Assembly: GCA_023511795.1 (NCBI GenBank)
Contig: JAIMAU010000003.1
Span: forward strand, 186,001-250,000
DNA from: Armatimonadota bacterium
GTDB taxonomy: Bacteria > Armatimonadota > UBA5829 > DTJY01
Direction of reading: 5' to 3'
DNA length: 64,000 nucleotides
In this document: piece after piece, positions 1 through 64,000 of the stretch
Position numbering within the stretch: the first letter of the stretch is position 1
Layout of the letters: each line of letters starts with the position of its first letter
Translations under genes and position numbers: made by a program
Notes under the pieces: generated by a model
What the model was told of the DNA's origin: nothing
What the model saw: only the letters and a program-made list of their open reading frames with translations
Database searches by the model: none

Positions 1-1
1 G

Positions 2-52
2 CTAGTAGGGGTGGTTGCCGGCATAGCGCTTATTGTGCGTGCCGCAAAATAG
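2..52 (+). CDS. C-terminal fragment of a truncated upstream gene, possibly a membrane protein
   Basis: Frame 2 reads LVGVVAGIALIVRAAK and then a TAG stop at 50-52. The run of hydrophobic residues followed by basic ones looks like the last membrane segment of a protein that starts before the window. The other two plus frames do not give a hydrophobic end. Only 16 residues are visible, so no family can be named. It ends 36 bases before the next start, which would fit one operon. Confidence 0.4.
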   Translation, partial: LVGVVAGIALIVRAAK

Positions 53-88
53 CATTTAGGCTTTATAAAACTACAAATAAGAGTAATT

Positions 89-1408
89 ATGACGTGGCGA
101 ACAATTGTTGCAATCGCCGTATTCGTAGGAGTATGCGGCTTCATAGCGTATTGGGGAGATATGCTGGGAAGACGATTAGGCAAGCGTCGGCTCAGCCTTT
201 TCGGAATGCGCCCCAGATATACAGCCATCGTCACCACCACAATCACTGGCATGATTATTGCCATCCTAACCATCAGCTTCATGATGATAGCAAGCGAACA
301 AGCGCGAATTCTTATCCTACAAGGCGAAAAGCTAATTAGACAAAATAAAGTTTACCGAAAAGAATACATCGCAGCAAAGGAAGCCATAGAGCGGGCAACG
401 AAAGAACTAACCCGCCAGCAAGAGTTTGTAGCTGAGGCACGGCGAAAAGCAGAAGACGCAGTGAAACAACGAGACAAGTTGGTGGCAGAAATTGCTAGCC
501 TCAGAAAAGATTTGAAGACACTCAAATCAGACCTTTCCCGCAATCGCGCTGAGCTAGAGCAAAGAAAAGCAGAGCTTGCACACTCCAACGAACAACTTCG
601 TCAAGCGAAAGCCGAGCTGGCGGCCAGGCTGATCGAGGTTGAGAAGCGCAAAAAAGAAGTTGCTGAGCTTGCAAAGCGAGCCGAAGCATATTGGGGAAGC
701 TTGGAAGCAAAAGGCAGGCAGTATGCAGCCATGCGCCAAAAAACTGTTATATTCAGATCCAACCAAGAAATTGTCAGAAAAGTAGTTAATTGTGCCGATT
801 CAAAAGCAAACATCCGGTCTCAACTAGTAAGCTTGCTTAACGAGGCTAGCCAACGTGCAGAAACATTAGGAGCCAAAGTGGGCGAAAATGGACGCGCTGT
901 CGAAATATATCCAAAAGAGATTGTGAGTAGCAACTCAGGGCAGAGACGGTTCGCAACCGAGGCTGAGAACATCGATGCCGTGGTAGACGAAATCTCCGAA
1001 GGCATTGGCACGGTGGTTGTAAGACTAATTTCAGCCGACAACGCAATCGAAGGCGAAACTACGCTGGTAGACTTTGTGCTGAACTACAACCGCCTAATAT
1101 ACGCACCTGGGGACGAAGTTGCAAGCACAATTATCAATGGGAATGCTTCTCGTGGCGAAATCCTCGGACAATTGATTAGCTTTCTCAAGGGCGAAGTTCG
1201 CTCAGCAGCAATCGGGAAAGGCGTTATTCCTACGTATGATGAAGATGGTCAGATGTCCGTCGTAGAAATACCAGGTGAGCAACTATTGGAGACAGTCGAC
1301 AAAATCAAATCTACTGGAAAGCCTGTAGAAGTAAGGGCAATAGCCAAGACTCAGATATGGTCAGCAGACCCCGTTACCCTCAATTTCATAATCGGTGAGC
1401 CTTCATGA
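89..1408 (+). CDS. DUF3084 domain-containing membrane protein
   Basis: 439 residues. Two N-terminal membrane segments (about 5-22 and 48-67) enclose the motif GDMLGRRLGKRRLSLFGMRP, which is characteristic of DUF3084. A long charged coiled coil follows (about 70-215), then a globular C-terminal part containing YAPGDEVASTIINGNASRG, also typical of the family. The family is known mainly from cyanobacteria and other diderm Terrabacteria; its biochemical role is not established. An inner-membrane anchor with a cytoplasmic or periplasmic coiled coil is the inference. The start is the only ATG near the family's usual N-terminus and has a weak Shine-Dalgarno. The stop overlaps the next gene's start by 4 bases (ATGA), so the two are translationally coupled. 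Confidence 0.85.
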   Translation: MTWRTIVAIAVFVGVCGFIAYWGDMLGRRLGKRRLSLFGMRPRYTAIVTTTITGMIIAILTISFMMIASEQARILILQGEKLIRQNKVYRKEYIAAKEAIERATKELTRQQEFVAEARRKAEDAVKQRDKLVAEIASLRKDLKTLKSDLSRNRAELEQRKAELAHSNEQLRQAKAELAARLIEVEKRKKEVAELAKRAEAYWGSLEAKGRQYAAMRQKTVIFRSNQEIVRKVVNCADSKANIRSQLVSLLNEASQRAETLGAKVGENGRAVEIYPKEIVSSNSGQRRFATEAENIDAVVDEISEGIGTVVVRLISADNAIEGETTLVDFVLNYNRLIYAPGDEVASTIINGNASRGEILGQLISFLKGEVRSAAIGKGVIPTYDEDGQMSVVEIPGEQLLETVDKIKSTGKPVEVRAIAKTQIWSADPVTLNFIIGEPS

Positions 1409-1794
1409 GAATAGTACTCTCCATTGACCCTGGGCACGAAAAAAGTGGTTTGGCTGTGGTGAGCGAAGCAGGCACTCTTCACAAAGAGGTGGCACAGACA
1501 ACTGAGATACCAAGCAAAGTAGGCGCTCTTCTGCAAAAGTATGGCGTCACTTGCATCATTATAGGTTCTGGAACAGGCAGTGCAACTCTACTCAAAAACA
1601 TTCAAAGCAAAACAAATCTTCCAATTGAACTCGTTAATGAGGAGAATTCTACGCTTCGAGCGCGAGTGCGTTTTTTCAAAGAGAATCCCCCAAAAGGTCT
1701 CTTGCGTCTAATACCAAGAGGCATGCTTACACCAAACCGCCCATACGATGACTATGTTGCTGTAATCCTCGCAGAGGATTACATAAACCGGTAA
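1405..1794 (+). CDS. RuvC/YqgF-like RNase H-fold nuclease
   Basis: 129 residues. The N-terminus LSIDPGHEKSGLAVV carries the first acidic metal ligand of the RNase H fold (Asp8). NEENST (about 79-84) supplies a glutamate, and PYDDYVAVILAE near the C-terminus holds the last acidic pair. This spacing suits RuvC/YqgF-type nucleases, known for Holliday-junction resolution or pre-16S rRNA processing. It is short for RuvC, close to YqgF in length, but lacks the clearest YqgF signatures, so the exact substrate is open. It overlaps the DUF3084 gene by 4 bases; this pairing recurs in cyanobacteria-like genomes, from memory of the families, which suggests a joint function that I cannot specify. Confidence 0.7.
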   Translation: MRIVLSIDPGHEKSGLAVVSEAGTLHKEVAQTTEIPSKVGALLQKYGVTCIIIGSGTGSATLLKNIQSKTNLPIELVNEENSTLRARVRFFKENPPKGLLRLIPRGMLTPNRPYDDYVAVILAEDYINR

Positions 1795-2130
1795 CTAGCT
1801 TCAAAACACACCCCCTCCTCCCAAACCCACGTCAAAAATCTAAAATGTTTAGCCAAAATACTTGATGGGTAGTCAAAATAAGAGAAACTCAGCATTTATT
1901 AAGAAGCGCTAGGTTTATGCGATTGAATGTTTCTCAAAAAGGACATTATACAAATCGGGCTAATCTGTAAAAATTACCTAGCCGATAATACTTAATCGAG
2001 GCTTTACGCAAAAATCCCCAAACAAAAAATCACTGTAACCAAGGAGGCAAAGCCATCGTATAAGTATTCGGCAACTGGTGAAAATAACAGGCATAGAAGA
2101 GCTTATTTTGGTAATCTTGCAGGCAAATAC

Positions 2131-2156
2131 AAGTTTTTCGAAAAAACTTATAAGTT
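2131..2156. promoter_or_regulatory. Overlapping inverted repeats just upstream of the SLH porin promoter
   Basis: AAGTTTTT (2131-2138) is the reverse complement of AAAAACTT (2142-2149), and AACTTATAAGTT (2145-2156) is a perfect 12-base palindrome. The palindrome ends 5 bases before the -35 box at 2162. This position suits an activator or repressor binding site. AT-rich palindromes also arise by chance, so the regulatory role is inference. Confidence 0.35.
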
Positions 2157-2161
2157 AGCCC

Positions 2162-2190
2162 TTGACAAAACCTGGTAATTTTGCTAGTAT
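2162..2190 (+). promoter_or_regulatory. Sigma70-type promoter for the SLH porin
   Basis: TTGACA (2162-2167), a 17-base spacer and TAGTAT (2185-2190): a perfect -35 and a 5/6 match at -10. Transcription would begin near 2197, giving a leader of about 240 bases before the start at 2436. Confidence 0.75.
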
Positions 2191-2292
2191 GCTTGTTAGC
2201 TAGGCTATCACACTATGAGGTCACAGGTTTGAAAGGAGGTGAAAAGGATACCTTGAATGGCCTGTGAGGGACCTTGTGGTGATAGATAGGCC

Positions 2293-2432
2293 GGAGGATG
2301 GACGGAAACAAAACCAAAGGAGCAGAGAGGAAACATGGATACTCTCTAACCTCTTGCGGCGATACGATAGACCCGTCAATTAAAAAACATCCTCCAGCCG
2401 AGGAAACCAAAAAAACACATTCAAGGAGGATG
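2293..2432 (+). promoter_or_regulatory. Possible RNA switch: one anti-Shine-Dalgarno octamer with two identical partners
   Basis: CATCCTCC at 2388-2395 is perfectly complementary to GGAGGATG at 2293-2300 and to GGAGGATG at 2425-2432. The second copy is the ribosome binding site of the SLH porin (AGGAGG, 6 bases before ATG 2436). The upstream pairing extends by a further GGC/GCC after one C-A mismatch, so it looks stronger than the sequestering hairpin (29-base loop). The two pairings exclude each other. Translation control by this switch is inference from complementarity alone. Confidence 0.4.
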
Positions 2433-2435
2433 TGA

Positions 2436-4232
2436 ATGAAAAAACTAGCGATTCTGATTGCTGCTACCGTCATTTTCGGTGCAGCAGGCCTAGCATTAGC
2501 TCAGGAATTTCCTGATGTCCCGCCTGATCACTGGGCATACGACGCTGTGCAGCAGCTCGTAGATGCGGGAATCATAGTGGGCTACCCTGACGGCACATTT
2601 GCAGGAAAGCGCGCCATGACCCGCTACGAGTTTGCTGAGGCATTGGCGAGAGCCATCCCAGCAATCGTCGAGAAGGCGACTGCCGCGGGTGGAGTTCAGG
2701 GACCTCCGGGACCTGCCGGACCTGCCGGACCTCCGGGACCTGAGGGTAAGCCTGGCGTCGGAGCTGAAGAGCTGGCGGCACTCAAGAAGCTTGTTGACGA
2801 GTTCCGCGATGAGCTTGCCGCTTTAGGCGTGGATGTAGAAGCCGTTCGCAGAGACGTGGCAGCGCTTAACGAGCGCGTCTCGGCTCTCGAAGCCGAGGTA
2901 GGCCGCGTCAGGCTGACAGGTGAGGCCAATGCGATCGCCCTTGGCGATGTCGTGAACGAAGGCGCTGCTGTAGACAGAGACAGCAGACCGTTAGGTGTTC
3001 AGGGCGCCGCAACGCCTGACAACCCGCTTGCCAATTCAAGATTCCTGCCGGACTTCCAGCTCGGAATCACAGGCAGGGTGAGCAATGCTCAGGCAGTCAA
3101 GGCCCTAGTAGTTGCCGGAGACTACCTGAACTATGCAATTGGCTCTGTGGATGACTTTACACTCTGGAATGCATATTTTGACGGAGCGATGAAGCTCGGG
3201 CCTCTCGGCACCACCCAGCTATTGGTTGGACGATTCCCACTCCAGCTTACGCCGTTGACCATGAAGTTCGTGGATCCTGACAGCTACACAAACGTCAGCA
3301 TCCTCGACTCGGGCAACTACTTGCTCGATGGTGGAAGCGCGACCTTCAATCTCGGCAAGGTTGCACTTACTGCATTTGCTGGCAAGGCTGTGAGCAGCGT
3401 CGCCGACCTAATCACTCCTGATCTTCAGGGTGACATCGAGGTATCACAGCTTGGGGGCGCAAGGGCCGTCATTGGCATTTCAGAGGGCAACAACCTCGGT
3501 CTGACATACTACCAGGCTGGCCTTGCTCCGTCAGTTGGTCGTGAGCAAGTATTCGGCGCCGACGTAAACCTAACATTTGGCAATCTTGGGTTTGCAGCCG
3601 AATGGGCACAGACCGACCCCAATGATACGCTGACAGCGATCAATCCTGCACTGGACGACGACAACACAGCTTGGAATGCCAAGCTGAGCTGGCAGACCGG
3701 GAACCTCGCCATAGCTGGTGGATTCTCCACCATCGAAGCGAGCTACAATGCCCCGGGCTACTGGTCCAGACTGGGTCGTGCTGTGAACCTCGCTAACGTC
3801 GAAGGCCCGATGGCAAGCCTGAACTACACGCTGACCTCAAAGATCAGCCTTTCCGCCGAGGGGCAGTTCCTCGAGCCAAGCGACGATGCCGTAGCAATCA
3901 CTGGCCGCAGCGCCATCAACCAAGGCGCGGTTGTTAGCGCTTCTGGCCTAGACAAGATTACATACTGGCGAGCCGGACTGAAATATGGTCTGACTTCTGC
4001 CAATACAATCGATCTAGGTTGGGAGCAAGTGAACTGGGAGCCGGCAACCGGTAGCGATACCGAGGAAAGATATATCTCCATCGGTATTGGGCATTCGATT
4101 AACCCGAATGCAAGCCTGAAGCTGCTCTATCAGATCATCGAGTATGAGCAGGGCGTGCCTTCTCCTTATGGCACCGCAGGCAGCGACTACCGTGGTGGCA
4201 AGGCTGCTGCCCAGTTCCAGCTCAAGTTCTAA
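2436..4232 (+). CDS. SLH-domain outer-membrane porin with collagen-like linker
   Basis: 598 residues. A signal peptide (1-22, cut near ALA-QE) is followed by one SLH domain (about 24-75, FPDVPPDHWAYDAVQQLVDAG and the GYPDGTF motif). A collagen-like Gly-X-Y stretch (about 88-107) comes next, then a heptad coiled coil (about 110-160) and a long beta-rich barrel ending in Phe (QFQLKF), as expected for BAM-assembled proteins. This order resembles SLH porins of Thermus/Deinococcus, cyanobacteria and Negativicutes: the SLH domain binds peptidoglycan-linked polymer, the coiled coil spans the periplasm and the barrel sits in the outer membrane. The collagen-like insert is unusual. The strong promoter and AGGAGG site predict high expression. 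Barrel pore function is inferred. Confidence 0.85.
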   Translation: MKKLAILIAATVIFGAAGLALAQEFPDVPPDHWAYDAVQQLVDAGIIVGYPDGTFAGKRAMTRYEFAEALARAIPAIVEKATAAGGVQGPPGPAGPAGPPGPEGKPGVGAEELAALKKLVDEFRDELAALGVDVEAVRRDVAALNERVSALEAEVGRVRLTGEANAIALGDVVNEGAAVDRDSRPLGVQGAATPDNPLANSRFLPDFQLGITGRVSNAQAVKALVVAGDYLNYAIGSVDDFTLWNAYFDGAMKLGPLGTTQLLVGRFPLQLTPLTMKFVDPDSYTNVSILDSGNYLLDGGSATFNLGKVALTAFAGKAVSSVADLITPDLQGDIEVSQLGGARAVIGISEGNNLGLTYYQAGLAPSVGREQVFGADVNLTFGNLGFAAEWAQTDPNDTLTAINPALDDDNTAWNAKLSWQTGNLAIAGGFSTIEASYNAPGYWSRLGRAVNLANVEGPMASLNYTLTSKISLSAEGQFLEPSDDAVAITGRSAINQGAVVSASGLDKITYWRAGLKYGLTSANTIDLGWEQVNWEPATGSDTEERYISIGIGHSINPNASLKLLYQIIEYEQGVPSPYGTAGSDYRGGKAAAQFQLKF

Positions 4233-4259
4233 GGGCGCTGCCTAAATTAAGCAACAAAA

Positions 4260-4288
4260 CCCCCGGAGCATCTACTCCGGGGGTTTTT
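4260..4288 (+). terminator. Intrinsic terminator of the SLH porin
   Basis: CCCCCGGAG (4260-4268) pairs with CTCCGGGGG (4275-4283) around a 6-base loop, followed by TTTTT. AAAA lies directly upstream. Confidence 0.9.
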
Positions 4289-4358
4289 CATGTAACTATC
4301 GCATAAATCCGTCGTATACATTTGTAGATTTCACATTTAACTTCCGGAGGTAGCGAAT

Positions 4359-4805
4359 ATGAAAACCAAGAGCAGACTATATGCCACCGGCCTTGCAGGA
4401 TTGCTTCTTTTCGGCACCTTAATCGGAACAATGGCTGCATTTGGAGCAAACCTTGGCAACGTCCTAAAAGGAGCTGGAATTGCAATTCTTGTTGACAAGT
4501 TCAGTGATGAAATAAACAACACTATCAACAAACTAACTCTGAATAAAGGTGTTGGTGTTGAGGACAGAACCAAAGTAGTGCCTATTATCAGCATTGGCCA
4601 AGGAGGATATGTAGGCGCTGTTCAAGTAAGTGGACCGGCACACCTCGTTGAAAAAGTCAAGGCTGTCGCTCAGCTTGAAACAAGTTTTTCAGGCCGAACG
4701 TTCCGCATCAAAGCGCTTGTACCCGTCGAGTCAAAGGATGTCGTGAAGGATCTAAAACGCGTGAGCGGCGTTGGTGTTAGCGCAATAATAGACGTAAGAC
4801 TTTAG
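4359..4805 (+). CDS. Small secreted protein of unknown function
   Basis: 148 residues, not recognised. A basic N-terminus and hydrophobic stretch (about 5-30, ending near AFGAN) form a signal peptide or anchor. The mature part is small and has a Gly-rich turn (IGQGGYVGAVQVSGP, about 84-98) followed by alternating beta/alpha character ending in a conserved-looking VSGVGVSAIIDVRL. A good ribosome binding site (GGAGGT, 4346-4351) precedes ATG. It lies just after the SLH porin terminator, so it is transcribed separately or by readthrough. Location suggests an envelope role; nothing more can be supported. Confidence 0.7.
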   Translation: MKTKSRLYATGLAGLLLFGTLIGTMAAFGANLGNVLKGAGIAILVDKFSDEINNTINKLTLNKGVGVEDRTKVVPIISIGQGGYVGAVQVSGPAHLVEKVKAVAQLETSFSGRTFRIKALVPVESKDVVKDLKRVSGVGVSAIIDVRL

Positions 4806-4882
4806 ATTATTTCAATTAAGCACCAGCTTATGATTTTCGCATTCAACGTGATATCGCTATAGTAGCCCACGCTTTACCTTGC

Positions 4883-6046
4883 TTAGAATGAGATCGCCGC
4901 CGCTGAGACGGCGATCTCAGCATGCTTGGGAGAAGAAAAAATCCAGTCATCCCCAGATATGCGGAATTGCCAACTTCTGCCAACCGCCCCCACTTCAAGG
5001 CGACTTTGCGTTGGGTAACAACGAAAGTAGGGCAGCCACCGCGTCCTTTGTGGCCATGCGGCGCCTATACTGGGAAGAGTGCGGTCTCCCGGTCGTCCAA
5101 TTACCCCAACTAGCAGATTAGGATTGCCAATCAGTGTAAGGTCTAGACGCCAACATGGGTTAATCTTAAGAGTTGCATCCTCACGCCAAGACGCGCCGCT
5201 TATCCCACCACAATCATGCAAGAAGCCCTCTGGGTCGGTAAATACTCCGGGCGAAGTAATCCAACCATCGTCAACGAACAATCCGCGCCAGCGAATTTTT
5301 CCAGCTAAACCTTCCACGCTGAACTTGCCCATCCAATGATTGCCAATTGTGAAGCCAGCGCTGGCATCGAGAGACCATCCCCTGCCCCTAACACTCCCCA
5401 GTGATGAGTTTGACGATTTGATTCTCAACATTCCCTCAAAATTCTCACCTGAAACATTACCCACAAGGCTACGAGCTAGATATTCCTCCGCATTGATGCT
5501 CCGAAATGCTATCTCAGCGGTCCCATGGACATCACCCGCTTTGAAGGAGACATATCGCCCAACGCCAACCCAATCGCCTGAAATTCTAGCGCTTTGTACC
5601 GAAGGGGCATATGACTGCTTGGTATTTATGCCGGAATTGAGGTCAATCCAAAGCTGGGCCGCGTCCCCATTCCCCCGGTATTCCTCGCGCTTGCCCCTTC
5701 CGAAGCCAACCCACCACTCGCGAGAAGCAATCCGTATCCAATTATTGGTACTTATGGTAACATAAGCGCTATTGTTTCTAAAAACTCTCGACGGTTGATT
5801 CTCCTTTCCAACGTCCCAAAGCGAGCCAACATTGTTTGTTCCAGAAGCCATTGCTCCCGCCACAACGTGGAAGCTAGCAACCTTCGAGTCTTTGAAATAC
5901 AATTGAAATAGGTCATTGGCATCATAGAAAGCCGGGAGATTTACCGAAGGTTCAGCTAAGCCTTCAAGTTGGGGCAGAAAAGCTAAACACAAGATAAAGC
6001 AAATGCTGAAAGCAAATTCAAGAGCTTTTCCGCGAAAATGCCTCAT
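4883..6046 (-). CDS. Predicted outer-membrane beta-barrel-like protein
   Basis: 387 residues from ATG 6046; a GTG start at 6094 would add 16 residues. I prefer 6046 because a signal peptide (MRHFRGKAL, then a hydrophobic run to about 30, LEGLAEP) starts there; the ribosome binding site is weak for both. The mature chain is rich in alternating hydrophobic/polar strands with many Gly, Trp and Tyr, and ends in Phe (AAAISF), consistent with a barrel inserted by BAM. No family was recognised. It is downstream of, and in the same direction as, the lipoprotein gene at 6134, with a terminator-like hairpin between them. Confidence 0.6.
   Translation of the reverse strand: MRHFRGKALEFAFSICFILCLAFLPQLEGLAEPSVNLPAFYDANDLFQLYFKDSKVASFHVVAGAMASGTNNVGSLWDVGKENQPSRVFRNNSAYVTISTNNWIRIASREWWVGFGRGKREEYRGNGDAAQLWIDLNSGINTKQSYAPSVQSARISGDWVGVGRYVSFKAGDVHGTAEIAFRSINAEEYLARSLVGNVSGENFEGMLRIKSSNSSLGSVRGRGWSLDASAGFTIGNHWMGKFSVEGLAGKIRWRGLFVDDGWITSPGVFTDPEGFLHDCGGISGASWREDATLKINPCWRLDLTLIGNPNLLVGVIGRPGDRTLPSIGAAWPQRTRWLPYFRCYPTQSRLEVGAVGRSWQFRISGDDWIFSSPKHAEIAVSAAAISF
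4890..4918. terminator. Hairpin between convergent genes
   Basis: GAGATCGCCG (4890-4899) pairs perfectly with CGGCGATCTC (4909-4918), loop of 9. It overlaps the last codons of the minus-strand gene ending at 4883 and lies 85 bases after the plus-strand stop. There is no U-tract on either side, so termination is plausible but not certain. Confidence 0.4.
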
Positions 6047-6064
6047 ATTGGCGCCAAATTCCGC

Positions 6065-6107
6065 AAAAAGGATGTGGCAGGGCGAGTTTGCCACCCACCC
6101 CCTGCCA
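6065..6107 (-). terminator. Probable terminator of the lipoprotein gene
   Basis: On the minus strand TGGCAGGG (6107-6100) pairs with CCCTGCCA (6082-6075) around a 17-base loop. TTTTT follows 5 bases after the stem (6069-6065). The long loop makes this a moderate rather than strong terminator. Confidence 0.45.
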
Positions 6108-6133
6108 ACATTTAAAGCTGCGAATACTCTTTT

Positions 6134-8056
6134 CTATAGCTCAAAAGCGTCGAACGTTCCATCTGTATAGGTGATCTTCAGAATGTTGTCTTCCTTAGTA
6201 ATATTTGCTTTAGTTTCGCCTCCAACTTTGACTGTTCCTGATAGAACACCAGACGCATTTCTTGAAATAGCAAACTCCACACCGCTCTGGTTCGTTAAGG
6301 TAAGCGAACCGCTTGTCGGCTCACCTTCACTTAGCTGCAAGCTCCCTGTGCCAGCAAGGGTATTGCTGCCAGCTCTTAAGTCTATCTGACTTGTAACCTT
6401 GCTGTTGGCCAAAGTGAAGCGCATATCGGCATAATATGTTGGGTGGCCAGAACGAACTAGTTCACCATGCAGAACAAGTGTCGCACTTGCATTGGGCTCG
6501 TCCAATTCAACTTCAGGATTCGCCCTGTCAAATGATATGTTGCCTGCAAAGTTGAGGCCGCTATGGCTGTCGCTGTAAGACCCCGAAATTTCCACATGCT
6601 TACCTGCCATTTCAGGATATCCATTAGAGGTTACAAGCGCCTGCGAAACAGAGATATTCCCTCCAACCGTGATGGTTGTTCCGCCACCAGTCGCCGTTAT
6701 ACTCGCATTCGTCATGGAAGCACTGGTTAAATAGTTATAGATGGAATCATCCGGGCTGGCACCGCTTGGCAAACTGGATAAGAAATTAGCCTGGAATCTA
6801 CCCTGGGCATCCAAATTGGGAGTATCTAAGCTTCCTTGAAAAACTACTTGGGAATAATGGTCCTTATCTGGCCCCGATGCACTTATTGTCCCATTGAAGG
6901 TTAATGGAGAGGTAAACACTGAATCCTTAAGGCTGACGGTCCCCGTAAACGAGGGATTTGCACCAGGCCCAGTTTCAGGAATTTCAGGAAGGGTAACAAC
7001 ATATGCCTGCGCGGGGTCACTGGACAGTGTTTGTTTTACTGTCCATGTGCTTCCCGCCTTTGTTGCAGTAAGCTTGTAAGTACCTGCTGGCGCTTCCGAG
7101 TAGAAAATAATTATCTTGCCAGCTTCGCCGCCAGTTGTATTCTCGAGGCTCAACCGTCCATCCAAGCCTGCAGTTGCTTTGTATGCCTGGCCCATCGTCA
7201 GCTCAAACACACGTATATTTTCAGATGTTCCATAAGTCATATCGCCTGAAATGGCAGGCATAATAAGCTTGGAAAGCCGGTCGAAAAGCGCACTGTACTT
7301 AGATGTAACTTGGTCGGTAAAGATGTTTTTGATTTCCTGTGGCTCTTGGCTTACCATGGCTTCAATTGGCACCCCGGCTTCTTTAATTTGCTGGACAGCC
7401 TGTTTCGCCATGACAAGCTTTTCATCAATAGTGCCTGGAATTTCGTCTTCTACCTCGGACTTAACCTCATCAGAAAGGCTATTGCTTGCTCCAAAAGTAC
7501 TTCCACCAACAACATTGCCTTCCAGCGAATAATCGGCATCTGCATTAGCTTGCACAAAAGCACGCGCGGCTTCAACAACTTTATTAAACGTGTCTTCGTC
7601 GATTGGAGTGCCTGTCTTAAAGAACTTCTGGGCGATTGCTTCTGCTGCTATTGTTGTCTCAGCCTTTAAGACGTACTCGCTAGAGTTTACTGGCACTTGA
7701 GGGATAATTGTCGAAAACCTATAATTTTTGCTATTTCTCGTGCCAGTTGCCACCACAGCCACAGTTAGACCAGGAGTGATTCTAAGGGTGCACCATCCAG
7801 TGGAATCCAACGTTCCACGCACGACCTCTTTGCCTGTTTTGAAGTCGTAGGCCACTACTAATGTCCCTGGATCAAGAGGGGCAACTAAAGTAGTATCTGC
7901 CCTAATGGACTCAACACCTGCTGTGTCACCAGTAAAAACATCGACACCAATCGTTAATAAGGTGCCTGGCGCTCCGCCGTTGCCTCCGCCTCCGCATCCA
8001 GCAACAAGCGTCGTGATGCAGATTGCTGCTAATGCAAACAACAACTCCTTCCTCAC
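6134..8056 (-). CDS. Secreted lipoprotein of unknown function with beta-rich repeats
   Basis: 640 residues from a GTG start at 8056, chosen because AGGAGG lies 8 bases upstream and the signal peptide begins there. The N-terminus VRKELLFALAAICITTLVAGCGGGG is a lipoprotein signal with the lipobox LVAG-C and a following Gly linker. The first half contains helical segments (about 100-230); the C-terminal 350 residues are Ser/Thr/Gly-rich beta strands with recurring patterns such as GTVSLKDS, GNISVSQA and GNISFDRA, which suggest a solenoid or repeated beta-sandwich. It should be anchored in the inner or outer membrane by Cys. No family or ligand is recognised. Confidence 0.7.
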   Translation of the reverse strand: MRKELLFALAAICITTLVAGCGGGGNGGAPGTLLTIGVDVFTGDTAGVESIRADTTLVAPLDPGTLVVAYDFKTGKEVVRGTLDSTGWCTLRITPGLTVAVVATGTRNSKNYRFSTIIPQVPVNSSEYVLKAETTIAAEAIAQKFFKTGTPIDEDTFNKVVEAARAFVQANADADYSLEGNVVGGSTFGASNSLSDEVKSEVEDEIPGTIDEKLVMAKQAVQQIKEAGVPIEAMVSQEPQEIKNIFTDQVTSKYSALFDRLSKLIMPAISGDMTYGTSENIRVFELTMGQAYKATAGLDGRLSLENTTGGEAGKIIIFYSEAPAGTYKLTATKAGSTWTVKQTLSSDPAQAYVVTLPEIPETGPGANPSFTGTVSLKDSVFTSPLTFNGTISASGPDKDHYSQVVFQGSLDTPNLDAQGRFQANFLSSLPSGASPDDSIYNYLTSASMTNASITATGGGTTITVGGNISVSQALVTSNGYPEMAGKHVEISGSYSDSHSGLNFAGNISFDRANPEVELDEPNASATLVLHGELVRSGHPTYYADMRFTLANSKVTSQIDLRAGSNTLAGTGSLQLSEGEPTSGSLTLTNQSGVEFAISRNASGVLSGTVKVGGETKANITKEDNILKITYTDGTFDAFEL

Positions 8057-8172
8057 AACAATTCCCTCCTTTACTTTTTTATCTTTAATTTGACAAAACA
8101 GGAAGCTATCCTTCTTTTTAGGAAAACTCCCCAATTTAAAAAGAAATCAAACCAAAATTTGACAAGCAGCGT

Positions 8173-8201
8173 TTGTATATTCAAATCCCTAATGTTATAA
8201 T
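8173..8201 (+). promoter_or_regulatory. Putative promoter for the ABC ATPase gene
   Basis: TATAAT (8196-8201) is a perfect -10. TTGTAT (8173-8178) lies 17 bases upstream as a weak -35. A better TTGACA at 8159-8164 is too distant (31 bases) to pair with this -10. Confidence 0.5.
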
Positions 8202-8252
8202 CGGTAAGTCAGCCTCAATTTCACAATTTAAAGCATACTCCTTAAAAAGAAG

Positions 8253-9149
8253 ATGCAGCAAATTATCAGAGCGGAGAACATAATAAAGAAATTCGGTATT
8301 AGGACCGCTCTTGCTGGGGTTACGCTCGAAGTTTATAAGAGTGAAGTGTTCGGCATATTTGGATTTTCCGGCTCAGGGAAAACGACACTCATCTATTCCC
8401 TTGCTGGAATTATCAAATCCGATGCTGGCACAGTAACGATGAGCACAAACACATCCCCGGCAATATGGTTCGAAAAGCCAGCAGTCGATCCCCAGCTTAC
8501 TCCTTTTGAAACTCTATGGATTAGCGCAACTTTATACGGCATCCCAAGGCGCAGGCGACGATCAATGATTAGAGACATCTTATCGCTAGTCGGGCTTGAT
8601 GACCTGCGAAACGAACCAGCGAAATCATTTTCCAAAGGGATGCTAAAGCAACTTGAGGCTGCCCGAGCACTGCTATCACCTTCAGAGGTGCTTCTTGCCG
8701 ACGAGCCAATGGCTGACATTGACCCGCCAACGCGAGAACGACTTTGGGAACATCTTCTAGCACGCAGGGTTTCAAAGAAACATACAATTTTAATCGCAAC
8801 TAGCCGCCCAGAAGATGCTGAAATCTGCGACCGCATTGCACTGATTCACAAAGGAAGATTGGTTGGATGCGGAACCCTAGACGAACTTAGAAATGCCACT
8901 GGCCCCGAAGAACTAATAATCCAACCCATTGAAGCCGGTAAATCTATTGCAAAAATGCGGCAATACAAGGGAATTACCGCAATCGAGCAGAATGGGTCGC
9001 TTATTATCGAACTTTCAGCTAAAGTTCGGCCCTCGGAAATCATAAAACAGATGCACGGCGAAATCAGCGCAGTTCGCCTAAGCCCTCGAAAAGTTGATTC
9101 AATTCTAGCAGAGCTCATAGCGAAAAAAGAAGAGACTACACATCTATAG
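8253..9149 (+). CDS. ABC transporter ATP-binding protein
   Basis: 298 residues. Walker A is GFSGSGKTT (37-45), the signature is FSKGM (126-130, in place of LSGGQ) and Walker B is EVLLADE (145-151). The usual Q-loop glutamine appears to be Glu (IWFEKP, about 71-76), and the switch-loop histidine appears to be Arg185 (ATSRPED). The C-terminal 80 residues match the extra domain of ABC-2 type exporters. The ATPase would sit on the cytoplasmic face with a membrane partner, most likely the next gene, 18 bases downstream. The altered Q- and H-loops may mean slow or regulated hydrolysis. Substrate unknown. Confidence 0.85.
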   Translation: MQQIIRAENIIKKFGIRTALAGVTLEVYKSEVFGIFGFSGSGKTTLIYSLAGIIKSDAGTVTMSTNTSPAIWFEKPAVDPQLTPFETLWISATLYGIPRRRRRSMIRDILSLVGLDDLRNEPAKSFSKGMLKQLEAARALLSPSEVLLADEPMADIDPPTRERLWEHLLARRVSKKHTILIATSRPEDAEICDRIALIHKGRLVGCGTLDELRNATGPEELIIQPIEAGKSIAKMRQYKGITAIEQNGSLIIELSAKVRPSEIIKQMHGEISAVRLSPRKVDSILAELIAKKEETTHL

Positions 9150-9167
9150 AAAAAATGGAGATAAAAA

Positions 9168-9587
9168 TTGGAAATCATCTTCATTCTCACAATCCGTGAG
9201 TTAAAGCTAATGATGCGAAAGAGAGTTCTACTTTGGATTCTCCTGATTACGCCCTTGGCTGGTGTTGCAACTGCCGGCATCGGTATACCAAGTGGGCTTA
9301 TGATTTACTTTCTAATGCCAGCTTCGACCCTGCTAATTACGGCGATAGTGCTTGCGACTACCGAGAAACAAATTTTGATGGCTTTTTCCGTCCATTCATC
9401 CGCAAAAGCAAGGCTTGCTTCGTGGGCCCTTGTGCTTTTCATAATTCTAGTATTTCAAGCCGCAATTTACACTTTACTGCTTGCAATCTTTTGTAGTAAT
9501 CCGATTGGCTTTGTGAAAGCATTCACAGCCATTATGATTTCAGAGGCAACGGGTTTCACGTTGTATGGCATGCAAACACGCACTTAA
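9168..9587 (+). CDS. Short ABC-2 type permease-like membrane protein
   Basis: 139 residues from a TTG start with GGAG upstream. Starts with IRELKLMMRKRVLLWIL, the usual cytoplasmic lead-in of ABC-2 permeases, then about three membrane segments (roughly 20-37, 42-63, 84-110). Ordinary ABC-2 permeases have six segments and 230-370 residues, so this is either a truncated gene or a half-size subunit. The downstream frames are closed by stops, so a simple single frameshift does not restore it. It forms an operon with the ATPase. Confidence 0.6.
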   Translation: MEIIFILTIRELKLMMRKRVLLWILLITPLAGVATAGIGIPSGLMIYFLMPASTLLITAIVLATTEKQILMAFSVHSSAKARLASWALVLFIILVFQAAIYTLLLAIFCSNPIGFVKAFTAIMISEATGFTLYGMQTRT

Positions 9588-9616
9588 TTATCTGCTTACT
9601 TCCTACTCTACTATTC

Positions 9617-9645
9617 TAGACACCCTAAGTCTGTTGTGCTACAAT
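9617..9645 (+). promoter_or_regulatory. Promoter for the oxidoreductase-isomerase operon
   Basis: TAGACA (9617-9622), 17-base spacer, TACAAT (9640-9645): 5/6 at each box. The start codon is 61 bases downstream. Confidence 0.65.
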
Positions 9646-9705
9646 GTGTCGGATTAATAGACTTATGCCTTGCAAGGCGATACTTCTTAAGATTGGGAGA
9701 GCAGA

Positions 9706-10764
9706 ATGGCAAAGTCAAAAAGCAAACTTGAAAGAGTACGTGTTGGCGTGATTGGAGTCGGCATTGGCCGGCTTCATATCCAATCTTACGTTAAATGCCC
9801 CGAAGCAGAGGTTGTCGCTGTATGTGATGCAAGAGAGGACCGTGCCCGACGGGTTGCTACCGAGTTTGGGATTCCTCACATATATACCGATTATCGCGAC
9901 ATGCTAGCATTGCCTGGTCTTGACGCTGTAAGCGTGTGCACACCAAACTATACGCACGCACAAATGACGATTGACAGCTTCGAAGCCGGAAAACACGTCA
10001 TTTGCGAGAAGCCCCTTGCAATAAACCCTGCGGAAGGAGAAGCAATGGTAGCGGCTGGGAAAAAGGCAGGGAAAATATTCATGACCGCATTCAACAATCG
10101 GTTTCGAGGGGACACCCAAACTCTTAAAAAGTTCATCGAAAACGGCGAGCTAGGTGAAATTTACTTTGCTAAAACCGGCTGGGTCAGGCGAAAAGGCATT
10201 CCTGGCATGGGCAGCTGGTTTACGCAGAAAGAAAAAGCTGGCGGAGGGCCGCTAATTGATATTGGTGTTCACGTTCTTGATCTCGCCCTGTGGCTGATGG
10301 GCAATCCTAAAGCCATTTCTGTTACTGGTAGCACCTATGCCAAGTTTGGTCCAAAAGGTGAAGGAACTGGCACCTGGGGAACTATGGATGCTAGCGGCGT
10401 TTTCGACGTCGAGGACTTTGCGGCTGGATTTATTCGACTTGAAAACGGTGCAACCGTAATGCTCGAAGCTAGCTGGGCATCGCACATCAAGTGCGACATA
10501 ATTTACACACAATTACTAGGAACAAAAGGCGGCGCCGAGCTCGACCCACTGCGCATTTACACAGACATCCACGGCACAAGCTCGGACATTATGCCTCAAT
10601 GCCCAAATGTCTCAGGCCATGAGATGGAAATTCGACACTTTATAGATTGCATAATACACGGCAAAGAACCGATATCAACTGGCGAACATGGCTTGGAGAT
10701 TGTTCGGATTCTAGATGCCTTGTATAAATCTGCCGAGACAGGCAGAGAGGTGATAATGAAATAA
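9706..10764 (+). CDS. Gfo/Idh/MocA family NAD(P)-dependent oxidoreductase
   Basis: 352 residues. The N-terminal Rossmann fold has GVIGVGIGRLH (about 14-24) and ends strand 2 with VCDARE, suiting NAD(P) binding. EKPLA (101-105) is the family's catalytic lysine motif. GGGPLIDIGVHVLDLALW (about 180-196) supplies the Asp-x3-His pair (D185, H189) of the substrate domain. The family oxidises or reduces a hydroxyl or keto group on sugars and inositols; substrate cannot be read from sequence. Cytoplasmic (no signal). Shares an operon with the sugar isomerase that follows 77 bases later. Confidence 0.9.
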   Translation: MAKSKSKLERVRVGVIGVGIGRLHIQSYVKCPEAEVVAVCDAREDRARRVATEFGIPHIYTDYRDMLALPGLDAVSVCTPNYTHAQMTIDSFEAGKHVICEKPLAINPAEGEAMVAAGKKAGKIFMTAFNNRFRGDTQTLKKFIENGELGEIYFAKTGWVRRKGIPGMGSWFTQKEKAGGGPLIDIGVHVLDLALWLMGNPKAISVTGSTYAKFGPKGEGTGTWGTMDASGVFDVEDFAAGFIRLENGATVMLEASWASHIKCDIIYTQLLGTKGGAELDPLRIYTDIHGTSSDIMPQCPNVSGHEMEIRHFIDCIIHGKEPISTGEHGLEIVRILDALYKSAETGREVIMK

Positions 10765-10841
10765 GTTTTTGCTACTCAAGAATCTCAAAAATGGAATATC
10801 TAAACCATCAATTCCTTCGATTCAAAAGGAGGTAACAGACA

Positions 10842-11804
10842 GTGAAGATTGGAGTTTTCACAGTAGCATTTGGACACCTAAAGTTCGAAGAGGCGCTCGA
10901 TTATGTAAAGAGCGTCGGTGTAGAAGCGGTGGAAATCGGCACAGGAAACTATCCGCCTAACTGCCACTGCGACCTTGACAAACTTCTCTCAAGCGAGACA
11001 CAGCGGAAAGCTTTTCTCAAAGCTATTGAGTCTCGCGGCTTGGTGATAAGCGCGCTCTCTTGTCATGGGAACCCTCTCCATCCAAACAAGCAAATTGCAA
11101 ACGAGCATCATACAGTGCACCGCAAGACAGTCGAACTAGCACAGAAACTTGGGGTTGAGAGGGTTATAAACTTCTCTGGTTGCCCAGGCGACTCACCACG
11201 AGCGAAATACCCAAACTGGGTTACATGCCCTTGGCCACCAGATTTCAGGGAGATTATTGAATGGCAGTGGAAGCGAAAGGTCATTCCCTACTGGCGCGCA
11301 GAAGCAAAGTTTGCCAAAGAACACGGCGTCAAGATTTGCTTCGAGATGCATCCGGGGTTTGTGGTGTATAACCCGGAAACGCTCCTCAAACTTCGAAATG
11401 CTTGCGGCGATGCCATTGGTGCGAACTTTGACCCAAGCCACCTCTTCTGGCAAGGAATTGACCCAGTAAAAGCCATTCGAAAGCTTGGCGACGCAATCTA
11501 CCACGTTCACGCCAAGGATTGCCGAGTTGATCCAATAAACGCAGAGGTAAACGGCGTACTGGACACAAAAACCTACACTGATGAAATCAACCGAAGCTGG
11601 ATTTTCCGAACCATCGGCTACGGACACGACGCTGACGTTTGGAAGGACATTGTAAGTGCATTACGACTCGTAGGTTATGATTGGGTGCTTTCCATTGAAC
11701 ACGAAGACAGCCTTATGGCGCAAACCGAAGGCTTTGAAAAGGCTGTCTCATTCCTAAAAGAGGTGGTAATTTCAAAGAAACCGAGCGAAGCATTCTGGGC
11801 ATAG
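10842..11804 (+). CDS. Sugar phosphate isomerase/epimerase (xylose-isomerase-like TIM barrel)
   Basis: 320 residues from a GTG start with AAGGAGGT 7 bases upstream. Carries the metal-site set of the AP endonuclease 2/xylose isomerase-like fold: Glu168 (CFEMHPG), Asp197 and His200 (NFDPSH), His223 (HVHAKD) and Glu286 (SIEHED). Such enzymes isomerise or dehydrate sugars or inositol intermediates with a divalent metal. The partner oxidoreductase upstream suggests a two-step oxidation/isomerisation of one substrate. A perfect hairpin lies downstream at 11924-11953. Confidence 0.88.
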   Translation: MKIGVFTVAFGHLKFEEALDYVKSVGVEAVEIGTGNYPPNCHCDLDKLLSSETQRKAFLKAIESRGLVISALSCHGNPLHPNKQIANEHHTVHRKTVELAQKLGVERVINFSGCPGDSPRAKYPNWVTCPWPPDFREIIEWQWKRKVIPYWRAEAKFAKEHGVKICFEMHPGFVVYNPETLLKLRNACGDAIGANFDPSHLFWQGIDPVKAIRKLGDAIYHVHAKDCRVDPINAEVNGVLDTKTYTDEINRSWIFRTIGYGHDADVWKDIVSALRLVGYDWVLSIEHEDSLMAQTEGFEKAVSFLKEVVISKKPSEAFWA

Positions 11805-11923
11805 AATAGGCTGTTGCCATACTTTGTTGGATAGGAGCAAAACATCATGCGGGGCTGATGAAATTCACAGCACCAAAACCCAAAGAGCTCACGGATTCTT
11901 AAGCAGAGGAACGTATACCAAAC

Positions 11924-11953
11924 AAGGGGCGCTTAGAATTTTAAGCGCCCCTT
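11924..11953 (+). terminator. Perfect 12-bp hairpin after the oxidoreductase-isomerase operon
   Basis: AAGGGGCGCTTA (11924-11935) pairs with TAAGCGCCCCTT (11942-11953), loop GAATTT. No U-tract follows, so it may stall polymerase or protect the 3' end. The 264-base gap holds nothing else except the ilvE promoter. Confidence 0.55.
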
Positions 11954-12012
11954 ATGCGACACAAACACCAAATCGCTTCTCAAGATGGACTGACAACCAG
12001 CATAATTGCGTG

Positions 12013-12041
12013 TTGCAACTAAGCTTGTATTATGATATACT
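12013..12041 (+). promoter_or_regulatory. Promoter for ilvE-mcsA-mcsB
   Basis: TTGCAA (12013-12018), 17-base spacer, TATACT (12036-12041). The start codon follows 27 bases later with GGGGG as ribosome binding site. Confidence 0.6.
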
Positions 12042-12068
12042 ATAAAACACAGAATTTAGGGGGTACTG

Positions 12069-12941
12069 ATGGGTCAAGTCGTATACTTGAACGGAAAATT
12101 CGTCCCTCTGGAGGACGCAAAGATCACGGTATACGATCACGGCTTGCTCTATGGGGACGGAGCGTTCGAGGGAATTCGGGTCTACTCCCGCAAAGTATTT
12201 AAGCTTCGCGAACATATACAAAGGTTGTATCGTTCAACCCATGCAATGATGATCAACCTGCCTATATCGCAGAAGGAGATGGAAGAAGCAATTCTCGAAC
12301 TCCTTCGGCGAAATGAGGTCCAGGATGGTTACATAAGAATAACCGTAACTAGAGGAGTCGGCCTCGGGCTAGACCCGCGTGTTTGCAAGACCCCCACGAT
12401 AATTATAATGAGCGACAAGCTCAGCCTTTACCCTGAAGAAATGTACCGCAACGGCCTTCACGTGGTGACCGTGTCCACAAGAGTGTGCCCGGCGCAGTGC
12501 TTAGAACCAAGAATCAAGTCGCTCGGGAAGTACGTTGCGAACATTCAAGCGAAAATTGAAGCAAACAGGGTTAACGCAGGCGAGGGTTTGATGCTCAACA
12601 CTGAAGGCTATGTTGCCGAAGCAACAGGCGACAACATTTTCATCGTAAAAGATGATAAGCTAATTACCCCACCACCCTATGCAGGTATATTGGAGGGGAT
12701 AACACGAAACACAGTGATTGACCTTGCGAAAGGCATGGGTATACCAGTCGAAGAGAGACTTTTTACTCTCTTTGATGTCTACATAGCCGACGAGTGCTTC
12801 CTAACTGGTACTGCCGCAGAAGTAATCCCGGTAGTTCAAGTAGATGGACGCACAATCGGCAATGGCCAGCCAGGCAATATGACAAAAAGGCTGATTGAAG
12901 CCTTTAGAACTTTGACAAAAACAGAAGGCGTGCCGTTCTGA
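12069..12941 (+). CDS. ilvE: Branched-chain amino acid aminotransferase
   Basis: 290 residues, fold-type IV PLP transaminase. The N-terminus YDHGLLYGDGAFEGIRVY (about 22-39) is the family's dimer/substrate loop. RIKSLGKYVANI contains the Schiff-base lysine (Lys150), EATGDNIF (184-191) the conserved Glu, and GITRNTV (about 210-216) the phosphate-binding turn. It transfers the amino group between Leu/Ile/Val and 2-oxoglutarate in the cytoplasm. D-amino acid aminotransferase and aminodeoxychorismate lyase share the fold, but the EGIR and GITR motifs favour BCAT. Its stop overlaps the mcsA start by one base (TGATG), tying it to a protein quality-control operon. Confidence 0.88.
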   Translation: MGQVVYLNGKFVPLEDAKITVYDHGLLYGDGAFEGIRVYSRKVFKLREHIQRLYRSTHAMMINLPISQKEMEEAILELLRRNEVQDGYIRITVTRGVGLGLDPRVCKTPTIIIMSDKLSLYPEEMYRNGLHVVTVSTRVCPAQCLEPRIKSLGKYVANIQAKIEANRVNAGEGLMLNTEGYVAEATGDNIFIVKDDKLITPPPYAGILEGITRNTVIDLAKGMGIPVEERLFTLFDVYIADECFLTGTAAEVIPVVQVDGRTIGNGQPGNMTKRLIEAFRTLTKTEGVPF

Positions 12942-13312
12942 TGCGCGCAAGACTTTGTGAGTTATGCAGGAAAAGGCAAGCTGAATTCGTTGTCTGCAAA
13001 ATAAGCAGAAACGAACGGCGCGAGGAGCGGCGACTCTGCGCTAAATGCACTGGAGACAGAGAGAAGATAATTTACGGTAATAGCGGCTTATTGCTTACCG
13101 AGCTGGTAAACATACACTTAAGCAAACTCTCTGCCTCTAGTAAAGAACAAAATCGAACAAAGGTTTGCCCCAACTGTGGGAATACAATAGAAGATACTCG
13201 GCAGACAGGCATGGTAGGATGTCCGACGTGCTATATGGTATTCGAAGAGGAAGTAGGCGCTATCATAGCTGAGTTGCATGGATATACTGTGAGTCGGGGT
13301 AAACCATTATAA
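12941..13312 (+). CDS. mcsA: McsA-like zinc-finger activator of the arginine kinase
   Basis: 123 residues with four CxxC motifs (CELC, CAKC, CPNC, CPTC), which form two zinc sites as in McsA. McsA activates McsB and helps present substrates to ClpC. Typical McsA proteins are about 170-185 residues and end in a UVR helix pair; this one stops soon after the last zinc knuckle and appears to lack UVR. It sits directly before mcsB with a one-base gap, which supports the assignment. Confidence 0.82.
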   Translation: MRARLCELCRKRQAEFVVCKISRNERREERRLCAKCTGDREKIIYGNSGLLLTELVNIHLSKLSASSKEQNRTKVCPNCGNTIEDTRQTGMVGCPTCYMVFEEEVGAIIAELHGYTVSRGKPL

Positions 13313-13313
13313 A

Positions 13314-14414
13314 ATGCTGAAAAACCGTGCAGAGAAAAAGACTATAATGCCGGCTTGGGCCCGCTCTGAAGGCCCTGCCAGCGATGTTGCGGTTTCCACT
13401 CGCGCCCGCCTGGCACGAAACATAGAAGGCCTGCCATTTCCCTGCCGTGCACGTGATGCAGACCTTAAAAAGGTTGCCGACCGAGTTTTAGACACGATTT
13501 ACAAAACAGATGAAAGGTTCGGCAGGTTCTATGTGTTGCATCCTCGGCACATGACAGCCTTCGAAAGATTTGCTCTGATTGATTCGCACCTTGCAAGCAG
13601 TCAGCATGTAGCTGGCGGGAGTTACCGCCCTGTGGTGTTAAATGAAAGCGGCACTTTAAGCCTCATGGTAAACGAAGAAGACCACATGAGGATACAGTGC
13701 ATCCTGCCGGGGCTACAGCCATTAAGAGCGCTGGAAGTCGTTCGCGAGTTCGATACATTTCTTGGCGAACAAATTCGGTATGCCTGGGCTGACAATTATG
13801 GATACCTAACAGCATCTCTAAGCAATATAGGCACAGGGCTTAGGCTTTCGGTAATGCTTCATCTCGCAGGCTTGACTATGCTTGGAGAGGTGGTTTCGAC
13901 ATTGACTGCGGCCGCGCAACTAAAAATCTCTGTGCGCGGGCTTTTCGGAGAGGGTACAAAAGCTCTGGGAGATCTTTTTCAGGTATCAAACGAAACAACA
14001 ATAGGGTTCTCCGAAAAGGAGATAACCTCCAGAGTAAGAGGTGCGGCCGAACACCTAATAGCAAGGGAACGTGAGGCACGGAGAATAATTCTTCATAATA
14101 AAAAGGAAGAAATCACCAATCTGGCAAACGAAGCGCGAGCCAGATTATTAACGGCGCGTGCGCTGAGTGGAGAAGAAGCGCTAGCACATCTCTCCACACT
14201 CCGGCTTGCAGCCGGGCTTGGGATACCGCCAGGAATATCGGCGACAGCATTTAGCGAACTTCTCGCATTAATGCAGATAGGGGCAACCGCCTCAATCGAA
14301 AGGCGCGGCCTGCCCATTGCAGAAACTATAGGCGCTGAAGTGAGACGTGCCCGGCAAGTGCGTGAAAAGCTTGCGGAGGAAAGTGCGATTGCCCAACTGA
14401 GGCTTTCCGAATAA
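13314..14414 (+). CDS. mcsB: Protein arginine kinase McsB
   Basis: 366 residues, phosphagen-kinase fold. STRARLARN (28-36), the NEED loop (VNEEDHMRIQ, 119-128), YLTASLSNIGTGLR (164-177) and RGLFGEGTKALGDLFQVSN (208-226) all match McsB. McsB phosphorylates arginines on misfolded proteins as a degradation tag for ClpCP. The position that is normally Cys in guanidino kinases (xTxCPxNxGTGLR) is Ser168 here. The other catalytic Glu positions are retained (NEED loop, Glu213). ATG 13314 is used; ATG 13347 would give a shorter start just before the conserved part. No CtsR gene is present in the window. Confidence 0.88.
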   Translation: MLKNRAEKKTIMPAWARSEGPASDVAVSTRARLARNIEGLPFPCRARDADLKKVADRVLDTIYKTDERFGRFYVLHPRHMTAFERFALIDSHLASSQHVAGGSYRPVVLNESGTLSLMVNEEDHMRIQCILPGLQPLRALEVVREFDTFLGEQIRYAWADNYGYLTASLSNIGTGLRLSVMLHLAGLTMLGEVVSTLTAAAQLKISVRGLFGEGTKALGDLFQVSNETTIGFSEKEITSRVRGAAEHLIAREREARRIILHNKKEEITNLANEARARLLTARALSGEEALAHLSTLRLAAGLGIPPGISATAFSELLALMQIGATASIERRGLPIAETIGAEVRRARQVREKLAEESAIAQLRLSE

Positions 14415-14588
14415 GGAGAACCTTGTAATTAAAAAAGACGTAATTATAAATAGAAGAATCCCCCGAAGGGGGCTCATAAGTTTACTAATACTTGCAATCA
14501 AAAAGCTAGAAAGCAATAAGTATTATATAACTCGAGTTTCCGGTCGGGTTATGTAACACCCATTCCATAGAAAAGGAGGGACAGCGGA

Positions 14589-17042
14589 ATGTGGCAGCGG
14601 TTTACTGAGAGGGCGCGTAGAGTCGTTTTCTTCGCTCAGGAAGAGGCCAGCAGGCTTGGCGAGAATTTTGTCACGACAGAGCACCTGCTTCTTGGCCTTG
14701 TACGCGAGAGCGATAGCGTAGCCGCGCGAATACTCGACCGGATGGGCGTAAGCCTTAACCGGATCCGGGCTGAAATCGAGCGGCAGGTTACAAGAGGAGA
14801 CGGCCGGCTCAGCCAGGATACCATGCAACTAACCCCACGCGCAAAGCGCGTGATCGACCTGGCATACGACGAAGCTAGGCAACTGAACAACAACTACATA
14901 GGCACGGAACACCTGCTACTCGGCCTCATCCGAGAGGGTGAAGGGCTTGCAGCACGCGTTCTAGCCAAGCTTGGAGTTGATCTAGAAAGAACAAGACGAG
15001 AAGTAATGAATCTCCAAAGCGATGATAGTTCTATGGCAACAACCAGGACAAGGTCGAGGACTCCCACACTGGATGAATTCGGCCGCGACCTGACAGATTT
15101 AGCCAGACAAGATAAGCTCGACCCAGTTGTCGGCAGAAATACCGAGATCGAGCGCGTCATCCAAATCCTGAGCAGAAGGACGAAAAACAACCCTGTGCTG
15201 ATTGGAGAGCCTGGTGTAGGTAAGACAGCAATCGCCGAAGGTCTTGCCCAGCGCATTGTATCCGGCGACATCCCTGAAATGCTGAAAGACCGCCGGATTG
15301 TGGCTCTTGACCTTGCGGGTGTGGTTGCTGGCACGAAGTATCGAGGCGAATTCGAAGAGCGGATGAAGCGCATTATAGATGAAGTGCGCAAAGCCAACGG
15401 TGAGGTAATCCTCTTTATTGACGAGCTACACACCTTGGTTGGCGCAGGTGCAGCCGAGGGAGCAATCGATGCTTCGAACATCATGAAGCCAGCCCTTGCG
15501 CGCGGTGAGCTCCAGTGCATTGGCGCAACAACGATGGACGAATACCGCAAGTATATCGAGCGCGATGCCGCTCTGGAGCGAAGATTCCAGCCCATCCAGG
15601 TCCGCGAGCCCACCGTTGAAGAAGCAATAGACATCCTCAAGGGATTGAGAGATAGATATGAGGGGCATCATCATGTAAAGATTCGAGATGACGCCCTCTA
15701 CGCCGCAGCTCGTCTTGCTGATAGGTATATAACCGATCGTTGCCTGCCAGACAAGGCAATTGACCTAATAGACGAAGCAGCTTCGCGAGTAAGATTGCAA
15801 AGAACGTTGCCACCTGCCGAACTCCGAGCAGCAAAGGCTGAGCTACGTTTGGTAACGCAGGAACTAGAGTCACTGCCTGCAACGGGGCAATACGATCGCG
15901 CAATCGAGCTCCAAGCTCAGGAGCGGTATCTTACTGAAAAAATCCGAGAGCTTGACCGTCAATGGCAGGAAAGCGTGAATGCAACAGAGCCGGTCGTGAC
16001 AGAAGATGAAATTGCTCACATTGTGTTCAGCTGGACAGGCATTCCTGTTTCAAGACTAGTTGAAACAGAGACAGCCAAGCTTTTGAACATGGAGCAGGCT
16101 TTGCACGAGAGAATTATCGGACAGGACGAAGCAATTGTGGCGGTTTCCCGTGCAATCAGACGGGCTAGGTCAGGGCTAAAGGACCCCAAGCGGCCTACTG
16201 GTTCGTTCATATTCCTAGGCCCCACTGGCGTCGGAAAGACGGAGCTTGCACGGGCGCTAGCGGCGTTTCTATTCAACAATGAGGATAACTTAATTCGCAT
16301 AGACATGTCTGAATATATGGAGCGGTTCGCCGTATCAAGACTTGTAGGTGCGCCACCTGGGTATGTGGGCTACGAAGAAGGCGGACAGCTTACCGAAGCT
16401 GTTCGTCGGCAACCCTACTCGGTTGTGCTACTCGACGAGATAGAAAAGGCGCATCCAGAAGTATTCAACATCTTGCTCCAAGTTATGGAGGACGGTCGAC
16501 TAACGGACTCACAAGGACGTGTTGTCGACTTCAAGAATACGGTTATGATAATGACCTCAAACATAGGAGCACAGCTAATAAGCAGCGATGGCGGCATTGG
16601 TTTCCGAACCGCAAAAAAGGTTGACGAGGATACTCGTGCATACGAGGCAATGAAAAACCGAGTAACCGAGGAGATGAAGAAAGTCTTCCGGCCTGAGTTC
16701 CTGAACCGGGTGGACGAAGTTATAGTGTTCCACTCGCTTACTTCGGCGCAGATTCTGCAAATCGTCGACCTAATGCTGAACAGAGTGCGCGAACAGCTCA
16801 AGGTCCAAGGCATGGACCTTGAAGCAAGCGACGAGGTAAAGGAAGTACTGGCGAAAGAAGGCTTCGACCCGGCGTTTGGCGCAAGGCCCTTGCGCAGGGC
16901 TGTACAAAGGATAATTGAAGATCCGCTCAGCGAAGAGATACTTATGGGGCGCTTCAGCGAAGGTGACGTCATCCGCGCTGAGCTCGACGACGGCAAGGTA
17001 ATCTTCAAAAAGGCAGAGAAAGCCGAGCCGCTCAAGGTATAA
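14589..17042 (+). CDS. clpC: ATP-dependent Clp protease ATPase subunit ClpC
   Basis: 817 residues. Two Clp-N repeats (about 1-145), AAA module 1 with Walker A GEPGVGKT (206-213) and Walker B ILFIDEL (274-280), a coiled middle domain with a UVR-like segment (about 407-465), and AAA module 2 with Walker A GPTGVGKT (544-551). GIGF (669-672) fits the ClpP-docking loop. It unfolds substrates, including arginine-phosphorylated proteins, and feeds them to ClpP. Preceded by AAAAGGAGGG and separated from mcsB by 174 bases holding only short hairpins such as CCCCCGAAGGGGG (14461 region); no CtsR operator heptad repeat was seen. Confidence 0.95.
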
Positions 17043-17070
17043 AACACCATCAATAGGTGGACGATAGCTA

Positions 17071-17105
17071 AAAGCCCATCCCAAAGTTCCTGGGATGGGC
17101 TTTTT
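17071..17105. terminator. Terminator after clpC, shared with the convergent gene
   Basis: AAAGCCCATCCCA (17071-17083) pairs with TGGGATGGGCTTT (17091-17103), 7-base loop, followed by T residues. The A-tract upstream makes it usable from both strands. Confidence 0.92.
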
Positions 17106-17113
17106 AATAACAC

Positions 17114-18172
17114 TCAGTACCTCCCGTACTTTTCCAACAACTCAATCGCATATCGGTAGTTGTCAAACGAGACTGTCGGGGGAACGGAGTGGTCTGAATG
17201 GAAGATGTACCCGCCGCCTTTCATGGCAATCGGGACCTTGCTGGAGATTTCCTCCTCAATGTCGGCTTTAGTGCCGGAGAGCTTTCGAATGTCGATGTTG
17301 CCGAAGAGCGTAATTTTATTCCCATAAAGTTCCTTGAGCACCCGGACATCCTGGCCGCACTTCGCCTCAAGCGGCTGAATCGCCGCAAATCCTGCCTCAA
17401 TTAGCTTCGGAATCAGCGCCTCGATTTTTCCACATGAGTGCAGTATAACCGGCTTGCCGTGGGAGTTAAAGAAATCACACATGCGCTTGTGTGCTGGCCA
17501 AAGTAGCTGTTCATAACATTCCGGCGAAAACAGCGTAGAATTCCGATATCCCATATCGCCATACATCCATGCGCCATCAAAATCTAGCCCCATATCGAGA
17601 ACCTTTTGCGCTAGGGCAATCTGAAGGTCGGTGTAAGTGTTAAAAACATCGGCAACTACTTTGGGCTCATCCATCATTAGCATAAAGATATTAACCTGAC
17701 CAAAAACTGGCCACGCACACTCATACGCCTCTATGCCAGCGTAGTGGACGAATTTCTTTTTTGCCCGTCCCGCTTCATAAACCTCGCGGATATTTGCTGG
17801 TATGCGTACTTCATCTGGTGTTAGACGCTCTTTATACTCATACCAATCTCTTGCAGTTTGGACGGTATGCGCAATCCAATGGGGCGTATGACCAGATTCG
17901 CGTTTGACATCTTTTCTAGTTACACCATTAGCATCCTTTTGAAGCACGTATTCATCTGTATCCTCATAAATCTCGACAGGCAATCGCAAACTCATATCCA
18001 TCCATGGCAGACTGTGGAAGTCAAAACCAAAAAGCTCGGATATGTCCTGACCCTCCTCAAGACCCTGGGTTTTCCAAAGTGCAAGCGTTTCACTCCACAG
18101 CGATTCCTGCCTGCCAACCCTGTCCGGGATACCGCCTTTAAGCGTCGTGAGAATCCTCTCGCGCGAATCCAT
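17114..18172 (-). CDS. Uroporphyrinogen decarboxylase family protein (methyltransferase-like)
   Basis: 352 residues of the URO-D fold. It retains HSCGK (His245, Cys247) and Cys272 (EAKCGQD), the His-x-Cys...Cys zinc set of the MtaA/CmuA-type cobalamin methyltransferases; true HemE has no such site. The probable reaction is methyl transfer between a corrinoid protein and a thiol, or demethylation of a substrate, in the cytoplasm. No corrinoid protein is encoded nearby. Such URO-D-like genes are often found with sugar-catabolism genes in Armatimonadota and Planctomycetes-type genomes. A good AGGAGG ribosome binding site precedes the ATG. Confidence 0.82.
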   Translation of the reverse strand: MDSRERILTTLKGGIPDRVGRQESLWSETLALWKTQGLEEGQDISELFGFDFHSLPWMDMSLRLPVEIYEDTDEYVLQKDANGVTRKDVKRESGHTPHWIAHTVQTARDWYEYKERLTPDEVRIPANIREVYEAGRAKKKFVHYAGIEAYECAWPVFGQVNIFMLMMDEPKVVADVFNTYTDLQIALAQKVLDMGLDFDGAWMYGDMGYRNSTLFSPECYEQLLWPAHKRMCDFFNSHGKPVILHSCGKIEALIPKLIEAGFAAIQPLEAKCGQDVRVLKELYGNKITLFGNIDIRKLSGTKADIEEEISSKVPIAMKGGGYIFHSDHSVPPTVSFDNYRYAIELLEKYGRY

Positions 18173-18181
18173 AAACTGCCT

Positions 18182-18281
18182 CCTGAGTAAACATGCTCAA
18201 GTTTAACCGTTCTCTGTAAATATGGCCTATCCCCTTCAGCAAACGAAAGCATCAAAAATGCTAATTTTCACCTGAGTAAAC
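18182..18281 (-). repeat. 11-base direct repeat in the URO-D-like gene leader
   Basis: On the minus strand GTTTACTCAGG occurs at 18281-18271 and again at 18192-18182, 89 bases apart. The second copy runs into the ribosome binding site (CAGGAGG). The pair may be operator half-sites or an RNA element; chance cannot be excluded. Confidence 0.35.
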
Positions 18282-18390
18282 CTATAAGGTAATAATACCA
18301 TCTTAAGAATTAATTGCAAATTCCTTGGGACAACCAAGAGATTCACATACCAAATCTTACAAGAAAATGGAATAATACTTATGGAACGCG

Positions 18391-18431
18391 AAAAAGAGGG
18401 GCACAGAACTTGGTTCTGTGTTCCTCTTTTT
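18391..18431 (+). terminator. Strong hairpin with U-tract
   Basis: AAAAAGAGGGGCACAGAAC (18391-18409) pairs with GTTCTGTGTTCCTCTTTTT (18413-18431), loop TTG. Two pairs are G-U on the plus strand but would be A-C mismatches on the minus strand. T-rich sequence follows on the plus strand. No plus-strand gene precedes it, so it either ends a small plus-strand RNA or, despite two mismatches, the minus-strand transcript of the beta-helix gene. Confidence 0.7.
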
Positions 18432-18438
18432 TCTTTTT

Positions 18439-18553
18439 GGCATGGAGGCCGAAAAGCCTGCCGGGGCCCAGCGAAAGGGGTTCCGGATCCCCCTTTCCCC
18501 GGCAGCTTACTCGAAAGCTGGTACCGCGTCTCCTACCGCACGGCCTCCGTGCC
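18439..18553 (+). ncRNA. Candidate structured RNA or palindromic element, unidentified
   Basis: A closing helix pairs GGCATGGAGGCC (18439-18450) with GGCCTCCGTGCC (18542-18553), 12 pairs with one U-G on the plus strand (C-A mismatch on the minus). Inside, CTGCCGGGG (18458-18466) pairs with CCCCGGCAG (18497-18505), and AAAGGGG (18474-18480) with CCCCTTT (18490-18496). CAGCTT (18503-18508)/AAGCTG (18515-18520) and GCACGG (18538-18543)/CCGTGC (18547-18552) are alternative hairpins that compete with the first two helices. TGGTACCGCG (18519-18528) matches the core of the T-box sequence, but no plus-strand gene follows. It does not match RNase P, tmRNA, SRP or 6S RNA signatures that I know. Identity unknown; a small mobile palindromic repeat is the alternative. 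Confidence 0.45.
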
Positions 18554-18616
18554 ATTGTTATGTAGCACATAGGCCTCGGAGGAGGCGGAACACAGCAAAC
18601 TACCGAGGACACCCAA

Positions 18617-19891
18617 TTATTTTCCTGTGCGGCTCACGTTCATGCTTATCTGCACATCACCTTTGCTTTGATTTTCTATTTTCTGCGGGCCAGCCAAGGT
18701 ATTTCCAATGATTGTGGCTGTCTTTACATCAGGACCAAGTTTGATTTGGTTCAAGTCACGCCCGAACCTGCAGGAATGAATTGCGATACTGCCTTTTGTT
18801 GCTTCCAGCGCCGGCGTACCATTATTCATCCTATCCCACACTTGGAAATTGCACTGAGAGAAGCTTACGAAGCCGTCGCCTGCCATTTTAGCAATTTGCT
18901 GAGTTGGACCCCAGAAGGCACAGTTAGAGAATTGGGCGACTCCTGTAAATCCAGGTACGACCTCAATTTCAGCATCGGCAATATCTGCCCCAACAAACTC
19001 GCCATTAGTGAAGAGAAGTCCCGGCTCTTGAGTCTGTTCAATTAGCACTGCAGTTCGCGCCCAATCAACGCCACACCCAAGGAAGTTTCCGTTACAAGCT
19101 CCGTTTTTGCTAGCGTAAAAGCGCATTCCAACTTTGCACCCGTAGGAAAAAGTGTTAAGCACATATTCCCAATCTGTGCGCCCGAACTCAAAAGCAGTAC
19201 AATTTTCCAGAAGGTAATTTCGCAAGTCTTGCCATGTGGGTATTCCCTCAACCTCGGCACGCATCCAATGGTGAGGGTTGAAGTGGACATTCTCAATGCG
19301 CCCGATATCGGCGCATTTATCTACCGCAATGCCTATTTTAAGCGGACAACCAAATACATTGCGGATATAGTGAAGCTCATTCGGCTCGGTTGCAAAATCG
19401 ATACCTTTGTATGAATTGACAAGTGTCACATTGATTACGCTGCAGTGCATTCCATACCCCCTAATTGTCCAAGGGTAAGGTTTCACGCCAGGAATTCTCT
19501 GCATAGGATAAAAGAAAGTCATTCCCTTAATTCCACTACTTGGCGAGAGAGTCACAAGTGCTGGGCCGTCTTCCTTGCCTCTATCGGCATAGGCAAGTAT
19601 CACAGTGCCCTTCAAAAGCTGGGCGTGGTGTGGCGCTTCCCACTCGCCTGCGAGCATAACACCGGAAGGCACGGTAATCGGTTTTGAAAGCTTATATTTT
19701 CCCGCAGGTAGCTTCACAGTGCCGCCGCCATTTGCCGCACAGGCATCGAGCGCCTTTTGAATCGCCGCAGAATCATCTACCTTACCATCTCCCTTTACAC
19801 CAAATTGCTTTACATCGAGCATATTTACCGCAGATGATCCAATTGCCATACACAATAACGTGCTTATTGTTAGCAACCCATAAATACTCAT
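18617..19891 (-). CDS. Secreted pectate-lyase-like right-handed beta-helix protein
   Basis: 424 residues. A signal peptide (about 1-21, ending SSAVN) precedes the Pectate_lyase_3 motif DVKQFGVKGDGKVDDSAAIQKALDA (shown at about 26-50), then a beta-helix rich in short Asn/Gly/Val repeats. Proteins of this type act on polysaccharides outside the cell as lyases, GH28/GH55-like hydrolases or binding proteins. I cannot place catalytic residues with certainty. AGGAGGG lies 7 bases before the ATG. A minus-strand TATAAT at 19916-19911 is a likely -10, without a good -35. Single gene with the structured region downstream. Confidence 0.75.
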   Translation of the reverse strand: MSIYGLLTISTLLCMAIGSSAVNMLDVKQFGVKGDGKVDDSAAIQKALDACAANGGGTVKLPAGKYKLSKPITVPSGVMLAGEWEAPHHAQLLKGTVILAYADRGKEDGPALVTLSPSSGIKGMTFFYPMQRIPGVKPYPWTIRGYGMHCSVINVTLVNSYKGIDFATEPNELHYIRNVFGCPLKIGIAVDKCADIGRIENVHFNPHHWMRAEVEGIPTWQDLRNYLLENCTAFEFGRTDWEYVLNTFSYGCKVGMRFYASKNGACNGNFLGCGVDWARTAVLIEQTQEPGLLFTNGEFVGADIADAEIEVVPGFTGVAQFSNCAFWGPTQQIAKMAGDGFVSFSQCNFQVWDRMNNGTPALEATKGSIAIHSCRFGRDLNQIKLGPDVKTATIIGNTLAGPQKIENQSKGDVQISMNVSRTGK

Positions 19892-20068
19892 CTTTCCCTC
19901 CTAAATCGAAATTATACTTTGATTTACAACATAAATGAGATTCAATCCTTCGGCAAGCTCTTAAAATACTTCCGACCTATTTTTGTGTTGGCAGAGATTC
20001 AACCAATAAACAGAAGTTTTGTTCTAGAAACTTAAATAGCTTATAATTAATTGCCTCCAATGCCAGCG

Positions 20069-20098
20069 TTGACACCAACTTCTGCCAAAGGTTATAAT
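20069..20098 (+). promoter_or_regulatory. Consensus promoter for the IolB-containing operon
   Basis: TTGACA (20069-20074), 18-base spacer, TATAAT (20093-20098), both boxes perfect. The GTG start is 60 bases downstream. Confidence 0.85.
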
Positions 20099-20158
20099 CT
20101 CAAGAAGCTGGCAACTCTCCGCGCCGGCAATAAAACTCAAACCAGGAGGTAAAATAAG

Positions 20159-21091
20159 GTGCAGGAACCCATTTCGAAGTATTTCCGGGTGGGGCTTATA
20201 CACCCCATGGCATATCCTTCGGTTATCAAGGGCGAAGGCCCAATTCTTGAGACATTAGAAAAAATCTTGGAGGATGATTACTTCAGTGCTGTCGAAGTAA
20301 CATGGATAAAGGATAAGAAAGTTCGAGCAGAAGCCGCAAAGATGCTAAAGACTGCCCACGTCGAGGTAGTTTTCGCCGGACAACCGCCACTTCTCACACA
20401 AGGGCTTGACCTCAATGCGGCCGATGAAGCTGCTCGGAAGCGTGCAATTGACCAAACTAAGGATTCTGTGGATCAAGCTTACGAACTCGGCGCCCACCTA
20501 GTTGCCATCCTGAGCGGGCCAGACCCCGGAGATGCAGATAGAGCTAATGCAATGAACCGACTAGTAGATTCGCTTTGCCAAATCTGCGATTATGCAAAAG
20601 CCCAGCGGCAAGAAAATCCGATATACATTTCACTCGAAACATTCGACCGTACCATTGAAAAGAAGTGCTTGATTGGTCCAACAAAAGAAGCTGTCGAGCT
20701 GGCAAAGCGTGTTAAAAAAGAGTGTTCAAACTTCGGTCTCACTATAGACCTCAGCCATCAGCCGCTACTCTCGGAGTCAATTTCTGAGATGGTAAGAGGA
20801 GCATCTGAGTATCTTATTCACGCTCATATGGGCAACTGCGTAATGCGCGACCCCTCGAATCCCGCTTATGGAGATGCACATCCTGCATTTGGCTGTGACT
20901 TAGGCGAGAACGATGTGAATGAGGTTGCTGAATACCTTCGTTGCCTGATGGATATTGGCTTTTTCAACAAGCAACTTCCGACAGGAATGGCAGTAGTCAG
21001 CTTTGAGGTCAAACCACTTCCTGGCGAGAGTTCAGAGCTTGTAGTAGCTGGCGCAAAGCGTGTTCTAAACGAGGCATGGGCGAAGATATAA
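20159..21091 (+). CDS. Sugar isomerase/epimerase-like TIM-barrel protein
   Basis: 310 residues from GTG with AGGAGGT 9 bases upstream. AP endonuclease 2/xylose-isomerase-like fold: ISLETFD (about 161-167) supplies the first metal Glu, TIDLSHQPLL (about 198-207) the Asp and His, HAHMGNC (about 222-228) the His pair, and VSFEVKP (about 280-286) the last Glu. The role is probably isomerisation or dehydration of a sugar or inositol derivative (IolE/IolI-like by context). It precedes iolB by 21 bases in the same operon, so an intermediate of inositol or uronate catabolism is the likely substrate. Confidence 0.8.
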   Translation: MQEPISKYFRVGLIHPMAYPSVIKGEGPILETLEKILEDDYFSAVEVTWIKDKKVRAEAAKMLKTAHVEVVFAGQPPLLTQGLDLNAADEAARKRAIDQTKDSVDQAYELGAHLVAILSGPDPGDADRANAMNRLVDSLCQICDYAKAQRQENPIYISLETFDRTIEKKCLIGPTKEAVELAKRVKKECSNFGLTIDLSHQPLLSESISEMVRGASEYLIHAHMGNCVMRDPSNPAYGDAHPAFGCDLGENDVNEVAEYLRCLMDIGFFNKQLPTGMAVVSFEVKPLPGESSELVVAGAKRVLNEAWAKI

Positions 21092-21112
21092 CTTGGATAG
21101 GAGATACGGGAC

Positions 21113-21946
21113 ATGAGCCGCTCTGAGCAATGCACCGAGAATTTGCTTATAAAAGCAAAAACTATTTCGGAGGGATATACAAAAATCGTAGGTAGAGGTG
21201 AAAAGGGATTGAAGCACCTCGAGTTTGGGCGCCTTTGGCTCACATCAGGCGAATGGTCGTCGGACAGCAAGGACTGCGAGGTTGTTATGGACATCTACTC
21301 GGGCGTAGTCTCGCTAGAGACCAATTCGGCGAACTTTGAGCGGCTTGGTAACCGCAAAAATGTATTCGAAGAACTGGCCACAGTGATTTATCTACCGCCG
21401 CAGACGTCCTACCGCCTAAGTGTCGTCGAAGGACCAGCTGACATTGCTGTTTTCTCTGCGGCCGCAACTTCCTCCGAGGCTAATGTTACAATCATACGCC
21501 CTGAGGACAACATTGTAACCACTCCAGGCAAAGATAATTGGTTGAGGCATGTTTACACTGCAATTGGCAATAACTTGCCCGCCACAAAAACAATCTTTGG
21601 GGAAACAGTCAATCCCCCTGGGAATTGGTCAAGCTATCCACCGCATAAGCACGATGCATTTGTCCCGCCAAATGAAGTGCCCTTGGAAGAAATTTACTAT
21701 TTTCAGCTCAATCCAAGCCAGGGATTTGGGATTATTCGCATTTATACCGAGCCAAACGATCCAGGGCCAATGGATGAAGTTTATGTAGTGGAAAACGGAG
21801 ATACAGTAGTCATTCCTAGGGGCTACCACCCAGTTGCCGCCGCGCCAGGATATACGCTTCATTATACTTGGGCGATGGCTGGTGACATTCGCAAGCCTGG
21901 GGCACTTTCCGATGATCCTAGGCATGCGTGGGTAAAAGAGATATAA
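21113..21946 (+). CDS. iolB: 5-deoxy-glucuronate isomerase
   Basis: 277 residues, double cupin. The metal site is clear: YPPHKHD gives His178 and His180, PLEEIYYF gives Glu192, and GYHPV gives His239. GETVNPPGNWSSYPPHKHD is the signature of IolB. IolB converts 5-deoxyglucuronate to 2-deoxy-5-keto-gluconate in myo-inositol breakdown. The rest of the iol pathway (iolC, iolD, iolG, iolE by sequence) is not seen here apart from Gfo/Idh members, so it may serve an inositol or a related sugar route. A strong terminator follows. Confidence 0.88.
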   Translation: MSRSEQCTENLLIKAKTISEGYTKIVGRGEKGLKHLEFGRLWLTSGEWSSDSKDCEVVMDIYSGVVSLETNSANFERLGNRKNVFEELATVIYLPPQTSYRLSVVEGPADIAVFSAAATSSEANVTIIRPEDNIVTTPGKDNWLRHVYTAIGNNLPATKTIFGETVNPPGNWSSYPPHKHDAFVPPNEVPLEEIYYFQLNPSQGFGIIRIYTEPNDPGPMDEVYVVENGDTVVIPRGYHPVAAAPGYTLHYTWAMAGDIRKPGALSDDPRHAWVKEI

Positions 21947-21958
21947 CTGCTATCGCTA

Positions 21959-22001
21959 TCAGCCGCCGGCTTTTTCACTAAAGGTCGGCGGCTGACTTTT
22001 T
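21959..22001 (+). terminator. Intrinsic terminator after iolB
   Basis: TCAGCCGCCG (21959-21968) pairs with CGGCGGCTGA (21986-21995), 17-base loop, followed by CTTTTT. It lies between convergent genes. Confidence 0.85.
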
Positions 22002-22005
22002 GCTT

Positions 22006-24528
22006 CTAGAACAATGAGCCAGGTTTGCGAACTTTAACTATAAGAATAGCCACATCGTCGCGAAGATAACCGTTCGCGTAGGAATTTATTCCTTCGAATA
22101 TCCCCTCAGCTGGGTCGCCAATATTGCGTCGTAGTTCTGATGCAACGATTTTCTCCAAACCCTCTGTCCCGAGGAACTTCCCCTCCTTGCGCGCATCAGT
22201 TGCACCGTCTGTATAAAACACAAGTGCATCTCCCGGCGAAAGAATGACAGCGCTTGAGGCATACTCTGCCTCAGTTAGCGCCCCAACTGCTGGCCCGGAG
22301 GTGTTGAGCCTTTCGATGTTTCCCTCCAACTGCCTAAAAAGAAGCGGAAGCTCATGGCCAGCATTTACGTACGTAAATTCCCTTGTCTCTGCATTAAAGA
22401 CACCATAGATCATTGTTACAAACTTGCTGGTGGGAGTGTACCGGCACAGCGCATTGTTCACCCTTGTTATTACCGATACAGGGTCTGGATCTTCGTGTGA
22501 ATAAGCCTGTACCATATACCGGCTCATTCCCGTATAAACCGCCGCATCGAGTCCCTTGCCAGCCACATCACCAATTACAAGCGCATACTTGGGCCCGCCA
22601 AGATGAATGATGTCATAGAAATCGCCGCCAAGGTCAGACTCGCTCATCCCTGGGCGATACAAAGTATAGACTTCAGTCCCAGCAGGTATAATCTCTAACT
22701 TTGGCGCAAAAGTACTCTGTAGGCTGTCTGCGATTCTTTTCTGATACTCATATCGACGCGAATTTGCTATTCCTACTGCAACAACATTAGCAAGCAAGGT
22801 CATCAAGCGCTTTTCTCGCTCTCCAAACGGCTCATCGCCGCGCCGAAAAACATTAATTGCGCCAATTGATACACCCTGTGAGAACATCGGCACAGAAAGC
22901 AGATGGTGCTTGCCGCCATCGTCTCCTGCAAGGTCAGGGTATTTGCAATGCAAGCTATTCGGCACATTGGCAATCAGCCTTGCCTTCCCTTCCTTGGCCA
23001 CCGAGACTGCAACCATGTCACATTGGTCCACATGGCCTTCAACCGCTACATATCTCGACAGCTTATTATGCCCCAGTATCCGCAAAGAATCATTGTCCGG
23101 CTCAAACAATAGAACCGAGCACGCATGAGCTTGGACACTCGACTTCAGCTTTTCTGCAAGTGTATCAACCAATTCATGAAGTTCAAGTTTTGATGTGATA
23201 GCTTGGCTAACTTCATAGACAATCTCCAATTCTTTAGTCCGCTCGGAAATTGCCTTGAGCGAATCCTTTGCTTGTCCACGAACCTGCAGGTTTTCTATGG
23301 CAAGTCCAGCTTGCCCAGCGAAAGCATCGAGAACTCGCATTTGCTCTTTCGTAAGCTTGGTAGGCTTTTCGAAGAAAAGCCCCAAAACGCCAGTCGCCTC
23401 ACCTTTCACAACCAGGGGCGCACAAACAACAGATGCCAAACCTACGCTATCTCCAAGCTTTCCTGTCAGAGCTGAATCTTCTGAAATTTCAAAAAGTGCG
23501 ATTGTCGCCTTTGTGGCAAAGGCACTGCCAAAGGCTCCCTCGGCTGGTCTGAAAATTAGGGCCTCTGCCACTTCATTGTCAAAACCGGTATGAGCGGCTA
23601 TTTCCAATATATTTCGTGCTCGGTCGTGCACCATTAGGCAAGCAGCTTGTGCATCAAGGGATGCTTTCGCTGCTTCAACAATTTTTTGGAATGCCTTAAG
23701 AGGATCACTCGTTTCAACAACGGCCTGTTGAGCTTGCATAAGTCCATAGAATTCGCTGCTCTGCCGATGAAGGCGTCTTTGAAGCCTGGACTGCTCTGCA
23801 AGAAGACCAGCGAGCGGCGTCAGGTAGCCGAGAACCTTCATAACGTTGGAAAAACCGAAAAGAAGCCCTACAGGATTCTTTGCCAATCCTATTGCAAGCT
23901 GGCCAAATGTTGCAAACATAAAACCATAGGTCATCCATGCAACAAGAAGGTTTCCACGATGGACGCTAGCTCTGGAGTATCCAACACATGCGACTGCGAA
24001 AAGCACTGTGCAGACCGCATTTACAATTGGGCTCACACCTCTTGCGGAGAAGAACCTCCCGAGTGGAAATGTGGAAGCAAGAAAAATGAGAATTGATGCC
24101 CAAAGGACAGCACTAGCTGTGAAAGTAGCGACCTCAAGCGCACTTCGGCTCCTGAGGGCAGGCGTTCGATGTCTTATAAATCCAACTACCGCAAGGGTGC
24201 CCAGCGTTAGGCGGCTGGCCATCCAAATGGCATATCCTGTTTGGCTCCTAATTGCATCGTGTCCAGGGATGGAGAAAGATAGCGCAATCCAAACATCCAT
24301 GACGCCCGCTGCTAGAAAACCTGCACCGAGGTAGAGGAAGATTCTCCGTGAATGGAGGTAATACCCAGAGAGCATAATCCCAAAGACAGCAATGGCGACA
24401 AGGCCGCCGAACCAATAGACGGCAGTATATAGTTGCGGCTGACCGCGCAAATGCGACTCCCCAGCAGCAGCCAATAACAGTACTGCTGTGCTCACAGCAA
24501 CTAGGATTAGGAATATGGATCTCTTCAT
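22006..24528 (-). CDS. SpoIIE-type PP2C serine phosphatase with membrane and GAF sensor domains
   Basis: 840 residues from ATG 24528 (GAGGG 4 bases upstream; GTG 24531 is the alternative). Seven or eight membrane segments (about 1-255) form an N-terminal sensor that looks MASE-like. A linker coiled coil and two GAF domains follow (about 275-415 and 440-600), then a PP2C/SpoIIE domain (about 615-835) with GGDFYDI, GDVAGKG, VNAGHELPLL and the C-terminal DDVAILIV metal motifs. It dephosphorylates Ser/Thr, typically on an anti-sigma antagonist, in response to a ligand or redox cue. No anti-sigma factor or antagonist gene is adjacent. It is convergent with iolB. Confidence 0.88.
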   Translation of the reverse strand: MKRSIFLILVAVSTAVLLLAAAGESHLRGQPQLYTAVYWFGGLVAIAVFGIMLSGYYLHSRRIFLYLGAGFLAAGVMDVWIALSFSIPGHDAIRSQTGYAIWMASRLTLGTLAVVGFIRHRTPALRSRSALEVATFTASAVLWASILIFLASTFPLGRFFSARGVSPIVNAVCTVLFAVACVGYSRASVHRGNLLVAWMTYGFMFATFGQLAIGLAKNPVGLLFGFSNVMKVLGYLTPLAGLLAEQSRLQRRLHRQSSEFYGLMQAQQAVVETSDPLKAFQKIVEAAKASLDAQAACLMVHDRARNILEIAAHTGFDNEVAEALIFRPAEGAFGSAFATKATIALFEISEDSALTGKLGDSVGLASVVCAPLVVKGEATGVLGLFFEKPTKLTKEQMRVLDAFAGQAGLAIENLQVRGQAKDSLKAISERTKELEIVYEVSQAITSKLELHELVDTLAEKLKSSVQAHACSVLLFEPDNDSLRILGHNKLSRYVAVEGHVDQCDMVAVSVAKEGKARLIANVPNSLHCKYPDLAGDDGGKHHLLSVPMFSQGVSIGAINVFRRGDEPFGEREKRLMTLLANVVAVGIANSRRYEYQKRIADSLQSTFAPKLEIIPAGTEVYTLYRPGMSESDLGGDFYDIIHLGGPKYALVIGDVAGKGLDAAVYTGMSRYMVQAYSHEDPDPVSVITRVNNALCRYTPTSKFVTMIYGVFNAETREFTYVNAGHELPLLFRQLEGNIERLNTSGPAVGALTEAEYASSAVILSPGDALVFYTDGATDARKEGKFLGTEGLEKIVASELRRNIGDPAEGIFEGINSYANGYLRDDVAILIVKVRKPGSLF

Positions 24529-24573
24529 CACGCCCTCATTCTATCTTTTTCGGGCTATATTTGCAACTCGCTA

Positions 24574-25932
24574 TCAAATCTTATACATTGGGAGCTTCCA
24601 AGGCTTTCGATATTCGCGCTGATAGCATTGAACCTCCATCGCCTTCTTATCGCCTACAATGACGCCTTTTTCGCCGTCCCATTTGATGCTTTTTCCGTGC
24701 AAATAGGCAATGTTCGAGAGGTGGCAACACGCCGTCGTGTAATGCATTGTCTCGATATCTGAGGTGCACTTGCCCCGAGTGCGAATGTTCTCCAAGAAAT
24801 TGCGAATGTGGTTTGCATCTGCCCAGCGATGAGGTGCATCACCACCTTGATCTTTACCAGCTTCCTCTGGCCCTGGATGATCGCCATAAGGATGCCACTT
24901 AATCCCGCTCCTGTCAACGATTAACTTTCCTTTTTCACCGATAAATTCTGCGCCGTGGCCGCCGCCGCCATCCAAACCCTCGCCGCCAACATGTATTTCC
25001 CACTGGAGTATCCAGTTCGAGAATTTATAAATTGCTATCATGGTATCAGGCGTCGTTCGGTCATCATCCGGCGCACACCTCAGCTTTCCACCGTAAGCCG
25101 CTACCTCAAGGGGGTGCCACTCATTCATGCCAAGCAAGACAATGTCTATCATGTGGACTCCCCAATCGCCGCTCATCCCTGTGCCAAAATCATAGTAAAG
25201 CCGCCACATGCCGGGGTGATACGTGTCATGATAAGGCACCTTGGGGGCGGGACCACACCAAAAGTCCCAATCAAGGTGTGGAGGTGGGTCCTCAATTGGA
25301 TTCTTGCCAAGACCGCCTGGACCGCAGACCCATGCGCGACAGATGCTTATTTTGCCCATTTTGCCCGACCGAACAAAGTCTATCGCCTGCCGAAAAAACC
25401 CCACACTTCGCTGCCAAGTGTTAATTTGGCATACGCGCTTGAAGTATTTGGCGGCCGCAACCATTGCTTTGCCCTCAACGATGTCGTGTGAGATTGGCTT
25501 TTCACAAAAGACATCCTTACCTGCCTCGCATGCCATTATGAATGGAAGCGCGTGCCAATGATCTGGGGTACTTATAACAACTGCATCAATATCCTTGCGG
25601 TCGAGCACATGCCGAAAATCTTTAACAGCAAGTGGTAACCTGCCATATTTTTCATTGACTGCCTTTGCGGCATTCTTGAGATTATTTGAGTCCACATCGC
25701 ATACGGCGGCAACCTCTACATCAGGGTTGCTCATGAAACCGCGCATATTTACCATGCCCATACCGCCCATCCCAATGCAGCCAACCACAATCTTGTCGTT
25801 AGGAGAAACCTTCGGCTTTTGGGCGTAAGTGGGGGTTGCAAGCGCCTCCGCCACCGCCACCCCGAGGCCGACACCCAGTGCTGCTTTGCCACTTGTTTCC
25901 AAAAATTCTCTTCGGTTCATACGTCCGGCCAT
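24574..25932 (-). CDS. Tat-exported Gfo/Idh/MocA family oxidoreductase
   Basis: 452 residues from ATG 25932, chosen for AAAGGA 9 bases upstream and the signal peptide. MNRREFLETSGKAAL is a twin-arginine motif with a Tat-type hydrophobic core. The Rossmann motif GCIGMGGMG (about 52-60) and EKPIS carry the family's NAD(P) and catalytic lysine sites. The C-terminal domain has the WDFWCGPAPKVPYH and PGMWRLYYDFGTGMSGDWGVH features of the large periplasmic subfamily found in Planctomycetes and Armatimonadota. Substrate is probably a sugar or glycosidic derivative in the periplasm, with the cofactor loaded before export. Single gene. Confidence 0.88.
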   Translation of the reverse strand: MAGRMNRREFLETSGKAALGVGLGVAVAEALATPTYAQKPKVSPNDKIVVGCIGMGGMGMVNMRGFMSNPDVEVAAVCDVDSNNLKNAAKAVNEKYGRLPLAVKDFRHVLDRKDIDAVVISTPDHWHALPFIMACEAGKDVFCEKPISHDIVEGKAMVAAAKYFKRVCQINTWQRSVGFFRQAIDFVRSGKMGKISICRAWVCGPGGLGKNPIEDPPPHLDWDFWCGPAPKVPYHDTYHPGMWRLYYDFGTGMSGDWGVHMIDIVLLGMNEWHPLEVAAYGGKLRCAPDDDRTTPDTMIAIYKFSNWILQWEIHVGGEGLDGGGGHGAEFIGEKGKLIVDRSGIKWHPYGDHPGPEEAGKDQGGDAPHRWADANHIRNFLENIRTRGKCTSDIETMHYTTACCHLSNIAYLHGKSIKWDGEKGVIVGDKKAMEVQCYQREYRKPWKLPMYKI

Positions 25933-26228
25933 TGCAATCAATCCTTTCAAAAGATTGGGCTCAATACAATTAAAAATGCTTTGCATTTTTAGAGTCACGT
26001 TAAGCATATAATATGTCTATTCCTTCTCAATGGCTTGATTCAAGGAAATACCCAAGACGGCAATTTAAGCTTTTTTCTAGTCAAGGAGCAGAATTTATCT
26101 CAAGATTTCATAAAAATCGTTCATAATTTAATTGGGTGATTGCAAGAGTCTTCTTCGTTGTGCCTTAGAGAAGTAGCAGCATAACGAACCCACCGAAAGG
26201 TGGGTTTCTTTTTATCAGCTCTCTGTTG
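25933..26228. other. 296-base intergenic region with a candidate small RNA
   Basis: No gene. The minus-strand oxidoreductase leader occupies the left part; the right part holds two hairpins with a U-tract on the plus strand (26154-26212). No consensus promoter was found; CATAAT at 26122-26127 is a possible plus-strand -10. Confidence 0.55.
26154..26212 (+). ncRNA. Candidate small RNA with two hairpins and terminator
   Basis: TTCGTTGTGC (26154-26163) pairs with GCATAACGAA (26179-26188), 10 pairs including one G-U on the plus strand that would be C-A on the minus. Immediately after, AACCCACC (26187-26194) pairs with GGTGGGTT (26199-26206) around a GAAA tetraloop, followed by TCTTTTTA. The terminator works on the plus strand only, yet no plus gene precedes it, hence a small RNA or antisense transcript. 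Expression not shown. Confidence 0.4.
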
Positions 26229-27275
26229 TTATTCTCGCAAAGTTACCTTACTTCCACGTTGGAAAACGCCTGCTTCCCATCCTCGGTCTGCGGCCATATG
26301 GTAAAGAAGAAGTTCTTGAGGGAGGGCACATGCAAGTGGGAAAAGTTCGGGAGCTGCAGGCATCAGCACAATATTTAACAAGTTTTTATGTTCACCGGCA
26401 TTTTTGGACGTAAATAAAACAACTTTGCTACCAAGTTCTGCCATCTCAAGTGCCATGTTTCTTACCAAGTCGCCGCCATGCCCATCGGAGGCAAACATAA
26501 TTGCGTAGTGTCCTTGCCCTACTATCTCGAAGGGCCCATGGCGAAAACTTCCGCCTGGAAGGACTGAGGTAAAAATACGCACACCTTCTTGGTAGGTCAA
26601 GCCAGCTTGCCTAGCAGCTGCAAGGGATGGCCCGCGAGATATAAAGTACACAAAAGTCGCATCCCGAAGCAACCCTGCGGCCTGGGCGATTTCATTCTGA
26701 CGCTCGGCAAGAAACCGATCCATTTCATTAGCAACTTGTTCAAGGTCGGCAAATACCTCATCGTAATCTTCTCCAATCAATGCCCGCCCGATAAGGAGCA
26801 TTAGAGCCATGCTGTTTGAATAGGTCTTATTCGAAATAGATGCCTCCTTGCCTGCAAGCATTGGAAGGTTAACTCTAGAGTAGCGTGCCATATAGCTTTC
26901 AGGATTGTTTGTAACCGCCACCAACCGTAAGTGATAGGAAAGATGTTCGGTAATGCGACGCGTTTCTATGCTCTCACCAGATTGCGACACAGCAATGACA
27001 ACATCATCATCTCGAATGCTTTCGATACCGTAGTGGAGCAGTTCGCCGGCTTCCCAAAAAATAAAAGGCACAGGCGACTTCCTAGATAGGTATTCAACCA
27101 ATACCTGGGAAACAAATTCGGAAGTACCCATGCCAGTGAATATAAAGCTTCTCGGCCTTCGAGAGGCCATTGCCCATAGCTTTTCCAAAAGGCTACGGCC
27201 CTCATCTCGTTGGTAAAAAGCTGTTAGGTCACGTAGAACCTTGCTTTTCTCCTTTACCTCATTAAGAAACGCCAT
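26229..27275 (-). CDS. Double-SIS sugar isomerase/deaminase-like protein (GlmS/AgaS type)
   Basis: 348 residues with two SIS domains. AVSQSGESIETRR (about 95-107) is the phosphosugar-binding SxSGxT loop; ISRGPSLAAARQAG (about 212-225) and GGSFRHGPFE (about 238-247, HGP) match the isomerase half of GlmS and AgaS-like deaminases. There is no glutamine amidotransferase domain, so it should deaminate or isomerise an amino-sugar phosphate rather than synthesise it. Cytoplasmic. Its neighbours on the minus strand are the beta-helix/TPR pair upstream, 161 bases away. Confidence 0.82.
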   Translation of the reverse strand: MAFLNEVKEKSKVLRDLTAFYQRDEGRSLLEKLWAMASRRPRSFIFTGMGTSEFVSQVLVEYLSRKSPVPFIFWEAGELLHYGIESIRDDDVVIAVSQSGESIETRRITEHLSYHLRLVAVTNNPESYMARYSRVNLPMLAGKEASISNKTYSNSMALMLLIGRALIGEDYDEVFADLEQVANEMDRFLAERQNEIAQAAGLLRDATFVYFISRGPSLAAARQAGLTYQEGVRIFTSVLPGGSFRHGPFEIVGQGHYAIMFASDGHGGDLVRNMALEMAELGSKVVLFTSKNAGEHKNLLNIVLMPAAPELFPLACALPQELLLYHMAADRGWEAGVFQRGSKVTLRE

Positions 27276-27436
27276 ATTTCATCCCCCGCTATTGAAAATG
27301 CAAAGTTTCTGAGAAATTTTTAACGCTTCAAAATGCCCTAAAATCCCAGGCAAATTATCTTAAACAGTTTAACTAAAAATGCCCCAAAAGTACTCAAAAA
27401 TTTAGAATACTACTACAAACCTATTGTTTCAACAAG

Positions 27437-29329
27437 TCAGCGGTTGTTTTCTTTTACTAATAAATCTCTAGCCTCCTCAAGAGCACTTTGGGCTTCGAGG
27501 TAATCAGGCTTAAAGCGAAGGGCTGTTTCAAAGTGAGAGATAGCTTCTTTTACTCTGCCAATACGAAGCAGATTTTGCCCTAGATGACATTGCGCCTCAA
27601 CCATCCACGGAGCCAAGCGAATAGCTTCGCGGTATTGTTCAATGGCTCCCCCTAGGTCCCCCTGTTCTGCTAACAAACAGGCAAGATTATATCGTATCTC
27701 AGGATTATTTGGGACGGAAGCCGCCGCCTTTTGCAGGTGAGAGATTGCCTCGGAAATCTTCCCTTCCATGTTCAATATGACTGCCAGGTTGGCATGGCTA
27801 CGACCGAAGCTAGGATCAATTTCTAGCGACTTTAAATACCATTCCTTTGCCTGTTCAATATACCCTTGAGCCATTAAAACGCCAGCAATGTTGTAGTAGG
27901 AATTGGGGTCTTTTGGCCTGCGTTTGAGTACTTCTCCGAATATCACGAGCGCTTCATCAAGCCTTTGCTTGTTTGCTAGATAGTTCGCAAGATTATTGTA
28001 AGCCATTGAACTTCCTGGGTTCTTTGCAATTGTATCACGCCAGAGAACTTCTTCATCCCTATAGATGTGGGCTTGCCGCCAAGTAAGGATTGCAAGCACT
28101 AAAATGATGACAGCCGGAATTACATTCCTCAGAATATTACATGCTTTAAATCTGCTCACGATTGCCCCACTAAAGAGCGCTATGGGGCCTATGCAAGCAA
28201 CATACTGATAATGATCCGCAACAAATGAGTACTTGAATGTATAAATGGAAATAAAACCCAGAGTTGGCGCAAGGGCTGACACAAAAAAGATAATAGCAGC
28301 TAACGATTCTTTACCTAGCGACCGTCTCCATATCCACAGCACAACCACGGCAACTATGCATGCTACAATCCAAATATACTGATTTGGGTCGGATGCGTTG
28401 ATTTCCCATCTTGGGTAACTAAACGCTAATCGGGCGGGCCATATAAGTTTGGCTATGTAGAACCAGATGGCTCTGCTGGCGATTAAGAGACGCTCAACAG
28501 GGGTGAATGCAAATTCCTGCCCTGCTGTGCCCTGATGATGTTGCTCCCACCATATTGAGATAAGCCCCATTGTAAATCCCAGCACCAAAAATGGAACCAA
28601 CTGGATTATCCTTCTCACCATGCCATCATTAGCAAAGCTTGGAGCGGTTGCTTCATGCTTGCCAACCAAATTATGATTAAGCCCATGTGGTTGACCCTCA
28701 ATTGCTCTATTTCTCTGCAACCACCATATTAGAAACAAAGCTATGGGAAGAGTGCACGCAGTTGTTTTTGCAAAAAGCGCAAGCGCATACAAACCTATGG
28801 ATAGGATGTAATATCCCCAAGCACGTTTGGTCTCTTTATCTATGAATTTTCCCCAGGCAATTACTGCCAGGAGGTAGAAAAGCGTGGAAAGCGTGTTCTT
28901 TCGTTCAGTTATCCAAGCGACCGACTCTACATTCACTGGGTGGAGAGCCCAAAGGACAGCGGCAAGCCATGAACCTCGAACCCGAAGATAGCTCAATACA
29001 ACCCAAACGAGAAGTGCATTCATGATATGAAGTGCTATATTCACTACATGGTAGCCGACTGGGTTCAACCCCCAAAGGGTATATTCGACTCGAAACATTG
29101 AGTAGACGAGCGGGAAATATTGAGATGGGGAATCAAGCGAAAACCATATCTTCGTTAAACCGCCAGGAAATATTACAAGCGGATTCTTCGTGACATAAAC
29201 GTCATCATCCCAAACAAAATCAGCCTGCATTGCCGGAATGTAAGCAGCAGCCGTTAGGACAACAATAGTTAATGCGCCTAGATATTGTGCTTTCTTATGA
29301 CTAATTCGTGTGGCAATGGATTTTCGCAT
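27437..29329 (-). CDS. Polytopic membrane protein with C-terminal TPR repeats (glycosyltransferase-39/TMTC-like)
   Basis: 630 residues. About ten membrane segments (25-420) with a loop motif FVWDDDVYV near the first segment, where GT-C glycosyltransferases carry their acidic active site. HPVNVESVAWITERKNTLS (about 132-150) is typical of TMTC-like membrane proteins. The C-terminal 190 residues are five or more TPR repeats (for example SMAYNNLANYLANKQRLDEA, SYYNIAGVLMAQGYIEQA). A lipid-linked sugar donor and protein glycosylation are the inferred functions. Its ATG lies 9 bases after the GH141-like stop, without a clear ribosome binding site, so translation is probably coupled. Confidence 0.75.
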   Translation of the reverse strand: MRKSIATRISHKKAQYLGALTIVVLTAAAYIPAMQADFVWDDDVYVTKNPLVIFPGGLTKIWFSLDSPSQYFPLVYSMFRVEYTLWGLNPVGYHVVNIALHIMNALLVWVVLSYLRVRGSWLAAVLWALHPVNVESVAWITERKNTLSTLFYLLAVIAWGKFIDKETKRAWGYYILSIGLYALALFAKTTACTLPIALFLIWWLQRNRAIEGQPHGLNHNLVGKHEATAPSFANDGMVRRIIQLVPFLVLGFTMGLISIWWEQHHQGTAGQEFAFTPVERLLIASRAIWFYIAKLIWPARLAFSYPRWEINASDPNQYIWIVACIVAVVVLWIWRRSLGKESLAAIIFFVSALAPTLGFISIYTFKYSFVADHYQYVACIGPIALFSGAIVSRFKACNILRNVIPAVIILVLAILTWRQAHIYRDEEVLWRDTIAKNPGSSMAYNNLANYLANKQRLDEALVIFGEVLKRRPKDPNSYYNIAGVLMAQGYIEQAKEWYLKSLEIDPSFGRSHANLAVILNMEGKISEAISHLQKAAASVPNNPEIRYNLACLLAEQGDLGGAIEQYREAIRLAPWMVEAQCHLGQNLLRIGRVKEAISHFETALRFKPDYLEAQSALEEARDLLVKENNR

Positions 29330-29338
29330 GGCTTGGCA

Positions 29339-31348
29339 CTACTTTGGCGGCAGGACTCTGCGATACTTATCCTTATAGAGTCCTATTTTCTCAATGGGTA
29401 TACGCTTGAAACCAAGCTCAAAAGCAGGCGAATTATCCCTGAGTTGAAATTTCATTGAGGCGGCATCCACAAAGCAGGGATCAACATCTACCAGGTTATC
29501 CTTAATCGAGATAGTAGAATCATAATTTTTGCTATAGATATTCAACCACTTGCCGCCAAATGAGATGTTGCGCTCAATCTTATTATACTTCGGCGTACCA
29601 GGGTCATCATCATAAATCGTGAGAAGCATGGGGTAACGTTCCTTCCAGGGTAATTCCCTATATGGCACTGCCTCAAGTTGTTGCTTCATATACCCATCAA
29701 CAGTCGGCTTTGCCCAGTTTTGGCCACGGTTGTCTATATGCACCGACGGCTCACAATCCACGAAGATATTGTTTTCCACTACATTATTCCGACCACCGCC
29801 TATGCACACTCCCGTCTTCGCTTTGTAGAAGACATTGCCGTAAACTCGCACCCCGCTTAGGTTGTCGTCAAGATATACTGAGCGGACGTCGGCCGTGCCC
29901 ATATGGTGGAAGAAGTTGTATCTTATCACGTTCCCCTGCCAAGAGAAATCACGGCCAGCATAAAAGGCACCGGCGTCGCTGGTTTCCATGCAAACATGAT
30001 GCACCTCGTTAAACTCCATTATATGATCGTTTCCGCCGAACAGTATGGCGCTATGGGGTGCATTGCACATCAAGTTATATGCCGCACGATTGCCAACTCC
30101 ATGGAGGCTAATGGCCGGATGGTATGTCCTCGTCCATCTGCTGAAGTATTGAATATAGTTATTCACGGCAAAGCACCGGCCAGGGCTAAGCGTTTGACGG
30201 TCACCGCATGCGATTGAAATTCCAGTATCGCCGATGTGCGAAAGATTGCATGACAACACGCCGCTTCTAATAGAGCCTGTAATGATTACAGCTGTATTTC
30301 CAATATTTGAAAGGGTGCAACCTGCGATTAGGACATCTGAACACCCTTTGATTTCAATCCCATTGCCTCTGGTGCATTCAAACGTGAGCCCGCGAACAGT
30401 TAAATGTTGCACATTTTCCAGCCGCATTATTGGCTGTTCAAGAAGCGAAACCATTACCTCAGCTTCGTCGAGAGGACCTGGCGGCCAGAAGTAAAGGATT
30501 CCGGATACATGGTCGAGATAGTATTCACCAGGTTGATCTAGCTCCTCAAGCAGGTTTAGCGCATAATACCTGGCACCAGCCTTATACCCATACACTCCGT
30601 GGGGCTCTTCGGTAATAATTTCTTTCGCCCGCGTATCAATCGCCCTCACCTTAACATAGGAATCCGCCCAGTCCCACGTCCAATAACCATGCAACCAAAT
30701 ATCCGCCGCCTTGCTCCATCGGCTAGGTCGGCTTCCATGATAGGTGAATTTCCCGCCCTGGGGACCATTCGGAACGTCGGCAATCTTCGCCCAAGCGTCA
30801 TTGGGCCAGCGCGCAAGGGTCATGGGCATCCCGTTAAAAAACAGCTCCAAGTGTGCAGGAGTTGAAGCCCTCCCAAAACCTCGGGGTGACAACCTTCCTA
30901 AATCAGACACTCCCAACTTCCGAAGATTGATTGTGAATATTTTGCTGCGAGCCTTCGGCTGAATTGACGGAAGAATTGACGGATCATATTGTTTACTCAG
31001 AGGCTTAAATCCTTTGATTTTTCGCCCGCCAATCAAACGAACTCTTTCACCAAAGTAAGACCGATAGACAACGGGCGATTCCTTTGTACCTGAATCCTCG
31101 GCAGTCAGTTGAAATACACTGTCCCTCTGGTAATCGCCACCTCTTATCCATACTGTTATTCCTCCCGACGGAAGGCCTACACTCTCTTTGAGGACGCGGA
31201 TTGCGTCTCGGGCTCGCTCAAGGGTGGCAAATGGCTTCGATTTTGTCCCGGGATTTTCGTCATTACCATTTGGCGCAACGTAGAAATCTGCATTAGTAAA
31301 ACTGCACAAAGTGAGGAGAAACAAAGCAGCGAAAAACGTATCTTTCAT
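29339..31348 (-). CDS. Secreted GH141-like right-handed beta-helix glycosidase
   Basis: 669 residues from ATG 31348 (AGGAG 7 bases upstream), which begins a signal peptide MKDTFFAALFLLTLCSFTNA. FYVAPNGNDENPGTKSKPF at the mature N-terminus is the hallmark of GH141-type and related beta-helix proteins. The centre repeats NxI/NVV strands (NNIFVDCEP, YNLMCNAP), with HHVCMETSDAGAFYAGRDF and FFHHMGTADVRSVYLDD containing candidate acidic catalytic residues. Known GH141 enzymes act on fucose- or xylose-containing plant polymers; the substrate here is unknown. First gene of a two-gene unit with the TPR membrane protein. Confidence 0.75.
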   Translation of the reverse strand: MKDTFFAALFLLTLCSFTNADFYVAPNGNDENPGTKSKPFATLERARDAIRVLKESVGLPSGGITVWIRGGDYQRDSVFQLTAEDSGTKESPVVYRSYFGERVRLIGGRKIKGFKPLSKQYDPSILPSIQPKARSKIFTINLRKLGVSDLGRLSPRGFGRASTPAHLELFFNGMPMTLARWPNDAWAKIADVPNGPQGGKFTYHGSRPSRWSKAADIWLHGYWTWDWADSYVKVRAIDTRAKEIITEEPHGVYGYKAGARYYALNLLEELDQPGEYYLDHVSGILYFWPPGPLDEAEVMVSLLEQPIMRLENVQHLTVRGLTFECTRGNGIEIKGCSDVLIAGCTLSNIGNTAVIITGSIRSGVLSCNLSHIGDTGISIACGDRQTLSPGRCFAVNNYIQYFSRWTRTYHPAISLHGVGNRAAYNLMCNAPHSAILFGGNDHIMEFNEVHHVCMETSDAGAFYAGRDFSWQGNVIRYNFFHHMGTADVRSVYLDDNLSGVRVYGNVFYKAKTGVCIGGGRNNVVENNIFVDCEPSVHIDNRGQNWAKPTVDGYMKQQLEAVPYRELPWKERYPMLLTIYDDDPGTPKYNKIERNISFGGKWLNIYSKNYDSTISIKDNLVDVDPCFVDAASMKFQLRDNSPAFELGFKRIPIEKIGLYKDKYRRVLPPK

Positions 31349-31689
31349 CCGCGCGCTCCTAAAGGACAATTAACATCAAACGTAGATTCCCTTTCTCCAA
31401 GATATAGTCCTCCTCTATTGACCATTTTGAGGTTAAACTGCCCCTGGCGTTGGCACAAGGATATTAAACTCTACATTCGAAAATGATAAATCATATGCCA
31501 ACAGCTGATTGAAGGAAAAGACTTTGAAATCGCCAGGTTTTCACTACTTACCTTTACCGCCAAGAATTCAAAATGAGAGTTGCATATTCTCCTGGCATCA
31601 CGTTCCAAAATCGCAAAAGCCGTAAGGAACATTTTTAAAACAGCGAGTGATTCACATAAGGTTGACATACCACATTGTGGCAGACCGAA
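31349..31689. other. 341-base intergenic region, nothing identified
   Basis: AT-rich spacer between two minus-strand genes. I see no terminator with a U-tract, no convincing minus-strand promoter and no gene; a 65-codon minus frame (31668-31471) lacks a ribosome binding site and looks random. Confidence 0.5.
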
Positions 31690-32430
31690 CTAATAGCCCA
31701 CCTTGTTGTATTCGGCAAGCTCCCTTTCGTTAAACTCAGGGCCATCGTCGCGGTTGTTGCTCATATAAACATGTGGCCGCAACCCTTTTTCGAGCATCTT
31801 CTCGATTGCCTCTCCGCAAATCATCCAAAGGATGGTAATAAACCCAATGCCCGAAACTGGAAGGACTTTTACAGGGAGCCCATCCACTTCCTGGGAAGCA
31901 TCGCCATACGGAGCGCATATGTCGATGACAAGGTCGCCAACATCTGCGAGCTTCTTGCCCGAGGGATGCAAAGAATTGACCTGCGATGTGTATTCCAACG
32001 ATGTGAGAACTATGACTTTAACTCCGAGCCTCCTGCATTCCATCGCCACTTCAATCGGCCATTTGTTCCGCCCTGAGACCGAACCGACGAGCACCAAGTC
32101 GCCTGCTCTTAGTTGGCTAGTGCGAACTGCTGTGCGAATCTGTTCTAAATCCACCTCAATAGGCTCACTTCTCGGGCGGTTGCGTTGACAATCGGCAATT
32201 GGATTGTCTAGGTGCATGGAGAAGCCGAACCTCCTCAGCGCCATTAAACCCCCAGCTCGACCAGTAAGCTCGGAGGCAACCCCATGCCCCATGTCGGTAA
32301 TGAACACGGCTCCACCCGAAGCCCAAGTATCGGCTATCATTTCGCCTGCTCTACGGATGTTCGCCATCTGCTCATCGGCAATGCGATTAAGTAGGCTGTG
32401 GAGGGTCTGAATATAATTTTTTGCTAACAT
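31690..32430 (-). CDS. SIS-domain sugar isomerase family protein
   Basis: 246 residues with one SIS domain: VGSVSGRNKWPIEVA (about 115-129) is the phosphosugar loop, and the N-terminal FITDMGHGVASELTGRAGG (about 43-61) matches the UPF0309/sugar isomerase-domain family. It likely isomerises or binds a (6-)phosphosugar. It begins one base after the glycosidase-like stop, with ATAGGAGA inside that gene's end as ribosome binding site, so it is translated as the last gene of a four-gene operon with the kinase and oxidoreductase. Confidence 0.8.
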   Translation of the reverse strand: MLAKNYIQTLHSLLNRIADEQMANIRRAGEMIADTWASGGAVFITDMGHGVASELTGRAGGLMALRRFGFSMHLDNPIADCQRNRPRSEPIEVDLEQIRTAVRTSQLRAGDLVLVGSVSGRNKWPIEVAMECRRLGVKVIVLTSLEYTSQVNSLHPSGKKLADVGDLVIDICAPYGDASQEVDGLPVKVLPVSGIGFITILWMICGEAIEKMLEKGLRPHVYMSNNRDDGPEFNERELAEYNKVGY

Positions 32431-32431
32431 T

Positions 32432-35266
32432 TCATTCTCCTATCAAGTCGCCGCTAGTTATTATAGTAACCTTCACCCTCGGAGTAACGCTTGGGGATAC
32501 CTCGCAATTGAATTCCACCTCGTTGCCGCCAGCCGACAGCATGGGAACGTCACCCCTTGGCTCTACTTCTCGAATCAATTCACCATTAGGAGCATAAAGT
32601 TTACAGTCGCTAAGAGAGTTGAACTCAAGCCATGATCCACTTTCCATTTCGACAGGAAAAACAATGGTTTTGCCGCCTATCGTTAATGAGGGATTCTTAA
32701 GCTTTGCCTTAACCAAAGGAAGAGCCTTAACTGGACTAAGAAGGCATTTTATGGATTTCCCTGGAGGCAGGTTATTACACCAGAGCGAAATTGAACCAAT
32801 ATGCCCATAGTCGACCGATTCGCGGTAAACCTTATAAAGATAGCCATAGCCATGTTCGGCAGCCCCAGCATTATATGGCCACGAGTAATTGTCTATGTTG
32901 CCTCCCTCAGCCTCTATTAGTTCGAAGTAGCGCCAACCTTTAAAATCAACCTTGATGTAGTGGTCTGCTATACCACCAACCATGTGGGGAGGGCTGAGCA
33001 ATTGAAGATTGAGAATCTCTCCTTGTCCATCGCCATATACCCATACCCCAAGTGCTTGCTTATCTGCAATATTTAGGTCTGGGCTTAGTATCTTACCAAA
33101 CTTCGCCCAAGATGCATCTCGCTTCGGAAGGACACTTTTTGCGGTGAATACTGCACACGGCTTTCCAGCCATAGCCTGGTCTGTTGAGGCATAAAGACTC
33201 GCTGTTACGTTCTGCGCGGCTTCGTGGTCCGGGTAATCCGACGGGTTGCTAAAATCTGCAATAACCGTGCTTTCAGGAGAGTCATAATCTGCCGCCGAAA
33301 AAAGAGCCTCAATCCGAAGTCGCATTGGCTGACTTGCGAAAGGATTATTCACTTCCCATTGAGTGGTATGCTCGCTATCCACCTTATGGACATTATAGTT
33401 CATACGGCGAAACTGCCACTTATCGCCGTTCTTCTCTAGCGTAAACTCCTTACCAGGTTCGCGCAACTGAGCCTTAACTGTCTCAGAGAAGTAACCAATA
33501 TGGCGCAGGTTCTCATAGTTATGGAATAATGTCGCAAGCCTTTGATAACCAGGTGTTGTTGGTCCAAAACCAGTCAAGGAAAGGCTTGCGTCATTTCCCA
33601 AGGCTTTGCAAAGAAGATACTCAATGTCATCTGGATAAGTACGCTCATTCTGAATCACGGCAGGACCTTCACCGGTAATTATATGCCACCAGCCGAGATG
33701 CACTGGCATAAAAATGTACTTACCTTTTTCATTGTCGCGGCAATGAAGATCGATAAACCGCTTATAACTTCGGGTTGGATGGTCCCAAGCTCCGATACGT
33801 GACCGCACATACCAGAGGTGGTGGCGGAAAGTGCTCATTTCCATCAGTGCAGGCTTTTTTAGGTGCTTGCATATTTCAAACACGAACTTGGACCCATAGT
33901 GCCAGCCATATTCTCCGCCTCCGAGCACATCCTCGCCATCCAAAGCATCAAGATACATCATATCAAAGCCGCACTCACTGAACGTGTCCGCGATTGATTT
34001 TGCTACTTCCGCAAGCAGGGTGGAATCGCCATCGGGCGCAAAGAGGAAGAAACATTCTTTAAGGTGGTGAACCTTCGCTCCCTTCTTGTGCGCCGAAACT
34101 TTTGTCCCATATGCACCTCTTTTACAACCAGTAAAAGAATAGGGCGGCTCTTTTGATACGCCAGAATATGTTATTAACTCATCATCTATTTGAAGTGTAA
34201 CGCTATTTCGAACAAAGAAACCCGTAACTGCAGACATCTCATCAGTTGGTTCCACGACAGGAATGGCATTTGAATCCTCTGCAATATCTTCTGCCAAAGT
34301 AAACGTGGCATCTTTCGCAAGCCGCGGGTCGGGCACCGGCGTTACCCAGGGACAATCTTTTGCAATAAAAAAAGCATATGGGTGCAGACCAGCTTTTAGG
34401 CCTGCAGCATGGAGCTTATCAATGACTGCCTTCAAGCTTGCGCGCCCTTTAGGATAGCGCTGAAGATTTGGTTGACAGTCACCAAAGCGAAAGGACGAAC
34501 CACCGTGGAAATCAATCTGGGTCATTCCGTATTTCTTTGCCAAAGCTATCCATTCATCAACTGTCTCCTCGCTTATGCCGTCGAAGTTAAATATGTAAGA
34601 GCCCCTATTGATTTCTTGGTCAAGCGCCCACGGGCCGCCTAAGCTAGAATGTGGTAGGTCACTAGATGACAGCACGACATCTTGCATAATGCCTCGCATT
34701 TCGCTGAAAGGGCATGCTATGATGGCAACCTTTGCACCCTCGAAGCCAAATTTTGGATAGCACATGGCTCTGAGATGGGTGCTCACCCCTGGAATTTCGA
34801 GGACATTGGTCTTGAGATTAAGCGCCATGACACAAGCTGAAAACGGATCTTTATCATGCGGCAAGAAGTTTACATCTACATTAATGAATATGAATTCATC
34901 CGGCTGGCCAGTGACAGCCTCTACTTCAAATGTAAAATACCGCTCATTCACCACAGTTTTGAGAATAGCCCTGATGCCAGAATCACCGAAATTCAAGGCT
35001 AATAGCCCGTCAGCAAACGAGACAGTTGACGCATCATAGACCTTGCCCGCCTTCCGCACGCGAGCAAAAGCAGTCTGAGGGGAGACGCAATAATCTTTTC
35101 CTGTGCGTTTATCTATTAGGCTAACGCTCTTGGCATCGGCACCAACTGCAAACATAGCATATTTATTCTCAAGTTTGAAAGCCACTTTTTTATCCTCCCC
35201 TCCGCCCATGCTTGAAATAGGCGTGACTATGAAAAGCAAAAACAACGCGCAAAGTTTCTCATACAT
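32432..35266 (-). CDS. Large secreted glycoside-hydrolase-like TIM-barrel protein
   Basis: 944 residues from ATG 35266, one base after the kinase stop (stop TAA, A, ATG). The signal peptide is about 1-20 (ending SSMGG). An N-terminal beta domain (about 25-215) is followed by a TIM barrel (about 225-560) with YIFNFDGISEET and GFDMMYLDALDGED, where Asp in YLDALDG fits the nucleophile position of GH27/31/36-like enzymes. The barrel is interrupted near 309-403 by a module ending in GCKRGAYGT-x6-KKGA, a beta motif seen in unrelated exported and phage proteins. A C-terminal beta-sandwich (about 620-900) is probably carbohydrate binding. No exact GH family was assigned. Confidence 0.72.
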   Translation of the reverse strand: MYEKLCALFLLFIVTPISSMGGGEDKKVAFKLENKYAMFAVGADAKSVSLIDKRTGKDYCVSPQTAFARVRKAGKVYDASTVSFADGLLALNFGDSGIRAILKTVVNERYFTFEVEAVTGQPDEFIFINVDVNFLPHDKDPFSACVMALNLKTNVLEIPGVSTHLRAMCYPKFGFEGAKVAIIACPFSEMRGIMQDVVLSSSDLPHSSLGGPWALDQEINRGSYIFNFDGISEETVDEWIALAKKYGMTQIDFHGGSSFRFGDCQPNLQRYPKGRASLKAVIDKLHAAGLKAGLHPYAFFIAKDCPWVTPVPDPRLAKDATFTLAEDIAEDSNAIPVVEPTDEMSAVTGFFVRNSVTLQIDDELITYSGVSKEPPYSFTGCKRGAYGTKVSAHKKGAKVHHLKECFFLFAPDGDSTLLAEVAKSIADTFSECGFDMMYLDALDGEDVLGGGEYGWHYGSKFVFEICKHLKKPALMEMSTFRHHLWYVRSRIGAWDHPTRSYKRFIDLHCRDNEKGKYIFMPVHLGWWHIITGEGPAVIQNERTYPDDIEYLLCKALGNDASLSLTGFGPTTPGYQRLATLFHNYENLRHIGYFSETVKAQLREPGKEFTLEKNGDKWQFRRMNYNVHKVDSEHTTQWEVNNPFASQPMRLRIEALFSAADYDSPESTVIADFSNPSDYPDHEAAQNVTASLYASTDQAMAGKPCAVFTAKSVLPKRDASWAKFGKILSPDLNIADKQALGVWVYGDGQGEILNLQLLSPPHMVGGIADHYIKVDFKGWRYFELIEAEGGNIDNYSWPYNAGAAEHGYGYLYKVYRESVDYGHIGSISLWCNNLPPGKSIKCLLSPVKALPLVKAKLKNPSLTIGGKTIVFPVEMESGSWLEFNSLSDCKLYAPNGELIREVEPRGDVPMLSAGGNEVEFNCEVSPSVTPRVKVTIITSGDLIGE

Positions 35267-35267
35267 T

Positions 35268-36242
35268 TTATGACCCTTTAAGCAGTGTATCATAATTCTG
35301 AGCGAATGCCTGCTGAGTTTCCTTTATGCGGTCAACTAGCTCAGGTGTCCATTGGACGCCCATTGCCTTTAAAGCCAGTAAAGCAGCGCCAACACATGGC
35401 TTAAGGATGGGCCGAATTGGCCGAAGGTTTGGAGCGATTTCTAGCACGCGCTCAACAACCCGCTCCCAATACATGGAACAACCCTGTGCCACCCCACCAG
35501 AAGCAACAAGGGCATAGTTGCTATTCTCGAGCCCAAGCTGCCTAATTACATCCGCAGCCACTTCAGATATGTCGTCTGCTGCACGAAGGATTATTTTGCG
35601 AGCTACATCATCGCCCTCTTCAGCAGCACGAGCAACTACCTTTGCCACCGATGCCGTTTGCGATCTACCAAATTCGTCGAAGTAGACAAGGCGGAAAATG
35701 CCTTCGGTATTTTCAACCCCAAGCGATTGGGGAATCAATGTCTCTAGAATTGTTTTGCGGCTTGGTCCCCATGAAGAAGCCATAGCCGCACGCATTCCCG
35801 CAAGCCCAATCTGGTAACCGCTCCCATAGTCTCCAAGCACAGGCCCCAACCCATCAAGTGTAAGACACCTGCCATCCTCTGTTAAACCAGCGACGAAAGA
35901 ACCCGTCCCTGAGAGGACCACTATACCATGGGTTTCCAACCCAGCCGCTAAACCACGCTCAACCTCGCCTGCATTAACATATTTCGAGGAAGATATATTA
36001 ATCCCAATTCGTTCCAGATATGGCCAATATATGCCGGCAACCCACAAATCCTCAGGATAGCGGTCTCCGAGGGCACCGCGAACTGCAGTAGAATAGGACT
36101 CGAGTGCCCCTTCTCTACCTGCCCAATGGCTCTGGCCAGTCCCACCTCGACCCCAACCAACGATATTTCCGAATTCGTCAACTAGAACGGCGTCGCTCTT
36201 TGTTCCGCCGCCATCTACTCCCAATGCAAACCGCGTTGCCAT
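35268..36242 (-). CDS. BadF/BadG-type sugar kinase (N-acetylglucosamine kinase-like)
   Basis: 324 residues, ASKHA fold. Phosphate-1 loop VDGGGTKSD (9-17), phosphate-2 loop SGTGS (111-115), GPVLGDYGSGY (133-143) and a C-terminal adenosine loop VASGGVAQG match the BadF/BadG/BcrA/BcrD family as found in GlcNAc kinases. No signal or Fe-S ligands, so it should phosphorylate a cytoplasmic sugar, probably an amino sugar or GlcNAc. It is the second gene of the operon and ends one base before the glycosidase-like ATG. Confidence 0.85.
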   Translation of the reverse strand: MATRFALGVDGGGTKSDAVLVDEFGNIVGWGRGGTGQSHWAGREGALESYSTAVRGALGDRYPEDLWVAGIYWPYLERIGINISSSKYVNAGEVERGLAAGLETHGIVVLSGTGSFVAGLTEDGRCLTLDGLGPVLGDYGSGYQIGLAGMRAAMASSWGPSRKTILETLIPQSLGVENTEGIFRLVYFDEFGRSQTASVAKVVARAAEEGDDVARKIILRAADDISEVAADVIRQLGLENSNYALVASGGVAQGCSMYWERVVERVLEIAPNLRPIRPILKPCVGAALLALKAMGVQWTPELVDRIKETQQAFAQNYDTLLKGS

Positions 36243-36299
36243 AATAGTTAACCAAAGAATGGTAAAGTTAAATGGTTGGCGTCAACCCGCAAAATACGC

Positions 36300-37400
36300 C
36301 TATTCGTCCAACTTTCCTTTGGGAAGTCCGAGTGGAAGCGCTGATGGTCGCTCACAAGTGCTTTCAAGCATGATATGCACGCCTTTCTCCGAAGCATCAT
36401 GGAAAGCATGCATGATGTCTAGCACATGATAAGCAAGTTCACCGCTTGCACGGTGTGCCCTTCCCGAGCGCAGTGCATAAGCCATGTCCGCAACACCAAG
36501 CCCCCTGGAATTCTCAGCATAACCGTGAGAAAGTGGTACTTCCGCCCATTCTTTTTCACCAGCGCGCTTTATTCTAACCGGTCCGCCAAATATGTTTGGG
36601 TCGGGAACGCAGAGTGAACCCTCTGTGCCATAGATTTCGATTCTAGGTAAGTTCGCCGCCCACACGTCGAAGCTGGTGATTATCGTTCCAACTGCACCAT
36701 TTGCAAAATCCATGATTCCCGCAACATGGGTTGGAACATCAACCTTAATAACCATGCCGCGCTTCGGCTCACTTCCAATTATCCGCTCGGGGAATGTTAT
36801 CCTTGCCGACCCGGTCACGCGGCGCACTGGCCCAATAAGATTAACTAGAGCCGTGAGGTAGTAGGGCCCCATATCGAACATTGGGCCGCCACCAGGTTTG
36901 TAGTAGAACTCAGGGTCTGGATGCCACCCCTCATGACCATGGCACATCATAAAAGCAGTCGCGGCAACAGGCTCGCCAATCCACCCATCATCAATAAGCT
37001 TCCGACAAGTCTGTATCCCACCACCCATGAATGTATCAGGCGCACATCCAACAAGTAAACCTTTCGATTTTGCCAACTCAAGCATCCTGCGGCCATCTTC
37101 ACGAGTAATAGCTAGCGGCTTCTCGTTGTAGACCGACTTTCCTGCTTCAAGCGCCGCCATTGCAACCGAAGCATGGGCGTTAGGAATCGTAAGATTGAGC
37201 ACAATTTCGATTTCCGGGTCCGCGAGTAGCTCTTCGACGCTCACCGCCCTGCACCCAAATTCTTCCGCCTTCGCCTTCGCCCTCTCAGGGATGATGTCAG
37301 CGCACGCAGAAACCTCGATTGCCTCCAGCATCTTTGCGTTTTGGAAATAAATACCAGAAATGTTTCCGCATCCAACAATGCCAATTTTTGCAGTTTCCAT
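36300..37400 (-). CDS. Gfo/Idh/MocA family oxidoreductase
   Basis: 366 residues from ATG 37400, chosen because GGGAGG lies 5 bases upstream and the Rossmann motif [11 protein letters not shown] starts at residue 5. NEKPLAIT carries the catalytic lysine motif; [16 protein letters not shown] is the substrate-domain loop, with Tyr where many members have His. No signal peptide, so cytoplasmic. It is the first gene of the operon that continues with the kinase 57 bases later. The probable step is NAD(P)-dependent oxidation of the sugar released by the secreted enzyme. Confidence 0.88.
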
Positions 37401-37558
37401 AGAAGCCTCCCTAAAATTGCAAACACCGATGCATTTTCCATGCAAAGTGAATTATTAGTTTTCTGGGTTTGCTTGGTCGTTTTATAACCTACAGCTGTAA
37501 TATTTCTACTCTTTGGATTACATCGGATCGGCATATAATAACTTGTTGCGGCCATTTG

Positions 37559-38203
37559 CTATCTCGCCGCCCAAATTGCTCCACGCTTGATGATCTCGAG
37601 TACTTCAGGCACTTCAAAATCCTTCGCTACGTGGCCTAGCGACATGTAGAATACCCTGCCTTCGCCGTACTTTCGCTTCCAAACTACAGGCATAACACAT
37701 CCTGCAATCCATGGATAATGTTCGCCACTAAATGTGGTCGTTGCCAAAACCTCATTCGAAGGGTCTACATGCATGTAGTACTGTTCGGACTTCATTTTGA
37801 AATCGTCGAGCCCCTTGACGATTGGATCTTCAGGCTTAGTAATATTGACCACATAGTCCACTATGCCGCCTGGATGCTCTACCCACTGGCCGCCGACCAT
37901 AAATTGATACGCTGTGTTGCTCCTAAAGGAATCTCCCATACCTCCATGCCAGCCAGCGATTCCAACGCCGCTCTTTATCGCATCGAGAAGCCCTTTCTCC
38001 TGTTCGGGCGTAATCTGCCCCATTGTCCAACATGGCACTACTAAGCTGAGCGACCTCATTTTTTCCTCGTTGAGATACGAGTCCATGGTATTCGAAATCT
38101 CGACAGAAAAACCGTTAGCCTCAAGAACGGGCGCGACAATGTCAACACACTGTTTGGGCTCATGGCCATCCCATCCGCCCCACACCATCAATGCGTTCTT
38201 CAT
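37559..38203 (-). CDS. ThuA domain-containing protein
   Basis: 214 residues. [12 protein letters not shown] near the start, [15 protein letters not shown] (about 78-92) and [10 protein letters not shown] (about 188-197) are ThuA (glutamine-amidotransferase-like) signatures. In trehalose utilisation ThuA converts 3-keto-disaccharides; related proteins accompany Gfo/Idh genes in catabolism of keto-sugars. GGAGG precedes ATG. No nucleophile Cys of a true amidotransferase is seen. It lies 158 bases upstream of the oxidoreductase gene and may belong to the same pathway. Confidence 0.85.
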
Positions 38204-38423
38204 TATTATCCTCCATTCTAATCAGCTCAAGCATACTTAGAAAATATACGCCCTCAAGTGTAACAAACGAAGACATAGCGTGCAAGTATCTCATCCTTCA
38301 TACGAATATAGGGAAAGTTCGGGGAGGGATGACCAATCCAAGCAAAATAGTAAACGCCAAAACCTAGGTAGGCACTAGCTGGCAGTAAATATCTGGCTTA
38401 AAGTATAAACCTAACAACTTTTT

Positions 38424-39068
38424 CTATTGTTCTTTGTGGGTTGATTTCCAGCGGGCAATTAAACCATCTACCCAAATATCCATAACAATGAAAAGCAACC
38501 AAAGGAACGCGGCAAAAGAGACAATAAAAAAGCTTGGCGCAGGCCGTGACCACAGGTTGACTACCGATTCCCAGACTTTCGCGGGTCTAGTAAATAAATC
38601 CCAGCTGTTGAACCTCAGCACCAAGCCGAGATACACGCCGACTGACATTAATAAGAAAAATGGAATTCCCCACACCCACAGCGTTGCCCCTCTCGCCTTA
38701 AGCATTCTAGCAATTGGCCGCACAGCAAGCGTGAACGTTAGCACCCCTATGCCACTATAGCAAAGGTAAAACAACGTGTAGATCATGAGATCTAATGCCG
38801 CACCGTGGTCTACTGTCCATTTTGCGTAGAGCCCTGAGTGGCCAACTCTATTTAGGAAATGCCTCCATTCGGTGAGGAGATAGCATGTATTCGGCAGGAA
38901 AGCAAGCCAGATAACACCAAGAAAAAACAAGAACACAGTTGCCAAATTTAATCCACGCATCCGTCGCTTATCAGCAAGGTAACGGATGCTGTAACCCGCC
39001 GCAACAGGTATGATTGCAAGAAAAGTATTCCAAGTTACCCAATGAAAAAGGTATATTATTTCAGCCAT
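38424..39068 (-). CDS. DUF1361 polytopic membrane protein
   Basis: 214 residues with about six membrane segments. WLAFLPNTCYLLTEWRH (about 55-71) and RFNSWDL (about 152-158) are the conserved DUF1361 motifs. The function of the family is not established; members are inner-membrane proteins. The AAGGAG lies 14 bases before the ATG, which is long. It faces the DUF4838 gene divergently across 113 bases. Confidence 0.8.
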   Translation of the reverse strand: MAEIIYLFHWVTWNTFLAIIPVAAGYSIRYLADKRRMRGLNLATVFLFFLGVIWLAFLPNTCYLLTEWRHFLNRVGHSGLYAKWTVDHGAALDLMIYTLFYLCYSGIGVLTFTLAVRPIARMLKARGATLWVWGIPFFLLMSVGVYLGLVLRFNSWDLFTRPAKVWESVVNLWSRPAPSFFIVSFAAFLWLLFIVMDIWVDGLIARWKSTHKEQ

Positions 39069-39181
39069 CTAAATCCAAAATACTCCTTTCCACCAATCGA
39101 AAGTTCCACAAAAATAAGCAAACTTGTAAAAGTATGTAGGACTTGCAAATACCTTTAGAAAATATATCGGTAGGAGGCATA

Positions 39182-41806
39182 ATGGTTCTTATGAGAATTT
39201 TAGCATTTTTTGTTTTGATATCTTTAATCGCAAGTTGCTCAATCACCTCATCAGTAATGGCTGACGAGTGGCACCCAAAGATTTTACCCGTCGAGAAGGT
39301 GGATTTCAACTGGCCGCCACCCAGAGAGGTTGGTGAACCTGACTACTTTACTATCGCCAAGGACGGAAAACCTGCATGTACAATCGTAATTCCCGCGAAG
39401 CCAACTAATTATGAAACAAAATGCGCTGAATTACTGAAGCTTTACTTAAAATTGGTCACAGGTGCCGAGTTTGATATCAAGTCAGAACCTTTCACGCTTG
39501 GCCCGGCAATTTATATTGGAAACACAGATGTTGGCAAGAAAGCCATGCCCCAGCTGCCGCCGATTAAATATGGCGACCTCGCGCTCCCGAACCTACACGG
39601 CTTCATGGTAAAGACGGTTAACCAGAACACACTAGTAATTCGGGGCAATAAGGATATAGGCAATAATTACGCAACCTACTCTTTTATCCGCGAGTATCTA
39701 GGGGTTCGGCGTTATTGGCCATCAGAACCTGGAGGGATTGGCGACGTCTTCGAAAAGCGACCAACGCTAACTGTGCCAAAGCTCACCTGGATTGACTGGC
39801 CGTATCTTATTAGCCGCCATGTAGGCTTTAACCCCAAGGGCTGGGAATTTACGCAGAAGGAAGGCAATCCACCCTGGATGTTCTTTTGGTATCGGTGTGG
39901 AACGACACTCTCGATGATGCACAACTTTTTTAGTCTCGTTTCGCCTGAAGAATACGGAAAAACGCATCCTGAGTACTTCCCCGAAATAAACGGCAAACGC
40001 TTTGTCCCGACTAAGCAGATACATTGGCAACCTTGTGTCAGCAATCCTGAGGTAGTAGATATTTGCGCACAGAAAATCACTGCCGCATTTGACAGAGACC
40101 CCTATCGAATCTGCCACGCACTCTCCGTAAACGATGGGGCAGGTCATTGCGAGTGTACGAATTGCAGAGCGATGGATGCGCCTGAATCCGACATAAACAC
40201 AACCCAGCTGACCGATAGGTATGTCAAATTTATGAATGCCGTAGCCGAGAAAGTAACAGCAAAACACCCAGATAGATTGATTGGTTTTCTTGCATATGGG
40301 GGCGTCCGATTCCCACCAAAAACCGTAAAACTCCACCCAAATCTTGTGCCTTATTTCTGCGCCATGGGGCAAGGACTTTATCGCGGCTGGGATTCGTGGA
40401 TTGCCGCTGGAGCTAAGAACATGGGCCACTATGGCTACCATGATGACCGATGGTTCATCATCCCAAAGATTAACCCCCACCAAGAAGCACGGCGAATTCG
40501 GTACATGGTTGGCAGCGGAGTACAGCGCGGCTACTATAAAGAATTTAATCCAACCTACCCGCTAGATGCCCATGCCGCCATCGTAACTGCTGAACTTCAA
40601 TGGGATCCTCGTCTCGACGAAGATAAAATCCTTGCGCAATATTACTTCGATATGTTCGGTGAATCAGCAAAAGAAATGCAAAGATTTTATGAATTGCTCG
40701 AAAAAGATTACGAAACATGGCTAAAGAATACCTCACCACCGCACCCTTATGGGCCCGACAGAAGCGACCTTGATCTCGACCATGATTATGAACAATTCCA
40801 GGTTCTGACAGCGAGAGGCGCGGATTTAGCATGGGAAGCTCTTCAAAAAGCCGAAGCAAAAGCACGAGATGCGAAAGTGAAGGAACGTATTCAAATCGTA
40901 AAAGCAATATTCGAATTTGTGCGCATGTGCGACCATGAATATTGGCTTACAAAGTCGCTACCAAAATGCCGCAGTGCATCCGAAGCCGCCAGTCAAGCTC
41001 GCGAGGTTCTACGCCTTGCTCGAGCAAAAGCCGAGTATAAAGAGAAAGTCATGGAAAAAGAACCAATCAAACAATGGCACATGATTTACCGTGAGCCGTA
41101 TGACTTTATTAAAGTTGGTGAAATACCGCAGGAGGTCCACCAGGCAATAGACAAAGGCTTCGAGATGGCGTTTAAAGCCAATCCAAAAGACCCGGAGTGG
41201 CAACGCCTCGCTAAAGACCCCGACCCAATTATTGCCCAGTCCGCACAGGCAGTTCTTGCAATGGCATCGAAACAAAACTTAACCAACCTCGCTAACGATG
41301 GCAGCTTTGAGGGTGGAGTAAAGCCTGAGCTACAGCACGATGAACCAAAACAAGGCTCAGTAGCCATCACACATGAGAAACCCCACTCCGGCGAGCGGTG
41401 TGCGATTATTTGGAACTGCAAATCATCAAGTATCGTTAAAAGGGTTCAGGCAGGTCCAGGCGAGAAATTCCTAATTTCTGTCTGGCTACGCTCATTGGAA
41501 CATCCTCGCCCAAACAATGTCGCCGCCCTTTATGGTCTCAGGGTAAATGCAAAAAGTGGCAACAAAATCATAAATTGGATAAGAGAGCCAATGACCCCAA
41601 CCACCCAATGGCAGGAGTTCCGCATGACTTATACCACTCCTGCAGGCACAGATTCAATCGAAGTACTTATCAATGTAATGCGCCAGCACTCGAAAGCGCG
41701 AGCTTGGGTTGACGACATCTCAATAATCCGCCTACCAGTTAGTCCGCTTGGATTAACGACGAAGGGCGTTCCCAACATACAGAGGAACACACCACCCGAA
41801 GAGTAG
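39182..41806 (+). CDS. Secreted DUF4838 protein with C-terminal carbohydrate-binding module
   Basis: 874 residues from ATG 39182, preceded by TAGGAGG at 39171; the earlier ATG-like start at 39143 lacks a site. The signal peptide has a possible lipobox (LIAS-C, Cys near residue 19). The DUF4838 core (about 200-560) includes SRHVGFNPKGWEF, DGAGHCECTNCR and YGGVRFPP; such proteins are found next to glycosidases and are thought to act on or bind glycans. A helical segment (about 590-700) and a beta-sandwich resembling CBM4/9 (about 715-860, DGSFEGG start) follow. Divergent from DUF1361. Confidence 0.8.
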   Translation: MVLMRILAFFVLISLIASCSITSSVMADEWHPKILPVEKVDFNWPPPREVGEPDYFTIAKDGKPACTIVIPAKPTNYETKCAELLKLYLKLVTGAEFDIKSEPFTLGPAIYIGNTDVGKKAMPQLPPIKYGDLALPNLHGFMVKTVNQNTLVIRGNKDIGNNYATYSFIREYLGVRRYWPSEPGGIGDVFEKRPTLTVPKLTWIDWPYLISRHVGFNPKGWEFTQKEGNPPWMFFWYRCGTTLSMMHNFFSLVSPEEYGKTHPEYFPEINGKRFVPTKQIHWQPCVSNPEVVDICAQKITAAFDRDPYRICHALSVNDGAGHCECTNCRAMDAPESDINTTQLTDRYVKFMNAVAEKVTAKHPDRLIGFLAYGGVRFPPKTVKLHPNLVPYFCAMGQGLYRGWDSWIAAGAKNMGHYGYHDDRWFIIPKINPHQEARRIRYMVGSGVQRGYYKEFNPTYPLDAHAAIVTAELQWDPRLDEDKILAQYYFDMFGESAKEMQRFYELLEKDYETWLKNTSPPHPYGPDRSDLDLDHDYEQFQVLTARGADLAWEALQKAEAKARDAKVKERIQIVKAIFEFVRMCDHEYWLTKSLPKCRSASEAASQAREVLRLARAKAEYKEKVMEKEPIKQWHMIYREPYDFIKVGEIPQEVHQAIDKGFEMAFKANPKDPEWQRLAKDPDPIIAQSAQAVLAMASKQNLTNLANDGSFEGGVKPELQHDEPKQGSVAITHEKPHSGERCAIIWNCKSSSIVKRVQAGPGEKFLISVWLRSLEHPRPNNVAALYGLRVNAKSGNKIINWIREPMTPTTQWQEFRMTYTTPAGTDSIEVLINVMRQHSKARAWVDDISIIRLPVSPLGLTTKGVPNIQRNTPPEE

Positions 41807-41844
41807 CCTTGCAAAAATAAATCACAAAAAGTTTATCTAACATG

Positions 41845-41887
41845 TTGACAAAGCGATAAAAAATGGGTATAAGAGTACCGAAATACC
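41845..41887 (+). promoter_or_regulatory. Promoter and possible Rrf2 operator
   Basis: TTGACA (41845-41850), 17-base spacer, TATAAG (41868-41873). GGTA (41866-41869)-N6-TACC (41876-41879) is an inverted repeat covering the -10, and GGTAT (41866-41870) is also the reverse complement of ATACC (41883-41887). Position suggests autorepression by the adjacent Rrf2 protein. Confidence 0.65.
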
Positions 41888-41906
41888 TAATTCATTTGGT
41901 GAAGCG

Positions 41907-42317
41907 ATGTCAAATATGTTAAGAATAACAGATGGAGCCTCACTGGCATTTCATACCATGGCTTTTCTAGTCCAATCTCCTGGGAGATGGGTATCAACTC
42001 GGGAGATCGCCTCTGAGCTAGGTGTTTCCGAAAACCATTTGGCAAAAGTTTGCCAGCGTCTCGCTAAAGCAGGATTGGTCGAGTCTGTCCGCGGTCCACG
42101 TGGAGGATTTCGTTTGGCAAAATCACCGACTGAAATTACGCTTCTGGAGGTTTACGAGGCAATCGAAGGTATCCTAAAACCAATGGACTGCTTCTTGGGC
42201 AAACCTGTGTGCCAGAGAAACAAGTGTATCTTCGGCAATCTCATTCATTCCGTAAACACACAAGTCAAAGAATATCTAGCTTCTACAACGCTAGATTATC
42301 TGTGTTGCAAATCGTAA
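41907..42317 (+). CDS. Rrf2-family transcriptional regulator
   Basis: 136 residues. Winged helix (about 25-75, STREIASELGVSENHLAKVCQ and the RGPRGGFRL wing), a dimer helix, then Cys95, Cys102 and Cys107 (DCFLGKPVCQRNKC), the C-x6-C-x4-C set that can hold an Fe-S cluster as in IscR/NsrR. NsrR-type members sense nitric oxide and control hcp; the adjacent hcp supports that. It is the first gene of the unit and probably regulates it and itself through the inverted repeat in its promoter. Confidence 0.88.
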   Translation: MSNMLRITDGASLAFHTMAFLVQSPGRWVSTREIASELGVSENHLAKVCQRLAKAGLVESVRGPRGGFRLAKSPTEITLLEVYEAIEGILKPMDCFLGKPVCQRNKCIFGNLIHSVNTQVKEYLASTTLDYLCCKS

Positions 42318-42330
42318 AAGGAGCATGCAA

Positions 42331-43086
42331 ATGGTGGTCAGAAAAATCATCAAAATCGACGAAGAGAAATGCAACGGGTGTGGGCTTTGTGTGGACGCAT
42401 GTGCTGAAGGAGCAATCAAGATTATCGAAGGCAAAGCTCGACTGGTAAGCGAAAGCTATTGTGATGGCTTGGGCGCATGCATTGGGAAATGTCCCCAAGG
42501 AGCAATAACGATTGAAGAACGAGAAGCTGATTCCTTTGACGAACATAAAGCCAAAGAATGGGTTGCCCAACAACTGACAATTCAAAAGTCGGGAACTGGA
42601 TTTCAAACTCCAGAAACAAGAAACAACGGACAACTCCCCTGTGGATGTCCAGGTACTAATGTTCAAATACTAACTCCCACCACAACCAGCGAATCGGAGC
42701 AAGGCGACGTCGCCCTATCCTCTCTTGGCAATTGGCCGGTCCAGCTACGATTGGTACCATCCAATGCTCCCTATTTTCAGGGCGCAAACGTTCTGCTAGC
42801 GGCAGACTGCGTACCGTTCGCATATTCGGCTTTCCACCGCAAAATGTTACATGGCAAAGTGCTGATTATTGGCTGTCCAAAGCTCGACGATGCACCTTAT
42901 TACATTGAAAAACTCACAGAAATACTAGCTTATTCTGACATAAAAAGTTTAACGGTTGCGCGTATGGAAGTTCCCTGCTGTAGCGGCCTTACAAGGATTG
43001 CCCAAATGGCGGTCGCTGCATCGGGAAAAGAAATACCCATTAAGGAGATTATTATTTCAATTCGCGGTGAGGAGATAAACAGCTAA
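42331..43086 (+). CDS. 4Fe-4S ferredoxin-domain protein associated with Hcp
   Basis: 251 residues from ATG 42331, preferred over 42325 because AAGGAG is only 1 base from the first ATG but 7 from the second. N-terminal ferredoxin motif C14-x2-C17-x2-C20-x3-C24 and a second Cys set at 44, 50 and 54. The C-terminal 150 residues carry CGCPG (104-108), Cys160, GCP (181-183) and a CC pair (216-217). This resembles the ferredoxins encoded next to hcp in anaerobes. It likely passes electrons to Hcp, standing in for Hcr. The Cys-rich C-terminal domain is of unknown function. Confidence 0.78.
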   Translation: MVVRKIIKIDEEKCNGCGLCVDACAEGAIKIIEGKARLVSESYCDGLGACIGKCPQGAITIEEREADSFDEHKAKEWVAQQLTIQKSGTGFQTPETRNNGQLPCGCPGTNVQILTPTTTSESEQGDVALSSLGNWPVQLRLVPSNAPYFQGANVLLAADCVPFAYSAFHRKMLHGKVLIIGCPKLDDAPYYIEKLTEILAYSDIKSLTVARMEVPCCSGLTRIAQMAVAASGKEIPIKEIIISIRGEEINS

Positions 43087-43153
43087 GAAGGCTACAACCC
43101 GCCAACCTTTGTTTTCGGCGAAAAATATAAAACTAAAGAAAAGGAGATAGATT

Positions 43154-44803
43154 ATGGAAATGTTCTGTTACCAGTGCGAGCAAACAGCAAAAGGAACCGG
43201 ATGCACCATTCAAGGCGTTTGCGGCAAAGACCCTGTAGCGGCAACTTTGATGGATCTTCTTGTCTATGCAACCGAAGGCATATCCATGTACGCTCATCGA
43301 GCTAGACAGTTAGGATCATCCGACCGCACCGTGGATGTGTTCGTACTCGAAGCGTTATTTTCCACGGTGACAAACGTCGATTTCGACGCTGACCGAATTG
43401 AAGAACTCGTAAGAAAAGCGGCAGAGATAAAAGAAAAAGCACGTAAGCTTTATGAAGAAGCTGCTCGAAAATCCGGCAAGTCCCCCGAAGCACTTGATGG
43501 CCCTGCGAGATGGACTCCGGCAACCGATCGTGATGGTCTTCTTCATCAAGGTGAATCGGTAGGCGTCATTGCACGTAGGAAAAAACTTGGCGAAGAGATT
43601 ACTGCGCTTCAAGATCTTGTGTTGTATGGTTTGAAAGGTGCAGCTGCATACGCAGACCATGCACAAATTCTCGGCAAGGAATCCGATGAAGTCTATGCCA
43701 GATTTCATGAAGGCTTAGACTTTCTTACGAAAGAGAATGCGACCGTTGAAGAGTTGCTTGGAATGTGCCTAAAAGTCGGCGAACTAAATCTGAAAGCTAT
43801 GGAGCTCTTAGATGCGGCAAACACGAGTGCATATGGTCATCCCAAGCCAACAAAGGTTCGCATCGAGCCTGTTAAGGGAAAAGCAATTGCTGTCTCTGGC
43901 CATGATCTCAAAGACCTCGAGGAGCTACTAAAGCAGACGGAGGGGAAGGGAATAAACATTTACACCCATGGTGAGATGCTTCCGGCGCACGGATATCCAA
44001 AGCTTAAGGCGTATAAGCATCTAGTTGGCAATTATGGAAGCGCCTGGCAAAACCAGATAAGGGAGTTTGCCGCCTTCCCAGGCGCAATACTTATGACAAC
44101 AAACTGCCTGCAGCGCCCGAGTGACGTTTATAAGGACCGCATTTTCACCACAGGTCTTGTTGGCTGGCCGGGCGTAAAACACATAGCGAACAAAGACTTC
44201 ACACCAGTAATCGAGGCATCGCTCGCTGCACCCGGATTCACAGAAGATGGCGAGGAGAAATATATAACCGTAGGCTTTGGGCGGCAGGCAGTGCTCAGTG
44301 TAGCCGGTGCAATCATAGAAGCAGTCAAAAGTGGAGCGATACGCCACTTCTTTCTCGTCGGTGGGTGCGATGGTGCCAAAGCGGGACGAAATTACTACAC
44401 AGAGTTTGTTGAAAAAGCTCCAAAGGACACCGTCATACTCACATTAGCATGCGGAAAGTACCGCTTCAACAAAATGGACCTGGGAGACATTGGAGGAATC
44501 CCAAGGTTACTCGACATTGGCCAGTGCAATGATGCTTATTCGGCAATCCAAATAGCAACGGCCCTTGCAGATGCTTTTGGTGTAGGCGTAAATGACCTGC
44601 CGCTTTCTCTTATACTTTCATGGTATGAACAAAAAGCAGTAGCAATCCTGCTAACTTTACTTCATCTTGGGATAAGAAATATGCGGCTTGGGCCAAGCCT
44701 GCCAGCCTACCTGCCGCCAACAGCATTAAAAGTTCTTGTTGAAAAGTTCAACATCATGCCAATCACAACCCCTGAGCAAGACTTGAAGGCAATCCTTGGA
44801 TAA
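43154..44803 (+). CDS. hcp: Hydroxylamine reductase (hybrid cluster protein)
   Basis: 549 residues. N-terminal Cys5, 8, 17 and 23 (CYQCEQTAKGTGC...C) hold the [4Fe-4S] cluster. The hybrid-cluster ligands are all in place: His250, Glu274 (THGEMLPAHGYP), Cys318 (NCLQRP), Cys405 (GGCDGAK), Cys433 (LACGKYRF), Cys458 (GQCNDA) and Glu492 (SWYEQKA). Hcp reduces nitric oxide or hydroxylamine and S-nitrosylates proteins in anaerobes. It follows the Rrf2 and ferredoxin genes, giving a complete sensing, electron-transfer and detoxifying unit. A 13-bp terminator follows. Confidence 0.96.
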   Translation: MEMFCYQCEQTAKGTGCTIQGVCGKDPVAATLMDLLVYATEGISMYAHRARQLGSSDRTVDVFVLEALFSTVTNVDFDADRIEELVRKAAEIKEKARKLYEEAARKSGKSPEALDGPARWTPATDRDGLLHQGESVGVIARRKKLGEEITALQDLVLYGLKGAAAYADHAQILGKESDEVYARFHEGLDFLTKENATVEELLGMCLKVGELNLKAMELLDAANTSAYGHPKPTKVRIEPVKGKAIAVSGHDLKDLEELLKQTEGKGINIYTHGEMLPAHGYPKLKAYKHLVGNYGSAWQNQIREFAAFPGAILMTTNCLQRPSDVYKDRIFTTGLVGWPGVKHIANKDFTPVIEASLAAPGFTEDGEEKYITVGFGRQAVLSVAGAIIEAVKSGAIRHFFLVGGCDGAKAGRNYYTEFVEKAPKDTVILTLACGKYRFNKMDLGDIGGIPRLLDIGQCNDAYSAIQIATALADAFGVGVNDLPLSLILSWYEQKAVAILLTLLHLGIRNMRLGPSLPAYLPPTALKVLVEKFNIMPITTPEQDLKAILG

Positions 44804-44824
44804 TTAGTGGAGCTGTAAAAAGAT

Positions 44825-44866
44825 AAATGGAGGAAAGTGAACATCTGTTTTCCTTTCCTCCATTTT
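44825..44866 (+). terminator. Terminator after hcp
   Basis: AAATGGAGGAAAG (44825-44837) pairs with CTTTCCTCCATTT (44853-44865), 15-base loop. T residues follow within the 3' arm and TCC comes next. It lies between convergent genes. Confidence 0.75.
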
Positions 44867-44876
44867 CCACTTTCAG

Positions 44877-45704
44877 CTAGATTGTGCTCGTATGCCGATA
44901 GCCAATGACCAACCTAAGGATTGAATCCCACTCGCGGCTCCCACGAACGGAGCGAATGAGGTTGTTCACAGACCAGCCGAGTCGCAACGACAGCCCCGGT
45001 GCAAATTCATGGACCAGGGAAATGTCTGAATCAACTTTTGTTGTGCGGAATTTTTCCATAGATTGAAGCAACAAAATATCTGATTCTAGAGCAAGCTTCG
45101 GATTGAGAGAATGCCGACCACGTAGCGACGCAACAAGTACTGGCTTTGTACCGGTGCCATTGTCATAGTCTTCCAAAAAACCAAGGCCGACATCACCCTT
45201 CATCTTCGTTCCAAGTTGTTTACCAACTCCATAGGAAAGAAGATGGTAGCCGGATTTTTTTGGCTGGTTTTTTGACACCCGATTTCTATCGCGTCTGCTC
45301 AACACCGCAGTCCAGACAGAATAACCGCCATCGGCTTTGGAGTTTTCAAGCCGCGAATCAACCTTTTGTGTCGTCACGTGCCACGATGTATTCCCAGATT
45401 TGGTGACTGTGCGGATGTAAGCCCCACGAACAAACCAATCACGCTGGTTCTTTTTCTCCGACAGCGAGACTCTTAGGTACAACTGGTCTGCGTCCTGCGA
45501 GGTAAATCCGCTTACTTGGGTTTCGATTGTTCGAGTGCCACGCGGCTTCTTTGGTTTTGCAGATGAAGTCTGTGTTTTTTGCGCCGGAGCCGGCATCGGC
45601 TTGGGCGCAGTTTTCTCAGGTTCCTGAGCCGAATAAACTGAAGCACTAACTATGCAAATTATAAGTGCAACAACGCCTTGAAAAAAGCAAAGCCTTCTTA
45701 CCAA
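44877..45704 (-). CDS. Predicted DUF481-like outer-membrane barrel
   Basis: 275 residues from TTG 45704, preferred because AGGAGG lies 5 bases upstream while GTG 45710 overlaps that site. The signal peptide is about 1-27 (SASVYSAQEP). A Lys/Pro/Ala linker (about 28-58) precedes a barrel of aromatic-rich strands (LYLRVSLSEKK, SYGVGKQLGTKMKGDVGLGF), which resembles DUF481 proteins in length and layout. No terminal Phe. It is convergent with hcp; role unknown. Confidence 0.55.
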   Translation of the reverse strand: MVRRLCFFQGVVALIICIVSASVYSAQEPEKTAPKPMPAPAQKTQTSSAKPKKPRGTRTIETQVSGFTSQDADQLYLRVSLSEKKNQRDWFVRGAYIRTVTKSGNTSWHVTTQKVDSRLENSKADGGYSVWTAVLSRRDRNRVSKNQPKKSGYHLLSYGVGKQLGTKMKGDVGLGFLEDYDNGTGTKPVLVASLRGRHSLNPKLALESDILLLQSMEKFRTTKVDSDISLVHEFAPGLSLRLGWSVNNLIRSVRGSREWDSILRLVIGYRHTSTI

Positions 45705-45890
45705 AACCACCTCCTAAAGCACAGTTTAGATACACTCATTTTAACATGACGGCGCTGTATGGTAAATGTTCACCTACTGGCATGTGCTTTCTTCTGATGA
45801 ACAAGCAAACTAGCCGAACAGATTAATAACTTTTGCGGGAAAGGGGCAAAGGCACAGCCGCCAATGAGTTGGTACGCTTAGAAGCCAAAC

Positions 45891-47420
45891 TTACATTGAA
45901 ACCGGCCGTTTATAAAGAACCCGACGTACAAATATAACTGCTTTGTCATCCTGATAAATACGCCGCCAGTCAGGAGCTTCAGCAAGCACGTCTGCGAGAA
46001 GGGTATCCGGCATAATGATAACTAAGTTTACGCCATACTTGTCGAATATCTTTCTCCATGCGGAGTTGCCGCCTACCATTGCTACCCGCACAAAATCTTC
46101 AAAGGCGCCTTCATAGAAAATGTCGTCTCTGTTATCTATAAAAACTTTATACTTGGGCCAAAGTCGCCAGATAAGATAGCTGCCGTAATTTAACTCGTTA
46201 AACATAGGACCGGGCGGTCGCTCTCTTAGAATGAAGTCGCAAGCAGCAGCTGGAAAAACATCGGAGCTCGTGACATAGGTAAAGACATCCATCCCATCTA
46301 TATCGGATATCCTATATACAACGCCTCCAGAAACAGCGGCAATGACAAGTATTCCTATCACCCACGCCCTCCAACGGTTTTGTAATAACCTATTAAGAAG
46401 TGGGGCTATCATGCTCGCCAAAGCAGGCGCAACTGCAATGGCAAACAAAGGGCCAATTCGCTTGGCCATGAGCGATGCAGAGAGAAAAACAACAATCATT
46501 GCCAGCGTTCTCGGGCGGAGCGGCTTACTGCTCTGCGAGACGGCAAATATAAGAACTAATATCAGCACGCACAAGAAAGCACCAAATAAAGACCGAAAGT
46601 CGGGCGGCATCCACTCAGGTATAATTGAAGTCATCTCCCCATGACCGACTGTTTTAAATGGATAAGCGTAAAGGTTCATACCGTTGGGGTTCACTAAAAC
46701 AGCAACGCCACACCCAAAAGTTACAGCTAGATTCCGCAGAGGAATCGAGTAGTCAATCTTCTTGTTTTTCTCACGAAAAGCAGTATAAAAGACAGCAACG
46801 CACTCAACACCAAGGAGTAGAAGGCCTGCTATAAAACTCCCGTGTGAATTTGCCCATACGAGAAATAGGATAGGCAACCAATATGGCAGTCCTTTTCCGC
46901 TTCGGGCACCATTCTCAACCCCCCATACAAGGACTGCAAAAGCAAGAATTCCTGCGACATTCGGACGAACGTCCACCATATCTGCGCTTACACCAGCGGT
47001 TAATACGCTTACAAGAAATGCAGCTGGAACGGATGCTTGCGACCGCGCTGTAAAAAACAATAAAACAATTGCTCCGGCTACCAAACCAAAGCACAACCAC
47101 GTGAGCAATTCGAACGAGATGCGCGAAACAAACCAAGCGAATACTTGAAATGCCCATTCCTGAAAGATCCACTGCTTCGTGGCGGTATAAGAAAAGGGGT
47201 CCGGCCAAGGAAAAGAGCGGTGAGTAACTATCCATTCGCCAGTCTTGAGGTGCCAATAAACATCCCCACTGAGCTGGCGGCCAAAATTGATTGCGAAAAT
47301 AGCCGCAAGGAGGACAAGAACGTACCCTGTTGTGATAAGTGGCGACTGGTTCGCAGATTCAGCAAGCGGCTTTTGGGGAGACGTCTTGGCAGTTTTAGAA
47401 GCCCGCTCCCTTGAATTCAT
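45891..47420 (-). CDS. Polytopic membrane protein, possible glycosyltransferase
   Basis: 509 residues from ATG 47420 (TAGGAGAG 3 bases upstream; 47468 has none). About eleven membrane segments (about 32-375), with DVYWHLKTGEWIVTHRSFPWPDPFSY (shown over the first loop) resembling the first-loop acidic motif of GT-C type transferases such as AglD/PMT relatives. A soluble C-terminal domain (about 385-509) includes FNELNYGSYLIWRLWPKYKVFIDNRDD-type features found in large membrane proteins of unknown function. Donor and acceptor are unknown. Confidence 0.65.
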   Translation of the reverse strand: MNSRERASKTAKTSPQKPLAESANQSPLITTGYVLVLLAAIFAINFGRQLSGDVYWHLKTGEWIVTHRSFPWPDPFSYTATKQWIFQEWAFQVFAWFVSRISFELLTWLCFGLVAGAIVLLFFTARSQASVPAAFLVSVLTAGVSADMVDVRPNVAGILAFAVLVWGVENGARSGKGLPYWLPILFLVWANSHGSFIAGLLLLGVECVAVFYTAFREKNKKIDYSIPLRNLAVTFGCGVAVLVNPNGMNLYAYPFKTVGHGEMTSIIPEWMPPDFRSLFGAFLCVLILVLIFAVSQSSKPLRPRTLAMIVVFLSASLMAKRIGPLFAIAVAPALASMIAPLLNRLLQNRWRAWVIGILVIAAVSGGVVYRISDIDGMDVFTYVTSSDVFPAAACDFILRERPPGPMFNELNYGSYLIWRLWPKYKVFIDNRDDIFYEGAFEDFVRVAMVGGNSAWRKIFDKYGVNLVIIMPDTLLADVLAEAPDWRRIYQDDKAVIFVRRVLYKRPVSM

Positions 47421-47664
47421 TTTCTCTCCTACCCCCCTGGAGCTCCTAATCTGCCCACAGTATAGCATTAAGTATTACACCACTCAAGTTTGGACTGCTC
47501 AACTAGCCAAACAATGTTGAAACATCCCCCAATTGACGTGCACGAACCACTTCTAAATGCCATAATCGGGGCATAAGAATTAACGCTAAAGCCCTCTACG
47601 AGCCACCGCCGATTTGCATTCGAGGACAAAACTTGAATAACAATATTGCCAGCGTCTACAGCCC

Positions 47665-48618
47665 CTAGTTACACTCAGGAATCAGTGGGCCAGCAAGCTC
47701 CTTCAAGAAGAAGAGCCTGCCGGGGAGCGTGGTCATAAATGTGCTCGGAATCCAAGGAGTTGGCTCATGTCTGAGCGTCATCCAAAGCGACATTCCCTGC
47801 CACATCATCCCTCGACCAAGAGAGCCATCTGCGCCGCCTATTATCTCGTCAGCCATCAGAAAGAGCCCCGGACCTATAGTGTTTGCCCGCGCAGGCACCA
47901 GGGTTGTTCGGCTCTTGAAACTCGTAATCGCATTTTGTTCAATCGTGAGTGGATGAAGCAGGGCACCGAGCCGATAATCTTGCTTCTTCCACTCGTCAAG
48001 GGTAAACTCGGCAGCGAAGTGAGGCTCCCAGAATGCAATATGACAAACGCGTCCGATGCCAAAGACAACGACCAACCGTGCGCCCTGCGCTTTGAGGGCA
48101 CGTATCTTCTCGCCATAAGTCGGCAATTCCGACTTTACCGCAAAGTGGCGCTGCTCCTTGGGAACTGTAAGACTGCCAAGCGGTCCATAAAACGCATCCT
48201 CCATTGCATACTGGAATGACTCTGGGCTGTCAGGAGAAACTGTATTTCCCTCTGCATCACTCCACTCATCCATATTAAAGCCGTGGACATGGTCACAAGG
48301 GATATTCCATTCCTTCAAGAAGTAGACCGCCCATCTATACATGCCCATCGGTCCGACAGGAAGAATGAAAACGATAGGTTTCCCAGCAGCCCGTGCATCG
48401 CGGATACATCCTGCAATACCCTCGCCCATCATCACGTTGAAATCTTCAAGAGATTCACAAGGTATGGGTCTAAATTGGGGATTCCACCACGGCTGGCGCT
48501 CCGTAATGGACTCGGGCGGAAGCGAGCAGAGCTTATCAATCTTCTCAAGGTCCCACCCCGCTGGGAAGAAATTCTCAAGAAGAGAGCCCTTAATTGTTGT
48601 AATAAGGTTAATTGCCAT
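47665..48618 (-). CDS. NagB/glucosamine-6-phosphate isomerase family protein
   Basis: 317 residues. [11 protein letters not shown] (about 86-96) is the phosphate loop, FNMDEW (114-119) contains the equivalent of the catalytic Asp72 of NagB (here Asp117), and [13 protein letters not shown] (187-199) matches GxGxDGHIAFNEP. His193 and Glu198 are kept, but the Asp of the DGH triad is Val191. It probably acts on an amino-sugar or ketose phosphate different from GlcN6P. It has GAAGGAG upstream of ATG and stands alone on the minus strand, with 244 bases of spacer before the neighbour at 47420. Confidence 0.8.
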
Positions 48619-48851
48619 TTGTTCACTCCTTCGCCATAAAGTTTTCTAGCTTATGCCTACACCAAAAATTATTTCTACAATGACCCAAGATTTCCTTGCA
48701 ACCTTCGGCCAAACAAAAACAGCTACAAATTTTAGATTCTCGATTTACTAATTAATCCATCAAAGGGCTTGTTTCCCTTACGATTATTCGCTGATTATGC
48801 AAGTCAGCGCAAAATTCTTGCAAAAATTTTTACATTCCGGGCTAAAAGGGG

Positions 48852-48880
48852 TTGACAAGCAGGAAAACTAGCAGTATATT
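48852..48880 (+). promoter_or_regulatory. Promoter of the dcw cluster
   Basis: TTGACA (48852-48857), 17-base spacer, TATATT (48875-48880). Transcription should begin near 48887, 43 bases before mraZ. Confidence 0.8.
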
Positions 48881-48882
48881 TT

Positions 48883-48897
48883 GGGGTAGCAAGTGGT
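48883..48897 (+). promoter_or_regulatory. Possible MraZ operator repeats
   Basis: GGGGT (48883-48887) and GTGGT (48893-48897) recur at a 10-base period right after the -10. MraZ binds short G-rich direct repeats with this period upstream of its own gene. Two repeats only, so tentative. Confidence 0.35.
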
Positions 48898-48929
48898 GCC
48901 GGAGTAGTAACTCAGCGGAGGCGGCGGGC

Positions 48930-49358
48930 ATGTTCAGGGGTGGTTACGCCCATAATTTAGATGAAAAGGGGCGAATAATAATTCCGCAGAAGTTCAGGCT
49001 ACTTCTTGGCGAAAAGTTCGTCATCACCAAGGGCCTGAATGGCTGCCTCTGGATTTTCACGGATGAAGTATTCCGACAGCTAGATGAAAGGTTGAAGGCA
49101 CAGCCACTTCTAGACCCTAATGCTGTCACCCTCCAGCGGTTTTTCTCCGGCGAAGCTGTTGATTGCAGCACTGATGCTCAAGGCAGAGTTGCAATTCCCG
49201 CCAATCTCAGAGAACACGCCGGTATTGAAAAAGAAGCAATGATCATCGGCGCTGGCAACAAAATCGAAATATGGAGCAAACAGCGGTGGGATGAGTTCAA
49301 CTCCACCTTGACTGACGAACAACTAAGTGCTTCCGCAAGAGAAATAGGACTTGGATAA
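48930..49358 (+). CDS. mraZ: Transcriptional regulator MraZ
   Basis: 142 residues from ATG 48930 with GGAGG upstream; the open frame extends further 5' but the family begins at MFRGGYAHNLDEKGR. Two SpoVT/AbrB-like swapped-hairpin domains (GRIIIPQKFR at 14-23 and GRVAIPANLR in the second half). MraZ forms a ring and represses the dcw cluster through direct repeats. First gene of the cluster. Confidence 0.93.
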   Translation: MFRGGYAHNLDEKGRIIIPQKFRLLLGEKFVITKGLNGCLWIFTDEVFRQLDERLKAQPLLDPNAVTLQRFFSGEAVDCSTDAQGRVAIPANLREHAGIEKEAMIIGAGNKIEIWSKQRWDEFNSTLTDEQLSASAREIGLG

Positions 49359-49371
49359 TGGCGGGCTAGCC

Positions 49372-50307
49372 ATGACGGAATTCCATGTTCCCGTCATGCT
49401 CGCAGAGGTTCTGCGGTTTTTGGACCCGCGGGCGGGAGAAACAATAGTTGATTGCACTATCGGCGGCGGAGGGCACGCTGCCGCAATCCTCAAGCAGATA
49501 GTGCCGGGAGGTAAACTGCTCGGGATAGATCGGGACCAGGAGGCAATTGAAGCCGCCTCCAAGAACCTCGCTGACTATTCCGACAACCTAATTCTCGTTA
49601 AAGGGAATTATGCTGACTTGCTAGCAATCGCAGAGAGAGCAGGCATAGATGCGGCTGATGGCATACTATTCGACCTAGGGGTTTCATCTATGCAGCTTGA
49701 AGCCGCAGAGCGAGGCTTTAGCTTTAGATACAATGCTCCGCTCGACATGCGAATGGATACGGCTCAGCGACTGACAGCCAAAGAGATTGTGAACTCTCTT
49801 TCCGAGCGTCGCTTAGCCGAGACAATATGGAAATACGGCGAGGAACGCTGGGCAAAAAGAATAGCTAAGTTCATTGTAAACCGAAGACAGCGACGTCCTA
49901 TCGAAACGACCTTCGAGCTGGTTGAAACAATCTTGGCGGCAATGCCTGCGGGTGCAAGGCCTACCAGCATCCATCCGGCAACTCGCACGTTTCAGGCGCT
50001 AAGAATTGCAGTTAATCGCGAGTTGGAATCACTTCAAGAAGGTTTGGAAGCCGCTATCCAGCTCCTTAAAAGCGGCGGCAGGCTGGTCGTCTTAAGCTAT
50101 CATTCGCTCGAAGACAGAATCGTAAAAGACACTTTCGGAAAGCACATTGGCAGATGCATTTGCCCGCCAGGACTGCCGGTATGCGCCTGCGGAGCAAAAA
50201 AGGATATCGAGATTCTTACAAAGCGACCAGTGACGCCGTCTGAGGAAGAGATTCGAACAAATCCTCGGGCTAGGAGTGCAAAACTCCGTGCAGCAAAAAA
50301 ATTGTAG
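49372..50307 (+). CDS. rsmH: 16S rRNA (cytosine(1402)-N(4))-methyltransferase RsmH
   Basis: 311 residues from ATG 49372, as FHVPVML is the family's N-terminus. The SAM site DCTIGGGGHAAAIL and LGIDRDQEAI are clear; FDLGVSSMQLEAAERGFSF, YHSLEDRIVK and the C-terminal RSAKLRAAKK are RsmH signatures. It methylates C1402 of 16S rRNA. The mraZ stop (TAA) overlaps an ATG that opens a 3-codon frame (49358-49369) ending 2 bases before this start, which suggests reinitiation rather than a standard ribosome binding site. Confidence 0.95.
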   Translation: MTEFHVPVMLAEVLRFLDPRAGETIVDCTIGGGGHAAAILKQIVPGGKLLGIDRDQEAIEAASKNLADYSDNLILVKGNYADLLAIAERAGIDAADGILFDLGVSSMQLEAAERGFSFRYNAPLDMRMDTAQRLTAKEIVNSLSERRLAETIWKYGEERWAKRIAKFIVNRRQRRPIETTFELVETILAAMPAGARPTSIHPATRTFQALRIAVNRELESLQEGLEAAIQLLKSGGRLVVLSYHSLEDRIVKDTFGKHIGRCICPPGLPVCACGAKKDIEILTKRPVTPSEEEIRTNPRARSAKLRAAKKL

Positions 50308-50392
50308 CTATGAATATTAGCATGGACGGGGAAGTCTAAGCGACCGCTTTAAAAGCAGAACGCAGGCCTCCCATTACATAAGTTTTCACCAC

Positions 50393-50410
50393 ATGGGGAG
50401 AGGTGGCTAA
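50393..50410 (+). promoter_or_regulatory. Micro-ORF in the ftsL ribosome entry region
   Basis: ATG GGG AGA GGT GGC TAA encodes MGRGG and ends one base before ATG 50412. A nearly identical arrangement precedes ftsI. The G-rich bases may serve as the Shine-Dalgarno and the stop may favour reinitiation. Confidence 0.45.
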
Positions 50411-50411
50411 A

Positions 50412-50810
50412 ATGTTGGCACAAAAGAGACACGAAGTCCGTTATGAAATTGCTCCGAAAACCAGAAGGCGAAAGCGCAAAGGGTTACTAGGATTGCTACT
50501 CAGCAACCCTATGGTGGCAATCCTTGTGATAGCAGCAACATGCTTCGGTGTTTTGACGGTCTACGTAAGCGCGTACGCCAAAGTTGCAAAACAGGGATAC
50601 GAGAAATCAGACCTACAATCTTATCTTAAGACGCTTAAAATCGAAAACCAGGAGCTAAGGGTTCAAAGAGATATTCTTCGACAACCGGACAGAATTACGA
50701 AACTCGCCATTGAAAATGGGATGGTGCCAGCCCAGCAAATGGCTTATGTTCAGTGCCCTACGCGTGAGCTTTGGTTGGCGGAGAATACTACAGGTCGCGA
50801 AGCAAGATAG
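50412..50810 (+). CDS. ftsL: Cell division protein FtsL-like
   Basis: 132 residues from ATG 50412, which has GGAGAGG 8 bases upstream; GTG 50403 overlaps that site and would add 3 residues. A basic cytoplasmic tail (RRRKRKG), one membrane segment (about 32-55) and a periplasmic leucine-zipper coiled coil (DLQSYLKTLKIENQELRVQ) fit FtsL, which pairs with FtsB/DivIC and recruits FtsW-FtsI to the septum. Assigned by position between rsmH and ftsI and by topology, as FtsL sequences diverge widely. Confidence 0.8.
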   Translation: MLAQKRHEVRYEIAPKTRRRKRKGLLGLLLSNPMVAILVIAATCFGVLTVYVSAYAKVAKQGYEKSDLQSYLKTLKIENQELRVQRDILRQPDRITKLAIENGMVPAQQMAYVQCPTRELWLAENTTGREAR

Positions 50811-50852
50811 ACCAGCAGGCTAACACCAACCCTATTTATTGCTCTCCCAAAA

Positions 50853-50885
50853 ACCAGCTCATGATTCGCAAAGTCATGAGCTGGT
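50853..50885 (+). terminator. Hairpin between ftsL and ftsI, possible attenuator
   Basis: ACCAGCTCATGA (50853-50864) pairs with TCATGAGCTGGT (50874-50885), 9-base loop, perfect. It is followed by ATTCTTGT, a poor U-tract. It may lower readthrough into ftsI or mark an mRNA processing site. Confidence 0.5.
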
Positions 50886-50914
50886 ATTCTTGTAAAGTTC
50901 TCATGAAGCACAAC

Positions 50915-50929
50915 ATGAGGGGTGGCTGA
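50915..50929 (+). promoter_or_regulatory. Micro-ORF in the ftsI ribosome entry region
   Basis: ATG AGG GGT GGC TGA encodes MRGG and ends one base before TTG 50931. It mirrors the ftsL leader. Confidence 0.45.
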
Positions 50930-50930
50930 A

Positions 50931-52721
50931 TTGAGACGCCAAATACTCTTCGAACGGTGTGTACAGTGCAGGTTGCGGATGCTTTTCTATATTTTGATTT
51001 TCCTCTACGCCTGCCTTGCCTTGCGTCTCATTTGGATACAGGTCATCCGCGCCCCATATTTCGCTAAAAAAGCAGAGTACTACCGCCTAAAGCGATTCGT
51101 TCTCCATGCTAGACGAGGTACCATATACGATAGGAACGGGGTCAAACTTGCGGTAAACGTCCAGGCCTACGACATCGGTGCTCACCCCAAAAAGATAGCA
51201 AAAAGAGACAGACCCAAGATTGCTGCCCAGCTTGCAAAAATTTTGGGTTGCAGTGAGAAATTCGTGCTTTCTAAACTCAGCAATGATAAAGCATTTGTCT
51301 ATATTAAACGTGGTGTGAACGCTAGAGCAGGACTTGCAATCAAAGAAGCCAAATTGCCTCAAGTCGAAGTAACCCCGCTCATTAAGCGAGTCTATCCAGC
51401 AGGTGGCTTAGCGGCAAATGTTATTGGCTTTACAAACATTGATGGCAAGGGCATTGAAGGCTTGGAAAAAGCCTACGATAAATTTTTGAGAGGCAAAGAC
51501 GGCTATATAATTGCTGAGGTAGACGCTAGAGGGAGGATTATCCCCGGCACAATTCGCCAGCGGGTCGAACCAGTAGATGGGATGGATATTATCCTCACAA
51601 TAGACTCTACACTTCAGCACAACCTTGAAATGGAATTGAGGAAGGCATATAACGACCGCAGAGCGGCCGGCGCCTCGGCAGTCATGATTGACCCAAAGAC
51701 TGGCGAGATAATGGCTTTGGCAAATATGCCAACATTTGACCCGCAGGAAATTGCAGCGTCGAGTGCTGCTGCGCGTAGAAATCGAGCAATTACCGATCTT
51801 TACGAACCAGGTTCAACGCTGAAGACAGTAACATGTAGCGCGGCCCTTAACGAAAAAGTTATTGACCTAGATGATACATTTTATTGTCGCGGAAGCATGG
51901 GGATAGGCAATCACGTTATCCACTGCTCACTCCATGGAAAATTCAAAGGCGGCCATGGCCAACTCAACGTCGCAAAGGTTCTCCAACACTCCTGCAATGT
52001 CGGAGCTGCATCCATCGGGCTTAAACTGGGGCCCAAAAAGCTCTACCAATATGAAAAAGCCTTCGGTCTTTTCGACAAGCCCGGCACCGGAATGGTAGGA
52101 GAAATGAGCGGATGGGCAGGCAAATGGCAGGATTGGCCAGACATTAAGGTAGCGAACATTGCTTTTGGACAAGGAATTGCAGTTACACCACTCCAATTAG
52201 CTCAGGTCTACGCGGCAATTGCCAACCATGGAATAATGATGCGCCCGCACATCGTCAAAGAGATTCGTCGGCCAGACGGAAAACCATTCAGAGTATTTCA
52301 CCCGAAGATTGTTCGGCGAGTAGTTACGGAAGAAACCGCGGACTTGATCGCCGAAATGCTTCATGGTGTAGTCTCTGGAGGTACTGGAAAGTCAGCAAGA
52401 GTAGAAGGATACCGCGTTGCCGGCAAAACAGGAACTGCCCAAAAGCCAAGCACGGTTGGGAGGGGCTATGCTGCAGGCAAGTATGTCGCATCATTTGTAG
52501 GCTTTCTTCCTGTGACAAATCCACGTGCAGTAATCCTAATTGCGGTTGACGAGCCAAAGGACACCCAATTCGGAGCGGTAGCCGCCGCGCCTGTTTTCCG
52601 TGAGGTGGCGAGAAAAGCAATGTGGTATATGAAAGTTCCTCCCGATGACTTGCCAAACAGCCCGCCAGTTGCGAACAGAACAAAAGGACGGGAGGCAAAC
52701 GGCAAGCAAAGGTCAGGATAG
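50931..52721 (+). CDS. ftsI: Septal peptidoglycan transpeptidase FtsI (PBP3-type)
   Basis: 596 residues from TTG 50931 (GAGGGG 8 bases upstream); GTG 50922 would add 3. N-terminal anchor (about 16-40), the pedestal domain from RRGTIYDRNGV, and a transpeptidase with the three penicillin-binding motifs: SxxK (PGSTLK, Ser near 295), SxN (QHSCN) and KTGT (GKTGTAQ). It crosslinks septal peptidoglycan with FtsW. There is no PASTA domain at the C-terminus, unlike many Firmicutes PBPs. Confidence 0.92.
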   Translation: MRRQILFERCVQCRLRMLFYILIFLYACLALRLIWIQVIRAPYFAKKAEYYRLKRFVLHARRGTIYDRNGVKLAVNVQAYDIGAHPKKIAKRDRPKIAAQLAKILGCSEKFVLSKLSNDKAFVYIKRGVNARAGLAIKEAKLPQVEVTPLIKRVYPAGGLAANVIGFTNIDGKGIEGLEKAYDKFLRGKDGYIIAEVDARGRIIPGTIRQRVEPVDGMDIILTIDSTLQHNLEMELRKAYNDRRAAGASAVMIDPKTGEIMALANMPTFDPQEIAASSAAARRNRAITDLYEPGSTLKTVTCSAALNEKVIDLDDTFYCRGSMGIGNHVIHCSLHGKFKGGHGQLNVAKVLQHSCNVGAASIGLKLGPKKLYQYEKAFGLFDKPGTGMVGEMSGWAGKWQDWPDIKVANIAFGQGIAVTPLQLAQVYAAIANHGIMMRPHIVKEIRRPDGKPFRVFHPKIVRRVVTEETADLIAEMLHGVVSGGTGKSARVEGYRVAGKTGTAQKPSTVGRGYAAGKYVASFVGFLPVTNPRAVILIAVDEPKDTQFGAVAAAPVFREVARKAMWYMKVPPDDLPNSPPVANRTKGREANGKQRSG

Positions 52722-52750
52722 CCATCAAAGGAGCGTCTGAGTGTTTCCAA

Positions 52751-52779
52751 TTCACAAGGAATTTTCCATATGGTATAAT
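52751..52779 (+). promoter_or_regulatory. Internal promoter before murE
   Basis: TTCACA (52751-52756), 17-base spacer, TATAAT (52774-52779). It lies in the 131-base gap between ftsI and murE, so the mur genes can be transcribed without the upstream division genes. Confidence 0.65.
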
Positions 52780-52852
52780 TTCATATTCACGAGCAACCTT
52801 GGTGAAGGCAGTCCAAAGCACCTAACAAGGAAAGCTCAAGGGAGTTCGTCCG

Positions 52853-54334
52853 ATGTTGTTAAGTCAATTAATCGAGCCGCTTCCAGAAAAGCGCGTCACA
52901 GGATCGGCGAATCCCGAGATTAAGGCTGTCGCTTACGATTCTCGCCGGGTAGATCCTGGATCGCTCTTCGCATGCATTCGGGGCGAGAAATTCGACGGCC
53001 ACGATTTCATTGGCGAGGCAATAAACCGCCGAGCATCGGCGGTCCTAATTGACCGTATTGATTGCCTTCATGCGAGCTGCAATTCCGTGCCGTTCGTCAT
53101 AGTGCCTAACGTTCGCCAAGCACTGCCTATCCTGGCAAATCAATTCTTTGGCTACCCCTCGCGACGCCTAAAGCTTATTGGCATAACCGGCACAAACGGC
53201 AAGACAACCACGACCTACCTTGTAGAAAGCATGCTACGGCAAGCAGGGATTGCGACAGGCGTCATCGGTACGCTGGGCGCTCGTATTAGAGGGAAAACCA
53301 TACCCACTGAGCGAACTACACCAGAGGCGGTGGACCTTCAGGCACTTCTAGCACATATGGCAGATGAAGGTGTCGCGGCAGTAGCGATGGAGGTATCCTC
53401 GCATGCCTTGGCTATGCATAGAACAGACGGATGTGAGTTTGACGTTGGGGTATTCACAAACCTTACTCAAGACCATCTGGACTTCCACCAAACCTTCGAG
53501 CACTACCTCGAGACAAAAATAAAGCTTTTTAGGGATTACCCGCAGGCTTCTAATAAAGCGTTCACTGGGGTTGTAAACATTGACGACCCAAATGGCAAAC
53601 GGTTTGTTGATGCTACGTGTGGAAAAGTTATAACTTATGGGATGCGGGAGAAAGCCGACGTATGTGCATCGAACGTCCATGCCACAGCTAAAGGGATTTC
53701 ATTCTGTGCAGCTTTGCCGATTGGAGAATTTGAGGTAGCGTTAAAGCTAGGCGGACTCTTCAACGTATACAACTCCCTAGCCGCAATAAGCGTAGGATTT
53801 GCCCTTGACCTTAGCATTGAGCAGATTAAAGCAGGCATCCAATCCATCCCACCAGTAGCCGGCAGATTCGAAGCGGTGGACTGCGGCCAGCCATTCTCGG
53901 TGATTGTTGATTATGCGCACACTCCAGATGGCCTAGAAAACGTCCTGAGGTCGGCAAGAGAGCTCACGGCTGGTCGGCTTATTGTCGTATTCGGCTGTGG
54001 GGGTGACCGCGACCGAGCAAAGCGCCCAATTATGGGAAGGATAGGCTCGGAAATGGCTGACATCTGTATTATAACCTCCGACAATCCACGGAGCGAGCCG
54101 CCCGACCAAATAGCCCAGGAAATACTTGCGGGTATCTTTCCAGAGAACATGGGCCGAGTAAAGATAGACCTCGACCGGCGGCAGGCAATTAAGCAAGCAC
54201 TTGAGGTTGCTTCGCCTGGCGATATAGTCGTCATTGCCGGCAAGGGCCATGAAACTTATCAGATATTTAAAGACAAAACAATCCCGTTTGACGACCGTCA
54301 AGTGGTTCGTGAAATTCTTGATAAGACTAAATGA
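52853..54334 (+). CDS. murE: UDP-MurNAc-tripeptide ligase MurE (meso-DAP adding)
   Basis: 493 residues. ATP loop GTNGKTTT (113-120), the EVSSHAL and NLTQDHLDFH motifs of Mur ligases, and DNPRSEP (410-416), the DNPR signature of meso-diaminopimelate-specific enzymes. It adds meso-DAP to UDP-MurNAc-L-Ala-D-Glu in the cytoplasm, indicating DAP-type peptidoglycan. ATG has an AAGGGAG site upstream. Confidence 0.95.
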   Translation: MLLSQLIEPLPEKRVTGSANPEIKAVAYDSRRVDPGSLFACIRGEKFDGHDFIGEAINRRASAVLIDRIDCLHASCNSVPFVIVPNVRQALPILANQFFGYPSRRLKLIGITGTNGKTTTTYLVESMLRQAGIATGVIGTLGARIRGKTIPTERTTPEAVDLQALLAHMADEGVAAVAMEVSSHALAMHRTDGCEFDVGVFTNLTQDHLDFHQTFEHYLETKIKLFRDYPQASNKAFTGVVNIDDPNGKRFVDATCGKVITYGMREKADVCASNVHATAKGISFCAALPIGEFEVALKLGGLFNVYNSLAAISVGFALDLSIEQIKAGIQSIPPVAGRFEAVDCGQPFSVIVDYAHTPDGLENVLRSARELTAGRLIVVFGCGGDRDRAKRPIMGRIGSEMADICIITSDNPRSEPPDQIAQEILAGIFPENMGRVKIDLDRRQAIKQALEVASPGDIVVIAGKGHETYQIFKDKTIPFDDRQVVREILDKTK

Positions 54335-54450
54335 ATGCTTGGAAAGTAATAGCCCAATATATGGGATTTAGGTATAAATATCTTGAAACGCACAGCTAAA
54401 TCCTTAAAACTTGTGCCGCTAGCTATTCTAAAAGTTTCTGGAGACAATAA

Positions 54451-55833
54451 TTGGAAGGCATCACCATACAAGAAGTCATAGCTGCCACAGGGGGAGACTT
54501 GCTCGGAGGCGATGCTTCAGCAAAGGCCACGGGCGTCAGCATAGATACCCGAACGCTGAAGCCTGGCGACCTCTTCTTCGCGCTGAGGGGTGAGCGAACA
54601 GATGGGCATGCATATGTTGATGAGGCAATCAAAAAAGGCGCCAGTGGAATAGTCATTGCAGAAAACAGCTGTCTCCCCAAAGCAGACGTGCCAGTTGTGG
54701 GCGTTTCTGACACATTATGGGCGCTGGGCGATCTAGCAAGCTATTACCGAAGCAAGTTTGACGTGCGAGTCGTGGCAATTACAGGAAGCGTAGGAAAGAC
54801 GACAACCAAGGAAATGACCGCTTCGGTCCTCAGTCGCAAGTGGAATGTTCTAAAAAACGCAGCTAACTTTAACAACGAAATTGGCGTACCATTGACGCTT
54901 TTCCAACTTGACCGCACCCATGAAATGGTAGTACTAGAGATGGCGATGCGAGGACTTGGTGAAATTCGGCGGCTTTCTCAGATTGCCAAACCCCACATTG
55001 GTGTGATAACCAACATAGGCATCTCCCATATCGAAAGGCTTGGCTCCCAAGGCGCGATTGCCGAAGCAAAATCTGAGCTTTTGAGCGAACTACCACCAGA
55101 CGGGATTGCAATTCTAAATGCTGAAGATGGATACTTCGAGTTTCTAAAGCATCGATTTGCAGGCAGGATAATAAGCTTCGGGTCGTGCAAATCAGCCGAT
55201 GTCATTGGAGCACGAATCAAGCAAGCGGCATGCGGCCGATACGAATTCGTACTCGTGGTAGAAGGCGCTGCGATAAAGATTTCTATTCCTGTGCTTGGCA
55301 GATATAATGTTTATAATGCGCTTGCAGCAGCAGCAACAGGCTACGCACTTGGCGTAGACTTACGCTTAATTCGGGAAGGCCTTGAAAATTTCACTCCTCC
55401 TGCAATGCGAATGGAATTGGTCAGGTCAAGAGCCGGCTACGTAGTGCTGAACGATGCCTACAACGCAAGCCCTGCGTCTACTTTGGCAGCGCTTCGGACT
55501 CTCCAATCGCTCGGCGGATACAAGCGCAGAATCGCGGTATTGGGCGATATGCTCGAGCTAGGCGACTATGCCCCAAAGGCCCATAAAGATGTCGGCGCCG
55601 CAGCAGTGGAAACTGGGGTGGATATGCTAATCGCAGTTGGCGAACTCGCGCGGGGAATCGCAGAAGGTGCCCAGATGCGAGGACTTTCGGATTCAGCAGT
55701 CCAGTGGTTTCCAGATAGTTTACATGCAGCTGAATACCTAAAAAAGCAGGTTACCAACGGCGATGCAATCCTTGTAAAAGGCTCAAGAGCTATGAAGATG
55801 GAAGAGATTGTGAGGATATTGCTCAGTGAATAA
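54451..55833 (+). CDS. murF: UDP-MurNAc-tripeptide D-Ala-D-Ala ligase MurF
   Basis: 460 residues from TTG 54451 with GGAG upstream. ATP loop GSVGKTTTK (about 111-119), NFNNEIGVPLT, NIGISHIERLGS and the NDAYNASPAS motif are MurF signatures. It adds D-Ala-D-Ala to UDP-MurNAc-tripeptide, using the Ddl product. Its stop overlaps the mraY GTG start by 8 bases. The 116-base gap from murE holds no clear promoter. Confidence 0.93.
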   Translation: MEGITIQEVIAATGGDLLGGDASAKATGVSIDTRTLKPGDLFFALRGERTDGHAYVDEAIKKGASGIVIAENSCLPKADVPVVGVSDTLWALGDLASYYRSKFDVRVVAITGSVGKTTTKEMTASVLSRKWNVLKNAANFNNEIGVPLTLFQLDRTHEMVVLEMAMRGLGEIRRLSQIAKPHIGVITNIGISHIERLGSQGAIAEAKSELLSELPPDGIAILNAEDGYFEFLKHRFAGRIISFGSCKSADVIGARIKQAACGRYEFVLVVEGAAIKISIPVLGRYNVYNALAAAATGYALGVDLRLIREGLENFTPPAMRMELVRSRAGYVVLNDAYNASPASTLAALRTLQSLGGYKRRIAVLGDMLELGDYAPKAHKDVGAAAVETGVDMLIAVGELARGIAEGAQMRGLSDSAVQWFPDSLHAAEYLKKQVTNGDAILVKGSRAMKMEEIVRILLSE

Positions 55834-56797
55834 CGCGGCAGTAGCATTTCTTATAGCCACAGTGGTTTCGCTATTGATTGGGCACAAAACAATCGCGCTG
55901 CTCGCAAGCCTTAAGGTGAGGCAAACAATAAGCGAGGACGTTCCCGAGCGGCATCGAGAAAAACAAGGAACGCCTACAATGGGCGGACTAATCATCTTGG
56001 TGGGTGCCGCGGCAGGAGCGGCGGCCGTATGGGTAAGTCATGCGAAGATTCTGGCGGTCGCACTTCTCACCCTAGCTTTTGCAGCACTGGGCTTTATAGA
56101 CGATTACTTGATTGCATCAAGGGGAAAATCACTGGGGCTTAAGGCGCGGCATAAACTTCTCGGCCAGTTTCTGATAGCAATCGTCTTTGTATGGTGGCTA
56201 CATATTAATCGAACGCCTGCAACTACAGTAGTGCATCTATGGGGGAACACGGACGTTCACTTAGGTTGGGCATACTATCCACTTGCGGTTTTGCTGATAG
56301 TATGGATATCAAACGCGTTCAACCTTGCAGATGGGCTTGATGGCTTGGTCGCAGGGCTTACGACAATAATCGCGCTTACGCTCGGGGCACTTGTTGTCCT
56401 ATCTGCAGAAAGTGGACTGACCATTCTAGCTTGGGCGCTGGCAGGTGGATGCGTAGGATTTCTTTGGTACAACGCCAATCCAGCAAGAATTTTCATGGGC
56501 GACACAGGGTCGCTCGCACTTGGTGCCGCCACCGCCGGAATTGCCATTGCGGGTAAACGAGAACTTCTTTATATACTCATTGCTTTGGTAATTGTGATTG
56601 AGGGATTATCCGTAATGATTCAGGTAGCGTCGTTCAAGCTTACTGGGAAGAGGGTGTTTAAAATGACGCCCATTCACCACCATTTTGAACTTATGGGATG
56701 GCCGGAGCAAAAAATTGTAGTCAGATTCTGGTTGGTGTCTGGATTGATTGCATTCACCGTACTGGCAGGGATGGGGATGTTTAGAATATGGCATTAA
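55826..56797 (+). CDS. mraY: Phospho-N-acetylmuramoyl-pentapeptide transferase MraY
   Basis: 323 residues from GTG 55826 (codons GTG AAT AAC, overlapping the murF stop). About ten membrane segments. Asp92-Asp93 (GFIDDYL), NAFNLADGLDGL (163-174), FMGDTGSLALG and the TPIHHHFE loop form the Mg2+ and UDP-sugar site. It transfers phospho-MurNAc-pentapeptide to undecaprenyl phosphate, giving lipid I. It ends 10 bases into the murD start. Confidence 0.96.
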   Translation: MNNAAVAFLIATVVSLLIGHKTIALLASLKVRQTISEDVPERHREKQGTPTMGGLIILVGAAAGAAAVWVSHAKILAVALLTLAFAALGFIDDYLIASRGKSLGLKARHKLLGQFLIAIVFVWWLHINRTPATTVVHLWGNTDVHLGWAYYPLAVLLIVWISNAFNLADGLDGLVAGLTTIIALTLGALVVLSAESGLTILAWALAGGCVGFLWYNANPARIFMGDTGSLALGAATAGIAIAGKRELLYILIALVIVIEGLSVMIQVASFKLTGKRVFKMTPIHHHFELMGWPEQKIVVRFWLVSGLIAFTVLAGMGMFRIWH

Positions 56798-58191
56798 GCA
56801 AGCAGACCGATTTCTTTGGCAAGAATGCGCACATTATCGGAATGGCACGGTCGGGTATGGCGGCAGCCGAAGTTTTAACTGCCCTTGGCGCAATTGTAAC
56901 GCTTCATGACCATAAAGAAGAATCAGAAATTCAGGAATCCCTGAGGATTGCGCGCGAACTTGGCCTTCAAACAAAGGTTGGCAAGCAGGCATATGAAAAC
57001 CTTTGGACTGCCGACCTTATTGTAACAAGCCCTGGGGTGCCGGATACATGCCCAGCAATTGTTATGGGCCGCGAACGCGGTATTCCCATATTCTCGGAGG
57101 TAGAACTAGGATATCGCATTTCCCCTGCTCCAATTATCGCCATAACCGGCACGAATGGAAAAACTACCACAACGGCTTTGACAGGCGAAATCTTGAAGTG
57201 TGATGGCCACCACGTTTACGTAGCAGGCAACATCGTTGCAGGTGAGATACGTCTGCCGCTTGTCCGCGCAGCATATCGAGCATCAGCATCAGACGTAATC
57301 GTTGCAGAAATTAGCTCCTTCCAACTCGAATGGGTCAGTTCATTCCGCCCCAGGGTTGCCGCCCTTCTAAATATCTCCGCTGACCACTTGGACCGCCATC
57401 CTAATTTGCAAACCTACGCCAAAGTGAAGGCGCAGATTTTCCAATACCAGGAACCAGCGGACTTCGCAATACTAAACGCAGACGACCCTATTGTTATGCA
57501 ATATGCGCCCCAAATCAAAAGCCAAATATGGCAGTTCAGCCGCACCAAAGAAGTCGAAATTGGAACATTCACACGGGGGACAGAAGTGTGGGTCAGAACG
57601 CCAGAAGGTGAGAGCTTCGTTTGTGATACGGCAAACATGCGACTTAGAGGCACACACAATCTCGAAAATGTCCTCGCCGCTGCTGCTGCCGCCCTAGCAT
57701 TCGGTGCTAACCGTCACGCAGTGCAGGAAGCCGTGGATGCTTTCCAACCCTTAGAGCATAGGCTTGAACCGGTGGCGGTAATCAAGGGCGTTGAGTTTCT
57801 CAACAACTCGATGTGCACAAATGTCACAGCGGCAGTTCGGTCTCTCGAAGCCATTGGCAAACCAACCATTGTAATCGCCGGTGGGAAAGACAAGGGTGCA
57901 GATTATGGACCTCTCGGCGAGGCATTTGCTCGCTATGCAAAGCATGTAGTCCTAATTGGCCAAGATGCACCACTAATCGAAAAGGCAGCTAGAGCAGCAG
58001 GTTTCAGCCAAATTAGCAAAGCGGCCTCAATGGACGAGGCAGTCCGCATTGCTTGGGAAAATGCAGAGCCTGGCGACACAATTATGCTATCTCCTGGATG
58101 TGCAAGCTTTGATATGTTTAGGGATTTTGAACACAGAGGAGCAACATTCAAGGCGGCAGTAGCCAACCTTGCCGCTCGGGTGGAGGCGTAA
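56788..58191 (+). CDS. murD: UDP-N-acetylmuramoylalanine-D-glutamate ligase MurD
   Basis: 467 residues. The N-terminal UDP fold HIIGMARSGMAAAEVL, ATP loop GTNGKTTTT (about 116-124), EISSFQLEW, NISADHLDRH and the C-terminal GGKDKGADY are MurD signatures. It adds D-Glu to UDP-MurNAc-L-Ala. Overlaps mraY by 10 bases (translational coupling). Confidence 0.95.
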   Translation: MALSKQTDFFGKNAHIIGMARSGMAAAEVLTALGAIVTLHDHKEESEIQESLRIARELGLQTKVGKQAYENLWTADLIVTSPGVPDTCPAIVMGRERGIPIFSEVELGYRISPAPIIAITGTNGKTTTTALTGEILKCDGHHVYVAGNIVAGEIRLPLVRAAYRASASDVIVAEISSFQLEWVSSFRPRVAALLNISADHLDRHPNLQTYAKVKAQIFQYQEPADFAILNADDPIVMQYAPQIKSQIWQFSRTKEVEIGTFTRGTEVWVRTPEGESFVCDTANMRLRGTHNLENVLAAAAAALAFGANRHAVQEAVDAFQPLEHRLEPVAVIKGVEFLNNSMCTNVTAAVRSLEAIGKPTIVIAGGKDKGADYGPLGEAFARYAKHVVLIGQDAPLIEKAARAAGFSQISKAASMDEAVRIAWENAEPGDTIMLSPGCASFDMFRDFEHRGATFKAAVANLAARVEA

Positions 58192-58194
58192 GCT

Positions 58195-59388
58195 TTGGAA
58201 ATTAGAAAGAGACAAATAGATACTCTGCTTTTTCTGCTAACCATCATTTTTCTCGTCGGCGGCATTCTGCTGGTTTTCGATGCGAGCTATGCGACAGCAG
58301 GCCAAGCAAAGTATACCGGCGGCGACAGCTTCTACTTTTTCAAGCGCCAAGCAGTCTTTGCAGTTGCTGGCTTAATAGTGTTACTAATTACATCGCACAT
58401 CCCCTACTGGAAGCTAAGGGGGTTGGCACCTACTCTGCTTCTTATTGCAATCATTGGTCTCTTCGCGGTATTTATTCCTGGCTTGGGCATCGAAGTTAAC
58501 GGTGCCTCAAGATGGATAGGTATAAACGGTTCGCCTATTCAAATTCAGCCGTCTGAATTGGCCAAAATAGCGCTCGTTCTTTTTCTTGCAGTGTACCTAT
58601 CAAACAAGAAAACCGACATACGCCGATTCAAAGAGGGACTCATCATCCCAATTGCGCTCATGGGTATTACAGGCGCATTAATCATGGCTGAACCAGATAT
58701 GGGCACAGCAATAATAATATGTTGCACTTGGTTCGCTATGCTTTTTATGGCTGGTGCAAAAAAAGAACACCTATTAGCAATCTTCTTAGTCGGCGCTATA
58801 TTAGGTTCATTACTTATAATTATCGAACCTTACCGGCTTGCACGAGTAATGTCGTTTCGAAATCCCTTTGCGGATTACCATGGAAGCGGCTACCAAGTAT
58901 GCAGGTCGCTCATTGCGCTGGGTTCAGGGGGCATCAGAGGAGTTGGCTTGTGTGAAGGTAGAGAAAAATGCTTTTACCTTCCTGCTGAGCATACTGATTT
59001 CATTTTAGCAACCTTGGGAGAAGAATTAGGACTAATAGGCACTCTTAGTTTGGCGGGACTTTTTCTGATATTTGGTCTACGAGGTCTTGCAATTGCGTAT
59101 CGGACAAAGGAAAATTTTGGCAAACTTCTAGCTGCTGGAATATCAATTTTAATATGCGGGCAAGCTTTGCTGAATATGCTGGTAGTCACATCATCTGTCC
59201 CGGCTACTGGTGTGCCACTACCGTTCATAAGCTATGGCGGTTCAAGCTTGGTACTAAACCTTTTTGGCGTCGGAATACTGCTTGGTATATCGAAGTATCC
59301 GGCGCCTGTGAAAGAGTACATTAATGAGAGTCGTAATAACAGGAGGCGGAACAGGAGGACACGCATACCCGGCTACGAGTATAGCTGA
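58195..59388 (+). CDS. ftsW: Septal glycosyltransferase FtsW
   Basis: 397 residues from TTG 58195, with GGAGG 8 bases upstream. About ten membrane segments; GASRWIGINGSPIQIQPSE and VPLPFISYGGSS are SEDS-family signatures. It polymerises lipid II with FtsI. The last 22 residues, an Arg/Asn-rich tail (NESRNNRRRNRRTRIPGYE), are read from DNA that also encodes the start of MurG in another frame: 65 bases overlap. The tail has no counterpart that I recall in other FtsW proteins. Confidence 0.92.
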   Translation: MEIRKRQIDTLLFLLTIIFLVGGILLVFDASYATAGQAKYTGGDSFYFFKRQAVFAVAGLIVLLITSHIPYWKLRGLAPTLLLIAIIGLFAVFIPGLGIEVNGASRWIGINGSPIQIQPSELAKIALVLFLAVYLSNKKTDIRRFKEGLIIPIALMGITGALIMAEPDMGTAIIICCTWFAMLFMAGAKKEHLLAIFLVGAILGSLLIIIEPYRLARVMSFRNPFADYHGSGYQVCRSLIALGSGGIRGVGLCEGREKCFYLPAEHTDFILATLGEELGLIGTLSLAGLFLIFGLRGLAIAYRTKENFGKLLAAGISILICGQALLNMLVVTSSVPATGVPLPFISYGGSSLVLNLFGVGILLGISKYPAPVKEYINESRNNRRRNRRTRIPGYEYS

Positions 59389-60418
59389 GGCGATCCGTAG
59401 AAAATATCAAGATTGGCGTCTTCTATATCTCGGAAGCAAAAGCGGGCCTGAAGCGGAGCTCGCAAATAAAGCGGGCATCGAATTCATTGGCTTATCAAGC
59501 CGCAAACTGAAAAAACTTGCTTCGCCGGACACGCTTCTAACCGCCGCCGTCCTCGCTAGAGGCTTCTTGGAAGCATTGGCAGTCTTGAGAAGATTCCGGG
59601 CCGATTTGGTAATCGGAACTGGGGGTTACGTAGCAGCTGCAGTAGTGCTGGCCCAGGCTCTTAGGCGAGGACATATACTCATCCATGAGCAAAACGTCAT
59701 ACCGGGACGAACAAATAAATGGCTAAGTCGGTTTGCTGACCGGATATGTATCTCCTTTGAAGATACACTTGCCTATTTTCCAAAAGGAAAGACAGTTCTC
59801 ACAGGCATGCCGATTCGTTCGGCGTTCTCAAACCCACCCGACAAGGAAACTGCTCGGAAGTCGCTAGGTTTGGATGAGCAATTGTTTACAGTGCTAGTGC
59901 TTGGTGGAAGCCAAGGCGCGCGAAAGATCAATGAGATAGTTGCCGACTGTTTGCCAACATTGCGCAATCTGCCAATTCAAATAATCCATCAATCGGGCAG
60001 GCGCAACTTTGAAGAAGCCCAGACTCGCCAAAAATCCCAAAATTGGGAAAACTATCACCTTTTTCCCTATATCGAGGATATGGTAACAGCCTATGCAGCC
60101 TCCAATCTCGTCGTTAGCCGTGGCGGAGCGTCAACCATATGTGAAATTACGGCAGTGGGTTTGCCTGCTGTAATAATACCATATCCCTATGCACAAGCGA
60201 ACCATCAGCAATTAAATGCCGAATACTTAGCCAGGGCAGGAGCCGCCGTTGTGATTTTGGAGGCCAATCTCAGTCCTAAGGTATTGTCAGATACAATAAT
60301 GCAATTGATGGAATCGCCGGAAAAGCTCGTGGCGATGGGCAAAGCAAGCAAAGCGCTTGGCAGACCCAACGCTGCCGAGAAAGTACTTGAAGTAGCTATG
60401 GAGCTCGTTGGAAACTAG
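59324..60418 (+). CDS. murG: UDP-GlcNAc:lipid I GlcNAc transferase MurG
   Basis: 364 residues. The N-terminal GGGTGGH (7-13) loop starts 6 residues after ATG, as is usual, so this start is solid despite lying 65 bases inside ftsW. HEQNVIPGRTNK, GGSQGARKIN and SRGGASTICEITAVGLPAVIIPYPYA are MurG signatures. It adds GlcNAc to lipid I, making lipid II, at the cytoplasmic face. Confidence 0.96.
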   Translation: MRVVITGGGTGGHAYPATSIAEAIRRKYQDWRLLYLGSKSGPEAELANKAGIEFIGLSSRKLKKLASPDTLLTAAVLARGFLEALAVLRRFRADLVIGTGGYVAAAVVLAQALRRGHILIHEQNVIPGRTNKWLSRFADRICISFEDTLAYFPKGKTVLTGMPIRSAFSNPPDKETARKSLGLDEQLFTVLVLGGSQGARKINEIVADCLPTLRNLPIQIIHQSGRRNFEEAQTRQKSQNWENYHLFPYIEDMVTAYAASNLVVSRGGASTICEITAVGLPAVIIPYPYAQANHQQLNAEYLARAGAAVVILEANLSPKVLSDTIMQLMESPEKLVAMGKASKALGRPNAAEKVLEVAMELVGN

Positions 60419-60420
60419 AA

Positions 60421-61824
60421 ATGATAAAAACAAATCTACCGAAAGGCACCCGTATTCATATGATTGGAATCGGTGGGGTCGGGATGAGCGGCCTAGCCAC
60501 TGTGATGGCTGGTATGGGTTATCATATCTCCGGCTCTGACTTGAAAATAGGCCATGTAAAGGAAAGGCTCTCGGCCCTCGGCATAGAACTAGCCGAAGGA
60601 CACCACGCCCAAAATGTCGGCGATGCCGAGCTAGTAGTGGCATCCGCAGCGATACCTGCCGATAATCCTGAGATTATTGCCGCTCGCGAAAAAGGCATAC
60701 CTGTGCTCACACGGGCACAAATGCTTGGGCGTTTGATGGCTGGAACCTTTGGTATAGCAGTCTCAGGGACACATGGCAAGACAACGACAACATCCATGCT
60801 TGCGCTCGTGCTTGAACGCGGAGGACTAGACCCAACGATTTTAATTGGCGGCGACCTCGAAACCTTAAAGGGCAATGCGCGGCTGGGAAAGAGTAGATAT
60901 TTTCTCACCGAGGCATGCGAAGCATATGATTCGTTTCTTGAACTCCATCCCGCTGTTGCTATCATCACCAACATTGAGGCTGAGCACTTAGACCACTACA
61001 AATCGCTGGATGGCGTCATGGCGGCGTTCAGTCGGTTTCTATCGCAAGTACAACCCGGAGGATTTGCCGTCCTCTGCACTGATTGTCCTAACACGCGATC
61101 GCTTATCTCGCAAGTTAAGACACGAGTTGTAACTTATGGCCTAGACTTCCCTGCTGACTACACAGCAACCGATATAAACGATTCACCTCAGCCTTCGTTT
61201 AAAATTCTCAACAAAGGTAATGAGCTGGGATTAGTTACTTTGCGTATCCCAGGTAGACACAATGTTGCAAATGCTGTGGCGGCAGCAGCGGTGGCTTTGG
61301 AGCTACGAATCAGTTTTGATGTAATCAGCAAAGCACTTGGGGAATTCAAAGGAGCCGAACGTAGATTTGAAATATTAGGAACCGCCGCAGGAATCATGGT
61401 AGTGGACGACTACGCCCACCATCCCACCGAAATTAGATCAACATTGGCGGCAGCCAGGACATTGGGACGACGAATCATTGCCGTTTTTCAGCCACATCTT
61501 TACAGCCGAACCCAGCAGTTTGCAAGTGAGTTTGCTGAGGCCCTCAGCGAAGCAGACCGAGTAGTAGTAACAGAAATCTACCCTGCAAGAGAAAAGCCAA
61601 TCCCTGGTGTGACGGCCGCCGAAATTGCCAACCTAATCCGCGCAAAAGAGCCTAATAAGCCAACAAAGTTTATTGCAGATAAAGAGCTAATTGCAGAAAA
61701 TTTGATGGCAGAGCTTCAGCCTTCCGATTTAGTATTGTTCATGGGTGCAGGGGACATACGAACAGCTGGCGAAACGCTTCTCGCACTGCTTCGAGAAGCC
61801 GAGGAAAAAGGAATATCTAAATGA
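60421..61824 (+). CDS. murC: UDP-N-acetylmuramate-L-alanine ligase MurC
   Basis: 467 residues. HMIGIGGVGMSGLA at the start, ATP loop SGTHGKTTTT (about 117-126), EACEAYDSFL, NIEAEHLDHY and DDYAHHPTEI are MurC signatures. It adds L-Ala to UDP-MurNAc, the first peptide step. It follows murG by 2 bases and overlaps murB by 4 (ATGA). Confidence 0.96.
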   Translation: MIKTNLPKGTRIHMIGIGGVGMSGLATVMAGMGYHISGSDLKIGHVKERLSALGIELAEGHHAQNVGDAELVVASAAIPADNPEIIAAREKGIPVLTRAQMLGRLMAGTFGIAVSGTHGKTTTTSMLALVLERGGLDPTILIGGDLETLKGNARLGKSRYFLTEACEAYDSFLELHPAVAIITNIEAEHLDHYKSLDGVMAAFSRFLSQVQPGGFAVLCTDCPNTRSLISQVKTRVVTYGLDFPADYTATDINDSPQPSFKILNKGNELGLVTLRIPGRHNVANAVAAAAVALELRISFDVISKALGEFKGAERRFEILGTAAGIMVVDDYAHHPTEIRSTLAAARTLGRRIIAVFQPHLYSRTQQFASEFAEALSEADRVVVTEIYPAREKPIPGVTAAEIANLIRAKEPNKPTKFIADKELIAENLMAELQPSDLVLFMGAGDIRTAGETLLALLREAEEKGISK

Positions 61825-62735
61825 AGATCACACAGAAGCGCTCTCTCTGCGAATTGCCGACAATTCGCGGCGAAATACTTTTCGGAGAACCATTGTCTAA
61901 ACATACATCCTTAGGCGTCGGCGGTCCAGCAGAGATATTTGCAATCGCCGAGGACCCAGATGACATACGATTGCTTCTTAGATGGGCACGCGAACACTCA
62001 AAGCCCATATTTGTTATTGGCTCCGGGACAAACCTCTTAGTTTCGGACAGAGGGTTAAAGGGTTTAGTACTAAAACTTGGTTCGGCATTTACACACATTC
62101 ATACCCAGGGAACACGGCTGGTTGCAGGGGCGGCAGCGCGACTTCCGGCACTCGTGAAGCAAGCCCTGGATAGCGGACTCTCGGGCTTAGAAGGTTTGGT
62201 GGGCATTCCCGGTTCAGTCGGTGGAGCAGTATGCATGAACGCCGGCATCCCATCATGTGAAATTAAAGACACACTTTACTCAATTAAGGCTCTGGATTCC
62301 GAAGGCCGCCCGTGTGAATTAAAAAGAGACGAATTACATTTTGCCTATAGAACTAGCGATATCAGTGACCGCGGGCTAATTATTCTCGAGGCGACCTTTG
62401 AGCTTAAGCACGGTGAAAAAGCTGAAATAGCGCGTACCGTGAACCAGCTAATGGCAAAGCGCCGTGAGAAGCAACCTGTCAGCATGAAAACGGCAGGGTC
62501 GGTATTTAAGAACCCGCCGAACGGATATGCTGGCCAATTGCTTGAGTCCGCCGGTGCAAAGGGGATGTCCGTTGGAGGTGCAAGAGTTTCGCCAATGCAC
62601 GCGAACTTTATTGAAAACATTGGCAGAGCATCCGCCGCGGACATCCACGAGCTCGTTCAACGCCTTCAGCAACTTGTTGAAGAAAAACATGGAATTAAAT
62701 TGGAAACCGAAATACGAATAGTCGGAGAGTGGTAG
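61821..62735 (+). CDS. murB: UDP-N-acetylenolpyruvoylglucosamine reductase MurB
   Basis: 304 residues. FAD-binding domain with FVIGSGTNLLVSDRGLKGLV (about 55-74), GIPGSVGGAVCMNAG, FAYRTSD, and KTAGSVFKNPP holding the catalytic Ser (about 226). The C-terminal KLETEIRIVG supplies the conserved Glu. It reduces enolpyruvyl-UDP-GlcNAc to UDP-MurNAc with NADPH; the MurB length and lack of an extra loop fit the type II subfamily. Confidence 0.95.
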   Translation: MKITQKRSLCELPTIRGEILFGEPLSKHTSLGVGGPAEIFAIAEDPDDIRLLLRWAREHSKPIFVIGSGTNLLVSDRGLKGLVLKLGSAFTHIHTQGTRLVAGAAARLPALVKQALDSGLSGLEGLVGIPGSVGGAVCMNAGIPSCEIKDTLYSIKALDSEGRPCELKRDELHFAYRTSDISDRGLIILEATFELKHGEKAEIARTVNQLMAKRREKQPVSMKTAGSVFKNPPNGYAGQLLESAGAKGMSVGGARVSPMHANFIENIGRASAADIHELVQRLQQLVEEKHGIKLETEIRIVGEW

Positions 62736-62736
62736 A

Positions 62737-63780
62737 GTGTCGCAAAAAATTAGAGTTGCCGTCTTAATGGGAGGAAGATCTAAAGAGCGGGAAGTCTCAC
62801 TCTCAACGGGCCGAATGATTATGAACGCTCTAGACCCGCAAAAGTACGACGCCTTTGCGGTTGATAGTGCACTGATTGGGGTATCGGCCGCAACTCAACC
62901 GAAAACTGCCTTTACAGGGTCGTCGGCGAAGGCTGAACCTTCATCCAATGCGTCGATTGAACTGCGGCCTCTTGACGACATAGTTCGAATGGACGACCAT
63001 TCTCCAAAACCTGATGTAGTAATTATCGCACTCCATGGAAAGTTTGGCGAAGATGGCACCATTCAGGGACTACTTGAGCTACTTGAAATACCATATGTCG
63101 GCTCGGGCGTGCTTGCCAGCGCCCTAGCTCTCAATAAAATCATGGCTCGCAAAGTGCTCCAATACGAGGGAATCCCTGTTCCTAAGGGTCTTTCAATTCG
63201 CCGAGGCAGCGATATAAAAGAATTCCAGGCCGAAGTCGAGCGCATATTAGGTTACCCCGTCATCGTTAAGCCCAATGAGGAAGGTTCTACCATTGGCATC
63301 AGCATAGTTCGAACTGCAGGGGACTTCGCTAAGGCCATCGAATCTGCCTATGAATACGACAGCGACATTTTAGTTGAGGAATTCATCGAGGGCGGAGTTG
63401 AGATTACCGGCGCAGTGCTTGGCAATGAAAAGCCTTTCGTTCTACCGTTAGTTGAAATTGTACCCGAAGGTGGGTTCTATGATTACCATGCCAAATATAC
63501 ACCTGGCGCAACCGAGGAAATCTGTCCAGCTCGCATCCCAAGGGAACAATACCGCGAAGCCGAGCGCTTGGCACTCGCATCACATAAAGCTCTTGGATGC
63601 AGGGGGATGTCGCGCACAGACATGATAGTCAAAGGAACGAACATTTGGGTGCTAGAGGTAAACACAATCCCGGGAATGACCCCAACAAGCCTGCTACCGC
63701 GTGCGGCACAAGCCGCGGGTATTTCTTTCCCAAAGCTGCTTGATATGTTAATCGAGTACGCATTGGAAGGCAGAGCTTAA
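62737..63780 (+). CDS. ddl: D-alanine-D-alanine ligase
   Basis: 347 residues from GTG 62737, one base after the murB stop. ATP-grasp enzyme: VLMGGRSKEREVSLSTG at the start, LHGKFGEDGTIQGLLE, YVGSGVLASALALNK and WVLEVNTIPGMTPTSL are Ddl signatures. It makes D-Ala-D-Ala for MurF. Its stop shares its final base with the ftsQ ATG (TAATG). Confidence 0.95.
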   Translation: MSQKIRVAVLMGGRSKEREVSLSTGRMIMNALDPQKYDAFAVDSALIGVSAATQPKTAFTGSSAKAEPSSNASIELRPLDDIVRMDDHSPKPDVVIIALHGKFGEDGTIQGLLELLEIPYVGSGVLASALALNKIMARKVLQYEGIPVPKGLSIRRGSDIKEFQAEVERILGYPVIVKPNEEGSTIGISIVRTAGDFAKAIESAYEYDSDILVEEFIEGGVEITGAVLGNEKPFVLPLVEIVPEGGFYDYHAKYTPGATEEICPARIPREQYREAERLALASHKALGCRGMSRTDMIVKGTNIWVLEVNTIPGMTPTSLLPRAAQAAGISFPKLLDMLIEYALEGRA

Positions 63781-64000
63781 TGAACGATATTACCTACATA
63801 CAGCCGAGACCAAAGCGCCGACGTCGAAAGCGCTACATCATAAACGCTTGGCGTCTGACATTATCTTGCCTGCTCTTTCTACTTTTCTTGGAACTTGTGG
63901 CAACAGCTTTCACCTCGCCATGGTTCTATATTACTAATATCAGAGTTGAAGGGACAAAAATTCTTTCTCCAAAAGCGGTAGCGCAGGATCTTAATATTCC
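63780..64000 (+). CDS. ftsQ: Cell division protein FtsQ, N-terminal part
   Basis: 73 complete residues before the window ends. A basic tail (RPKRRRRKRY), one membrane segment (about 25-45) and the start of a POTRA domain (FYITNIRVEGTKILSPKAV) fit FtsQ/DivIB, which bridges FtsL-FtsB and the periplasm. Named by topology and by its position after ddl in the dcw order. Confidence 0.85.
   Translation, partial: MNDITYIQPRPKRRRRKRYIINAWRLTLSCLLFLLFLELVATAFTSPWFYITNIRVEGTKILSPKAVAQDLNI

Follow-up and report, generated by a model that had tools for sequence, protein, structure and literature searches.

Between two co-directional minus-strand genes of an Armatimonadota genome lies a GC-rich spacer with competing hairpins. 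A preliminary description had singled it out as the best local candidate for a new RNA or a palindromic mobile element. The question is whether it is either of these, a relative of the T-box, or the folded end of a transcript. Positions are those of the window, i.e., the whole 64,000-nt stretch of DNA that was analysed.

Fold of the spacer element and its gene context

The element is flanked by a beta-helix gene upstream and a UROD-like gene downstream (Table 1). Read along the minus strand, the beta-helix gene is followed by the element, the terminator hairpin, a promoter-like site and the UROD-like gene. The stop of the beta-helix gene (18617) lies 21 nt ahead of the 18595 end of the element, and the UROD-like gene starts (18172) 218 nt past the terminator hairpin. 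The plus strand past the element is antisense to the beta-helix gene. That no plus-strand gene follows downstream, as stated earlier, holds in that the first one starts at 20159; on the minus strand, by contrast, the UROD-like gene follows.

Table 1. Features of the element and its neighbourhood (window positions).
Feature	Positions	Strand	Remarks
Bidirectional intrinsic-terminator-like hairpin, 20 pairs	18390-18432		T-tracts on both sides
GC-rich block closed by helix P1	18438-18554		18439-18451 with 18541-18553, plus T-A at 18438/18554
Nested hairpin P2 + P3	18458-18505		P2: 18458-18466/18497-18505, 9 perfect pairs, CTGCCGGGG/CCCCGGCAG; P3: 18474-18480/18490-18496, 7 perfect pairs, AAAGGGG/CCCCTTT
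Unpaired stretch of the P1 model	18506-18540		holds TGGTACCGCG (18519-18528) and substitutions 18506, 18507, 18509
Small GCCTC/GAGGC hairpin	18573-18586	-	sister species keeps the minus-strand pairing only (G-U)
CUGUGUUCC, candidate anti-terminator strand	18587-18595	-	9 nt, all complementary to the 5' arm of the terminator on the minus strand (18416-18424); would enclose P1
Pectate-lyase-like right-handed beta-helix protein gene	18617-19891	-	upstream gene; PF12708
UROD/MtaA-CmuA-like protein gene	17114-18172	-	downstream gene
Promoter-like TTTGCA-17-TATTAT with TG extension	18292-18320	-	between terminator and UROD-like gene

The structured element was confirmed to be real. First, the terminator hairpin forms on the plus strand with adjacent G-U pairs (-27.4 kcal/mol, 3-nt loop), followed by TTTTTTCTTTTT with the T-tract T6CT5. 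On the minus strand, it contains an A-C double mismatch (-21.4 kcal/mol) and is followed by CTCTTTTTCG. The stable stem-loop followed by a U-tract corresponds to an intrinsic terminator, and since a T-tract follows in either direction, the hairpin is terminator-like on both strands. Second, P1 closes a 115-nt block (18439-18553); its plus-strand form has 13 pairs, including one U-G, and T18438-A18554 adds a fourteenth. Local alternatives using its closing strands are AGGC/GCCT near 18446-18459 and GCACGG/CCGTGC at 18538-18552. Third, the fold is more stable than that of shuffled sequences. Region 18384-18612 had a z-score of -6.4 on either strand, and the block without the terminator (18434-18612) one of -3.8/-3.9; in both cases, none of 200 shuffles was as stable. 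A stem of at least 13 pairs occurred in 2.3% of shuffled blocks.

The helices of the preliminary description were recovered. The hairpin with U-tract given there as 19 bp and the 12-pair closing helix of the 115-base block form 20 and 13 pairs on the plus strand, respectively, while the two nested perfect helices, the alternative helices competing for the P1 closing strands and the GCCTC/GAGGC hairpin were found as described. The wobble pairs said to form in two helices on the plus strand only are those of the terminator hairpin and P1.

In a fold scan covering 0.85 Mb of the same genome, the element ranked eighth for excess stability and is, at this rank, strong yet not unique. The strongest and fourth strongest folding regions of the scan were tandem palindromic repeats (L094:1251-1410 and L100:2401-2590 on contig C1 of this genome, G000) with units around GTACAAAACTTTTGTAC and TACCATCGGATGGTTGGCGTG.

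Distribution, conservation and strand

The element is present once in its genome, where the copy-number search proposed earlier revealed no dispersed repeats of it, and once in the sister species G001. Searches of 28 genomes of the class and 291 of the phylum with blastn and with R1, a covariance model made from two very close sequences, found it outside its own genome only in this sister species, at the same locus. An Rfam 15 search, likewise proposed earlier, gave no family at gathering score. Permissive E-values gave sub-threshold matches only, e.g., to Corio-PBP (24.6 of 63.5 bits) and, on the minus strand, to the Moco riboswitch (RF01055; 19.6 bits versus a gathering score of 36). The weak Moco match, however, stood alongside comparable matches to unrelated families, and neither neighbour is a molybdenum-cofactor gene.

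Phage and plasmid collections contained no meaningful match to the element. Core pattern scans returned 66 GTDB and 22 viral (IMG/VR) contigs with a short exact match, none of which was supported by R1. Short DNA matches outside the genus were attributed to chance: at 13 inspected loci, nearly all lay in long open frames and none showed the block structure. Matches of R1 in genomes G155 (21.4 bits) and G007 (16.6 bits) were unconvincing.

Between the two sister species, region 18384-18583 differed by 4 substitutions in 200 nt (P about 0.02), three of which lie in the unpaired positions 18506-18509. All bases of P1, P2 and P3 are identical, and the terminator stem is unchanged, with a T-tract longer by one T. 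The 98 core paired bases carried no substitution, compared to 5.1% in other spacers (P 0.006). In the small hairpin, G18584A converts a plus-strand C-G pair to C-A and a minus-strand G-C pair to G-U. Overall constraint on the element is modest: 10% of the 200-nt windows across the locus were conserved to the same degree. A chance GC-rich spacer with no function besides the terminator would accord with this modest conservation and with the several spacers of the genome that fold equally strongly, but it is hardly probable in view of the z-score of -3.8 for the block without the terminator and of the 98 out of 98 unchanged core paired bases. A conserved small ORF spanning the whole element was rejected: the sister species carries two indels, near 18427 and 18597, and a frame running across them would be shifted.

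The evidence for the transcribed strand is split: the G-U pairs of the terminator hairpin and P1 point to the plus strand, while G18584A and the gene context point to the minus strand. An independent plus-strand non-coding RNA would make use of these G-U pairs. It is nevertheless improbable, because no good plus-strand promoter was found (the best was a 9-of-12 match at 18267-18296), the terminator hairpin would come before the block with no convincing plus-strand terminator behind it, and the small hairpin is broken on the plus strand in the sister species. Structured, genus-restricted and without a known family, the element is best described as an orphan cluster of intergenic hairpins that includes a bidirectional terminator.

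Readings as transcript end, attenuator or T-box

The reading that we tentatively favour, with confidence just short of even, is that of a transcript-end hairpin cluster between co-directional genes, which would terminate and probably protect the upstream beta-helix mRNA. Minus-strand RNA from the beta-helix gene would cross the GC-rich block (18595-18438), folding at once into stable hairpins, and transcription would halt at the bidirectional terminator-like hairpin (18432-18390). Transcription of the UROD-like gene would then begin at its own promoter. The terminator hairpin may insulate both genes, including against plus-strand transcription, and the GC-rich block would probably shield the beta-helix mRNA from 3' exonucleases.

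Several observations point to a transcript end: the gene order and spacing, the hairpins with their excess stability, the T-tracts on both strands, the promoter-like site, the sister-species conservation with 0 of 98 core changes, two similar single-copy clusters and the folding of the orthologous spacer in genome G003 (see below). Against it count the G-U pairs in the terminator hairpin and in P1, which form on the strand opposite to the beta-helix gene, a block far more elaborate than termination requires, and the modest conservation. Like bidirectional intrinsic (Rho-independent) terminators, the hairpin at 18390-18432 has a long stem, a short loop and an A-tract/T-tract on both sides, and other long stems of this kind, with T-tracts, rank among the top folding sites of the genome. 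Unlike in such terminators, a 117-nt GC-rich nested block lies here between stop codon and terminator.

Alternatively, the element may be a minus-strand attenuator or riboswitch-like leader of the UROD-like gene. In this case, CUGUGUUCC (18595-18587) would pair with the terminator 5' arm (18424-18416) as helix P0, closing a P0-P1-P2-P3 stack and excluding the terminator. The perfect 9-nt complement, a feature picked after inspection, had a shuffle frequency of 0.0096; P1 lies nested within P0, and each of the two is incompatible with an alternative long minus-strand hairpin; and the terminator precedes a gene on the same strand. However, the enforced P0+P1 fold was about 21 kcal/mol weaker than the MFE, and the promoter-like site of the UROD-like gene itself lies in the 218 nt between terminator and gene start. 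No shared leader was found upstream of seven UROD-like orthologues (one with only 80 nt of upstream sequence), and R1 was absent elsewhere in the class and phylum genomes. An attenuator is decidedly improbable. Very unlikely is its fuller form, a genus-restricted structured RNA that would toggle on the minus strand between the long hairpin with terminator and the P0-P1-P2-P3 anti-terminator stack and so control read-through from the beta-helix gene to the UROD-like gene.

The preliminary description had also noted a sequence identical to the T-box core. The TGGTACCGCG decamer is indeed present on the plus strand, and it occurred in 7% of 64-kb shuffles. A relation to T-boxes did not stand: no match to the Rfam T-box (RF00230) was obtained even at an E-value of 10, AAGC instead of AGGG precedes the core, the terminator lies on the wrong side, i.e., upstream, and no gene follows. 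T-box identity was therefore refuted on anatomy, a T-box or T-box fragment has next to no probability, and the resemblance is most simply a chance coincidence of 10 nt. Two genuine T-boxes of the genome scored 115.2 and 106.8 bits and show AGG(G)TGGTACC(G/A)CG, then CGTCC and a terminator. These leaders are located at L260:1501-1801 and L261:1501-1843 (C1). A third T-box candidate (C10:86649-87072), with a canonical antiterminator core, scored 60.8 bits, which is below the cut-off.

Possible mobile origin and comparable hairpin clusters

Genome G003, from the same family, has the beta-helix and UROD-like genes as neighbours with their order preserved, and the spacer of roughly 200 nt between them folds strongly (z -4.2). 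This orthologous spacer harbours a GTAG-tagged REP doublet (REPIN) at L055:4738-4862 (C26:19737-19861 of G003). While a REP/REPIN family is active, a related RAYT (Y1) transposase is expected in the genome. Y1 transposases (PF01797) are encoded in G003 and G017, and no match to PF01797 (Y1_Tnp) was obtained in the genome of the element or in the sister species. The repeat yielded 31 matches by DNA and 45 by model in G003, 37 by model in G017, one in G004 and none in the two sister species. Read on one strand, the G003 repeat has GTAG ahead of a palindrome and is made up of two halves in inverted orientation, which is the anatomy of GTAG-tagged REP doublets (PMC3733652, PMC3116915).

The element shares with GTAG REP/REPINs (Di Nocera 2013, PMC3733652; Bertels and Rainey 2011, PMC3116915) the position 3' of a gene, a length of about 115-120 nt, and a long closing helix with nested hairpins. 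It differs from them in being single copy, in lacking a GTAG tag at the hairpin foot (none was seen on either strand of 18438-18595 by inspection), in the absence of the transposase from its genome and in lacking a match to the REP-doublet model. With filters off, its best model score was 3.9 bits, compared to 120-134 bits for the G003 copies used to build the model and down to about 27 bits for weaker copies. At this score, it is not a member of the REP-doublet family. The evidence supports the view that the element sits like a REP doublet; it does not back the claim that it is one.

Because the genome lacks such repeats and a Y1 transposase and the element is unlike the REP-doublet family, present-day mobility is unsupported. 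Of the initial proposal, the conserved structure without Rfam match was upheld, within one sister species only; a new RNA is a possibility, and the mobile element was not supported. A mobile origin is not absurd, since a REP doublet occupies the same spacer in a genome of the same family. On this view, a MITE- or REPIN-like palindromic mobile element would have lost its mobility and been domesticated into intergenic hairpins, while its source family vanished from the genus. This alternative is unlikely but not negligible. The 14-nt terminal inverted repeats (93% complementary) flanking a 117-bp unit argue for it, as does the G003 spacer, filled by one of about 45 REP-doublet matches in a genome with a Y1 transposase. 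The single copy, the missing Y1_Tnp, the low REP-model score and a core more conserved than neighbouring spacers argue against it, and no target duplication was seen. The G003 doublet hints that spacers of this kind may take up hairpin elements again and again, from different origins.

At least two further hairpin clusters of the genome lie a short way downstream of genes, are single copy and are conserved in the sister species. Among five family genomes, each was found in the sister species only. At L095:17318-17445 (C1:297318-297445), a very stable nested GC-rich cluster, rank 2 of the fold scan, follows the stop of a cation-efflux-like gene at a distance of about 30 nt. Differences from the sister species fall in its flanks and loops and spare the helix core, and its wobble pairs point to the upstream gene's strand, unlike those of the window element. 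At L081:15105-15250 (C1), three strong GC-rich hairpins are located between a TPR-rich gene, about 45 nt after its stop, and a secreted-protein-like gene. Given the similarity of these clusters, the window element belongs to a class and is no isolated curiosity. Thus, a striking, well-folded orphan element can fall in an ordinary class, namely single-copy hairpin clusters 3' of genes in two sister species only. The cation-efflux-like gene at L095 carries a NiCo riboswitch (RF02683, L095:16278-16363) at its 5' end.
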